Part shown: piece after piece, positions 1 to 42,774 of the stretch
Layout of the letters: every line of letters starts with the position of its first letter
Numbering within the stretch: position 1 is the stretch's first letter
Source of the DNA: Lysobacterales bacterium
Lineage (GTDB): Bacteria; Pseudomonadota; Gammaproteobacteria; Xanthomonadales; SZUA-36
Assembly: GCA_013001885.1 (NCBI GenBank)
Contig: JABDLD010000072.1
Span: forward strand, 1 to 42,774
Reading direction: 5' to 3'
DNA: 42,774 bases
The notes under the pieces: model-generated
Told to the model about the DNA's origin: nothing
What the model saw: only the letters and a program-made list of their open reading frames with translations
Database searches by the model: none
Made by a program: the position numbers and the translations under genes

Positions 1-55
1 GGGTACAAACGTGTGTTTACGGAATCAGCGGGCAATGTTTTTCTCCTTGATAGCA

Positions 56-79
56 ATCGGGGCGGAAATCCGCCCCGAT
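56..79. terminator. Perfect GC hairpin after the TonB receptor gene
   Basis: An 11-bp perfect stem (ATCGGGGCGGA paired with TCCGCCCCGAT) with a two-base centre lies 23 bases beyond the stop codon of the receptor gene. Read on the minus strand it would end that transcript, but the following bases (TTGCTATC) are only partly T-rich, so it is a weak intrinsic terminator or a transcript-end stabiliser. Bases 1-55 show no recognisable gene. Confidence 0.5.
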
Positions 80-101
80 CAGTCTTACATTGTAGTTTGA
101 A

Positions 102-3100
102 TCAGAACCGGTAGGTCAAGCCGATGCGAATATCCCATAAGGAAGGTTCGCTGACACGGCCCTGGCCGGAAGGTGCGACAAACTCTTCGTAGATGTACTG
201 AGTGCCATCTTCACTGATCTCCATGTCAACGAGGCCCTGGGCGCGCGGGAAGCTGGCTTCCTTGAGCACACACCACTCGCTATTGATCATGTTGCACAGG
301 TTCTTGATGGTGAACCACGCGGCAAACTTGTGGCCCTGCTTGAAGGCCGGCAGTTCCTGCTCGACACGGAGGTCGTAGTAAACCCACCAGTCGCTCTTGA
401 ATGCGTTACGAGGAGCGATCTGACCCGAGTATTTGTCGAGTCCGGTCTCTGCAAGTGCTGCAAAAAACGCATCCTGGTTGAAGCCATCCAGGTAGGTCAC
501 GAGTGGATCGTTGGGACCGTCCGGCACGTAAAGCAGGTGACGGTTACTGATGAAGTCGCCAAACGTGTCGCCGTCATCGTCAGAGAAAGTATAGGAGAAA
601 GGACGTCCCTGGTTGGCCGCGCCGACCAGCGTGAAATTAGTGCGATTGTCACCCCACCAGTAGGCCGAGTAACCAATGCGGAAGGTAAACCGGTGCGGGA
701 CGTTGTAGTTCGACTTGGCCAGCGATGGCGCGTTTGCATCATCCACCGAGATACTGGCAAAGTTGGAGAATGCAACTGAACTGGTCATCGGACTCACGTC
801 TTTGGCGTTGGTGTAGGCATAACCAACGCTCCAATCCAGACCAAAGTCATAGAACTTCGACAGGTTGACACTGAACTGGTAAGAGCGTGCATCTTTGCCC
901 TTTACATTGGTCAGAATGTAGTCGGAGTTGAAGCGCCGCGGATCGGTGTAAATCGGCCGTCCGTCTGGTGCAGTCGAGGTCTGCACCATGGTGCCGTTTA
1001 CAACGATGGCAGAGTCCTTGGCTTTCGTGTAGAGGAAGTCGGCGTTGAGCGTGTAGTCGTCACCGAAATTATAGGTCGTGCCCAAGTTAACCTTCCAGGC
1101 TTTAGGCAGGTTGAAATCGGGATCCAGCGCATTCACGCCGGAATTGGGCTCTGCAAAAGCGATCGCATCGAACAGGCACTGGGGAATGTCATAGATCGGA
1201 TTGCCACCACCGTTCAGCGGGATATCGAACAGCGAGAAATCCCTGCCTTCACCGCAGTTTTCCGGCGGAGGTGGGTCGCGTTCGATCGTTCTCTCACGCA
1301 ACTGAGCGATTCGGAAGCCATCGTTGCTGAAGTTGTTGGACAGCCAGACGTTTGGATTACCACCTGAGTAAAGGCCAACTCCTCCTCGCATGCTCCACTG
1401 CGAGTTGATCGTCCAGTTCACACCCAGCCGTGGCTGCAGCAATTTCTTGCCATCAATAGTTTCCGTATTGGCATAACCCTGGCGCTCAAAGAAGAGCTCG
1501 TTGAAGGCCGGCCGGTCGTTACTCGTGTACCAGTCGTAACGCAGGCCGAAGACCAGCGTTACAGCGCCACCCGCCGTCACCCACTCATCCTGCAGATAGC
1601 CGGTGTTTATCTTGTATTTCCAAACGGCTGCGCCTTCCTGCGGGTCATTCGAAGGAGCTGCATTGCCATAGTAAATATCATCAGGACGAGCTTCGCGGAA
1701 GGCGTCGATACAACCGTTGGGGTTGCCGGGGTTACATTCTTCGTCGAAACGGTTTTCTGTTTCCGTGTGCTGGATAAACAGGTTGTAGACGTCGAGAGAA
1801 TCCTGTTCAAAACCACCGGTCAACAGATGGTCGCCCAACTCGTAGTTACCGGCAATTTTGTAGTTCCACGACTTGTAGTCCAGCTTGTTGGCCTGGCGGG
1901 AGTCATCCGTACCAAGGTAAACATTCGCACGAGAAAAAATTCCATCGCCATCGGCGTCATTCCAGGTTTCTACCCGCACTTCACCGAACACGCCATCATC
2001 ACGAATACCCGAGCGTGACTGCTGGGTGTTGTCCAGTTTGAGATGAGACACTCGCAACTCGGTAGAGAACTTGTCAGTCCAGTTGGAGAACAAGGCCCCT
2101 GTATGAGAATTAAGCGTTGCGCCGCGGTTGTAGTAATGATCTGAAAACTCGTATTCGTTATCATCGCCGTCGGCCTGCGAAATGCTGAAGCCGTCATTAT
2201 AGTTATAGGAATACGACGCCCGGTGGTTTTCGTTAATGTCCCAGTCCAGCTTTGCGGTGATTTTCTCGTCATCAACCGGGAGTGATTTGACCTCTGCACC
2301 CACTTGATAACCGTATACATCGCGCGCTATCTGTGCGATCTCGTCCAACTGAGCCCGGCTGACACCCTGCACAACCCGGCCGGATACGTCGCCGCCGGTT
2401 GGAACACGATCGAACAATTCAGCGCCTTTCAGCTTTTCGTAAGCGAGGAAGAAGAACAGTTTATCCTTGATGATCGGGCCACCCAGTGTGGCGCCATAGC
2501 GTTGGATGGTGTAATCACCTACGTCAATTTCTTCGCCTTCGAGCTTGTCACCGGAAAAAGAGTCACTGGTGTAATCGTAAAAAGCTGAACCGTGCCACTC
2601 GTTAGAACCTGACTTGGTCACTGCGTTAATGTTACACGCAGTGAACTGACCGTAGTACACATCGAAAGGAGCGAGTTCAACCGCTACCTGCTCAATTGAG
2701 TCGTAGGAAAACGGCTGGCGTTCGGTCGGGTAACCGTTGCTGTTCAGACCGAACAGGTCGTTCATTCGCACACCGTCAACCGTCAGGCTGTTGAAGCGCG
2801 GGTTGGCGCCGGCGCACTGAACTGCACCGCCTGCAAAAGCAGGATCAATGTATATGCGCGGATCGTTTCGGATCACGTCGCGCAGGTCGCGGTTGATATG
2901 CGGCATTTCCTCGAGGTCCTGTAAGCCGAACACCGAAGACGGGCCAAGAGCAAGCTGCTCGGTTTGCACCAGGGCCGCCGTCACGATGACTTCTTCCATC
3001 GTGTCCGCTCCCAGCTGCACGACCACCGTGTAGGTGTCACCCAGTCGCAGATCTATATCCGTAACGGTCTTATCCGCATAACTGCCCGAACTGGCTTTGA

Positions 3101-3350
3101 CGGTGTAAGGCCCGCCCACCGGCAAGCCCCTGACGAACACCAGGCCCGAAGCATTGGAGGCGCTGGAGCGCGTGCTTCCGGTGCGCGTGTCGGTAATGGA
3201 AACATCGACACCCGGCAGGGCTTCAGCTTCAGGACCTACCACCGTTACACGGATGGCTGACGTTGTTTCCTGCGCTAAACCTGCGACAGGAATCATGAGC
3301 ACCAGCAACACCGCCAGCGCCGAGATACAAAGTCGGAATCTGTTATTCAT
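102..3350 (-). CDS. Oar-like TonB-dependent outer-membrane receptor
   Basis: The 1082-residue product is an outer-membrane beta-barrel receptor. Residues 1-27 form a Sec signal peptide ending in GLAQ. Residues about 30-115 form a carboxypeptidase-regulatory-like beta-sandwich (PGVDVSITDTRTGS). A plug domain follows at about 125-260, with the motif FNSLTVDGVRMND and the plug-end motif INAVTKSGSNEWHGS. The rest is a long barrel ending in the aromatic signature IGLTYRF, which BAM recognises. The N-terminal sandwich plus large barrel matches Oar-type receptors, usually about 1000-1100 residues. The substrate is unknown; Oar homologues are tied to uptake of large ligands or to protein export. It is monocistronic, with an AT-rich 375-base leader and no strong Shine-Dalgarno sequence before the ATG. 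Paired cysteines in loop regions (ECNPGNPNGC) suggest extracellular disulphides. Family is secure, ligand is not. Confidence 0.9.
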   Translation of the reverse strand: MNNRFRLCISALAVLLVLMIPVAGLAQETTSAIRVTVVGPEAEALPGVDVSITDTRTGSTRSSASNASGLVFVRGLPVGGPYTVKASSGSYADKTVTDIDLRLGDTYTVVVQLGADTMEEVIVTAALVQTEQLALGPSSVFGLQDLEEMPHINRDLRDVIRNDPRIYIDPAFAGGAVQCAGANPRFNSLTVDGVRMNDLFGLNSNGYPTERQPFSYDSIEQVAVELAPFDVYYGQFTACNINAVTKSGSNEWHGSAFYDYTSDSFSGDKLEGEEIDVGDYTIQRYGATLGGPIIKDKLFFFLAYEKLKGAELFDRVPTGGDVSGRVVQGVSRAQLDEIAQIARDVYGYQVGAEVKSLPVDDEKITAKLDWDINENHRASYSYNYNDGFSISQADGDDNEYEFSDHYYNRGATLNSHTGALFSNWTDKFSTELRVSHLKLDNTQQSRSGIRDDGVFGEVRVETWNDADGDGIFSRANVYLGTDDSRQANKLDYKSWNYKIAGNYELGDHLLTGGFEQDSLDVYNLFIQHTETENRFDEECNPGNPNGCIDAFREARPDDIYYGNAAPSNDPQEGAAVWKYKINTGYLQDEWVTAGGAVTLVFGLRYDWYTSNDRPAFNELFFERQGYANTETIDGKKLLQPRLGVNWTINSQWSMRGGVGLYSGGNPNVWLSNNFSNDGFRIAQLRERTIERDPPPPENCGEGRDFSLFDIPLNGGGNPIYDIPQCLFDAIAFAEPNSGVNALDPDFNLPKAWKVNLGTTYNFGDDYTLNADFLYTKAKDSAIVVNGTMVQTSTAPDGRPIYTDPRRFNSDYILTNVKGKDARSYQFSVNLSKFYDFGLDWSVGYAYTNAKDVSPMTSSVAFSNFASISVDDANAPSLAKSNYNVPHRFTFRIGYSAYWWGDNRTNFTLVGAANQGRPFSYTFSDDDGDTFGDFISNRHLLYVPDGPNDPLVTYLDGFNQDAFFAALAETGLDKYSGQIAPRNAFKSDWWVYYDLRVEQELPAFKQGHKFAAWFTIKNLCNMINSEWCVLKEASFPRAQGLVDMEISEDGTQYIYEEFVAPSGQGRVSEPSLWDIRIGLTYRF

Positions 3351-3727
3351 TGATTTTCGCCCGTAAGTTTTGTGACAAAGAATTTAATCAGGCCAGTCTG
3401 ACAAAACACTGGCGCAAACAGCTGGAGATGGTGTGCCTGATCCCAAGATGTCCGGCCTCTTGAAGTGCTGTCTTTCCGCCTCCTCCCAACCATTGAAATG
3501 GCGCGCCAATTCTAACAGAAAATTTGTTACAAAAATTTAACAAAAAGGTTTTTTTGCGGGGTTTTTCTCAACGATTTTTTGCGAAACAATCCGCAGGTCC
3601 CTGTTATAAATAACGAAACTTTTTTAACGGTTTTTTGAATTAATTTGATCCAGCGCAACAAACCACGCAAATTGACCGGCACTCCTTCCAAAACAGGGTG
3701 CGCTTCTATAGAATGAGCGCCCTTGTT
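3351..3727. other. AT-rich divergent intergenic region with tRNA promoter candidate
   Basis: This 377-base gap separates the minus-strand receptor gene from the plus-strand tRNA-Pro. Its centre (about 3510-3650) is rich in A and T runs. A good -10 hexamer, TATAGA, lies at 3707-3712, followed by a GC-rich discriminator and then the tRNA at 3728. That layout is typical of stringently controlled stable-RNA promoters. No convincing -35 hexamer sits 16-18 bases upstream. I see no coding sequence here. Confidence 0.4.
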
Positions 3728-3804
3728 CGGGGTGTAGCTCAGCCTGGTAGAGCACTGCCTTCGGGAGGCAGGGGCCGGAAGTTCGAATCTTCTCACCCCG
3801 ACCA
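3728..3804 (+). tRNA. tRNA-Pro (anticodon CGG)
   Basis: A 77-base cloverleaf begins CGGGGTG and ends with a genomically encoded CCA. The acceptor arms CGGGGTG and CACCCCG pair fully. The anticodon stem CTGCC/GGCAG encloses the loop TTCGGGA, giving anticodon CGG, which reads CCG. The T arm carries GTTCGAATC. A second proline tRNA (TGG) lies at 34975-35051. Confidence 0.97.
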
Positions 3805-3840
3805 TTGACAACGAGAGGTTATCCCGGAACTCTCAAACGA

Positions 3841-3866
3841 AAAGCGGCCTCAACAGCCGCTTTTTT
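3841..3866 (+). terminator. Intrinsic terminator of tRNA-Pro
   Basis: The stem AAAGCGGC pairs with GCCGCTTT around a seven-base loop and runs into six T, 37 bases after the tRNA. It isolates the tRNA from the dehydrogenase gene downstream. Confidence 0.85.
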
Positions 3867-3922
3867 AATGCCTGCTTTTCCCCTACTATGGAATACTCAG
3901 TTTGCAACTCCGGAAACCTGCG

Positions 3923-6073
3923 ATGCACTTACACCCCCGCTACGTGTTGTTTGCCTGTTCTACAGCATTGCTGCTGGCCGCCGGATGCGACCGGCCCGAA
4001 ACGGCCACAGTTGAATCGGCGCCAGCCCAGGCGGACGCGCCCGCCGGACCGCGCCTCGACGTCAACGGTGCACGGATCGCCGCTGCCGATGCCGAACCGG
4101 GGAACTGGCTCAGCCATGGCCGCAGTTACGACGAGCAGCGTTTCAGCCCGCTGCAACAGATCAACGCCGGCAACGCCGAAGACCTGGGGCTGGATTGGTA
4201 CTACCAGTTCGACACGAAGCGCGGCCTGGAGGCCACTCCGATCGTCGTGGACGGCATGATGTTTACCAGCGGCGCCTGGAGCCGGGTTTATGCGCTCGAC
4301 GCCAAAAGCGGTGAGCTGCTGTGGGAATACGACCCCGAGGTCCCGCCGGAATGGGCGGTGCACGCCTGCTGTGACGTGGTGAACCGGGGCGTAGCTTTGT
4401 GGCAGGGTTCGGTATTCGTGGGCACGCTAGACGGCCGGCTCGTCTCGCTGAATGCGAAAACCGGGACCGTAAACTGGACGGTTCAGACCACCGTCCGGAG
4501 CAAACCCTACACCATCACCGGGGCGCCGCGCGTCGTCAAAGGCAAAGTGATCATCGGCAACGGCGGCGCCGAATACGGCGTTAGGGGCTACGTCAGCGCG
4601 TACGACGCCGAGACCGGGGCGATGGCCTGGCGTTTCTACACGGTGCCGGGCAACCCGGCGGAGCCGTTCGAGTCGGAGGCGATGGAACGGGCCGCCGAGA
4701 CCTGGACTGGCGAATGGTGGAATTACGGCGGCGGCGGCACCGTCTGGGACTCCATGGCTTTCGACCCGGAGCTAAACCTGCTGTACATCGGCGTCGGCAA
4801 CGGCTCGCCCTGGAACCAACAGATCCGCAGCCCGGACGGCGGCGACAACCTGTTTCTGTCTTCCATCGTGGCGCTGAATCCGGATAAGGGTGAGTACGTG
4901 TGGCACTACCAGACTACGCCGGCTGAAACCTGGGACTATACCGCCACGCAGCACATGATCCTGGCCGATCTCGAGATCGAAGGCAGTATGCGCAAGGTGA
5001 TCCTGCAGGCGCCAAAAAACGGGTTTTTCTACGTGCTTGACCGCGAAACCGGGGAGCTGATCTCGGCCGAGCCCTACGTGCAAACAACCTGGGCCACGCA
5101 CGTCGACCCGGAAACCGGGCGCCCGGTGGAAACCGCCAACGCCCGCTATACCGAAGGCCCGGCCCTGGTGTTGCCCGCCCCTTACGGCGGCCACAACTGG
5201 CACCCCATGGCCTTCAGCCCGCTGACCGGACTGATTTACATCCCGGCGCAGGACATTCCGTTCGCCTACGGCACCGACGAGAACTTTACCTTCACGCCCG
5301 GACTGTGGAACGTCGGCGTCAATCCCCTGTTTGCCTCGTTGGCGGAGCAGCCACCGGAAGCACAGGCCGAATTGATGGGCATGGTGAAAGGCCAGATCAT
5401 TGCCTGGGACCCGGTTCAGCGTAAGGAGGTCTGGCGCTTCCAGCATGCACTGCCCTGGAACGGTGGCATGCTGGCGACGGCCGGAAACCTGGTTTTCCAG
5501 GGCAATTCCGTAGGCGACTTTGCCGCTTACCGGGCGGACACCGGCGAGCGACTCTGGTCCACTTCGGCCCAGACCGGTATCGTGGCCTCGCCCGTCACCT
5601 ACGAGGTGGACGGCGAGCAGTACGTATCCGTGCTGGCCGGTTGGGGCGGTTCACTCGCCCTGAGCGGCGGCGAGATCGCCGCGGCGACAAACCAGACCAA
5701 CATCAGCCGGATCCTGACCTACAAGCTGGGATCAACGGGCACCCTGCCCGAATTCACGCCCGTCACGCTGACCCTGGACCCGCCCCCGCGGATTGAGGAT
5801 CCGGCAGTCATTGCCCTCGGCAAGCAGCGCTATTCGGACCGCTGCATGGTTTGTCACGGCGACGGCGTCGTCGGCGGCGGGGTGCTGCCGGACCTGCGCT
5901 ACCTCGATGCGGAAAAACACCAGATGTGGCTCGGCATCGTCCTGGGCGGGCTGCACCGCGACCAGGGCATGGTCTCGTTCGCGGAAGTCCTGACGGCCGA
6001 AGAAGCCCAGGCGATCCAGGCCTTCGTCATCGACCGGGCCAACGATTTGGCGGACGCGAGGGCTGCACAATGA
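3923..6073 (+). CDS. PQQ-dependent alcohol dehydrogenase with C-terminal cytochrome c, lipoprotein
   Basis: This quinohaemoprotein oxidises an alcohol in the periplasm and passes electrons from PQQ to its own haem. The chosen ATG (716 residues) gives an export signal with the lipobox LAAGC, so Cys22 should be lipidated; a TTG 21 bases upstream is less likely. The eight-bladed propeller shows the adjacent cysteines C149-C150 in HACCDV, the vicinal disulphide that sits over PQQ in this family. It also shows ETWDYTATQ and APKNGFFYVLDR, typical of the methanol/ethanol dehydrogenase group. Near the C terminus CMVCH (C641, C644, H645) binds haem c. Asp follows the lipid cysteine, which by the usual +2 rule favours inner-membrane retention. 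The substrate is not predictable. No PQQ biosynthesis genes are in the window. The patatin-like gene follows after 16 bases. Confidence 0.92.
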   Translation: MHLHPRYVLFACSTALLLAAGCDRPETATVESAPAQADAPAGPRLDVNGARIAAADAEPGNWLSHGRSYDEQRFSPLQQINAGNAEDLGLDWYYQFDTKRGLEATPIVVDGMMFTSGAWSRVYALDAKSGELLWEYDPEVPPEWAVHACCDVVNRGVALWQGSVFVGTLDGRLVSLNAKTGTVNWTVQTTVRSKPYTITGAPRVVKGKVIIGNGGAEYGVRGYVSAYDAETGAMAWRFYTVPGNPAEPFESEAMERAAETWTGEWWNYGGGGTVWDSMAFDPELNLLYIGVGNGSPWNQQIRSPDGGDNLFLSSIVALNPDKGEYVWHYQTTPAETWDYTATQHMILADLEIEGSMRKVILQAPKNGFFYVLDRETGELISAEPYVQTTWATHVDPETGRPVETANARYTEGPALVLPAPYGGHNWHPMAFSPLTGLIYIPAQDIPFAYGTDENFTFTPGLWNVGVNPLFASLAEQPPEAQAELMGMVKGQIIAWDPVQRKEVWRFQHALPWNGGMLATAGNLVFQGNSVGDFAAYRADTGERLWSTSAQTGIVASPVTYEVDGEQYVSVLAGWGGSLALSGGEIAAATNQTNISRILTYKLGSTGTLPEFTPVTLTLDPPPRIEDPAVIALGKQRYSDRCMVCHGDGVVGGGVLPDLRYLDAEKHQMWLGIVLGGLHRDQGMVSFAEVLTAEEAQAIQAFVIDRANDLADARAAQ

Positions 6074-6089
6074 GCAGGGGCGACGGCTG

Positions 6090-7559
6090 ATGGCCAATTT
6101 GAGCAAGCTCCAGAAAGCCATGGACCAGGCTGCTTCTTACGAGGAGTGGAGAGAAGCGGCCATTGCCCACGATAGAAAAACCGGCGCCGACCGCTGGCGC
6201 CTGGTTGACCAGTCCAGGAAATACGACTACGTCTCGATCCGGGTGCGGTTGGATCAGCTGCGCTCGCTCCGGGCCAGGCAGGACAATCGGGGCCTGCTTT
6301 TCTGCCTGAACGAGGGTATCCACGGCAATCTCGGGGGCATGGGCCGATCCAGCCTGTATGAGCAAAGCCAATTTGGGACCAAGCGCCTGATCGTGGAGTA
6401 CGTCGATGAAATTGTCTCGGCTCTCGAGCACCTGGCGGATCCGGCGCTGGACGAAATCAGTTTCGAAGAAAAACTGGACTTTTTCCGGCGCGCCGACCAC
6501 TGTTTCGGACAGTCCGCGTTCATGATGAGCGGTTCCGGTTCACTGCTTTACTTTCACGTGGGCGTGGTCAAAGCGCTGTGGCAACAGGGCCTGCTGCCGT
6601 CCGTCCTGTCCGGTTCCAGCGGCGGCTCGTTTGTCGGCGCACTGGTGAGCACCCACAGCAAGCATGAACTGGAACAGATATTCGATCCGGAATACCTGGT
6701 GCATGAAATCAAGGAGGAAGCCGGGCGATTCAGGCAGTTGTCGCGGTTCAAACCGGAAATCATGCAGGTGCATGAAATCGAATCGATCCTCGATCGGCTG
6801 ATCCCCGACATGACCTTCCAGGAGGCCTATGAAAAGACCGGGCGCCAGCTGAATGTCTCGATCGCGCCCGCGGAAACGCACCAGAAATCCCGCTTGCTCA
6901 ACGCCATCACGTCGCCCAATGTATTCATCCGGGAGTCGATCATGGCGTCCGCCGCCGTTCCGGGGGTCTATCCGCCGGTGACGCTGGCGGCCAAAAACCA
7001 CCTCGGCGAGAAGCAGGCCTACCTGCCGTCACGCAAGTGGGTTGACGGATCGGTCAGTGACGATATGCCGGCGAAACGCCTGGCCCGCCTGTACGGCGTG
7101 AATCACTACATAGTCAGCCAGACCAATCCGCATGTCATTCCGTTCGTCAGGGACAGTAAACGGCGACAGGATACGCTTTCTCTGATCCGGGACGCCAGCG
7201 TGAAAACCGCGCGAGCCTGGTACAACGTGGGCGCCAACACGCTCGAAAAACCGTTGTCACTCAGCCCCTCTCTGCAAAAATACAACACGATTGCCCTTTC
7301 CATCGTCAACCAGGATTACGTGGGCGACATCAACATCCTGCCGTCAAACAAGTTCTTCAACCCGTTCAAACTGCTGGCCTACCGTTCCGTCAGTGAGGTC
7401 ATGGAACTGATCGCAAACGGTGAAAAAGCCACCTGGCCGAAGATCGAGATGATCCGAATCCAGACGAAAATCAGCCGGACGCTGGACGCCATCCTGGGAG
7501 GTTACGAAAAGAAGCATCTGCAGCATGTCAAATCGGCGCTCAGGAGAAAAGCAGGCTGA
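6090..7559 (+). CDS. Patatin-like phospholipase/lipase with DUF3336
   Basis: The 489-residue protein has an N-terminal DUF3336 region (about 1-135), then a patatin domain (about 145-350). The oxyanion-hole stretch SGSGSLLYFH precedes the nucleophile elbow GSSGG, with Ser177 as nucleophile. The catalytic Asp is D319 in VDGS, giving the patatin Ser-Asp dyad. The combination is that of the yeast TGL3/4/5-type triacylglycerol lipases and their bacterial relatives, so the likely role is hydrolysis of acyl esters in storage or membrane lipids. There is no signal peptide, so it should act in the cytoplasm or at the membrane face. AGGGG lies nine bases before the ATG. It sits 16 bases after the dehydrogenase gene and is probably co-transcribed with it, though no shared pathway is obvious. 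Confidence 0.9.
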   Translation: MANLSKLQKAMDQAASYEEWREAAIAHDRKTGADRWRLVDQSRKYDYVSIRVRLDQLRSLRARQDNRGLLFCLNEGIHGNLGGMGRSSLYEQSQFGTKRLIVEYVDEIVSALEHLADPALDEISFEEKLDFFRRADHCFGQSAFMMSGSGSLLYFHVGVVKALWQQGLLPSVLSGSSGGSFVGALVSTHSKHELEQIFDPEYLVHEIKEEAGRFRQLSRFKPEIMQVHEIESILDRLIPDMTFQEAYEKTGRQLNVSIAPAETHQKSRLLNAITSPNVFIRESIMASAAVPGVYPPVTLAAKNHLGEKQAYLPSRKWVDGSVSDDMPAKRLARLYGVNHYIVSQTNPHVIPFVRDSKRRQDTLSLIRDASVKTARAWYNVGANTLEKPLSLSPSLQKYNTIALSIVNQDYVGDINILPSNKFFNPFKLLAYRSVSEVMELIANGEKATWPKIEMIRIQTKISRTLDAILGGYEKKHLQHVKSALRRKAG

Positions 7560-7563
7560 GAAG

Positions 7564-8604
7564 ATGGCGGACCGGCCGGCATCCCTGACCTATCCTCTGG
7601 GCTCCAGCCCCGAAACGGGTGATTTCCTCGAAATTGCTCCGGGCGTGCGCTGGCTGCGTCTGCCTTTGCCTTTTCTGCTGAATCACATCAACGTCTGGTT
7701 GTTGCGCGACGGCGACGGCTGGGCGATTGTCGATACCGGGCTGTTTACCAGCACCACGCGGGAAATCTGGAAAATGGTGTTCGCGGAATACCTGGACCAG
7801 GCCCCGATCACCCGCATTCTGGTGACCCATATGCATCCCGATCACGTCGGCTGCGCGGGCTGGCTGGCGCGCAAATTCGGGGTCGATCTGTGGATGTCCC
7901 GTGATGAATACCTGCTGTGCCGCATCCTGGTCGCCGATACCGGCAAGCCCGCCCCGCCCGAGGGTGTCCGCTTTTACAAGGGCGCCGGGTTCGCGGATCA
8001 GGACCTGGACCGTTACATGGAGCATTTCGGCGCTTTCGGCCGGGTCGTTTCGCCGTTGCCGGAGTCCTACCGCCAGCTGCGGGAAGGACTGAACATCTCC
8101 ATCGGCGAATATCAATGGCGGGTGATCATGGGCCGCGGACATTCGCCGGAGCACGCCTGCCTGTTCTGTGAAGAACTGAACTTGCTGATCGCCGGCGACC
8201 AGATTCTGCCTACCATTTCCTCCAATGTCAGCGTTTACCCGACCGAACCGCTGGCAAACCCGCTCGAGTTCTGGTTCGAATCGTTGCACAGATTGCGCCG
8301 GACCCTGCCGCCGGATGTGCTGGTGCTGCCCGCCCACGGCAAGCCTTTCCATGGCGCGCACACCCGGCTCGGTGAGCTGATCTCGGAACACCAGTCCGGG
8401 CTGGATAAGCTTCGGGCTTTTTGCCAGGAGCCCCGGCGCGCACTGGATGTCTTTCCCGCCCTGTTCAAGAGCCGCATCAACGACCGGAACCTGATCATGG
8501 CGACGGGTGAAGCCGTCTCCCACCTCAATTACCTGGTTGAAAACGGCGAGATGACCAGCCGGCGGGACAAGGCCAGCGTCAATTGGTACCAGATGTGTCA
8601 ATAA
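7564..8604 (+). CDS. MBL-fold metallohydrolase with C-terminal winged-helix region
   Basis: The 346-residue product carries the metallo-beta-lactamase zinc motif HMHPDH (H89, H91, D93, H94), then GRGHSPEH, a later Asp in IAGDQILP, and the terminal His in LPAHGKPF. These are the ligands of a binuclear hydrolase of the glyoxalase II-like branch. The last 80 residues resemble the winged-helix region found at the C terminus of many such proteins. I placed the start at 7564 rather than 7525, because the longer form overlaps the lipase gene by 35 bases and adds a basic tail without family resemblance; the upstream start remains possible. It is the third gene of the operon. Substrate unknown: a thioester, lactone or phosphodiester are all possible. 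Confidence 0.87.
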   Translation: MADRPASLTYPLGSSPETGDFLEIAPGVRWLRLPLPFLLNHINVWLLRDGDGWAIVDTGLFTSTTREIWKMVFAEYLDQAPITRILVTHMHPDHVGCAGWLARKFGVDLWMSRDEYLLCRILVADTGKPAPPEGVRFYKGAGFADQDLDRYMEHFGAFGRVVSPLPESYRQLREGLNISIGEYQWRVIMGRGHSPEHACLFCEELNLLIAGDQILPTISSNVSVYPTEPLANPLEFWFESLHRLRRTLPPDVLVLPAHGKPFHGAHTRLGELISEHQSGLDKLRAFCQEPRRALDVFPALFKSRINDRNLIMATGEAVSHLNYLVENGEMTSRRDKASVNWYQMCQ

Positions 8605-8697
8605 GTTGTCCGCCCCGGACAAGCCGGTACCGGTTCAAAACCCTACAGTAAGCTCAAGCACACACGGTTTTCTCTCCTTCCTGCGTGTGTGCCGGAA

Positions 8698-8723
8698 GGG
8701 GGCACGGATTGCCCCCTGTTTTT
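8698..8723 (+). terminator. Intrinsic terminator after the dehydrogenase-lipase-MBL operon
   Basis: GGGGGCA pairs with TGCCCCC around a five-base loop and is followed by TGTTTTT. It lies 93 bases after the MBL stop codon. Confidence 0.88.
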
Positions 8724-8747
8724 CAACCGGAAACGAGGTGCGTGAAC

Positions 8748-8828
8748 ATGAGTGATGTGAGAAACGAATGGCGTGAACTGGCGCTGGTTGCCGTGCTTGT
8801 CGGCCTGCTCATCATCACCTTTTTCTGA
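8748..8828 (+). CDS. Possible 26-residue single-pass membrane peptide
   Basis: A short reading frame starts at ATG 8748, seven bases after a strong Shine-Dalgarno sequence GAGGTG (8735-8740). It encodes a charged N terminus (MSDVRNEWRE) followed by about 15 hydrophobic residues ending IITFF, the layout of a small inner-membrane peptide. It lies just after the operon terminator, so it would need readthrough or its own promoter, which I do not see. Its last 14 bases overlap the 3' end of the convergent batD gene. The evidence is the ribosome binding site plus the clean hydrophobic segment; no family is recognised. Confidence 0.5.
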   Translation: MSDVRNEWRELALVAVLVGLLIITFF

Positions 8829-10155
8829 CCGGAGGATTGAGCGGCGGAAGATCGTCGCCCGGCGTTTCCGTCCTGGATGCGTCCTTCCTTATGCGAGCCA
8901 GCAGCGCCGCCATCCTGCCGCCGTTCCAGTCGCGGCCTGAACCGGAGGTCAGGTTTTCCTGCAGCCTGATCGATTCGCGCATCAGGTCCTGATTCCCACG
9001 CGTGGCGGCCAGGTCCAACAGGTTCAGACCCGCCTGCGGATCAAACCGCTGGAGCCAGACTGAAATGGCGTTGTAGGCAGCTGCCGGGGAGTTTGCGGCG
9101 CAGCTTTTCCGTACCTGTGAGAACGCCCAGGCCTCGCCTGCTTTGCGCGCCTCCAGCCAGTGATGGACTGCGAGCGCCGCCCGGTGCACCACGCGGCGCA
9201 ACAGGTAAGCGGCCAGCAAAATCAGCGCAACGATCCCGAGGGTCAGCTTCCAGTCCAGCCCGGGCTCGCCGGGTTCTCCGGCCGCTGTCGGGCTCGTTTG
9301 ATAGGCAGGATTCGCGGCCACCGCCAGGCTCACCGCGGGGATGATTTGTTCCGACAGGGTTTCCCGTTCCGGGTCCCACCATTGGAAGCGCAGTTCCGGC
9401 AACGTGTAGCTGCCCTCACGTTCGCAGATAAAAGTCACCGAATCGGTCCGGTTTCCGGTCAGTTCGCCCCGGTTGATCCGGTCTTCGACCGCCGGCGTCT
9501 CCGGGTACACGCCCAACCCTTCAATCGAAAATTCCGGTAACAGTGCAAACACCATTCCAGGGACGCTGTCTGCCCGCCGGTTGACCTGCAGCGTGAGCGC
9601 GTCACCCACTTTCAGTTCGACCGGCGTTTCGCCCGAAACCTCCGGCGTCCAGCTAAAATCCATATCGAACGAAGTTGTCGTGACCAGCAGACCGTTGCCC
9701 GCGGCGCCGGGCGGCAGCTTCGCTTCAATCGGCAACGGCGAAGTCTGAAAGCGGAACCGGGAAGGCTCCGTGCCGAACCCCGCGCTGGCGGAAAACCGGA
9801 CTTCGAACGAAGGAACCTGCAGGCGGCCCGCGCGCTGGGGATAGAACAGCAGGGAGTAACGCAAACCCTGCCAGGTCACCCCGTCACGTTTTTCGGTCAA
9901 TTTCACCGTGCTTGAGTCCGCCTGCAGCAGGAAGCCGCCGGTCACCTCGGGTAAAACGAACAGCTGGTCGCCAAAGCTGAAACCGTCGCTCCACAATTCC
10001 AGCTGCAACTCCAGTTCCTGCCCCACCCAGACGGCGCCTTGCCGCGCCGGCTGGAGACGAATATCGCCCTCCGGCGTGGCTGCCGCCAGCTCGCCGGGCA
10101 GCTGCAGAAGCGCCAGCAAAGCCCACAGCGTGAGGCGAGGTGGGTCAATCATCAT
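8815..10155 (-). CDS. batD: BatD-family membrane protein
   Basis: The 446-residue product starts with a signal peptide (LTLWALLALL...ELAAA), followed by a beta-sandwich ectodomain with the family's early motif VGQELELQLELWS. A transmembrane helix near residues 310-330 (LGIVALILLAAYLLRRVV) and a cytoplasmic tail complete the BatD layout. The start is set at the tandem ATG codons overlapping the end of batC; the longer frame would run well inside batC. BatD is the large periplasm-facing partner of the VWA proteins in Bacteroides aerotolerance-type operons. It is thought to form an envelope complex with them; the biochemical role is not settled. It is the last gene of the seven-gene minus-strand unit. 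Confidence 0.8.
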   Translation of the reverse strand: MMIDPPRLTLWALLALLQLPGELAAATPEGDIRLQPARQGAVWVGQELELQLELWSDGFSFGDQLFVLPEVTGGFLLQADSSTVKLTEKRDGVTWQGLRYSLLFYPQRAGRLQVPSFEVRFSASAGFGTEPSRFRFQTSPLPIEAKLPPGAAGNGLLVTTTSFDMDFSWTPEVSGETPVELKVGDALTLQVNRRADSVPGMVFALLPEFSIEGLGVYPETPAVEDRINRGELTGNRTDSVTFICEREGSYTLPELRFQWWDPERETLSEQIIPAVSLAVAANPAYQTSPTAAGEPGEPGLDWKLTLGIVALILLAAYLLRRVVHRAALAVHHWLEARKAGEAWAFSQVRKSCAANSPAAAYNAISVWLQRFDPQAGLNLLDLAATRGNQDLMRESIRLQENLTSGSGRDWNGGRMAALLARIRKDASRTETPGDDLPPLNPPVRKR

Positions 10156-10861
10156 CCGCACCATCACCGTCCTCGGCGTTCGCCCCATCCGCCTGCTCGT
10201 CACGGTACAGCTGGTAGGCAAACCGGGTCCTGAGAAACTGCGCCGGATCATTGTCCACCCGCCGCAGCCAGACGGCTCTCATCTCGTCGTCAGACATTCC
10301 CTGCCCACCCTCGGTTTCCGTCTCCGTTCCGGATTTGTTGACCCTGCCGGTGTCGTCAAAGACGATCTCGTCTGCCCCAAGCTGGCCGCCGGTTCCGCCT
10401 GCGTCATCATCGGGCGGCGCCAGCCGCTCTTTACGCGCGATCGCAATCGCCCGGTTTTCCCGCGCCTCGGTCCATTCGGGCCTCTCCTGCAGGGCGTCCC
10501 CGTAACTCTCGATGGCCGCGTCGTAACGCCCCAGCATCAGCAGAGCATTGCCCCGGTTGTAGGCGGCCTCGGGTGTCGCCAACCGGCCGAAAACCGAGGC
10601 CGAGCTCTCGAAGTCCCCACCCCGGAAAAAAGCTGCACCCTTCCACTCCGGAGTTTCGAATACTTCGGCCGCCTCAAGGTAAAGCCCCTGCTCCATCAGG
10701 CGCTGGCCCCGCTGATCCGGCGTCATCCAGAAATCACTCCAACCGTCCGCAAACACCATCCCCGGCCAGCAGACGGTGCAAAGAACCCAGCACAGGCCGA
10801 AAAGGCCGTCCAGGCGCAGACGAAGGCGCCCTGCCGTGCTTTGCGGACGGCCGGGCGTCAC
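10145..10861 (-). CDS. batC: BatC-like TPR protein
   Basis: The 238-residue protein begins with a hydrophobic export or anchor segment (LFGLCWVLCTVC) and contains tetratricopeptide repeats at about residues 75-145, for example AAYNRGNALLMLGRYDAAIES. This is the region that mediates partner binding in BatC proteins. The start is the GTG at 10861, which overlaps the batB stop in the sequence GTGA, so translation is probably coupled. The tail after the repeats is acidic and rich in Asp and Gly (GDGADDD) and looks disordered. It overlaps batD by 11 bases. Confidence 0.78.
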   Translation of the reverse strand: MTPGRPQSTAGRLRLRLDGLFGLCWVLCTVCWPGMVFADGWSDFWMTPDQRGQRLMEQGLYLEAAEVFETPEWKGAAFFRGGDFESSASVFGRLATPEAAYNRGNALLMLGRYDAAIESYGDALQERPEWTEARENRAIAIARKERLAPPDDDAGGTGGQLGADEIVFDDTGRVNKSGTETETEGGQGMSDDEMRAVWLRRVDNDPAQFLRTRFAYQLYRDEQADGANAEDGDGADDD

Positions 10862-11817
10862 GAACTCAACCTCACGGCGCCACCCCGCCTGAAAAACGTC
10901 AGGACCAGCAGAACGAACACGACGCACAGGTAATAACCCATATCTTTCCAGCGCTCGCCTTCCTGCGCCGGAGCCGCTGCAATGCTGCGTTCAATACGGC
11001 TGCTGAGTTGCCTGATATCGGAGTCATCCGGCGTGGCCAGCACCAGCGCGCCGCCGCCGGCCCTGGCGGCGCTTTGCATCGAACCCTCGTCCAGTGCGGG
11101 CGCGGGCGGGCTGCCCGCCGGCGGCACCACTTCGGGGCCGGCCGCCATCGCCAGCACGTGCACGTCCGCACCGCTGCTCCCGGCCAGCCCGGAGGCGTAG
11201 GAGGCGTCCAGGCTGTCGGCAATCAGCACCACGGAACCGGGAATACCCGATTCCCGCAGCCTCTGCCTGGCGAGTTCGACCGCTTTCAACGGCTCGTCGC
11301 CGGCAACCGGCATTACCTCCGGCGCCAGCTCCGAGGCGAAGAAACCGATGATGTCCGGGTCGGAGGTCAACGGCATCACCAGGTGCGCGCTCCCGGCATA
11401 GGCGATCAGGCCGGTCCGGGTTCCGGGCCGGAGTTCCAGCAAATCGTTGATTTTCTGCGCTGACCGCTTCAGCCGGTTCGGTTGAATGTCCTCGGCCAGC
11501 ATGTCCGGGGTGACTTTTTGCACGATGAACAGGGCCGCCTGGTCCTCGGTAAAGGGCGTCGCCTCCCGTTGCCAGGTGGGTCCCGCCGCCGCAATGATAC
11601 CCAACAGCCAGGACAGGCCCAGCATGTACACCGGGCGCCAGCGCCCCCGGCGTTGCTCCCGGCTGATGGCCAGGTGCTCCAGCAAATCCGGTGCAATGAC
11701 TTTTTTCCACGCACGCATTGGATCCTGGCGGCGCAGCAGGGACCAGATGACGAGCCCGGCCGGCAACAACGCGAACAGCCAGGCCGGGCGCAGGAATTGA
11801 AACAGCTCCCAGTTCAT
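10858..11817 (-). CDS. batB: BatB-like VWA-domain membrane protein with degenerate MIDAS
   Basis: The 319-residue protein has the Bat architecture: two N-terminal membrane helices (WLFALLPAGLVIWSLL and the segment near residue 60), a von Willebrand factor A domain, and a C-terminal helix (YYLCVVFVLLVLTFF). In a working VWA domain the first metal-site loop reads DxSxS. Here the aligned positions 101-105 read K-V-T-P-D (in IVQKVTPDML), so the acidic and serine ligands are gone, while the flanking LAEDIQPNRL remains as in BatB proteins. Metal-dependent ligand binding is therefore unlikely, and a structural role seems more plausible. It overlaps both neighbours by four bases (ATGA and GTGA), implying coupled translation. 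Confidence 0.82.
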   Translation of the reverse strand: MNWELFQFLRPAWLFALLPAGLVIWSLLRRQDPMRAWKKVIAPDLLEHLAISREQRRGRWRPVYMLGLSWLLGIIAAAGPTWQREATPFTEDQAALFIVQKVTPDMLAEDIQPNRLKRSAQKINDLLELRPGTRTGLIAYAGSAHLVMPLTSDPDIIGFFASELAPEVMPVAGDEPLKAVELARQRLRESGIPGSVVLIADSLDASYASGLAGSSGADVHVLAMAAGPEVVPPAGSPPAPALDEGSMQSAARAGGGALVLATPDDSDIRQLSSRIERSIAAAPAQEGERWKDMGYYLCVVFVLLVLTFFRRGGAVRLSS

Positions 11818-12821
11818 GCGCCCGCCTCCGGACCGCGCGCGGCCCTCGATGCCAGAAACATCCGCAGTTCCGACTGGGCGAAAAACAGCAGGCTCAGGAT
11901 GATTGCGAAACCCAGGGGCCAGTGATAGAGCTCATGTTCCGGGCGGTAACTCGCGGTCTCGACCTGTTTCGGGTTGAGCCGGTCCAGGGCCTGGTAGACC
12001 AGGTCGAGTTGCTCGCGGTCATCCGCGTGAAAATATTCACCGCCGGTCGCGGCCGCAATGGAGTTCAGAGTCACCTCATCGAGCGCCTGCTCACCGGCCG
12101 CCTCGGGATCGCCCATCGCAATCGGGTAGATGGTGACCCCGTTGTCACGGGCAATTTCGGCTGCGCGCAATGGCGGGACCATGCTGCCGGTGTCGTTCCC
12201 GTCGGTCAGCACGATCAGCACCCTTTCATCGACCTCGCTGCGTTCGAACAGCCGGATCGCCACGCCGATGGCGTCGCCCAGCATGGTTCTCGGGCCCAGC
12301 ATCCTAACTTGTGCTTCATCCAGCAGTTCGCGCACCACGTCCAGGTCTTCGGTGAACGGCGCCTGCACGAAGGCGGCCGAACCGAAAAAAATCAGCCCCA
12401 CGCGATCTCCCTCACGGCGCGAGAGAAATTGGTCCAGAACCTGTTTGGCTGCGCTCAGCCGGTCGCTGGTGTTGCCCGCTTCATCGGTAAAGTCCCTCGT
12501 TTCCATCGAACCGGACAGATCCAGCGCGACCAGCAGATCGCGCATGGGCAGTTCCTGCACCATCGGCTGATCCATCCACGTGGGCCTGGCCAGCGCAATC
12601 ACAATAGCCACCCAACTGAGCAGCAGCTGGGCTTTCTGTAGAGGGGTGCGGCGTATCGAAGCGGCTTCGCTCCCGGCCTGCTGACCCGTGAGCCGCAACA
12701 ACAGGCCCATGAACGGCACCCGCACCGCAAGGCGCGGTTCGCTATAGGCCGGCGCCAGCAGGTAGATCAGCAGCGGCAGCGGCAACAGCAATAACAGCCA
12801 GGGATAAGTGAGCTGAAGCAT
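11814..12821 (-). CDS. batA: BatA-like VWA-domain membrane protein
   Basis: The 335-residue protein has the same plan as its neighbour, with N-terminal helices (YPWLLLLLPLPLLIYLLA), a VWA domain and a C-terminal helix (LGFAIILSLLFFAQ), but an intact metal site. The MIDAS loop is DLSGS (D101, S103, S105), the conserved Thr lies in GPRTMLGDA, and the distal Asp is in VLTDGNDTG. It should therefore bind a divalent cation and a partner acidic residue. The start at 12821 shares one base with the preceding stop (TGATG); the longer frame begins inside the DUF4381 gene and lacks the usual membrane start. Confidence 0.87.
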   Translation of the reverse strand: MLQLTYPWLLLLLPLPLLIYLLAPAYSEPRLAVRVPFMGLLLRLTGQQAGSEAASIRRTPLQKAQLLLSWVAIVIALARPTWMDQPMVQELPMRDLLVALDLSGSMETRDFTDEAGNTSDRLSAAKQVLDQFLSRREGDRVGLIFFGSAAFVQAPFTEDLDVVRELLDEAQVRMLGPRTMLGDAIGVAIRLFERSEVDERVLIVLTDGNDTGSMVPPLRAAEIARDNGVTIYPIAMGDPEAAGEQALDEVTLNSIAAATGGEYFHADDREQLDLVYQALDRLNPKQVETASYRPEHELYHWPLGFAIILSLLFFAQSELRMFLASRAARGPEAGA

Positions 12822-13336
12822 CAGCCGCCCCCCCTGTTGTCGGCCGAGTGATTCCTGAGCCAATGCTCACTGGCATCCAGCAACAGGTCCCGCTCCATCT
12901 TGCCCGGAAAGGTTTCGGTGGTCGCCGAGTAAGCCATGGTCTCCAGCGTGACACCCGCCTGGGAGCAGAACAGGTCCATATCGGCGCTTTCATCCAGAAA
13001 ACGGTACCACTCCAGTCCGCTGAGAGAAGCCACCTGCTCGCGCGGCCAGACCGACAGCGCGGTTCTTTTCAGCAAACCCGGAAGCGACTGCAGGGCCTCG
13101 GCGGACCCCTGCTGCCGAATGGCGGCCAGTTCGAGCAACGCGAGCTTTCGGTATCGGTTGCGCCGGCGGGTTCGCAACCTGCGCACCAGGATGTAGCCAA
13201 AGCACAGCACCAGCAGGGCCGCCAGCACGTACCAGCCGGGCGCAGGCGGCCACCAGGGCACGGCCTCGGGCAGGACGATATCGTTCAGGTTCTGCAGGCT
13301 GCCGCCATCGCCGTTCATCGGCGTTTCAGCGTCCAT
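12821..13336 (-). CDS. DUF4381 membrane protein of the Bat operon
   Basis: The 171-residue protein opens with a short acidic region ending in the family-typical LNDIVLPEAVPWWPPAPGWY, then one membrane helix (VLAALLVLCFGYILV) and a strongly basic stretch (RRLRTRRRNRYRK). A cytoplasmic helical tail follows, with LLKRTALSVWP and LSGLEWYRFLDE. This is DUF4381, always found between the DUF58 and batA genes in such operons; function unknown. The start at 13336 overlaps the DUF58 stop by 11 bases. The longer frame upstream is an out-of-frame reading of the DUF58 gene. Confidence 0.82.
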   Translation of the reverse strand: MDAETPMNGDGGSLQNLNDIVLPEAVPWWPPAPGWYVLAALLVLCFGYILVRRLRTRRRNRYRKLALLELAAIRQQGSAEALQSLPGLLKRTALSVWPREQVASLSGLEWYRFLDESADMDLFCSQAGVTLETMAYSATTETFPGKMERDLLLDASEHWLRNHSADNRGGG

Positions 13337-14291
13337 GTCGCCCCAATACCTCCCGAACCTGCTCCAGCACCGGAGCGGCCGTGTGCACCGGCAGCAACGG
13401 GATGGCGTGCCGCCGGGAAGTAGCCTCCATGCGCTCAGTTCGCTTCTGGAAGTCATCGCTGTAAGACTGGCGCAGCGACCGCCTCTGGGTGTTGAATTCC
13501 AACTCGGAAATTCCGTCTGAAAAAAACAGCCGTCCCGCTTCGGGCATGGCCTGTTCCAGAGGGTCATAGACGAACACGGAGATTACGTCGTTGTGCTCCG
13601 TCAGCCGGGTCACGTATTTTTGCGTGTCCCGGTCTATCCCGGTGCCGTCGCCGATCAGGCAAACCAGGCAATCGTGCCGGGCCAGCGCAGCCACTCTTTT
13701 CAGGGCCCGGTTCAGCATATGGGGGCCCGGCTCCGTATCGACGCCCGCGTTAAGCGCGTGATTTTTTTTCACCAGCCGCTTTAGAATTTGTGCGACGCGC
13801 TCCTCGCTGCGATGCGGTGGTATCACGTCGAGTTCGGTATCGTCAAAAATGATCGCCCCGACCCGGTCACCCTGCGACAGCACGCGCCAGGCGGCAAGAG
13901 CCGTCGCTTCGGCTGCCACCACGGACTTCATTTTCTTTTTCGAGCCGAAAAACATCGACAGGCGCTGGTCGATCAACAGCCAGACGGTGCGGTCCTTTTC
14001 TTCGGTGTAAACCCGGATGTAGGGCTCCCGGGTGCGCGCCGTCACCTTCCAGTCGATATTTCGCACATCGTCACCGGGCAGGTAGTTGCGCAACTCTTCA
14101 AAATTCAGTCCGCGCCCCCTCAGCCGGGACGCATGGCGTCCGCTGAGGATGCTGTGAATGGGCTGGCGCGGCAGAAAGCTGAAGCCCGACGCCCGGTACC
14201 GCAGGCGCATCAGTTCGTCCAGGCTGGCATAAACACCGGTCTGGCCTGCGGGCCCGGGCTGGCGTTTTTGCATGGGCGTGTATTGACTCAT
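13326..14291 (-). CDS. DUF58 protein of the MoxR-Bat operon
   Basis: The 321-residue protein carries the DUF58 core NYLPGDDVRNIDWKVTARTR followed by a VWA-like strand (TVWLLIDQRLSMFFG). The metal-site serines are partly replaced there, as is usual in DUF58. Upstream, GRHASRLRGRGLNFEELR is also typical. These cytosolic proteins nearly always accompany a MoxR ATPase and are thought to be its adaptor or client. The spacing to moxR is 11 bases. No membrane segments are seen. Confidence 0.88.
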   Translation of the reverse strand: MSQYTPMQKRQPGPAGQTGVYASLDELMRLRYRASGFSFLPRQPIHSILSGRHASRLRGRGLNFEELRNYLPGDDVRNIDWKVTARTREPYIRVYTEEKDRTVWLLIDQRLSMFFGSKKKMKSVVAAEATALAAWRVLSQGDRVGAIIFDDTELDVIPPHRSEERVAQILKRLVKKNHALNAGVDTEPGPHMLNRALKRVAALARHDCLVCLIGDGTGIDRDTQKYVTRLTEHNDVISVFVYDPLEQAMPEAGRLFFSDGISELEFNTQRRSLRQSYSDDFQKRTERMEATSRRHAIPLLPVHTAAPVLEQVREVLGRHGR

Positions 14292-14302
14292 CTAACCGCG
14301 GC

Positions 14303-15271
14303 TCAGGCGATGGCCACCTGCTGCAGAATTTCGTCGATCACGTCGTTGGCAGATACGCCGTCAGCACTCGCGTCATAGCTGAGTTTAAGCCGGTGGCGAA
14401 GGACACCATGGCAAATCGCCCTGACATCATCGGGCAATACCTGCTGGCGGCTATCCAGCCAGGCATGTGCCCGCGAACATTTGTCCAGCGCGATGCCTCC
14501 GCGCGGGCTCACGCCGACGTGGATCCATTTGGCCAACTGCTCGCTGTAGCGGTCTGGATAACGTGTCGCGAACACCAGGTCGACCATATACCGTTCGATC
14601 GCCGGGCCGACCGTGACCGCCTGGATTTCCTCCCTGGCGGCGAAAATCACACCCTGGGCCACGGGATCCGCAGCGGTTTGCGCCGGGGCGTCGCCCTCTT
14701 CCCCGCGCACCAGTCGGATGATCTTGCCCTCAGACTCCTCGTCCGGGTAGTCGATATATACGTGCATCAGGAAACGGTCCATCTGGGCTTCCGGCAGCGG
14801 GTAGGTCCCTTCCTGCTCAATCGGGTTCTGGGTCGCCATCACCATGAACAATTCAGGCATTTTATGGGTGGTGCCGGAAACCGTTACCTGGCGCTCTTCC
14901 ATCGCTTCGAGCAGCGCTGCCTGCACCTTGGCAGGCGCGCGGTTGATTTCATCCGCCAGCACGATATTGGCAAAAATCGGCCCCTGTTCGAAACGAAAAC
15001 TGGGTGCGCCCGCCTCGGTGTAGAGCACTTCGCTGCCGGTAATGTCCGAGGGCAGCAGGTCCGGAGTGAATTGAATGCGGGAGAAGTCCGCGTCCATGTT
15101 CTTCGCCAATCCCTTGACCGCCCGGGTTTTGGCCAGGCCCGGCAGTCCTTCCATCAGGACATTGCCGTTGGCCAGCAGGCCGATAACCAGGTTCTTGACC
15201 ACGTCTTCCTGGCCGATAATGGAGGCGGACATGCGTTGCTGAAGATCCTTGACTGAATCGAGTGTGCTCAT
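14303..15271 (-). CDS. MoxR-family AAA+ ATPase
   Basis: The 322-residue protein is an AAA+ ATPase with Walker A GLPGLAKT near residues 41-48, Walker B VLADEINRA, and the sensor 1 region MATQNPIEQEGTYPLPEAQMDRF typical of MoxR. The C-terminal lid ends with the helical region YDASADGVSANDVIDEIL. MoxR ATPases act as chaperones that remodel or load metal centres of client complexes, here presumably the Bat membrane proteins encoded downstream. It is the first gene of the unit, so the promoter should lie in the 79-base gap at 15272-15350. I do not find a clear one. Confidence 0.92.
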   Translation of the reverse strand: MSTLDSVKDLQQRMSASIIGQEDVVKNLVIGLLANGNVLMEGLPGLAKTRAVKGLAKNMDADFSRIQFTPDLLPSDITGSEVLYTEAGAPSFRFEQGPIFANIVLADEINRAPAKVQAALLEAMEERQVTVSGTTHKMPELFMVMATQNPIEQEGTYPLPEAQMDRFLMHVYIDYPDEESEGKIIRLVRGEEGDAPAQTAADPVAQGVIFAAREEIQAVTVGPAIERYMVDLVFATRYPDRYSEQLAKWIHVGVSPRGGIALDKCSRAHAWLDSRQQVLPDDVRAICHGVLRHRLKLSYDASADGVSANDVIDEILQQVAIA

Positions 15272-15350
15272 CTTTTACTTTTCCGCTGAACCGTCCGATA
15301 TTCTAAATAAAAATACCGGCTTATTAAAATCGGGGATTTACGGGGCGCCC

Positions 15351-15968
15351 TCATTTTCCGTGCGGGTGATGGTGTGCGCCGTCAACGTGTTCACGGTGCA
15401 CCAGGCTGTGGATGATGGTGCCGATGATCACGCCCTGGATTGCAGCGATCAGGGTATCGCCGGCATAGGGCAGCAGCCATTCTGAAAACTCGAACCCGAT
15501 GATCGTCGCCGCCGCCATCGCGAACAGTGTCGCCCACGCGATTTTCTCGCCGAACACCGGCTGCATGATCAGCCACAGCATCAGCCCCATGCCAAAACGG
15601 TGCAGAATAATGGCCACAGCCAGGCCGCCGCTGTCCCGCCATTCACTGCCCGCCAGGCCGGCGCCGTCGAGGACCGCGTGCAGCAGCAAGCCCACCAGGG
15701 CGACGTACAGGCTCAGTAGATGAAGCGTTTCCGCGGCACGTCGAATTAAGCGCTCGAGCAAACCCGGCAGCAGGTATCCAACGAACAGGAACCCCAGCGC
15801 GGACCACCCCAGCGGTTCCACGATATCCGGAATCAGCAAAACCACGACCAGCACCACCAGGGTCACCACGATGACACGATCCAGCGTCCGCGCCAGTGGG
15901 TGGGTGCTGCTGATCCATTGGAAAAGCAGCGGGCCGGCAAACAATGTAATCAGTGACAACAACAGCAC
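15351..15968 (-). CDS. ZIP-like multipass membrane protein with His-rich tail
   Basis: The 205-residue protein has about seven hydrophobic helices and no soluble domain. Two helices carry the pattern of ZIP metal transporters: LLHAVLDGAGL and AIILHRFGMGL, which match the HxxxDG and LLHRxPxG metal-site helices. The C terminus is rich in histidine (HREHVDGAHHHPHGK), as in many metal carriers. I infer a divergent ZIP-superfamily divalent-metal permease; the low overall similarity leaves room for a non-transporting relative. It sits between the Bat operon and a divergently transcribed gene, 79 bases before moxR on the same strand. Confidence 0.65.
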   Translation of the reverse strand: MLLLSLITLFAGPLLFQWISSTHPLARTLDRVIVVTLVVLVVVLLIPDIVEPLGWSALGFLFVGYLLPGLLERLIRRAAETLHLLSLYVALVGLLLHAVLDGAGLAGSEWRDSGGLAVAIILHRFGMGLMLWLIMQPVFGEKIAWATLFAMAAATIIGFEFSEWLLPYAGDTLIAAIQGVIIGTIIHSLVHREHVDGAHHHPHGK

Positions 15969-15989
15969 GCGAAGTCTCCGGACAACACG

Positions 15990-16700
15990 GTGAAAGAGGC
16001 GCGCATACTAGCATACCGCCCGATAGTTGATACTATAGTCCCCTCTTCAAACCTACCTGAGCCATTGGATACGACGCCCATTGAATCCATCATAGCGGAC
16101 CTGTGTTCAGACCAGGGCACAGAACCGGAATTGAACGACCTGCTGGAAGTGGTGTCCAGCCGCAGGGGCATCGAGGCCGGGCCGAAGGAACTGGAGCGCG
16201 GGGTAAAGTTCGTCCGCGCCTATATCGGGCAGGTGCCCTACATGATGAAGATAGCCTGGACGGCAGCCGGTAACGTGGGACTGCAGGCACCAATGCAGCA
16301 GATTCTGCGGATGGTCGAGTCCTACTGGATTGAAGGCGACGACGTGATTCCGGATGGAATGGGCATCATCGGATTGCTGGACGACGCCTATTGTTCCCTG
16401 ACCTCCCTGCAGGCCGTCTCAGACCACTTCCGGCTGCAAACGGGAAAGCACCTGTTTCCAACCAATCTGGGCGCCGCGAACAAGGCCATGCGCAACATCA
16501 TCGGCGAACCCTATGCCTCGGAGTTGGACCGCATCGTGATTCGAACCATGGCGGAGACCGGCCTGGTGGAAGCGGTCAAGTCCATGGCCAGCGAAGAAAA
16601 GCAGCTGAATTTTGCGGCCAACAGCACCATCTGGAGCCACGGGCCGGCCGGCGAACTGGACATGGCGGACCTGCAAAGGCTGGGCCTGCTGAAAGACTGA
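15990..16700 (+). CDS. YkvA/DUF1232-like protein
   Basis: The 236-residue product contains DDVIPDGMGIIGLLDDAYCSL at about residues 113-133. That resembles the DUF1232 (YkvA) signature, a short Pro-Asp turn followed by LGxLDD. The remainder is helical and without obvious membrane anchors apart from this segment. The first in-frame ATG is far inside the gene, so a GTG at 15990 or a TTG at 16065 must be used; neither has a strong ribosome binding site. It is divergent from the ZIP-like gene and converges on pepQ with a five-base gap. Function unknown. Confidence 0.7.
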   Translation: MKEARILAYRPIVDTIVPSSNLPEPLDTTPIESIIADLCSDQGTEPELNDLLEVVSSRRGIEAGPKELERGVKFVRAYIGQVPYMMKIAWTAAGNVGLQAPMQQILRMVESYWIEGDDVIPDGMGIIGLLDDAYCSLTSLQAVSDHFRLQTGKHLFPTNLGAANKAMRNIIGEPYASELDRIVIRTMAETGLVEAVKSMASEEKQLNFAANSTIWSHGPAGELDMADLQRLGLLKD

Positions 16701-16705
16701 CCGCG

Positions 16706-18052
16706 TTATTGCAGCCGCGCAAACGCCGCGCGCGTCAGGTTGTCGCCGCCGGTCTCCGTCACGTGGATGTTGTCCTCGATCCGCACTCCGCCATACGGCG
16801 CCAGTTCCTCCACCCGGGCCCAGTTGATCATCGAGGGCTCCCGTTCTTCACGCCACATTTCCAGCAGGGGCGCGATGAAATACAGGCCCGGTTCGATCGT
16901 CAGCACATTGCCGGCTTCCAGCACGCGGGTGAGGCGCAGGAAGGGGTGGCCGTCCGGCCGCGGGATTTCATGGCCCCTGTTATCGATCAAACCGGCTACA
17001 TCGTGGGTCTGCAGCCCCAAAAAATGGCCCAGGCCGTGTGGATAGAAGACACTGCTGAGCCCGCTTCCAACCGCTTCTTCAGCGTCTACGTTGATGATCT
17101 GGAAAGACTCCAGCAATTGCGCAATCCTGCGATGGGTCTCCAGGTGAAGCTCCTTGTAGTCAAGCCCGGCTCGCACCTTTGCGGTGAGTTCCTGTTGCAT
17201 GGCGTCCATCGCCGCGACCAGGTCGGCAAATACACCCGGTTCCCTGGCATAGGTGCGCGTGATGTCGGAGGCATAAGCGTTGACCGTGCAGCCCCCGTCG
17301 ATCAGGAACGACAGTGATTTCTCGGGCGCCTTGCGCTCACGGGCCTGGTAATGCAGCACCGAGCCGTGTGAATTGAGAGCCACGATATTGCCGTACGGCA
17401 GTTGCGCGTCGGTATGATCGCAGGCTGCAAGATACCGCATGTGGATGCCGTACTCCGATTCACCCTCGCGAAAGGCCCGCTCTGCTTCGATATGAGCCCG
17501 GGCCGCCCGGTCGGCGGACGCGCCAATGCACGCTACTTCGTAAGAGGTCTTTCGGGTTCTGGCCAGGTGCAGCCGATCGATCAGCCCGGCGGGATTAATC
17601 CATTTGTCGTCGAAGACCGCCTGCAAAGACGGCGAATCACCGATGGCCGCGACATCGCCCAGGCCAGGGTCGGCATCCGGCAGGTGGCTTTTCAGGGCCT
17701 TGCTCCAGTCCGCGCTGTCACGCACGATCTCGATGTTGAAGTGGTCCGCCCAGTATGCCTCCGGGTCGGACGGCGGCAGATACCAGTAATCCACCGGCTG
17801 AAAGTAAAACAGCGTTGGCCGCTTGCCGGGGACGACCAGCAGCACACTGTCGGGATGGGACGTCAGCGGGAGCCAGGCCAGGAAGTGCGGGTTGGGCCGA
17901 AACGCGTACTCATAATCGTCCAGGAAACTGTACATCGGAGAGCCCGAGTGCACGAGTGCGGCCATGAAGCTCTCCGCCTCGAGGGCCAATTCCCAGCGTT
18001 TTTGCATTTCGGCAACGTGGGCCGCGTAGTGTGATCGGTAATTCAGTTCCAT
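16706..18052 (-). CDS. pepQ: Xaa-Pro dipeptidase (M24B)
   Basis: The 448-residue cytosolic metallopeptidase cleaves dipeptides with C-terminal proline and, in some homologues, organophosphate esters. The creatinase-like N-terminal domain (1-170) has the PepQ motif FRPNPHFLAWLPL. The pita-bread catalytic domain shows the dinuclear metal ligands in order: Asp in LIDGG, Asp in SDITRTY, His in HGLGHFLGL, Glu in TIEPGLYF, and Glu in VRIEDN. Length and motifs match gammaproteobacterial PepQ (about 440 residues). It is divergent from cysS across 81 bases. Confidence 0.93.
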   Translation of the reverse strand: MELNYRSHYAAHVAEMQKRWELALEAESFMAALVHSGSPMYSFLDDYEYAFRPNPHFLAWLPLTSHPDSVLLVVPGKRPTLFYFQPVDYWYLPPSDPEAYWADHFNIEIVRDSADWSKALKSHLPDADPGLGDVAAIGDSPSLQAVFDDKWINPAGLIDRLHLARTRKTSYEVACIGASADRAARAHIEAERAFREGESEYGIHMRYLAACDHTDAQLPYGNIVALNSHGSVLHYQARERKAPEKSLSFLIDGGCTVNAYASDITRTYAREPGVFADLVAAMDAMQQELTAKVRAGLDYKELHLETHRRIAQLLESFQIINVDAEEAVGSGLSSVFYPHGLGHFLGLQTHDVAGLIDNRGHEIPRPDGHPFLRLTRVLEAGNVLTIEPGLYFIAPLLEMWREEREPSMINWARVEELAPYGGVRIEDNIHVTETGGDNLTRAAFARLQ

Positions 18053-18133
18053 TTTGTCCCCGCAAAATTGTTAAAATATCGAGCTTTGGCGCAGATGATG
18101 CTGCCCTGTCTATTATCGCAGTGAGAAAGGCTT

Positions 18134-19519
18134 GTGACCATCCGAATTTACAACACGCTGAGCCGTGAAAAACAGGTATTCGAACCGCAGGACCCCAACC
18201 GCGTCACCATGTACGTGTGCGGACCCACCGTTTATAACTATGCCCACATCGGCAATGCACGGCCGGCCATTATTTTCGACCTGATGTACCGGCTGCTCAA
18301 ACTGCACTACGAATCGGTCATTTATGCCCGCAACATCACCGACGTGGATGACAAGATCAACGAGGCGGCCGCCGCGCTGGGCGTGCCCATCTCGGAAATA
18401 TCGTCGAAATATGCCGACGCGTACCATGCGGACATGGCCGCCATCGGAGCGGGCCTGCCCACCATCGAGCCGCGTGCTACCGACCATATCGAGCAGATGA
18501 TCCGCATGATCCAGCGTCTCATCGACGCAGGCCATGCCTATGTTGCGGAGGGCCACGTCCTGTTCGATATCGAATCGTTCGACCGGTATGGCTCGCTGTC
18601 GCGCAGGGACATGCGCGAGATGGAGGCGGGATCACGGGTTGAAATCGCGCCGTTTAAAAGGCATCCCGGAGATTTCGTGCTCTGGAAACCCTCCTGCGAT
18701 CCGCAGCCGGGCTGGGACAGCCCGTGGGGATGGGGCCGGCCCGGCTGGCACCTGGAATGCTCGGTCATGGCGGAGACGCACCTGGGCGAGACCATCGATA
18801 TTCACGGCGGCGGACAGGACCTGGTGTTCCCGCACCACGAGAACGAAATCGCACAAAGCACGTGCTCCCATGAAGGCCGCCCGTTTGCCCGCTACTGGAT
18901 GCATAACGGCTTCGTCACGGTGGAAAAACGCAAGATGTCCAAATCGCTGGGCAACACCCTGGTGGTTCACGAACTGTTAAAAAGCCACCCGGGCGAGGTA
19001 CTGCGCTACCTGCTCCTCAGCGCCCATTACCGGCAACCGCTCGACTGGTCGGAACAGGAGCTGGAGCGGGCCCGCCGGACCCTCGACCGCCTGTATGGCG
19101 TGTTGCGGACAGCCGACGGCAGTTTCGGTCCCTTCAGCGCCAGCGAACGCCCCGGGGAACGCTTTCTCGATGCATTACGGGATGACCTGAACACGCCGGT
19201 AGCGCTGGCTGAATTCAACCGTGTAGCGCGTGAACTGGCGCGGGCGGAAACCCGTGAAGAAGCGCAGCGGGCGGCGGCGGAGCTGCTGGCCGATGCAAAA
19301 CTGATGGGGCTGCTGGAGTCTTCGCCGGACGAATGGTTCGGCTCCGGCGAACAGGGCGCCGACAGCGCAGAAATTGAGCAGTTGATCGAACAGCGCAACC
19401 AGGCCAGGGCCGACCGGGATTTCGCCACGGCAGATTTGATCCGCGACCGCCTGACCGCCATGGGCGTGGTACTCGAAGACTCGGACGGCGTGACCCGGTG
19501 GCGCCGCAAGGATAACTGA
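18134..19519 (+). CDS. cysS: Cysteinyl-tRNA synthetase
   Basis: The 461-residue class I synthetase charges tRNA-Cys. It shows the zinc cysteine C29 in MYVCGPTVYNYAHIGN, the HIGH-box variant HIGN (38-41), and the KMSKS loop beginning at K267 (KMSKSLGN). The further zinc-site residues lie in WHLECS and FPHHENEIAQS. The start is a GTG with GAGAAAGG close upstream. A possible -10 (TATTAT, 18111-18116) lies before it without a good -35. SufE follows after seven bases, pairing cysteine use with iron-sulphur assembly. Confidence 0.96.
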   Translation: MTIRIYNTLSREKQVFEPQDPNRVTMYVCGPTVYNYAHIGNARPAIIFDLMYRLLKLHYESVIYARNITDVDDKINEAAAALGVPISEISSKYADAYHADMAAIGAGLPTIEPRATDHIEQMIRMIQRLIDAGHAYVAEGHVLFDIESFDRYGSLSRRDMREMEAGSRVEIAPFKRHPGDFVLWKPSCDPQPGWDSPWGWGRPGWHLECSVMAETHLGETIDIHGGGQDLVFPHHENEIAQSTCSHEGRPFARYWMHNGFVTVEKRKMSKSLGNTLVVHELLKSHPGEVLRYLLLSAHYRQPLDWSEQELERARRTLDRLYGVLRTADGSFGPFSASERPGERFLDALRDDLNTPVALAEFNRVARELARAETREEAQRAAAELLADAKLMGLLESSPDEWFGSGEQGADSAEIEQLIEQRNQARADRDFATADLIRDRLTAMGVVLEDSDGVTRWRRKDN

Positions 19520-19526
19520 TTACACG

Positions 19527-19955
19527 ATGAATGCTTCAGGCCCACACGACCCGGCAGCCGTCCAGGACGAAATCATCAGTTCGTTCAGCCTGTTTCCCGA
19601 ATGGCTGGACCGCTACCAGTACCTGATCGACCTGGGGCGCAAGCTGCCGCTGCTGGAAGAAAAAGAAAAGACCGACGACAAGCTGCTGGCCGGTTGCCAG
19701 TCGCGAGTCTGGCTGCACCTGGAGGGTGACGCCGGCGAGGTAGTCATACGCGCCAACAGCGACGCCGCCATCGTATCCGGCCTGATTGCGCTGCTGATCG
19801 ACGTGTATTCAGGCTGCAGCGCCCGGCAAATCGTCGATACCGAGCCCTATTTCATCGACCGGATCGGCCTCAGCGAACACCTCTCCCCTACCCGCGCCAA
19901 CGGCCTGCATGCCATGCTGAACGCCATCCGCGGATTCGCGCAAAGCCTCCTGTAA
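19527..19955 (+). CDS. sufE: Cysteine desulfuration protein SufE
   Basis: The 142-residue protein has the SufE signature LLAGCQSRVWL, in which Cys57 accepts the persulphide sulphur from a cysteine desulphurase (SufS) and passes it to the Fe-S scaffold. The flanking helices (WLDRYQYLIDLGRKLP, and SPTRANGLHAML near the C terminus) are standard. No sufS, sufB, sufC or sufD gene is in the window. It is the second gene of a cysS-sufE unit ended by the terminator at 19974-20004. Confidence 0.93.
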   Translation: MNASGPHDPAAVQDEIISSFSLFPEWLDRYQYLIDLGRKLPLLEEKEKTDDKLLAGCQSRVWLHLEGDAGEVVIRANSDAAIVSGLIALLIDVYSGCSARQIVDTEPYFIDRIGLSEHLSPTRANGLHAMLNAIRGFAQSLL

Positions 19956-19973
19956 TCCCTAAACTTTACGGAC

Positions 19974-20004
19974 AAAAAAAACCCCGCCGAAGCGGGGCTC
20001 TTTT
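19974..20004. terminator. Bidirectional terminator between sufE and the OmpA-family gene
   Basis: CCCCGC pairs with GCGGGG around the tetraloop CGAA. Eight A precede the stem and CTCTTTT follows it, so it can end transcripts from both the plus strand (sufE) and the minus strand (OmpA-family gene). Confidence 0.9.
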
Positions 20005-20022
20005 CCCTTAAGGGTAACCGCC

Positions 20023-21090
20023 TTATCGATCGAGGATAATCATCTCGACGCGGCGATTTTCTGCACGTCCTGCATCGGTGTCATTGCTGGCAACCGGCCG
20101 TGATTCGCCATAACCCCTGGCGGACAAACGGCTGGCCTTGACGCCCTTGCTGGTCAGGTAGTTCTTGACCGCATTAGCGCGCCGCTCTGACAGACCCTGG
20201 TTGTAGCTTTCTGAACCCCTGCTGTCGGTGTGCCCGGCCACTTCAACCACCACGCGATCGTGTTTGCTCAGCAGTGCTGCGGCTTCGTTCAGAACCACCA
20301 TGGCTTCAGGTTTCAGCGTTGCCTTGTCGAAATCGAAGTGAATTCCTTCGAGCTCAATCACGGCTTCGACTTCACAACCGTCCAGATCGACAACGGCGCC
20401 TGGCCGTGTGTTCGGGCATTTGTCACGTTCGTTCAACACTCCGTCGCCGTCCAGATCGGGATTCGGTGGCGGTGGTGGCGGTGCGACCGGTGCGGCCGGT
20501 GGTGGCGGCGGAGGCGCGTCTTTACCGCCGAAATCGAAGTTCAGGCCCACGCTCAGGATCAAGTCGTTGTACCTTTGCTGCTGAAACTGGCTGTTGTCGT
20601 CCCAATCGGTGCGATACAGCGCCTGGGCGCGCGCGCTAAAGTGCTTGGTCAACTGTCCGGCCAGGCCCAGGCCAAAACTGGCGCTGATGGCTCGGCCTTC
20701 GTCCAGAACGCTGCGGTGTTTCTGTGAGCCAACACCAACGGCCAGGTACGGCCGTACTTTGGACTGGCCAAAGTAGTAGCGGCCCATCAGGCCCGTGTTG
20801 CTCAGCTTCCACTGGTCGTAAGTGGCGCCGGGCGCCGCGGCCTGAGTGCCCCGGAACGTGCCGGAGAACTGGTCATATTCGAGGTCCAGGCTAAAATTGT
20901 TGCCGAAGAACCGGCCGAAACCCACAGACCACCACACATCATTGGTCCGCGTATCGCGGTCATTATCCAGGTTTACCGATCCGAACTGTCCGGACACGTG
21001 GTAAGGCTGGTCTGCGTCAGCAGCCAGATTACCTGCGCCAAGTGCCAGGCTGGCTGCGGCGAGACTAAGTACCAAATTTCTTGTTTTCAC
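20023..21090 (-). CDS. OmpA-family outer-membrane protein
   Basis: The 355-residue protein has a signal peptide (LVLSLAAASLALGAGNLAA), an eight-stranded barrel (about 25-195), a proline hinge (runs of six P flanking AAPVA), and a thrombospondin type 3-like calcium loop DLDGDGVLNERDKCPN. The C terminal OmpA domain binds peptidoglycan, with the typical VEVAGHTDSRGSESYNQGLS and LSARGYGESRP. It therefore links the outer membrane to the cell wall. The GTG at 21090 is chosen because a full AGGAGG lies eight bases before it; the longer frame would include that ribosome binding site as coding sequence. It probably has its own promoter at 21170-21198. Confidence 0.92.
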   Translation of the reverse strand: MKTRNLVLSLAAASLALGAGNLAADADQPYHVSGQFGSVNLDNDRDTRTNDVWWSVGFGRFFGNNFSLDLEYDQFSGTFRGTQAAAPGATYDQWKLSNTGLMGRYYFGQSKVRPYLAVGVGSQKHRSVLDEGRAISASFGLGLAGQLTKHFSARAQALYRTDWDDNSQFQQQRYNDLILSVGLNFDFGGKDAPPPPPPAAPVAPPPPPPNPDLDGDGVLNERDKCPNTRPGAVVDLDGCEVEAVIELEGIHFDFDKATLKPEAMVVLNEAAALLSKHDRVVVEVAGHTDSRGSESYNQGLSERRANAVKNYLTSKGVKASRLSARGYGESRPVASNDTDAGRAENRRVEMIILDR

Positions 21091-21169
21091 GTAACGCTCC
21101 TCCTGCAAAGCATCACCCATTCTTGAATTTCTGCCCGTGTTCGGGGGCAGATCGGGAACATCAGCCCCT

Positions 21170-21198
21170 ATGATACGAGATCAGGGCCGGTTTGTTAA
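21170..21198 (-). promoter_or_regulatory. Sigma-70-type promoter of the OmpA-family gene
   Basis: Read on the minus strand, TTAACA and TATCAT are separated by exactly 17 bases, 80 bases before the GTG start. The predicted leader is about 70 nt and contains the AGGAGG site. This is the clearest sigma-70-like promoter I found in the window. Confidence 0.6.
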
Positions 21199-21283
21199 GA
21201 AAGTATTAAGGAAAAATTAATAAAATTGATCCTGCCGGTATACAGGCCAGGTCGCCGGGCGCCCGATTTGACGCTGATGCGGC

Positions 21284-21712
21284 CTAACGAGACTCGCCAA
21301 GTTGTCTTTGCCGCAGTTCCCAGCGCTCCTGCGCGTCGAGGCACAAAGTGGCTATGGGACGCGCTTCGAGGCGATCGAGTCCGATTTCCTCGCCGGTCTC
21401 CTCGCAATAGCCGTAATCGCCCTCGTCCAGCCGGATCAGCGCCTTATCTATTTTTCGAATCAGTTTGCGATAACGGTCGCGGGTCCGCAATTCGAGACTG
21501 TTCTCGGTTTCACGCGTGGCGCGCTCCGCCTCGTCGCCCACGTCACGCACTTCCTGCTGCAGGTGGCTGATCGTTTCGCGGGACTCCTCGACCAGTTCCT
21601 GCCGCCAGGCAAGCAGCTTTTGCCGGAAGTATTCCTGCTGCTTGGAATTCATGTACTTTTCATTTTTACGAGGCTTGTAGCCCTTCTTCAAAACAACGCG
21701 CTCAGATGCCAT
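21284..21712 (-). CDS. dksA: DksA-family transcription factor, two-cysteine type
   Basis: The 142-residue protein has the DksA layout: a basic N terminus, a long coiled coil (about 25-95, MNSKQQEYFRQKLLAWRQEL onward) that enters the RNA polymerase secondary channel, and a C-terminal globular domain. Coiled-coil tip residues DEAERAT correspond to the functional DxxDxA turn. The classical four zinc cysteines are reduced to two: C103 then T106 (CEET), and C124 then A127 (CLDA). DksA proteins with fewer cysteines are known to work without zinc, so this one may be zinc-independent. It controls the stringent response with ppGpp. The OmpA-family gene lies downstream on the same strand. Confidence 0.9.
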   Translation of the reverse strand: MASERVVLKKGYKPRKNEKYMNSKQQEYFRQKLLAWRQELVEESRETISHLQQEVRDVGDEAERATRETENSLELRTRDRYRKLIRKIDKALIRLDEGDYGYCEETGEEIGLDRLEARPIATLCLDAQERWELRQRQLGESR

Positions 21713-21870
21713 CGTGCTAAGCTACTCCTTGCTGGTGCAATTTTTGGCCGGATTTTAAGTGTCTGATTTTAAAAGACATTAATCAAAACAGAGATTTCCG
21801 CCCAAAACGAAATTGCAGTGTTATAGCTGAACTTGAGGCAGACAGCAAGTTTTCAGGGCAAAAAGACCAC

Positions 21871-22080
21871 ATGTCGAAGCTGTTACAAATACTGATTCGG
21901 GCCTACCAACTGCTGCTCAGCCCCTTTCTCGGCAACCATTGCCGGTTTACGCCCAGTTGCTCGCAATATGCCGCGGAGGCCATCGAGCGCCACGGCGCTG
22001 TGCGGGGAAGCTGGCTGGCCGTCAAGCGTATCGGACGCTGCCACCCCCTGTGTGAGGGCGGCCACGACCCGGTGCCGTAA
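21871..22080 (+). CDS. yidD: Membrane protein insertion efficiency factor YidD
   Basis: The 69-residue protein matches YidD: an N-terminal amphipathic helix ([15 protein letters not shown]), the conserved [19 protein letters not shown], and [15 protein letters not shown]. It helps YidC insert inner-membrane proteins. In most bacteria it lies in the rpmH-rnpA-yidD-yidC cluster. Here it is detached and sits 16 bases before pyrC, so the usual neighbours are absent. Confidence 0.94.
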
Positions 22081-22096
22081 ACATTGAGAACAACCG

Positions 22097-23449
22097 ATGA
22101 CTGAAAAGACACTGATCAAGAATGCAAAAATGGTTAACGAAGGCGCCACGCGCGAGGGCGACCTGCTGATCGGGAACGGCCGTATCGCCAAAATCGCCGA
22201 CTCGATTTCCGCGGACGACAGCATGCGGGTCATCGATGCCGACGGCGCCTTTTTGCTGCCGGGCATGATCGACGACCAGGTGCACTTTCGTGAACCCGGG
22301 CTGACCTGGAAAGCAGGCATCTGGTCCGAGTCCCGTGCGGCGGCTGCCGGCGGCATCACCAGCTTCATGGAAATGCCCAATACGAACCCCGCCACCGTAA
22401 CGCTCGATGCACTGGAGGAGAAGTACGCGATCGGGGCGCAGAAATCGCTGGTCAATTACTCGTTCTACCTGGGCGCCACCAATGACAATCTCGACGTCAT
22501 CCGCTCGCTGCAGCCCGGAATGGCGGCCGGAATCAAGATTTTCATGGGCGCATCCACCGGCAACATGCTGGTCGATAACCAGGAAACGCTGACCGGCGTC
22601 TTCAGGGACGCCCCCGCGTTGATCGCAACGCATTGCGAGTTCGATCCGCTGATCAAACAGAACCTCAACGCGGCACTCGAGCGTTACGGCCATGAGATTC
22701 CGCTGACGGAACACCCGAACATCCGCAGCGCGGAGGCCTGCTACCAGTCCACCCAGATGGCGATGTCGCTGTCGCGCGAGTTCCATGCGCCGCTGCATGT
22801 GCTGCACCTGACGACGGCTCGCGAAATGGAACTGTTCGAACCAGGACCAATCGGCGGCAAACTGATCACCGGGGAGGTCTGCGTTCACTTTCTGCATTTC
22901 AGCGCCGACGATTACCCGCGCCTGGGTAACCGCATCAAGTGCAATCCGGCGATCAAGACGGCAGCCGACCGGCAGGCGCTGCTTAAGGCGCTGCAGGACG
23001 GCCGGCTGGATATTATCGCCACCGATCATGCGCCGCACACGAAAGATGAAAAAGCCAGTACCGATTACCTGAAGGCGCCTGCGGGCCTGCCTCTGGTGCA
23101 GGACGCGCTGCTGTCGGTGCTCGAGCTGTATCACGACGGGCTGATCAGCCTGGAAGAGATCGTGAACCGGACCGCGCACAACGTGGCCCGGCGATTCCAC
23201 GTGGCTGACCGCGGCTACCTGCGCGAGGGTTACTGGGCTGACCTGGTGATTGTCGATCCGGAAGCGCCGACCGAGGTGACCCCGCAACGGGTGCTGTCCA
23301 AGTGCGGCTGGAGCCCGTTCGAAGGCGAGACGTTCCGCTCCTCGATCGTCACCACGATCGTCAACGGCCAGCCGGTATGGGACGCGGGGCAAATCGTGGA
23401 AGCCGGTTCTGCCGCAAGACTGCAGTTCGGAAAACAGCGCGAACTGTAG
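22097..23449 (+). CDS. pyrC: Dihydroorotase
   Basis: The 450-residue amidohydrolase cyclises carbamoyl-aspartate to dihydroorotate in pyrimidine synthesis. Metal ligands are visible in VHFREPG, the carboxylated lysine in GIKIFMGASTGNML, histidines in ATHCE and HVLHLTT, and the Asp in IATDHAPHT. The length and these motifs fit the allantoinase-like dihydroorotase group rather than the shorter E. coli type. Its stop codon TAG is part of a REP-like repeat that starts at 23445. It shares the strand with yidD and fabI. Confidence 0.93.
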   Translation: MTEKTLIKNAKMVNEGATREGDLLIGNGRIAKIADSISADDSMRVIDADGAFLLPGMIDDQVHFREPGLTWKAGIWSESRAAAAGGITSFMEMPNTNPATVTLDALEEKYAIGAQKSLVNYSFYLGATNDNLDVIRSLQPGMAAGIKIFMGASTGNMLVDNQETLTGVFRDAPALIATHCEFDPLIKQNLNAALERYGHEIPLTEHPNIRSAEACYQSTQMAMSLSREFHAPLHVLHLTTAREMELFEPGPIGGKLITGEVCVHFLHFSADDYPRLGNRIKCNPAIKTAADRQALLKALQDGRLDIIATDHAPHTKDEKASTDYLKAPAGLPLVQDALLSVLELYHDGLISLEEIVNRTAHNVARRFHVADRGYLREGYWADLVIVDPEAPTEVTPQRVLSKCGWSPFEGETFRSSIVTTIVNGQPVWDAGQIVEAGSAARLQFGKQREL

Positions 23450-23481
23450 GCGCTATTTCGGGCGCGGATAAATTTGCGCCG
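23445..23481. repeat. REP-like palindromic element, pyrC end
   Basis: The element begins TGTAGGCGC, the TAG being the pyrC stop codon. It contains GCGCGGATAAATTTGCGCC, which resembles the reversed core GGAGCGAATTTAT found at 24331. It is one of five related elements in the window. Confidence 0.55.
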
Positions 23482-23544
23482 TCGGAATGAACTTTTGCCC
23501 GAATTGAAGTAACCTGCTCCGACCGGCAACCACAGGAATGGATC

Positions 23545-24333
23545 ATGGGATTTCTCGAAGGAAAACGCGCCCTCATCGTCGGCGTCGCCAGCCCGCGCTC
23601 AATCGCGTGGGGCATCGCGGAGGCCATGCACGAGCAAGGCGCTGAACTGGCTTTTACCTATCAGAACGAAAAACTCAAAACACGGGTCGAGAAAATTGCC
23701 GAACAGACGGGGTCGAACATCACCCTGCCCTGTGACGTGGCTTCAGATACCGAAATCGACAACGTGTTCAGCGAACTGGCCGGGCATTGGGACGGTTTCG
23801 ACATCCTGGTGCATTCGGTCGGCTTCGCCCCGCGTGAACAGCTCAACGGGGATTTCGTCGACGCCGTCACACGGGAAGGATTCCAGATTGCGCACGACAT
23901 CAGCTCCTACAGCTTTGCCGCATTGGCCAGGGCCAGCCTGCCCCTGATGGAGGGCCGCAATGGAGCCATGCTGACGCTCACTTACGTGGGTTCGGAAAAA
24001 GTGCTGCAGGGCTATAACGTGATGGGGCTGGCCAAGGCCAGCCTGGAGGCCAATATGCGTTACCTCGCCGCCAATCTCGGTCCCAGGGGCATACGGGTCA
24101 ACGCGATCTCGGCCGGCCCGATCAAGACCCTGGCCGCAGCCGGCATCTCGGACTTCAGGAAAATGCTGCACCACGTGGAGGAAACCGCACCGATGAGGCG
24201 CACGATCACGCCGAAGGAAGTAGGCAACGTGGCCGCGTTCCTTTGCTCCGACCTGGCGTCGGGAGTCACCGGAGAGACGACGTTCGTCGACTCCGGTTAC
24301 AACATCCTGGGGATGACCGGGCTGAGCTCGTAG
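23545..24333 (+). CDS. fabI: Enoyl-[acyl-carrier-protein] reductase (NADH), FabI
   Basis: The 262-residue SDR enzyme catalyses the last step of each fatty-acid elongation cycle. It has the FabI nucleotide motif [13 protein letters not shown] and the catalytic residues Y147, Y157 and K164 in [19 protein letters not shown]. The substrate-loop motif [15 protein letters not shown] and the glycine of HSVGFAPRE, the site linked to triclosan sensitivity in E. coli, are also present. Length matches the E. coli enzyme (262). Its TAG stop is the start of a REP-like element shared with the convergent ppiD. Confidence 0.96.
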
Positions 24334-24367
24334 GAGCGAATTTATACGCGAATCAAGTTGCGGCTAC
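24330..24367. repeat. REP-like element between convergent fabI and ppiD
   Basis: GTAG and CTAC border the element, which contains GGAGCGAATTTATACGCGAA. The left border supplies the fabI stop TAG and the right border the ppiD stop (TAG on the minus strand). The whole 30-base gap between the genes is repeat. Confidence 0.65.
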
Positions 24368-26340
24368 AGGCGGTCCTCGAACACTTCGATGGTCGACTGC
24401 TCGCGCAGCATCCGGACAAAGCCCAGAGCTTCGGTATTGGCGCTCGCATTGGCAATACGCCGGCTGTAGCTCTGCTTGCGCAACGCGTCTTCCTCCGTCA
24501 ACTCGCCGTCGGTCACGCTTTCCAGCTGCACCACGGCGTAGCCTTCGTCCAGCTCAAACACCGCGGAGACCGGCCCGTCTTCGCCCGGCGCTTGCATCAG
24601 AAAAACCTGCTCGAGCAGCCGCCGGCTGAACGCGGTCTCGTTGCGCGTGGCCGCCTCTGACTGCACCAGTTCAAGCCCGGACGTTTCGGCCAGTTCCGCC
24701 AGATCTGCGCCGTCTGAAAGGCTGGCCAGCAACTCCGAAGCACGCGTCGAAGCCGCGTCCATGGCCCGCTGACTGCGCACGCTTTCAACCACACGGTCAC
24801 GCACTTCTTCCAGCGGCATCAGGGCCTCGGGCAAGTGTTCCCTGAGCCGGATGACCGCGATGTGGTTCTCGCCGAAATCGATCGGATCACTGACTGAACC
24901 CTGTGCCAGCACCAGTTCGGAAAATGCCGCATTCACCAGTTCCATGTTGGCGGCAACACCCAACTCCGCTCCCTGGCGGCCGAACGGGCCGGCCTCTTTC
25001 ACTTCCAGGCCGAGCTCGTCAGCGGCCGCATCCAGCGTGGTGGGATCCTCGTATATGATGTCCACCATCCGGTCGGCTGCTTCCAGGAAACGGCGTTCAT
25101 CCGCCTCCGCCTGGTACTCCGCAGCCAGGATATCGCGCGCCTCGGTAAAGGTCATGCCCTCGGAGGGCCTGATTTCGCGCAGGTAAATGATGTGCCAGCC
25201 AAACCCGGTCTGTACCGGATCGGAAACGGGATTTTCCAGCGAAAGCTCGTACAGGCCGTCTTCGAACGCCTGCACCATGAACCCGGGCTCGATCCAACCC
25301 AGGTCGCCGCCCTCTTCAGCCGATCCGGCGTCCTGAGAAAATTCCCTGGCCAGTTCAGCAAAGTCCTCACCCGCTGCGACCCGCGCAGCGAGATCTTCCG
25401 TTTGCTGGCGAGCCGACTCGATCTCGACCGCCGGCGCACCCGACGCGGCCTCGATCAGAATATGGGAAGCGAGCCGTGCCTCCGGCGTAATGAAGCGGAC
25501 CTGCTGCTCCTCGAAACGGGCTTTCAGCAGTTCCTCATCGGGCTCGATCGCACCGCCCATGTTTGCGGCATCAAGTTCAATGTATTCAACGGTCACCATT
25601 TCCTGTGACATGTATTCGTCCTGGTGCTCCTCGTACCAGGCCAGGATGGCATCTTCCTCGATGGGCGCTTCCGGGACAGCCGCTGCGGCTTCGTCCGCCA
25701 ACGGAGCTTCCTCCGCCGGTTCAGCGGTGGGTTCCGGATCGGGAAAAGCGGGGACGATAAGCGCACTGAATTCGCGCTTCTGATCCGCCAGGCGCGCGTA
25801 GTCGTTCACTTCCCAATTGGTCGCGATCGCACTGGTGGCGATGGAAACCGGAAACTGGTTGAGGGTCATCGACACGCGCATTTCATTTTCGAACTGGCGG
25901 GTGGTCAGGCCCTGTGCCGCCAGTCGTGCCTGGTAGACGTCGGCATTGAATTCACCGTCAACGTGAAAACCTTCCATCTCCGTGATCCGCTGGGCCAGTG
26001 TCTGGTCGTCGACCGCCAGACCCGCATCAATCGAAACCTGGGCCATCAGCTCTTCGTCGATCATCTGATCCAGGAACTGACGCCGGATGATTGGCTGATC
26101 GAACAGCTCGGCATCGAACGCCGTGCCCAGTTGCGCCTGCATTCGCCGCCGGTAGTTCTGAAAACTGTTGTTGAATTCGCTGATGGTGATTTCCTGGTCG
26201 TTCACCACCGCCACGGCGTTAACCGCGTCCGACGTGAAATAGGAGCTGACACCGACAAAGGCGAACGGAATGATCAGGATAGCGAAAATGAAGATGGCAA
26301 TTATGCCGGTCAACCTGTCGCGGATAGACTGAAGAACCAT
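24364..26340 (-). CDS. ppiD: Periplasmic chaperone/peptidyl-prolyl isomerase PpiD
   Basis: The 658-residue protein starts with one membrane anchor (IIAIFIFAILIIPFAFVGVSSYF), then a SurA-like N-terminal chaperone domain. A parvulin domain follows at about 265-360 (ASHILIEAASG, AREFSQDAGSAEEGGDLGWI, FGWHIIYL), and then a C-terminal chaperone region. It sits at the SecYEG exit and helps fold outer-membrane and secreted proteins. An acidic Ala-Pro-Glu linker (about residues 203-232) breaks the N-terminal domain and is probably a lineage-specific insertion. The position after hupB and the tRNA genes is the classical gammaproteobacterial order. A terminator at 26376-26400 separates it from the tRNA unit, so it relies on readthrough or a promoter in the 35-base gap. 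Confidence 0.92.
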   Translation of the reverse strand: MVLQSIRDRLTGIIAIFIFAILIIPFAFVGVSSYFTSDAVNAVAVVNDQEITISEFNNSFQNYRRRMQAQLGTAFDAELFDQPIIRRQFLDQMIDEELMAQVSIDAGLAVDDQTLAQRITEMEGFHVDGEFNADVYQARLAAQGLTTRQFENEMRVSMTLNQFPVSIATSAIATNWEVNDYARLADQKREFSALIVPAFPDPEPTAEPAEEAPLADEAAAAVPEAPIEEDAILAWYEEHQDEYMSQEMVTVEYIELDAANMGGAIEPDEELLKARFEEQQVRFITPEARLASHILIEAASGAPAVEIESARQQTEDLAARVAAGEDFAELAREFSQDAGSAEEGGDLGWIEPGFMVQAFEDGLYELSLENPVSDPVQTGFGWHIIYLREIRPSEGMTFTEARDILAAEYQAEADERRFLEAADRMVDIIYEDPTTLDAAADELGLEVKEAGPFGRQGAELGVAANMELVNAAFSELVLAQGSVSDPIDFGENHIAVIRLREHLPEALMPLEEVRDRVVESVRSQRAMDAASTRASELLASLSDGADLAELAETSGLELVQSEAATRNETAFSRRLLEQVFLMQAPGEDGPVSAVFELDEGYAVVQLESVTDGELTEEDALRKQSYSRRIANASANTEALGFVRMLREQSTIEVFEDRL

Positions 26341-26375
26341 GTTTACTCACTCTTTATAGAGTCTGATTAACAACT

Positions 26376-26400
26376 AAAAAAAAGGCGCCCCTGGGGCGCC
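26376..26400 (-). terminator. Terminator of the hupB-tRNA unit
   Basis: On the minus strand GGCGCCCC pairs with GGGGCGCC around a single-base centre and is followed directly by eight T. It lies 14 bases after tRNA-Asp. Confidence 0.88.
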
Positions 26401-26414
26401 ATTTTCCGAAAAAG

Positions 26415-26491
26415 TGGCGGAGTGGACGGGACTCGAACCCGCGACCCCCGGCGTGACAGGCCGGTATTCTAACCAACTGAACTACCACTCC
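26415..26491 (-). tRNA. tRNA-Asp (anticodon GTC)
   Basis: The 77-base tRNA starts GGAGTGG and ends GCCA with encoded CCA. The anticodon stem CCGGC/GCCGG holds the loop CTGTCAC, giving GTC. The D arm GTTCAGTTGGTTAGAAT is standard for tRNA-Asp. Confidence 0.96.
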
Positions 26492-26499
26492 GCAATTTC

Positions 26500-26575
26500 T
26501 GGTGGGTGCTGACGGGCTCGAACCGCCGACCCTCGCCTTGTAAGGGCGATGCTCTCCCAGCTGAGCTAAGCACCC
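26500..26575 (-). tRNA. tRNA-Val (anticodon TAC)
   Basis: The 76-base tRNA begins GGGTGCTTAGCTCAGCTGGG and ends with encoded CCA. The anticodon loop CTTACAA gives TAC. It lies 13 bases after hupB and eight before tRNA-Asp on the same transcript. Confidence 0.97.
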
Positions 26576-26588
26576 GTCAGAAGGCGCG

Positions 26589-26861
26589 CTAGTTTACAGC
26601 GTCTTTCAGGGCTTTGCCAGCCTTAAATGCGGGGTTCTTGGCAGCCTTGATCCTGATGGTTTCGCCGGTGCGCGGATTGCGGCCGGTGCGTGCTGCACGA
26701 TGGCGTACAGAGAAGGTTCCGAAGCCAACCAAAGAAACCGTATCACCCTTTTTGAGCGCTTTGGTGACGGTTTTTACCACGGCATCCAGGGCGCGGCCAG
26801 CATCTGCTTTGGAAAGACCAGCGGAATCAGCAATAGCTTCTACAAGTTCAGATTTGTTCAT
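26589..26861 (-). CDS. hupB: DNA-binding protein HU-beta
   Basis: The 90-residue nucleoid protein has all HU features: the helical dimer core [36 protein letters not shown] entering the DNA-clasping arm, and the closing [18 protein letters not shown]. The arm proline lies in RNPRTGE. It compacts and bends DNA. GGAGTG lies seven bases before the ATG. It stands downstream of lon, the standard order, with a 293-base gap holding a repeat and a plus-strand terminator. Confidence 0.97.
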
Positions 26862-26916
26862 TTATACACTCCAGTAAGATGATTAAGCGATGTGTTCGTT
26901 AAGCTGGACCAGGCCC

Positions 26917-26945
26917 CCGACAGTCAGACCCTGTCGGCTTTTTTT
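26917..26945 (+). terminator. Plus-strand intrinsic terminator upstream of hupB
   Basis: CCGACAG pairs with CTGTCGG around a seven-base loop and leads into CTTTTTTT. It works only on the plus strand, where no annotated gene precedes it; both flanking genes run on the minus strand. It could block antisense transcription or end an unannotated RNA. Confidence 0.65.
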
Positions 26946-27098
26946 ATGAGCTTCGAAAGTTGCTGGAACTTCCGGAAAGCCTTGTCTGTCAAGGCCTGCC
27001 AGCCGTCCGTGAATACTAATACCTCAATGCCCGCGGTGCAACACGTTTTCACACGTTTTCCGAGATAGTTCGTGAACTCCTGTGCCCAAGTAATTCAT

Positions 27099-27153
27099 TG
27101 TAGGCGCGAACTTCGTTTGCGATTAAAATTCATCGCGAACGAAGTTGCCTGTA
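27099..27153. repeat. REP-like inverted pair after lon
   Basis: TGTAGGCGCGAACTTCG opens the left copy and the right copy is its near-perfect inverse, ending GAAGTTGCCTGTA, with an eight-base centre. It starts two bases after the lon stop and would fold into a hairpin of about 20 bp in the lon transcript. It could stabilise the transcript end between lon and hupB. Confidence 0.75.
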
Positions 27154-27154
27154 T

Positions 27155-29575
27155 TTAATGCGTGGTTACCGCATCCGAACCCTTGGAAGCCGCTTTTTCC
27201 TTCGATTTCAGATTCCCCGGCAACGGTGTCGGGCGCTCGGTCAGAGCCAGTTCGATCACCTGGTCAATGGTCGAGACCGGATGGATGTCCAGCTTCTTCA
27301 GAATGACTTTCGGAATATCGACCAGGTCTTTCTCGTTTTCCTCCGGAATGATCACGGTCTCGATTCCGCCGCGATGCGCCGCCAGCAGCTTCTCTTTCAG
27401 CCCGCCGATCGGCAAAACATTTCCGCGCAGCGTGATCTCGCCGGTCATGGCGACGTTAGCCCGCACCGGTATCTGGCTCAGCGATGAAACCAGCGCCGTG
27501 CACATGGCAATACCGGCCGACGGCCCGTCTTTTGGCGTGGCGCCCTCCGGCACGTGCACGTGGGTGTCGAACTTCTGGTAGAAACCGGCTTCGATTCCCA
27601 GGTGTTCGGCGCGGCTGCGCACCACCGTCATCGCCGCCTGGATGGATTCCTTCATCACGTCGCCGAGATGGCCGGTGAGCGTCAGGTTGCCTTTGCCCGG
27701 AACCAGGGTGGCTTCGATCTTCAGCAGTTCGCCGCCCACTTCCGTCCAGGCCAGGCCGGTCACCTGCCCTATTTCGTCTTTCTCGTCGATCACGCCGTAG
27801 CGGAACCGGCGCACGCCCAGGAAGTCGTCCAGGTTTTTAGACGTAACCGAAATTTTGTCTTTTTCCTTGTCCATGGCCAGTTGCTTGACCACCTTGCGGC
27901 AGATCTTGGCGATCTCCCGCTCCAGGTTTCGCACCCCGGACTCACGCGTGTAGTAGCGGATGATGTTCACCAGGACTGTTTTGCTGACGGCGATCTCCGC
28001 TTCCTTCAGACCGTGCTGGTCGCGCTGCTTGGGCAGCAGGTAGCGTATCGCGATGTTGAGCTTTTCGTCCTCGGTGTACCCGGGTATGCGGATCACTTCG
28101 AGGCGGTCCAGCAGCGCTGGAGGAATGTTCAGCGAGTTGGCCGTGGCCACGAACATCACTTCTGACAGGTCAAAATCGACTTCCAGGTAATGGTCGTTGA
28201 AGGTGTGGTTCTGTTCCGGGTCGAGCACTTCCAGCAGGGCCGAGGAAGGATCGCCACGAAAATCCATCGACATTTTGTCCAGCTCATCGAGCATGAACAG
28301 CGGATTACGCGTGGACACCTTGGCCATGTTTTGCAGAACACGCCCGGGCATCGAACCGATATAGGTCCTGCGGTGGCCGCGAATCTCCGCCTCGTCGCGC
28401 ACGCCGCCCAGCGACATGCGCACGAACTTGCGCCCGGTTGCGCGGGCGATGGACCGGCCCAGGCTGGTCTTGCCTACACCCGGCGGTCCGACCAGGCACA
28501 GGATCGGGCCTTTCATCTGGCGCACGCGCTGTTGCACCGCCAGGTATTCCAGGATCCGTTCCTTGACCTTTTCCAGCCCGTAGTGATCCGCCTCGAGAAT
28601 TTCCTCGGCCTTGTCCAGCTGTTTGCGGATCCGGCTTCGTTTCTTCCACGGCACGTTCAGCATCCAGTCAATGTAATTGCGCACCACCGTGGCCTCGGCC
28701 GACATCGGCGACATCATTTTCAGCTTGTTGAGTTCGGATGTCGCCTTTTCACTGGCCTCCTTCGGCATGCCGCTCTCTTCGATGCGTTTGGCCAGGTCAT
28801 CCATGTCGTTGGGCGCATCTTCCATGTCGCCCAGCTCTTTCTGGATGGCTTTCATCTGCTCATTCAGGTAGTACTCGCGCTGGCTTTTCTCCATCTGGGT
28901 CTTGACCCGACCGCGGATTCGTTTCTCCAGCTGCAGCACATCGATCTCACCCTCGACCAGGGCCATCAGGTGTTCCATACGCCGGCGCGGGCTGCCCATT
29001 TCCAGCAGTACCTGTTTTTCCTCCAGCCGGATGGCCAGGTGCGCCGCCACCGTGTCGGCGAGGCGGCTCGAATCTTCGATTCCGGCCAGCGTGGTCAGCA
29101 GTTCCGGCGGGATTTTACGGTTGAGCTTTACGTACTGCTCGAACAGCGAAACCAGCGAGCGCATCGTGACCTCGAGCTCCTTCTCGGTGCCGTCGTCCAC
29201 CACCGGGATCAACTCCCAGCTGGCCTCAAAAAACCCGCTTTCCTCGGTGATCTTGCTGATTCGCACGCGTTCGCCGCCCTCCACCAGCACTTTGGTTGTG
29301 CCGTCCGGCAGCTTCAACAGCTGCAGCACCGTGGCCAGCGTGCCGACGTCGAACAGGTCGGCCTCGGCCGGCTCGTCGATTTCGGCGTTGCGCTGGGTCA
29401 CCAGCACGATCCGCTTGTCGCGGTCCATGGCTTTATCCAGCGCCAGCACCGAGCGTTCCCGGCCGACGAACAGCGGAATCACCATGTGGGGGTATACCAC
29501 CACGTCCCGTAGCGACAACACCGGGGTCGGCTGCAGGGTAACGGCGGGGATAACGGGAGTTGAACTGTCGGACAT
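27155..29575 (-). CDS. lon: ATP-dependent protease Lon
   Basis: The 806-residue cytosolic protease degrades misfolded and regulatory proteins. It has the N-terminal substrate domain ([20 protein letters not shown]), a coiled-coil stretch ([18 protein letters not shown]), AAA+ Walker [10 protein letters not shown] near residue 365, Walker B in [10 protein letters not shown], and the proteolytic dyad Ser686 (KDGPSAGIA) and Lys729 ([14 protein letters not shown]). The offset of seven from the E. coli numbers is consistent. GAGGAAA stands close before the ATG. A heat-shock-like promoter candidate lies at 29662-29690. Gene order clpX-lon-hupB is classical, but a foreign-looking gene now separates clpX from lon. 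Confidence 0.97.
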
Positions 29576-29661
29576 GATTTTTCCTCTGAAGCACCCCTTT
29601 TACGGACCGGGTACGGCCCATGGGACGCATATATTAATAATAGCAGTCTGTAGCTAACCGA

Positions 29662-29690
29662 GATATTGGCGCGCGGTAAAAAAATTCAAG
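29662..29690 (-). promoter_or_regulatory. lon: Possible sigma-32 (heat-shock) promoter of lon
   Basis: On the minus strand CTTGAAT and CCAATATC are 14 bases apart, close to the sigma-32 pattern CTTGAAA, 13-15 bases, CCCCATnT. It would start the transcript about 80-90 bases before the lon ATG. The -35 match is good and the -10 match is partial. Lon is a heat-shock gene in many gammaproteobacteria. Confidence 0.4.
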
Positions 29691-29834
29691 AGCCCGGCGC
29701 CGGCAAGAGGGTTTCTCTACCGTGCAGTTGCCGGGGCACCGCGCCGTTACGCTGGTTCAGCATCTGGAAAACGGGGGCCACGGGGAGTAGTCTAGGTAGA
29801 GGGGGTTACTTAGTTTTCAGCTGGAGTAACTGCC

Positions 29835-30980
29835 ATGAAAAAACTACTGCTTGCTGTTGTTTTTCTTTTCTTTATTCTCCTTGCTTCCAGTGCGTTTCCA
29901 CTGGATATCAGCCGCCATGTCAGCGGTTCCTGGTTCAACCCGGACCAGTCCGGCCACGGCCTCTCGGTTGAGGTCCTGTCGGACACACGCACCCTGTTTT
30001 ACTGGTACGTATACACGCCGGACGGCAAACCCACGTTCCTGGTCGCGGACGGCGCCAACAGCGGGGACACCGTCAGCGCGACGGTCTACCACCAGACCGG
30101 CATGGTCTGGGGTGAATTCGACCCCAGCGCGGTCGACCGCACCGTATGGGGTACGGCCAGTCTGAAGCTGAACAGCGCCAAAGAACTGATCCTCAGCTAC
30201 GAGTCCACCCACGACGATTCGTCGATACCCAACGGCAGCGGCGAGATACAGATGGTCAAGCTGGCCAGCATCCAGTCGCTGCAGGGGCACGAAACACCGT
30301 CAGCGGGAATCTACCTGGGTATGGTCGAGAACGACATCGATGACGGTGAATACCCGATGACCGTGTTACTGACTCCGCAGATGAACTGGGTCGGATTCGC
30401 CGAGGACTCGAACGCCACGTTCGGAACCTATTCGCTGGTTGGGCAGGACATGTCGGTAAACGTTTCCGCCTTTTCGGCCGACCCGCAGGACCCGTTTTCG
30501 TTCTCGCTGCACGGCGGCGGCCAGTTGGATCCCGAGTACCGCATGTACCTGACCTTTTCCGGCCAGGGCATGGAAGGTGAGGTCGACGGGGACTTTATTT
30601 CTGCAGATGCGCTCTACCGGCGCGGCGTAGCACTGGATATCCATGCCGGCAGCCACATGGCCGAGGAAATGGTCAGCGGCGCAACCGGCTGGTCCGATGT
30701 CTGGCCCAGCGGCCCAACCACATTCCGGTTTAACGGTTTCATGGATCCGCCATTGGGGGGTTGCAGCTACGAGGGAACGATCACGATCCCCGATGCGGCC
30801 TTCAACCAGTTCGAGGTGAACCTGACAACCAGCGGTTGTGGCGACACGGACGGATCCGAAGAATACAGCGGTGCGGGATACCAGGCTGATGTCGAATCAC
30901 TGAACGACACCCGGGGATTGTGGCTGATCACCACGAACTCCGAACGGCCGTTCGTGCTGTGGCTGACCTCGATGTTCTGA
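29835..30980 (+). CDS. Secreted protein of unknown function with WFNPDQSGHG motif
   Basis: The 381-residue product has a Sec signal peptide (LLLAVVFLFFILLASSAFPL) and a beta-rich body. Near residue 32 it shows GSWFNPDQSGHGLSVEVL followed by FYWYVYTPDGKPTFLV. This pattern recurs in uncharacterised exported proteins of gammaproteobacteria such as Xanthomonadales relatives. Two C-terminal cysteines (GGCSYEG and TSGCGDTD) may form a disulphide. GGAG lies eight bases before the ATG. It is transcribed opposite to its neighbours and breaks the clpX-lon adjacency, which suggests later insertion. A short palindrome TCTAGGTAGA at 29791-29800 precedes it and might be an operator. Function unknown. Confidence 0.8.
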   Translation: MKKLLLAVVFLFFILLASSAFPLDISRHVSGSWFNPDQSGHGLSVEVLSDTRTLFYWYVYTPDGKPTFLVADGANSGDTVSATVYHQTGMVWGEFDPSAVDRTVWGTASLKLNSAKELILSYESTHDDSSIPNGSGEIQMVKLASIQSLQGHETPSAGIYLGMVENDIDDGEYPMTVLLTPQMNWVGFAEDSNATFGTYSLVGQDMSVNVSAFSADPQDPFSFSLHGGGQLDPEYRMYLTFSGQGMEGEVDGDFISADALYRRGVALDIHAGSHMAEEMVSGATGWSDVWPSGPTTFRFNGFMDPPLGGCSYEGTITIPDAAFNQFEVNLTTSGCGDTDGSEEYSGAGYQADVESLNDTRGLWLITTNSERPFVLWLTSMF

Positions 30981-30999
30981 TTACAGCGGTAAAGGAGAG

Positions 31000-32271
31000 T
31001 TATTCTGAACCGCCGACGGCCTGTTGCTGGTTTTCGTACAGGAAGTAAGGCTCGGCCTCGCCCTCGATAACGGTCTCGTCGACCACGACCTTGGACACGT
31101 TATCCAGCGACGGCAGTTCGTACATGCTGTTGAGCAGAACGCCTTCCAGGATGGTCCGCAGGCCGCGGGCGCCGGTCTTGCGGGCCATGGCCTTGCGGGC
31201 GATCGCCGCCAGCGCGTCTTCGCGAATTTCCAGCTCTACGCCTTCCATCTCGAACAGGGCCTTGTACTGCTTGGCCAGCGCGTTCTTGGGCAGGACCAGG
31301 ATCTTGACCAGAGCCTCTTCGTCCAGTTCTTCCAGCGTCGCGACGACCGGCAGGCGGCCGACAAATTCGGGGATCAGACCGTACTTGACCAGGTCTTCCG
31401 GTTCCACGTCCAGCAGCCACTCGCCGATGTTGCCGCTGGTGTCCTTGCTCTGCACTTCGGCCGAAAAACCGATGCCGACCGAGGTCGAGCGATCCTGGAT
31501 CATTTTCTCCAGTCCGGAGAACGCGCCGCCGCAGATAAACAGGATCTGACTGGTGTCGACCTGCAGGAATTCCTGCTGCGGATGCTTGCGACCGCCCTGG
31601 GGCGGCACGGAAGCCACGGTTCCTTCTATCAGCTTGAGCAAAGCCTGCTGCACACCCTCGCCGGACACGTCACGGGTAATCGACGGGTTTTCGGCCTTGC
31701 GCGAGACCTTATCAATCTCATCGATGTAAACGATGCCGGTCTGCGCCTTGTCGACGTCGTAGTCGCATTTCTGCAGCAGCTTCTGGATGATGTTTTCGAC
31801 GTCCTCACCCACATAACCGGCTTCGGTAAGCGTGGTCGCGTCGGCGATGGTGAACGGAACATTCAGCATGCGCGCCAGGGTTTCGGCCAGCAATGTCTTG
31901 CCGGAGCCGGTCGGCCCGATCAGCAGGATGTTGCTCTTGGCCAGTTCGACCTGGTCGTCCCCGCCGCTGTTTTCCAGCCGCTTGTAGTGATTGTAGACCG
32001 CGACTGACAGCACCTTCTTGGCGTGCTCCTGGCCGATCACGAAATCATTCAGGAATGCATGTATTTCCTGTGGCTTGGGCAGGTTTTCATATTCCCGGCC
32101 GGCGTGTTCTTCCAGTTCCTCGCGAATGATGTCGTTACACAGCTCAACACATTCGTCGCAGATGTAAACACTGGGCCCGGCAATCAGTTTGCGTACTTCA
32201 TGCTGGCTCTTACCGCAGAATGAGCAGTAAAGAATTTTTCCGTCTGCGCCTTTCAGGTCGTTATCAGTCAT
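31000..32271 (-). CDS. clpX: ClpX, ATPase subunit of the ClpXP protease
   Basis: The 423-residue unfoldase has the N-terminal zinc domain with CSFCGKS and CDECVELC, Walker A GPTGSGKT, and Walker [11 protein letters not shown]. The pore and IGF-loop regions are standard, including IGFSAEVQ for ClpP docking. Length matches E. coli ClpX (424). It lies 51 bases after clpP on the same strand, and its 3' end converges on the secreted-protein gene 20 bases away. I see no terminator in that gap. Confidence 0.97.
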
Positions 32272-32322
32272 CGCATCAACTTAATTTAGATTACCGGTTT
32301 AATCACTATCACATTCAAAATA

Positions 32323-32967
32323 CTAACTTTTTTTATCGCTCAAGTCGACTGTTCTGTTATCGAACACCTTGTCGATCAGGCCGTACTTCTTGGCCTGCTC
32401 CGGATCCATGAAGTTATCTCTTTCGGTATCCGTTGCTATTTTGTCAACAGGCTGGCCCGTATGTTCCGCCAGAATCTCATTTAATTGCTGCCGGATCTTG
32501 AGAATTTCGCGCGCGTGGATGTCGATGTCCGTCGCCTGGCCCTGGTAACCGCCCAGCGGCTGGTGAATCATCACCCGCGAGTGCGGCAGGCAGTAACGCT
32601 TGTCCTTGGCGCCGGCGGCGAGCAGAACGGCGCCCATGCTGGCGGCCTGCCCCACGCACATCGTGCTGACCTGGCAGCGGACGAACTGCATGGTGTCGTA
32701 GATGGCCAGGCCGGCGCTGACCGAACCGCCCGGGCTGTTGATGTAAAGATTGATGTCTTTGTCCGGATTTTCGGACTCAAGAAACAGAAGTTGCGCCACC
32801 ACCAGGTTGGCCATGTGGTCTTCCACCGGGCCGACGATAAAAATCACGCGGTCTTTCAGCAACCGCGAATAGATATCGTAAGCACGCTCGCCGCGTGAGC
32901 TCTGCTCGACCACCATGGGGACCAGGTTCAGCGCCTGCGGATCAAATTCCCTGTCGTTTCTGTCCAT
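32323..32967 (-). CDS. clpP: ClpP serine protease subunit
   Basis: The 214-residue peptidase has the triad Ser110 (VGQAASMGA), His135 (RVMIHQP) and Asp184 (DTERDNFM), with the glycine-rich loop [11 protein letters not shown]. It forms the proteolytic chamber used by ClpX. A short propeptide region precedes [20 protein letters not shown], the usual N terminus of the mature protein. It lies 29 bases after tig. Confidence 0.97.
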
Positions 32968-32996
32968 GTTTCCTCTCGCGCTTGCCGGCCGTTTCG

Positions 32997-34310
32997 TTAT
33001 GACTGCGATGTTGCGGCGGCAATGACTTCCTGTAATTTCATCGCCTTGGTGGTCACTTTAGCGTTTTCTAAGACCCAGTCAACCACTTGTTCTTCCAGCA
33101 CCGAGCTTTCCACCTGCTGCAGCAGGTTCTGGTTACCGTAATACAGCTGCATGACCTCGGCCGGCTGCTCGTACGTGCTGGCCACGCTTTCGATCGCCGC
33201 GCGCACCTTGGAGGCGTCGACTCGAATCTCGTTCTGCGCCGCCAGTTCACCCAGCAGGAGACCGGCGCGCACGCGTTCCTCGGCCTGTTCCATGAACGGA
33301 TCGGCCAGCGCGCGAACCTGCTCGTCCGGCAGTTCGTGGCCCTGTTGCCGCAGCATCTGCGCCGCCATCCCGGTGGCCTCTTCCCGCACCACGCCGGCCG
33401 GAACTTCCATGTCGGGACAGGCCTTGACCAATCCCCGGATCAACTGCGCCTTCAGCATATTGTTGGTCGCCTGCTTCAGTTCGCGTTCCAGGTTTTTCCG
33501 GACCTCTTCCTTGAAGGGGTCCATGGTGCCGTCTTCCACACCAAAACTCTGGATGAATTCTTCGTCCACTTCCGGCAGGGCCCCCTCGGAGACGGAAATC
33601 ACTTTCAGCTCTGTCTTGAGCTTTTTGCCCGCCAGGTCCGGTTCACGGAAATTCTCCGGAAACTCAAGCTTTAGCTTTTTGCTTTTGCCTGCGGCAATCG
33701 AGGCGACCGCTTTTTCCAGGTCCTTAAATTCCGACTCGCCCATGATGATGGCAAGACGCTGCGTGCCCTCTTCCGGCACCCGGCCGTCATCGGTCTCGGC
33801 TGAGTATTCCACCAGCACGCGGTCACCTTCCTTCACTTCGCGCTCAACCTCTGTCCAGGACTTGCGCTGGTCGCGCAGCGTGTCGATCATCTCGTCCACG
33901 TCTTCATCGCTGATTATCGTTTTCGGGCGCTCGATCTCCAGCGCAGCTGCGTCCAGCGGACCGATTTCCGGAAACACTTCCAACAGGGCGCTGAACTCGA
34001 AGTCCTCACCGGCCTTGTTCTCCGGCGGAGACTCCAGCACCGGCATGCCCGCGGGCCGTAAGTCTTCGTCGTTGATCGCCTGCTGCAGGCTTTGCTGCAT
34101 GGTCTCGTTGAGGATGTCCTGGCGCACCTGTTTGCCGTAGCGCTGCTTGACCACGCTCATGGGCACACGGCCGGGGCGGAAGCCCTTGATCCGCACCTGT
34201 TTGCACAGTTCGCGCAACTTGGTTTCGATTTTCCCCTGGATTTCGTCGCCGGGGACCTGCACCGTGAGGCGGCGCTCAAGGCCGCTGGTGTTTTCTACAG
34301 AGACTTGCAT
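32997..34310 (-). CDS. tig: Trigger factor
   Basis: The 437-residue ribosome-bound chaperone begins [20 protein letters not shown] and has the ribosome-docking loop [18 protein letters not shown] PPIase domain follows at about 155-245 ([17 protein letters not shown]), then the helical cradle. The ATG at 34310 is chosen because the open frame further upstream is a translation of the tRNA-Leu gene. Transcription probably comes from the tRNA cluster, which ends 62 bases before the ATG, so chaperone and tRNAs may share a transcript, as may clpP and clpX. Confidence 0.96.
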
Positions 34311-34372
34311 AGTATTGATCAAACCTGTTGATGATGGGTTATCAGAACGCACCGATACGCTCAATGAACCAG

Positions 34373-34458
<86 letters not shown>

Positions 34459-34472
34459 CGTGTCGGAAAAAA

Positions 34473-34548
34473 TGGTGGGCCATCTAGGACTCGAACCTAG
34501 AACCAATAGATTAAGAGTCTACTGCTCTGCCAATTGAGCTAATGGCCC
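34473..34548 (-). tRNA. tRNA-Lys (anticodon CTT)
   Basis: The 76-base tRNA begins GGGCCATTAGCTCAATTGG and ends with encoded CCA. The anticodon stem GTAGA/TCTAT holds CTCTTAA, giving CTT. It reads only AAG, so a TTT-type lysine tRNA must be elsewhere in the genome. Confidence 0.94.
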
Positions 34549-34557
34549 ATAGTAAAT

Positions 34558-34633
34558 TGGGGTGGACGATGGGGCTCGAACCCACGACCGCCGGAATCAC
34601 AATCCGGTGCTCTACCAACTGAGCTACGCCCAC
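34558..34633 (-). tRNA. tRNA-His (anticodon GTG)
   Basis: The 76-base tRNA begins GTGGGCGTAGCTCAGTTGG and ends CCCA with encoded CCA. The loop TTGTGAT gives GTG. The base before it (34634) supplies the extra 5' G (-1) that histidine tRNAs keep. Confidence 0.96.
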
Positions 34634-34674
34634 CATTGCTATGCGCGGCTATTTTACCTCCTTTTCCTGCCCGG

Positions 34675-34700
34675 TTGGAGCGAATTTCCATTCGCCCCAA
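34675..34700. repeat. REP-like hairpin between tRNA-His and tRNA-Arg
   Basis: TTGGAGCGAAT pairs with ATTCGCCCCAA around TTCC, with one mismatch. The core GGAGCGAATT is shared with the elements at 24330 and 41695. It directly abuts the partial tRNA-Arg copy at 34699. Confidence 0.55.
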
Positions 34701-34912
34701 TGGCGCGCCCGGCAGGACTCGAATCACATGCTGCTGCGCGTCGCTTATTTCAAGCTGCGCTTGAAAACCGCACCGCTTCGCATGCGTTTATGAGATCTTC
34801 GCACTCCCTGCGGTCGCGTCTCAGATCTGCGGCGGTTCTCGCTCTACCGGTACAGCCATTTAAAAGCAGGCCCGTGGCCCGCTTTCAAATGGCGCGCCCG
34901 GCAGGACTCGAA
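34699..34912. repeat. Direct repeat duplicating the 3' end of tRNA-Arg(TCT)
   Basis: A 25-base perfect direct repeat occurs at 34699-34723 and 34888-34912. The second copy is the T-loop-to-CCA end of tRNA-Arg(TCT); the first is a fragment without the rest of the tRNA. The 164 bases between them hold no gene, only several short palindromes. The layout resembles attL/attR sites left by a lost integrative element, or a small tandem duplication. Confidence 0.7.
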
Positions 34913-34966
34913 CCTGCAACCCTCGGCTTAGAAGGCCGATGCTCTATCCGGTTGAGCTACGGGCGC
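34890..34966 (-). tRNA. tRNA-Arg (anticodon TCT)
   Basis: The 77-base tRNA begins GCGCCCGTAGCTCAACCGG and ends with encoded CCA. The stem TCGGC/GCCGA holds CTTCTAA, giving TCT (AGA codons). It is the second tRNA of a Pro-Arg-His-Lys-Leu array leading into tig. Confidence 0.97.
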
Positions 34967-34974
34967 AATCGGAC

Positions 34975-35051
34975 TGGTCGGGGTGGAGGGATTCGAACCC
35001 CCGACCCACTGCTCCCAAAGCAGTTGCGCTACCAGGCTGCGCTACACCCCG
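34975..35051 (-). tRNA. tRNA-Pro (anticodon TGG)
   Basis: The 77-base tRNA begins CGGGGTGTAGCGCAGCCTGG and ends with encoded CCA. The stem ACTGC/GCAGT holds TTTGGGA, giving TGG. It is the first gene of the minus-strand tRNA array, so the array promoter should lie in 35052-35187. Confidence 0.97.
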
Positions 35052-35187
35052 ACAAGGATTACAGCCGGGCAATGGTACGGAGTTCAGGGGGATACGTCAA
35101 CGCCAAAATGAGCAAAAAAGGGCCAATCGGCAGCGCGGCAGCGGTTGACATCCGGGCACTCCAACAGGATAATGCGCTGCTTCTTTA

Positions 35188-35264
35188 GCGCCCGTAGCTC
35201 AGCTGGATAGAGTACTCGGCTACGAACCGAGCGGTCGGGAGTTCGAATCTCTCCGGGCGCGCCA
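35188..35264 (+). tRNA. tRNA-Arg (anticodon ACG)
   Basis: The 77-base tRNA begins GCGCCCGTAGCTCAGCTGG and ends with encoded CCA. The stem CTCGG/CCGAG holds CTACGAA, giving ACG; A34 is normally deaminated to inosine to read CGU, CGC and CGA. It is divergent from the minus-strand array. Confidence 0.97.
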
Positions 35265-35507
35265 AACAAGAAAACCACCCATGCGGTGGTTTTTTTGTTT
35301 CTGTGCGGGCGGTGGGATGAGAACTCATGTTCGACAAATTCGCCAGGAGCGAATTTGGACGCACAACCGAAGGGCGTGCGCCCGAAGGGGGAGCCACAGG
35401 ATGTGGCGAATCAATCTCTCCGGGCGCGCCAAACAAGAAAACCACCCATGCGGTGGTTTTTTTGTTTCTGTGCGGGCGGTGGGATGAGAACTCATGGTTC
35501 GACAAAT
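35246..35507. repeat. Tandem duplication of tRNA-Arg(ACG) 3' end plus terminator
   Basis: An 84-base perfect direct repeat lies at 35246-35329 and 35413-35496, period 167 bases. It continues ten more bases in each copy after a one-base insertion in the second. Each copy holds the last 19 bases of the tRNA, its terminator, and a 3' segment. The 73 bases in between include GGAGCGAATTTGG, resembling the REP-like core, and a run with CGAAGGGCGTGCGCCCG. Confidence 0.88.
35273..35297 (+). terminator. Terminator of tRNA-Arg(ACG)
   Basis: AACCACC pairs with GGTGGTT around CATGC and continues in a T run. An identical second copy lies at 35440-35464 inside the duplicated segment. Confidence 0.9.
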
Positions 35508-35514
35508 AGAGAAA

Positions 35515-35543
35515 GGCCATTCCATTAAGGGATGGCCTTTTTT
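35515..35543 (+). terminator. Third terminator downstream of tRNA-Arg(ACG)
   Basis: GGCCATTCC pairs with GGGATGGCC (one G-T pair) around ATTAA and runs into six T. Together with the two duplicated hairpins this makes three plus-strand terminators in 270 bases. Confidence 0.75.
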
Positions 35544-35544
35544 A

Positions 35545-35567
35545 GAAAAAGGCCGCCGTCTCCGGCG
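35545..35567 (-). terminator. Terminator of the metalloprotease gene
   Basis: On the minus strand CGCCG pairs with CGGCG around GAGA, followed by GCC and five T, 21 bases after the protease stop codon. Confidence 0.7.
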
Positions 35568-35587
35568 ACCCAGGGGCACAGCCCCCC

Positions 35588-38374
35588 CTAAAAAATGGTG
35601 GTGGTCACGTTCGAGCAGTTCGTTTGGCTTCCTGCCGCGCAAACCTGGTGCTCATACGTTGCGCCTCCCTTCTCACCGATGAAGTCGTCATAACTTCCCC
35701 CGCCCTCTCCGGACGCGACCAAATTGCCATCCCTGTAAACATCCACTGTCGGTGTACCCGTCCATTCGATAATGACGCCGTGCCTGCCTTTGCTCTTGTA
35801 AGAGTTGGCCGTCATTACAATCGCGCCCGGCTGATCCGCCTCGTCCGTGGTTGCATTCGCCGTGGTGAAACCTTCACTGCCGTTGCTGTTCCAGGCGCTT
35901 ACGCGATAAAAGTACTGGGTTGCGGCATCCAGTCCGACATCGCCGTGGCTTTCCGTGCCAGCCCCTAAAGTGGCGATTTCAACCCAGTTTGTTGAACCAT
36001 CCGGCGAGCGCTCCACCGTGAAGCCGATCTCGTCGGACGACTCGTCAACCCATGTGAGGTCAATGGCGGAAGACGAAACAGCCGTTGCCGTCAGGCCTGA
36101 GGGCGTTACCGGCGGATTGGCCGGCGGCGGATCGCCCGAGTTGTCCACCCGGATAAACAGGTGGTCGACGTGCAGGCTGCTCTTCGCGCGGTCACCCGAC
36201 TGCTGGTGCGTATCGGTGGCCCGGATTATGATCGAACCGCCGGGCGATCCGTTCAGCACGGCCGACTGCAGGTTGCCGACGGTACCGGATGAAATGTTCA
36301 TCAGCGGTGCATAACTGCTGCCGCCGTTGGTTGAATATTCGAGGTCGAACGATTCGCTGGCGTTGGTTCCGGATTTCCAGGCCTGGGCAAATACGGTCAC
36401 GACCGCGCCGTTGCCGATGCTGAAATTCCAACGGTGTTCCAGGTAGGTGTAGCGGTTCGCAGGCTTGCCGCCGGATTCACGCTCGGTGATGACCTGCGCG
36501 GAACCGTTGTCCGTGTGCGTGGCGGTGTGCGTGCCGCTGACTGAACCGGAAACCTGCGTTTCGCTGACCGAGGTGTAATCAACGAAAGCCGGAGGCTGGT
36601 CGGTCGTGGCGCTGGCCACGCCGGAAGGTGCGGTGGCGTTCCCGGCCTGGTCGCGCGCTTCCACGTTGAAGGTGTACTGGGAGCCGGCTGCCAGACCGCT
36701 GGCGGTATAGGAAGTCCCGGCCTGCCAGCCGCTGCCGGCGCAGCCCTGTCCGCCCGCCAGGCAGTTGAAGCGGTACTGCACCGTGCTGATGTCATCGGTG
36801 GCGGTCAGCGCGGTCATGCTGATTTCGCTGTCGGAAATCGCCGTTGGCGCGCTGGCGAAACCCATCGGGTCGGGCGTGGGCGCGGTCTCGTCAGCTGCCG
36901 CTGCAGCCAGCGCTCCGTTGATGAAGTACTGCCCGAGGCTGTCGTAATCAGAGTACGGCGTCTGGTCGTTACCCGTTCCGGTCACCAGCAGGTAATAGGT
37001 GCCCGGGCTGACCGGCGCGCTGATGGCCGCCGACGTCGTGTTGATCGGCTCGCTGGCCGCGATCACTGTATTGCTGTTATCGCGCAATTCCACGTCGATA
37101 TCCAGGTTGGCGCCGCGGCGTGAGGTGTCGCGATAAAATGCGTCCCAGGCCGGTGTCACCACCAGGTCAACCGTGCCGGCGCCGGCAACGAATGAAAACA
37201 CGTCTACGTCGATGGATGAGCCGATAACGCCCTTGTTCTCGGGCAACACATTGTGCGGGTCCTGCTCGGGGTTGGAAGACACTACCGAACCGTCCGGCGC
37301 GACATCCAGCCAGGTGGCTGTGGCCAATGTGTCGCCGTGGTCGTCACCCAGGTAACCCAGGCGCCCGTCGATAATGGCCAGGTCGTCCTGACCGGTACGG
37401 TTGGCGTCGGGGTATTCACCCTTGCTCCACTGCGTGACGTTGTTGTAATAACTATTACCCATGATCGGCGCCCACGAGACCAGGCCGCTGCCCTGGCCAC
37501 CGTAATACTCGGTGCCTGAATTGGTGCCGTCGTGCGACAGCCCCAGGTTATGGCCAAATTCATGCGAAGAAGCCTCGGCGACGTAAGTCTCGTTGCCGCC
37601 GCCCAGCTGGTTGAAATAGACCAGGGCCGGCGAATAAGTCGTATGGTAATTGCTGTTGCCAAACACGCCCACGTAGGCCACGCCCCCGCCCGTGTTGTAC
37701 GGCATCGCCCGTCCAGCCTTGTCCACGGTGTGCGTCACCAGGATATGTCCGGTGTAGCGGTCGAAACTGGCCGGCGCCTCGGTGGTGACGTCGATATTGA
37801 ACGGCGCCAGATCTTCCGCGACGCGGTGCCAGATATCGACGATCCTGCGGCGCTCGGTGGCGTTGAAGGTGTCGGGAAACCCGTCGAGGTCGTAGGCCTT
37901 GCCATCGAATGTTCCGCTGCCCCAGGCCGTGTCGGTAAACGCGTGGCCGTCAAAATCGATAAACACGCGGTTGGGCGCACCGGGCCGGCTGTGCAGGTTG
38001 AAAGCGTCATCCAGCGTTTCCTGCGGCACCACGCCCGGCTCGGTGCCGGATACCGGGTCTGCCGCCTCGGTGGAATTAACCACCAGGGAATCGGCGTACA
38101 GAATGCCGCCCTGGCTGTCTACGTTCAGTGAATTCAGGTCAGCCGCAGCAAAAGCAAAACTCTGCAGCCATTTCATTGCCTTGCTGCGAGCCTGTGGCGG
38201 CAGCGCCTCGAGATTACGTTTCATCTGGCCGGGCGGCAGGTCGTCTACCCGGGCCGGCTGGTTCAGCCCATAAACCCTGGATTTAAGTCCCTGGTCTGAT
38301 TGAGCCAGTAATGCGGTTGGAAGTGAGGCGAAGAAAATCGCGGACAATAAAAATCGTGCAAAACGGTTATTCAT
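35588..38374 (-). CDS. Secreted zinc metalloprotease with PPC and fibronectin type III domains
   Basis: The 928-residue exoenzyme starts at 38374, giving the signal peptide MNNRFARFLLSAIFFASL...LLAQ; the longer frame adds 35 residues with no export character. A propeptide-like region of about 110 residues precedes the catalytic domain. The zinc site is HEFGHNLGLSH (H271, E272, H275, H281), with the later Met in APIMGNS as a metzincin-type Met-turn. A PPC-like domain follows (VDVFSFVAGAG to SPGTYYLLVTG, about 390-490), then Ig-like and fibronectin type III modules (LTATAVSSSAIDLTWVDESS near 770). A final beta domain has two cysteines (QVCAAGS, TNCSN). It should degrade extracellular protein; the accessory modules may bind substrate or mediate secretion. 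A CsrB-like RNA lies upstream, but no direct link is shown. Confidence 0.9.
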   Translation of the reverse strand: MNNRFARFLLSAIFFASLPTALLAQSDQGLKSRVYGLNQPARVDDLPPGQMKRNLEALPPQARSKAMKWLQSFAFAAADLNSLNVDSQGGILYADSLVVNSTEAADPVSGTEPGVVPQETLDDAFNLHSRPGAPNRVFIDFDGHAFTDTAWGSGTFDGKAYDLDGFPDTFNATERRRIVDIWHRVAEDLAPFNIDVTTEAPASFDRYTGHILVTHTVDKAGRAMPYNTGGGVAYVGVFGNSNYHTTYSPALVYFNQLGGGNETYVAEASSHEFGHNLGLSHDGTNSGTEYYGGQGSGLVSWAPIMGNSYYNNVTQWSKGEYPDANRTGQDDLAIIDGRLGYLGDDHGDTLATATWLDVAPDGSVVSSNPEQDPHNVLPENKGVIGSSIDVDVFSFVAGAGTVDLVVTPAWDAFYRDTSRRGANLDIDVELRDNSNTVIAASEPINTTSAAISAPVSPGTYYLLVTGTGNDQTPYSDYDSLGQYFINGALAAAAADETAPTPDPMGFASAPTAISDSEISMTALTATDDISTVQYRFNCLAGGQGCAGSGWQAGTSYTASGLAAGSQYTFNVEARDQAGNATAPSGVASATTDQPPAFVDYTSVSETQVSGSVSGTHTATHTDNGSAQVITERESGGKPANRYTYLEHRWNFSIGNGAVVTVFAQAWKSGTNASESFDLEYSTNGGSSYAPLMNISSGTVGNLQSAVLNGSPGGSIIIRATDTHQQSGDRAKSSLHVDHLFIRVDNSGDPPPANPPVTPSGLTATAVSSSAIDLTWVDESSDEIGFTVERSPDGSTNWVEIATLGAGTESHGDVGLDAATQYFYRVSAWNSNGSEGFTTANATTDEADQPGAIVMTANSYKSKGRHGVIIEWTGTPTVDVYRDGNLVASGEGGGSYDDFIGEKGGATYEHQVCAAGSQTNCSNVTTTIF

Positions 38375-38634
38375 TTTGATCCCCTGTTCTGAAATGCAAA
38401 AAGCACTCTTTGAACCGCCCTGTTCAAAAACGTCCTTTTCCCTTAATCCATGCTTTTCTGTTCGCTTAGAATAATGCAATTACGATGCCATTAATTAAAC
38501 TTGTCGAACGATTTTATTACTTATCTCTTATATTCTGCAGGTTATGTGTAGTTTCAAGAATTTACTTCATTACCAGGCAAAACGCAGACGCAAGCAAAAA
38601 CTGACCAACTGCGTCAGCCTTTACCGATTTTTGT
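38375..38634. other. AT-rich leader of the metalloprotease gene
   Basis: These 260 bases lie between the protease start and the end of the RNA gene. On the minus strand TTGAAA (38552-38557) and TATAAG (38527-38532) could form a promoter, but the spacer of 19 bases is long. The leader would be about 150 nt. No coding sequence is visible. Confidence 0.35.
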
Positions 38635-38660
38635 AAAAAAAACCGGGGCAAAAGCCCCGG
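38635..38660 (-). terminator. Terminator of the CsrB-like RNA
   Basis: On the minus strand CCGGGGC and GCCCCGG form a seven-bp GC stem with loop TTTT, followed by eight T. It is the strongest intrinsic terminator in this part of the window. Confidence 0.92.
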
Positions 38661-38975
38661 CAGTCTCGTTGGATTTAGCGGGTAGCAGCTCCCGCGCATC
38701 CTGTTGGAACTTGTTCGGATTGGGTGGTCGAGGCGCCAGCCCTCCCTGGCTGCCTCGATTGCCATACCTGGCTCTCGCCACCCGTTCCCTTGAATACAGA
38801 CCATCCCTGGCCTCTTCCAGTAGCCATCCTGGCTACATCACTCCACCAATAGAACCATCCCTGGTGGTCTTGCGGCCTCCCTGGCCGCCATTTTCGTAAT
38901 TCAAATGACCATCCTTGGTCGCCACCTGCACATCCGTTGCATTACGAAACTGGTTTCCTCTCCCAACTCCAGCTC
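38635..38975 (-). ncRNA. CsrB/RsmZ-like CsrA-sequestering small RNA (candidate)
   Basis: The minus-strand transcript of about 340 nt has 15 GGA trinucleotides between 38690 and 38970, mostly as CAGGGAUGG, CCAGGAUGG or AAGGAUGG. Several are in the loops of short stems: GACC/GGTC with hexaloop AAGGAU (38907-38920), GCGGCC/GGCCGC with AGGGA (38872-38888), GTAGCC/GGCTAC with AGGAU (38820-38836), and CAGCC/GGCTG with AGGGAG (38737-38752). The RNA ends in the stem CCGGGGC/GCCCCGG with loop TTTT and eight U (38635-38660). Known CsrB, CsrC, RsmY and RsmZ RNAs have exactly this design and titrate CsrA/RsmA by its GGA-loop sites. I infer the same function. There is no open reading frame of note. The 5' end is uncertain: I find no clear promoter, and it may begin inside, or be processed from, the 3' end of the Lrp/AsnC gene. 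Confidence 0.82.
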
Positions 38976-38982
38976 TTGCCTT

Positions 38983-39441
38983 TTATTCTTCCAACGGTAA
39001 TGCGGTGGTGTATTTATTGCTCCTCAACACAAAACTCGTGTTTACGTGGTGTACGGCTCTGCAAGGCATAATGTGCTCACGCAGCAGCTTCTCGTATGCC
39101 CGGATGCTTTTGCACGCCATCTTCAAGTGATAGTCATGCGAGCCACTCATGGCATAGCACTCCAGGATCTCGGGCCGTCCGGCTACCATCTCGTCAAATT
39201 CCCTAATGCTCAAGGGATGGTGGTCCTCTAATGAAACCGCAGCTATCGCGATGACATCCAGCCCAATTTTCTCCGGGTCCAGTAACGTAACTGTGGTAGT
39301 AATTACCCGGTCTTCCTCCAGTTTTTTAACGCGCCGCCAACAGGGCGACGTAGATAATCCGACCTTTTCCGCGAGAGCCTGGCTGGAGAGCGTGCCGTCG
39401 GCTTGCAACTCCGCTAGGATTCTCAGGTCTGTCTTGTCCAT
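38983..39441 (-). CDS. Lrp/AsnC-family transcriptional regulator
   Basis: The 152-residue protein has an N-terminal winged helix-turn-helix (MDKTDLRILAELQADGTLSSQALAEKVGLSTSPCWRRVKKL) and a C-terminal RAM domain (EILECYAMSGSHDYHLKMAC) that binds amino acids and drives oligomer formation. The divergent phenylalanine hydroxylase gene 137 bases away points to aromatic amino acids as likely ligands; this is inference from position. Repeated TTTGA/TCAAA half-sites lie between the two genes. The stop codon at 38983 lies just before the CsrB-like RNA region, so both may share a transcript. Confidence 0.92.
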   Translation of the reverse strand: MDKTDLRILAELQADGTLSSQALAEKVGLSTSPCWRRVKKLEEDRVITTTVTLLDPEKIGLDVIAIAAVSLEDHHPLSIREFDEMVAGRPEILECYAMSGSHDYHLKMACKSIRAYEKLLREHIMPCRAVHHVNTSFVLRSNKYTTALPLEE

Positions 39442-39457
39442 TAAGACATATTTTTCT

Positions 39458-39508
39458 CGTCAAAGTCCGTTTGACGAAATATTTATATCATAATTCCTTT
39501 GTCAAACG
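39458..39508. promoter_or_regulatory. Operator candidate between the Lrp/AsnC gene and phhA
   Basis: CGTCAAA and TTTGACG form a palindrome with a five-base spacer (39458-39476), and a third half-site GTCAAACG lies at 39501-39508, also inverted to the second (CGTTTGAC). Multiple spaced half-sites are usual for Lrp/AsnC proteins, which wrap DNA as octamers. The first site is 17 bases before the regulator ATG, suggesting autoregulation. A TATAAA at 39541-39546 may be the phhA -10. Confidence 0.6.
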
Positions 39509-39578
39509 CAAACTTTAGAACCTTCTTGCGTACATCTTGATATAAACTTACTGGTAATTGCAAGCAGGAAAAACGTTT

Positions 39579-40388
39579 ATGCCAAAAAAAAGCTCTAAAG
39601 GAAAAACCAAATATGTCTCGCGATTACCCGATAAAAACGGCCGTATACCCTACTCTGACGCGGAAAACAGCACCTGGCATGATCTGATCACGCGGCAAAT
39701 TCCGATGCTTCCGGGCCGCGCCTGCAAACCATGGATTGCGGCCATGAACGAAATGAATTTTCCAAAAGACCGCATTCCGCAGTTAAAAGATGTCTCGGAA
39801 GTTCTGATGCGGCACACCGGCTGGTCGGTTGCAGGGGTCAATGCCCTGATCCCGTTCACCGAGTTTTTCGAGTTGCTGGCCAGCCGGCGTTTCCCGGTGG
39901 CCACTTTCATCCGAACCCGCGAGGATTTCGACTACATCCAGGAACCGGACGTGTTCCACGAGGTATTCGGGCACACCCCGCCACTGACCGATCACCGCTT
40001 TGCTGCGTTTGTCGAGGCCTACGGCAAGGCCGGGCTGGCCGCCGACCCGAAAGACCACGCGATGCTGGCGCGGCTGTTCTGGTTTACCGTGGAGTTCGGG
40101 CTGGTCAATACCGACGAGGGCATCCGCGCCTACGGTTCCGGCATCATGTCCTCCCCGGGTGAATTGGTTTACGCGGTGGAGAGCGAAAAGCCGGAGCGCA
40201 AGCCGTTCGATCCGGTCGATGTATTGCGCACGCCGTATCGCATCGACATCCTGCAGCCCATTTATTTCGTGATCGACAGTTTCGACCAGTTGTTCGAACT
40301 GGCACAATCCGATTTGCTGGGTTATGTACAACAAGCGCGCGAACTGGGCATGCATGAACCCAAATTTCCGCCCAAAGAGGCGGCCTGA
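39579..40388 (+). CDS. phhA: Phenylalanine 4-monooxygenase
   Basis: The 269-residue non-haem iron enzyme hydroxylates phenylalanine to tyrosine with tetrahydropterin and oxygen. Iron ligands are H127 and H132 (FHEVFGH) and E172 (FTVEFGL), with the same spacing as in the Pseudomonas enzyme. GSGIMSSPGEL and the C-terminal DSFDQLFELA are conserved. The ATG at 39579 is chosen because AGGA precedes it by about nine bases. The pterin recycling enzyme PhhB follows, and an Lrp/AsnC regulator diverges upstream, so this is a regulated phenylalanine-use locus. Confidence 0.96.
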   Translation: MPKKSSKGKTKYVSRLPDKNGRIPYSDAENSTWHDLITRQIPMLPGRACKPWIAAMNEMNFPKDRIPQLKDVSEVLMRHTGWSVAGVNALIPFTEFFELLASRRFPVATFIRTREDFDYIQEPDVFHEVFGHTPPLTDHRFAAFVEAYGKAGLAADPKDHAMLARLFWFTVEFGLVNTDEGIRAYGSGIMSSPGELVYAVESEKPERKPFDPVDVLRTPYRIDILQPIYFVIDSFDQLFELAQSDLLGYVQQARELGMHEPKFPPKEAA

Positions 40389-40397
40389 AGCAAAAGC

Positions 40398-40544
40398 GAA
40401 ACAGGCCTGCGCGCTGCCAGGTACGTATTTGCAGGACACGCTCGAGACGTCCCTGTTCGCTCGTAACACGCTCCCGGCGTGTTATGGTCCTGCAAATACA
40501 TACCTGGCATCACCCGGGCGCGTAGCTCGGAGCAAGCCTGTTTC
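40398..40544. repeat. Nested inverted repeat between phhA and phhB
   Basis: Three concentric palindromes fill most of this gap. The outer arms are GAAACAGGC and GCCTGTTTC, the middle arms are 22 bases each (40416-40437 and 40487-40508, starting GCCAGGTACG) with one mismatch, and an inner stem TAACACG/CGTGTTA sits on the right side at 40464-40484. The transcript could fold into a long hairpin. It has no T run, so it is not a simple terminator. It may be a miniature mobile element or an RNA processing site. Confidence 0.78.
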
Positions 40545-40569
40545 TGATGGACGTTATGGAGAGTGAACA

Positions 40570-40911
40570 ATGAATACCGTTTGTGATTTAACCGACCGGC
40601 ATTGCGTACCCTGTGAGGGCGGTGTCCCTACCCTCTCAAGGGAGGAAGCCGAAACTTTGCTGAAGGATGTGCCGGGCTGGGAACTGAGCGAGGATGCAAC
40701 ATCCATTATGCGCCGCTTCGAGTTTAAGGGGTTTTACAAGTGCATGGCGTTTATTAACGCGATGGCCTGGGTGGCCAACAGCGAAAACCATCACCCGGAT
40801 TTTTCAGCGGGCTACAACTATTGCGAAGTGACTTTCATGACCCACGCGATCGACGGGCTGAGCGATAACGATTTCATTTGCGCAGCGAAGGTTAACGCGC
40901 TGCTGGGCTAG
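40570..40911 (+). CDS. phhB: Pterin-4a-carbinolamine dehydratase
   Basis: The 113-residue protein dehydrates the 4a-hydroxy-tetrahydropterin made by PhhA so that the cofactor can be recycled. It has the family motif ENHHPDF, with the paired histidines of the active site, and YNYCEVTFMTHAIDGLSDNDF, as in DCoH proteins. GGAG lies ten bases before the ATG. It ends in a four-base overlap with the convergent ydcF-like gene (shared CTAG). A nested inverted repeat separates it from phhA. Confidence 0.95.
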   Translation: MNTVCDLTDRHCVPCEGGVPTLSREEAETLLKDVPGWELSEDATSIMRRFEFKGFYKCMAFINAMAWVANSENHHPDFSAGYNYCEVTFMTHAIDGLSDNDFICAAKVNALLG

Positions 40912-41684
40912 TTCCACCCCTGCCAGGAATAGACTTTCTGCCCGATCCACTCGCGGATAGCGTCAGAGGTGGTAGCCAGCGCACCGGCGGAAGGAACGAA
41001 ATCCATGATCCCCGGCAAAGCCTGCCCCACCGCCCGGACGTCGGTGCTGACCGGCGTGACGGCAACCCCCACTCTGTTGAACGCCGCCACGGCGCGCGGC
41101 ATGTGGGCGGCGGAGGTCACCAGCAACGCGTCGGTGCAGCTCATCGCATCGATGATGTTCTTGGAGTAGAGCGCGTTTTCCCGCGTGTTGCGGCTGCTGC
41201 CTTCCAGGAAAATCACGTCTTTGGGCACGCCCCATTCGATCAGCAGGTCGCGGATCAGGTCGGCCTCGGCCGTGTAGATTTTCGACCAGGGCTGGTTACC
41301 GCCGGTCACGATCACCGACGGCGCCTTGCCGGCGCGGTACAGCGCGGCCGCCTTGTAGATGCGGTCGATCGAGTCGTTCATGTCAACCTCCACCCGCGGC
41401 GGAAGCACCCCACCCAGAACGCCGCCCAGCACCACCATGCAGCCGCGGATGGGCACGTCCTCCAGCGGCACCGGCGGATAGCGGCTTTCGAGCTGGCGGT
41501 ACAACTGCGCCGCAACGAACGGCGTGGAGGCGAGCCACAGGACGGCCAGGCCCAGACCCAGCAAACCGGCGGCGGTGCGGCGTTTATCGCGGCGGATAAA
41601 AAACAGCGCCAGCAACAGCAGCACCGATACCACGCCCAGCGGCATCACGAACACCGGCAGTATTTTTGAAAGGTAGACGTACAT
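40908..41684 (-). CDS. YdcF/ElyC-like DUF218 membrane protein
   Basis: The 258-residue protein has two N-terminal membrane helices (ILPVFVMPLGVVSVLLLLALFF and AAGLLGLGLAVLWLASTPFV) and a DUF218 domain (about 78-235). The domain includes MVVLGGVL, VIVTGGN, FLEGSSRNTRENA and LVTSAAHMPRA. Proteins of this group, such as ElyC and SanA, act in envelope or peptidoglycan lipid-carrier physiology. The exact reaction is unknown. It converges on phhB with overlapping stops, and diverges from the ABC exporter gene. Confidence 0.85.
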   Translation of the reverse strand: MYVYLSKILPVFVMPLGVVSVLLLLALFFIRRDKRRTAAGLLGLGLAVLWLASTPFVAAQLYRQLESRYPPVPLEDVPIRGCMVVLGGVLGGVLPPRVEVDMNDSIDRIYKAAALYRAGKAPSVIVTGGNQPWSKIYTAEADLIRDLLIEWGVPKDVIFLEGSSRNTRENALYSKNIIDAMSCTDALLVTSAAHMPRAVAAFNRVGVAVTPVSTDVRAVGQALPGIMDFVPSAGALATTSDAIREWIGQKVYSWQGWN

Positions 41685-41694
41685 CCGTGTAAAT

Positions 41695-41722
41695 AGCTCG
41701 CGAATGAATTCGCACCTACATT
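41695..41722. repeat. REP-like element before the ABC exporter gene
   Basis: GCGAAT and ATTCGC flank GA (41700-41713), within TGTAGGTGCGAATTCATTCG when read on the minus strand. This is the clearest match to the element at 24330 and contains the same TGTAGG start. It lies between two divergent genes and overlaps their promoter space. Confidence 0.65.
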
Positions 41723-41746
41723 ATCATAGTCAAAACACATGGCCCA

Positions 41747-42774
41747 ATGTCCTTGAAATACAGCAAGCTCCTGTACATCGTTACGCCGCACCGCAACACG
41801 CTGCTGGTCATCCTGGCGCTGCTGCTGGCCAACAGCGCCGCGGCGCTGGCCAACCCGTGGATTGCCGGCCTGCTGACGAAGTCGATCCTGGCGGATGAAG
41901 CCGGCGCCCTGCCCGCTTTCCAGTGGATTTTGCTGGGCTGGTTCGCGCTGCTGGCAATCAAGAGCCTGCTGGGTTTCGCCAGTTCGTTCCTGGTCGGCAG
42001 CACCGGCGCGGAGATGGCCGCGCAGATGCGCTCGCGGGTGTATGAACACCTGCAGATCCTGCCGATGCGTTATTACCAGGACCGCAAGCCGGGCGACCTG
42101 CTGACGCTGCTCAGCAACGATTCCGAGGCGATCAGCGGATTCGTCACCAATACGCTGGTGCGGTTGCTGCCGCTGATCCTGACCTTTCTCGGCGCGTTCG
42201 TGATCATGGCCTGGCTGGACCCGCTGATCGCCGGGCTGGCCGCGTTGCTGATGCCGGTGTATTACCTGGCGATGAAAATTCTCGGGCGCAGGATACGCCC
42301 AATCACCTCGCAGTGGATCAAGTCCTGGTCGGGCATGGTGGCGCTGGTGCAGGAGAATCTCGGCCTGATCCCGGCCATCAAGGCGTTCACGCGCGAACCG
42401 CTGGAAGCCGAGCGCTTCGAGGAGAAGAACGTCGATTTCCTCGGGCTGTCGCGCCAGCAGATCCTGATCCAGTCGGTGATGTCGCCCGCTATCAGCTTTC
42501 TTGCAGGCGCCGGCCTGCTGTTGCTGCTGTGGGTGGGCATCAGCCACGTGGAAAGCGGCCAGCTGGACACCGCGCAGCTGGTCAGCCTGCTGCTTTACGC
42601 GATGCTGCTCACGCAGCCCGTCTCCGGTCTGGCCAACGTTTACGGCCAGGTGATGCATACGCGCGGCGCGGCCGACCGCCTGCTGGAGTTCTTCGGGGTC
42701 GAACCGGAACCCGTCAGCGAGGGCAAACCGCCGATCGGCGAACTGCAGGGCGCTATCGAGTTCGAGGGCATCGA
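41747..42774 (+). CDS. ABC exporter, N-terminal transmembrane part (cut by window end)
   Basis: The 342 visible codons encode the transmembrane domain of a half-transporter, with about six helices (for example LLVILALLLANSAAALANPWI and LLLLLWVGISHVESGQL). The coupling-helix motif GDLLTLLSNDSEAISGF and the conserved NLGLIPAIKAFTRE are typical of MsbA/LmrA-type exporters. The linker that leads to the nucleotide-binding domain (GAIEFEGI) is the last thing seen, so Walker motifs lie beyond the window. The frame starts with MSLKYSKLL; an ATG eight bases upstream meets a stop at once. Substrate unknown. Confidence 0.9.
   Translation, partial: MSLKYSKLLYIVTPHRNTLLVILALLLANSAAALANPWIAGLLTKSILADEAGALPAFQWILLGWFALLAIKSLLGFASSFLVGSTGAEMAAQMRSRVYEHLQILPMRYYQDRKPGDLLTLLSNDSEAISGFVTNTLVRLLPLILTFLGAFVIMAWLDPLIAGLAALLMPVYYLAMKILGRRIRPITSQWIKSWSGMVALVQENLGLIPAIKAFTREPLEAERFEEKNVDFLGLSRQQILIQSVMSPAISFLAGAGLLLLLWVGISHVESGQLDTAQLVSLLLYAMLLTQPVSGLANVYGQVMHTRGAADRLLEFFGVEPEPVSEGKPPIGELQGAIEFEGI

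Follow-up and report, generated by a model that had tools for sequence, protein, structure and literature searches.

Among the sites recognized by CsrA-type proteins, the ANGGAN hexaloop is the form bound with high affinity by RsmE, a CsrA homologue, and CsrA can bridge sites located 10-63 nt apart, according to PMC7652899. In Xanthomonas campestris, RsmU (sRX061) is an RsmA-binding 3'-UTR product located behind comEA; it is 117 nt long, carries four GGA motifs and an intrinsic terminator, and had no entry in Rfam 13.0. Changing all four predicted GGA abolished neither RsmA binding nor the effect of overexpression, the RsmU-deficient strain resembled the wild type in the traits tested, and the authors found RsmU only in Xanthomonas (PMC7694677). 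Therefore, GGA loops alone do not prove a mode of binding. The homologues of rsmB were described as unidentified in Xanthomonas genomes in a 2014 paper (PMC3937308).

The stretch of DNA analyzed here (42,774 nucleotides, hereafter the window) comes from a genome of 3.3 Mb in 96 contigs, estimated to be 98% complete, and presents on its minus strand a candidate RNA that, with a probability that we put at about 0.86, acts as a CsrA-sequestering decoy, whichever its source (Table 1). The preliminary description had reported some 340 noncoding bases with 15 minus-strand GGA, ending in a strong intrinsic terminator and lying between an Lrp/AsnC gene and a secreted protease. The count was reproduced in the intergenic stretch 38634-38975 (342 bases), the two neighbors were recovered by their Pfam matches (AsnC_trans_reg and Reprolysin_3), and the terminator was located at 38661-38642, followed by its T run to 38635. 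The bounds that we give for the RNA are those of the DNA that starts one base after the stop codon of lrp and includes this T run, so that its 5' bound is set by the stop codon and not by a mapped 5' end. Further downstream, behind the protease gene, the window contains a tRNA cluster (34376-35261). In the divergent relative G016, tRNAs and the trigger factor gene follow the RNA, which suggests that the protease gene came between the RNA and the tRNAs in the clade of the window.

Table 1. Positions of the candidate RNA, its structural elements and the neighboring genes in the window, with the basis of each assignment.
Feature	Position	Strand	Basis or remark
Lrp/AsnC-family regulator gene	38983..39441	-	Pfam AsnC_trans_reg 72 bits; constant upstream neighbor
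Candidate Csr/Rsm-type decoy RNA	38635..38982	-	GGA hexaloops, fold, homologues, covariation
Closing helix 5' arm, AGUUUCGU	38944..38951	-	RNAalifold; 8-pair helix
Hairpin H0, loop ACGGAUG	38927..38941	-	Loop count, relatives, pair count
Hairpin H1, ANGGAN hexaloop AAGGAU	38907..38920	-	GGA hairpin in 7/7 loci
Hairpin H2, loop AGGGA	38872..38888	-	Compensatory change in G004; missing from G009
Hairpin H3, ANGGAN hexaloop AGGGAU, 3-pair stem	38854..38865	-	Missing from G009
Hairpin H4, loop AGGAU	38820..38836	-	Compensatory change in G009
Hairpin H5, ANGGAN hexaloop AGGGAU	38799..38812	-	Pair count, hexaloop count
Three-way junction GGGUGG...CCACCC, holding H6 and H7	38722..38783	-	Basis of model R1
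Hairpin H6, loop AGGUAU	38761-38772	-	Inside three-way junction
Hairpin H7, loop AGGGAG	38730-38756	-	Inside three-way junction
Hairpin GCGGG-AGCUGCUA-CCCGC, GGA at stem edge	38678..38695	-	85.7% of cells paired
Closing helix 3' arm, ACGAGACU, beside terminator	38662..38669	-	RNAalifold, pair count
Intrinsic terminator stem-loop	38642..38661	-	8-pair stem, 4-base loop, T run to 38635
Metalloprotease-like gene, downstream	35588-38479	-	Reprolysin_3 26 bits, cut-off 22.4

The number of GGA motifs in this stretch is within the reach of shuffled sequences, and their placement in loops is not. A scan for GGA density, which the preliminary description had proposed, gave a divided answer: the number tops the window, with 16-17 motifs in stretches overlapping the RNA, and among 342-base segments not overlapping it 15 motifs are found in 5 of 4175 on the minus strand while the plus strand does not exceed 14, whereas 15 motifs are not unusual for the base composition (11.7 +- 2.3 in shuffles). 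The same description had seen many of the motifs in three recurrent forms, which holds for only 5 of the 15 (two CAGGGATG, two CAGGATG, and one AAGGATG), and had counted at least four GGA in hairpin loops, which proved to be an understatement. Nine of the 15 can sit in hairpin loops 3-9 bases long whose stems have at least four pairs, compared to a mean of 2.37 in dinucleotide shuffles, none of which reached nine in 1000 trials; when the test was repeated with 347 bases, one shuffle in 500 did. Four exact ANGGAN hexaloops on at least three pairs (AAGGAU, AGGGAU twice, and AGGGAG) are expected 0.05 times in shuffles and were matched by none of 500. Throughout the rest of the window (4175 segments of 342 bases per strand, none touching the RNA) the maxima were one hexaloop and seven GGA loops, and the opposite strand of the RNA stretch yielded no hexaloop and a single GGA loop. 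In addition, the stretch folds more stably than its shuffles (z = -5.3). In the other loci that were retrieved, none of 5416 segments of 340 bases had more than six GGA loops; outside this set, a Gly/Asp-rich coding stretch of a relative (L138) also reaches nine, and therefore a loop count of nine is not specific by itself.

The structure that we have drawn contains seven hairpins with a GGA in the loop and one more with a GGA at the edge of its stem; two of the nine possible GGA loops (at 38958 and 38818) belong to alternative hairpins that clash with it. In the RNAalifold model, the whole domain would be closed directly before the terminator by an almost invariant helix of eight pairs, of which 39 of 40 cells are paired across the relatives. 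As seven of its eight pairs are invariant, this predicted helix has no support from covariation.

Copies of the RNA were found in seven loci including the window, all of them directly 3' of an lrp/asnC gene, and the Lrp proteins of the other six share 68-95% identity with that of the window. A BLAST search in 61 genomes retrieved the RNA in the genome of the window and in G004, G015, G009, and G019; a match of 22 bases in G025 was discarded because it covered only the terminator stem. In a scan of named genomes with an Lrp alignment, 80 loci were kept and the sequence behind lrp was inspected in 12, half of which (6/12) carry the RNA and half of which (6/12) do not. Those carrying it are L018 (the G004 contig, "Lysobacterales bacterium"), L019 (G015, "Xanthomonadales"), L020 (labelled Fermentibacteria), L021 (G009), L022 (G019), and the divergent L023 (G016). 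The labels of L018 and L019 suggest that the order is Xanthomonadales/Lysobacterales, those of the remaining loci being less precise or different. In 500 shuffles of each of the seven loci, the observed number of GGA loops occurred no more than 4 times. The copies are not uniform: G009 is without H2 and H3, G015 has insertions, and the copy of G019 has fewer hairpins and runs to the contig end without a terminator. On this comparison of sequences, whole hairpins seem to be gained and lost together with their loops. Length changes of two and four bases also occur within hairpins among the relatives, which speaks against a coding frame.

Covariation was assessed in the five full-length loci out of seven, leaving aside G019 (contig end) and G016 (divergent). 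In these five sequences, 329 of the 336 cells of the 69-pair structure are paired (97.9%), and seven pairs are changed on both sides, compared to a mean of 2.7 in shuffled controls (0/500 reached seven) and to a maximum of two when the structure was slid along the alignment. The both-sided changes are located in H2 (one), H4 (one), the GCGGG-AGCUGCUA-CCCGC hairpin before the terminator (three), and the terminator stem (two). Most GGA stems and the closing helix are invariant, and the covariation thus consists of seven pairs in five sequences. Conserved GGA loops with covarying stems, which the preliminary description had named as the pattern to look for in relatives, are present. The opposite pattern, a loss of GGA loops in close relatives, is observed for single hairpins, namely those missing from G009 and the H6 loop, which among the five aligned sequences reads GGA only in L020 and G009, the window and the copies of G004 and G015 having GGU; the array itself is kept.

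The distribution of the RNA was further explored with covariance models. Model R1, built on the three-way junction, matched 4 of 39 genomes of the family (E <= 0.01) and the same 4 among 398 genomes of the order (E <= 0.001), while model R2, built on the 5' part, strongly matched 6 of the 39 (60-108 bits), its building set including the copies of G019 and G016. These strong matches are genomes of the models' own building sets, so that R1 and R2 add no independent homologue. Nine loci among the other R2 matches (at most 21.2 bits) were inspected and none presented a comparable RNA, one GGA-rich stretch among them being coding. In three congeners (76-90% complete), neither the RNA (by the models) nor an Lrp match at E <= 1e-30 was found; a 20-bit R2 match in one of them, G001, was inspected and is not a copy. 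In other genera of the family, which lie outside the clade with the RNA, a different sequence follows the lrp orthologue and the RNA is absent in the seven that were inspected (480 bases each, 129 in one case; four more orthologues could not be placed), and in six of these seven the start of a SerC-like protein was recognized by eye. A search of a plasmid collection gave no match to the RNA. As far as these models can tell, the RNA is either clade-specific or evolves too fast for R1 and R2. A triple CAGGRA pattern was also tried as a finder and abandoned: 38 of the 39 genomes match it and, among the matches listed, most look coding by eye. Similar short stretches with CAGGGATG motifs were noticed by eye at G001:C148:7409, G007:C59:44609, and G016:C69:45513; such stretches, in several genomes of the family, might represent a short dispersed repeat that contains CsrA-like sites.

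The genome of the window contains partners for such an RNA. A single CsrA gene was found (103 bits, NCBIfam cut-off 73), adjoining an apparent alaS, named by eye. A GacA-like response regulator scores 246 bits, below the cut-off of 280, the next best gene of the genome reaching 116, and its gene adjoins one with an RNase E/G domain. The sCache_4 domain, a part of BarA/GacS, was not found in this genome (98% complete) by a search that does recover it in E. coli. Together, the GGA hexaloops, the terminator, the stems with pairing-preserving changes, and the presence of CsrA and GacA-like genes agree with the functional class of the Csr/Rsm decoys and support the assignment made in the preliminary description, though not necessarily as the only such decoy of the organism. 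We infer from these features that the RNA is transcribed, processed, bound by CsrA, and of consequence for CsrA targets. The minus strand from about 38982 to 38635 would encode a noncoding RNA no longer than about 350 nt, whose multi-branch domain would offer several GGA hairpins to CsrA; one RNA could hold several CsrA dimers and thereby free their mRNA targets.

Which transcript carries the RNA is a separate question. In all seven loci, the conserved block starts with GGCA 0-3 bases after the lrp stop codon, on the same strand, and no intrinsic terminator was found between lrp and the RNA; lrp transcripts should thus carry it. The gene downstream varies: it is protease-like in the window, L018, and L019, and of the desaturase family in L020, and in L023 (which is the same contig as L107) tRNAs and the trigger factor gene occupy this place, leaving lrp as the constant partner. 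This constant place suggests an RNA derived from a 3'-UTR rather than a free-standing gene of the csrB type, and we lean, at slightly better than even odds, toward an RsmU-like source in which the RNA would be released from the 3'-UTR of the lrp mRNA by processing, possibly supplemented by a promoter within lrp. The main rival to this source, leaving the decoy function untouched, is a free-standing decoy gene of the csrB/rsmZ type, activated by GacA from a promoter of its own within the terminal part of lrp. Such is the usual arrangement of CsrB and RsmZ and a GacA-like regulator is present in the genome; however, no sigma-70-like promoter sites were found at the RNA, no GacA box was detected near it with up to three mismatches allowed, and in the roughly 480 bases upstream at the seven loci the best site agreed with at most 8 of the 12 positions of the GacA-box consensus. 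Neither does the 3' end of lrp show extra conservation at silent positions in six sequences (0.62-0.65 against 0.57-0.81 elsewhere), and every copy found sits behind lrp. An independent promoter is a tentative alternative, well short of even odds.

Other readings would deny the decoy function itself. Because the downstream gene differs between relatives, we consider that the RNA is not a leader: a 5' leader or attenuator of the protease gene, controlled by CsrA or another factor, would fit the common strand, the terminator preceding that gene, and the protease-like gene found downstream in the window, L018, and L019, yet the RNA is kept before the desaturase-family gene of L020 and before the tRNAs and trigger factor of L023, with lrp always upstream, making this role very unlikely. 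A little less improbable, though still unlikely, is a structured 3'-UTR that ends or stabilizes the lrp mRNA, or a cis-acting CsrA site controlling lrp. The constant lrp neighbor is in its favor, and an mRNA can hold several cis CsrA sites, the pgaA leader having six according to PMC7652899; against it, the RNA carries in its 340 nt or so as many GGA loops as CsrB, more than a stabilizer should need, and whole hairpins are missing from G009, as would be expected of a titrating array. Chance, or decaying repeat-rich sequence without function, could be invoked from the restriction of the RNA to one clade and from the G019 copy, poorer in hairpins and without terminator at the contig end; nevertheless, loop counts, hexaloops, folding energy, and covariation all exceed their controls, and we regard this last reading as negligible.

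The Rfam models proposed in the preliminary description for recognizing the RNA (CsrB, CsrC, RsmY, and RsmZ) did not do so: none of the Csr/Rsm families, RsmX included, reaches its cut-off in the window, and among the matches listed the CsrB and CsrC models have none to the RNA stretch up to an E of 10. The best Csr-type match in the stretch is to rsmX (23.7 bits at 38795-38896, cut-off 56), which we discard as noise, given that rsmX matches at E <= 0.01 occur in 136 of the 299 genomes searched in the order, with 27-40.5 bits among the matches listed; several of the eight such loci inspected are tRNA or terminator regions by eye. A similar rsmX match in L020 (29.5 bits) was rejected on the same grounds. 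RF00018 and RF02144 exceed their cut-offs in none of the 299 genomes. By these model searches, then, the RNA belongs to no sequence family in Rfam 15. At the contig end of L020 (3286-3367), matches to several eukaryotic miRNA models below their cut-offs are probably an artefact.

Following weak matches to RF00018, GGA-hairpin arrays were also found in the order outside this family, in two further families. One, at about 1481-1760 in L178-L181 (genus g26), precedes an L,D-transpeptidase gene and directly follows an apparent comEA, a gene whose product has an HHH_3 (helix-hairpin-helix) domain; RsmU is reported from this position. The array has 13 GGA in 280 bases, compared to the four of RsmU, and seven GGA loops in the 280 bases of L178 (0/500 shuffles). 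Model R3, built on this RNA in the comEA-like position, strongly matched 11 of 398 genomes of the order (at least 43 bits), all from g26 and four of them from its own building set, with four more at E 0.002-0.006 and no match in the genome of the window. The genus g26 may be Xanthomonas itself or a close genus. The other array, on the reverse strand of L177 (G118, family f8) at about 1480-1830, is CsrB-like, with 16 GGA, nine of them in loops (350 bases, 0/500 shuffles reach nine), and matches the CsrB model over its full length with only 24 bits.

Compared to RsmU, the RNA of the window is a larger candidate decoy from a different family of what appears to be the same order, and it too follows a protein gene directly. 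This favors the view that CsrA decoys have originated more than once as arrays of hairpins, that RNA libraries miss them, and that they can be found by combining synteny with the counting of hexaloops. A more far-reaching proposal, which we hold at a little under even odds, is that a CsrA decoy is made here only by processing of the lrp mRNA, the order having replaced the GacA-driven csrB/rsmZ by clade-specific decoys. Regulators of the Lrp type often respond to amino acids. If the proposal is true, each round of lrp expression would also release a dose of CsrA antagonist, so that one transcript would couple the amino-acid state to the control of carbon storage, and the replacement decoys, counting RsmU and the two arrays of other families, would differ by clade and in some cases be 3'-UTRs.

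Compared to the known systems, the RNA of the window combines features of several. E. coli CsrB (RF00018) is of the same length class, has the same number of GGA loops (nine), and likewise ends in a terminator, while CsrC (RF00084), measured alike, has six; neither CsrB nor CsrC has an ANGGAN hexaloop on at least three pairs, in contrast to the four found here. The csrB gene has its own promoter and is located 210 bases behind syd, whereas only 0-3 bases separate the conserved block of the RNA from the stop codon of lrp. ANGGAN hexaloops are shared with RsmX, RsmY, and RsmZ of Pseudomonas (RF02144, RF00195, and RF00166), of which the RNA is approximately three times the length. With RsmU it has in common the location directly behind a protein gene of the same strand, the GGA motifs, and the intrinsic terminator; RsmU has 117 nt and four GGA behind comEA, as opposed to about 340 nt and 15 GGA behind lrp. 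The RsmA RNAs predicted in Vibrio fischeri are likewise GGA-loop RNAs in 3'-UTRs, although, as presented in the part of that study dealing with them, they are predictions only, of about 70-125 nt, with other host genes (PMC5568370). In the literature searched, we came across no description of a Csr RNA that follows lrp. Both the sequence family and the host gene of the RNA appear to be new, whereas a CsrA decoy RNA represents a known mechanism and not a new one.
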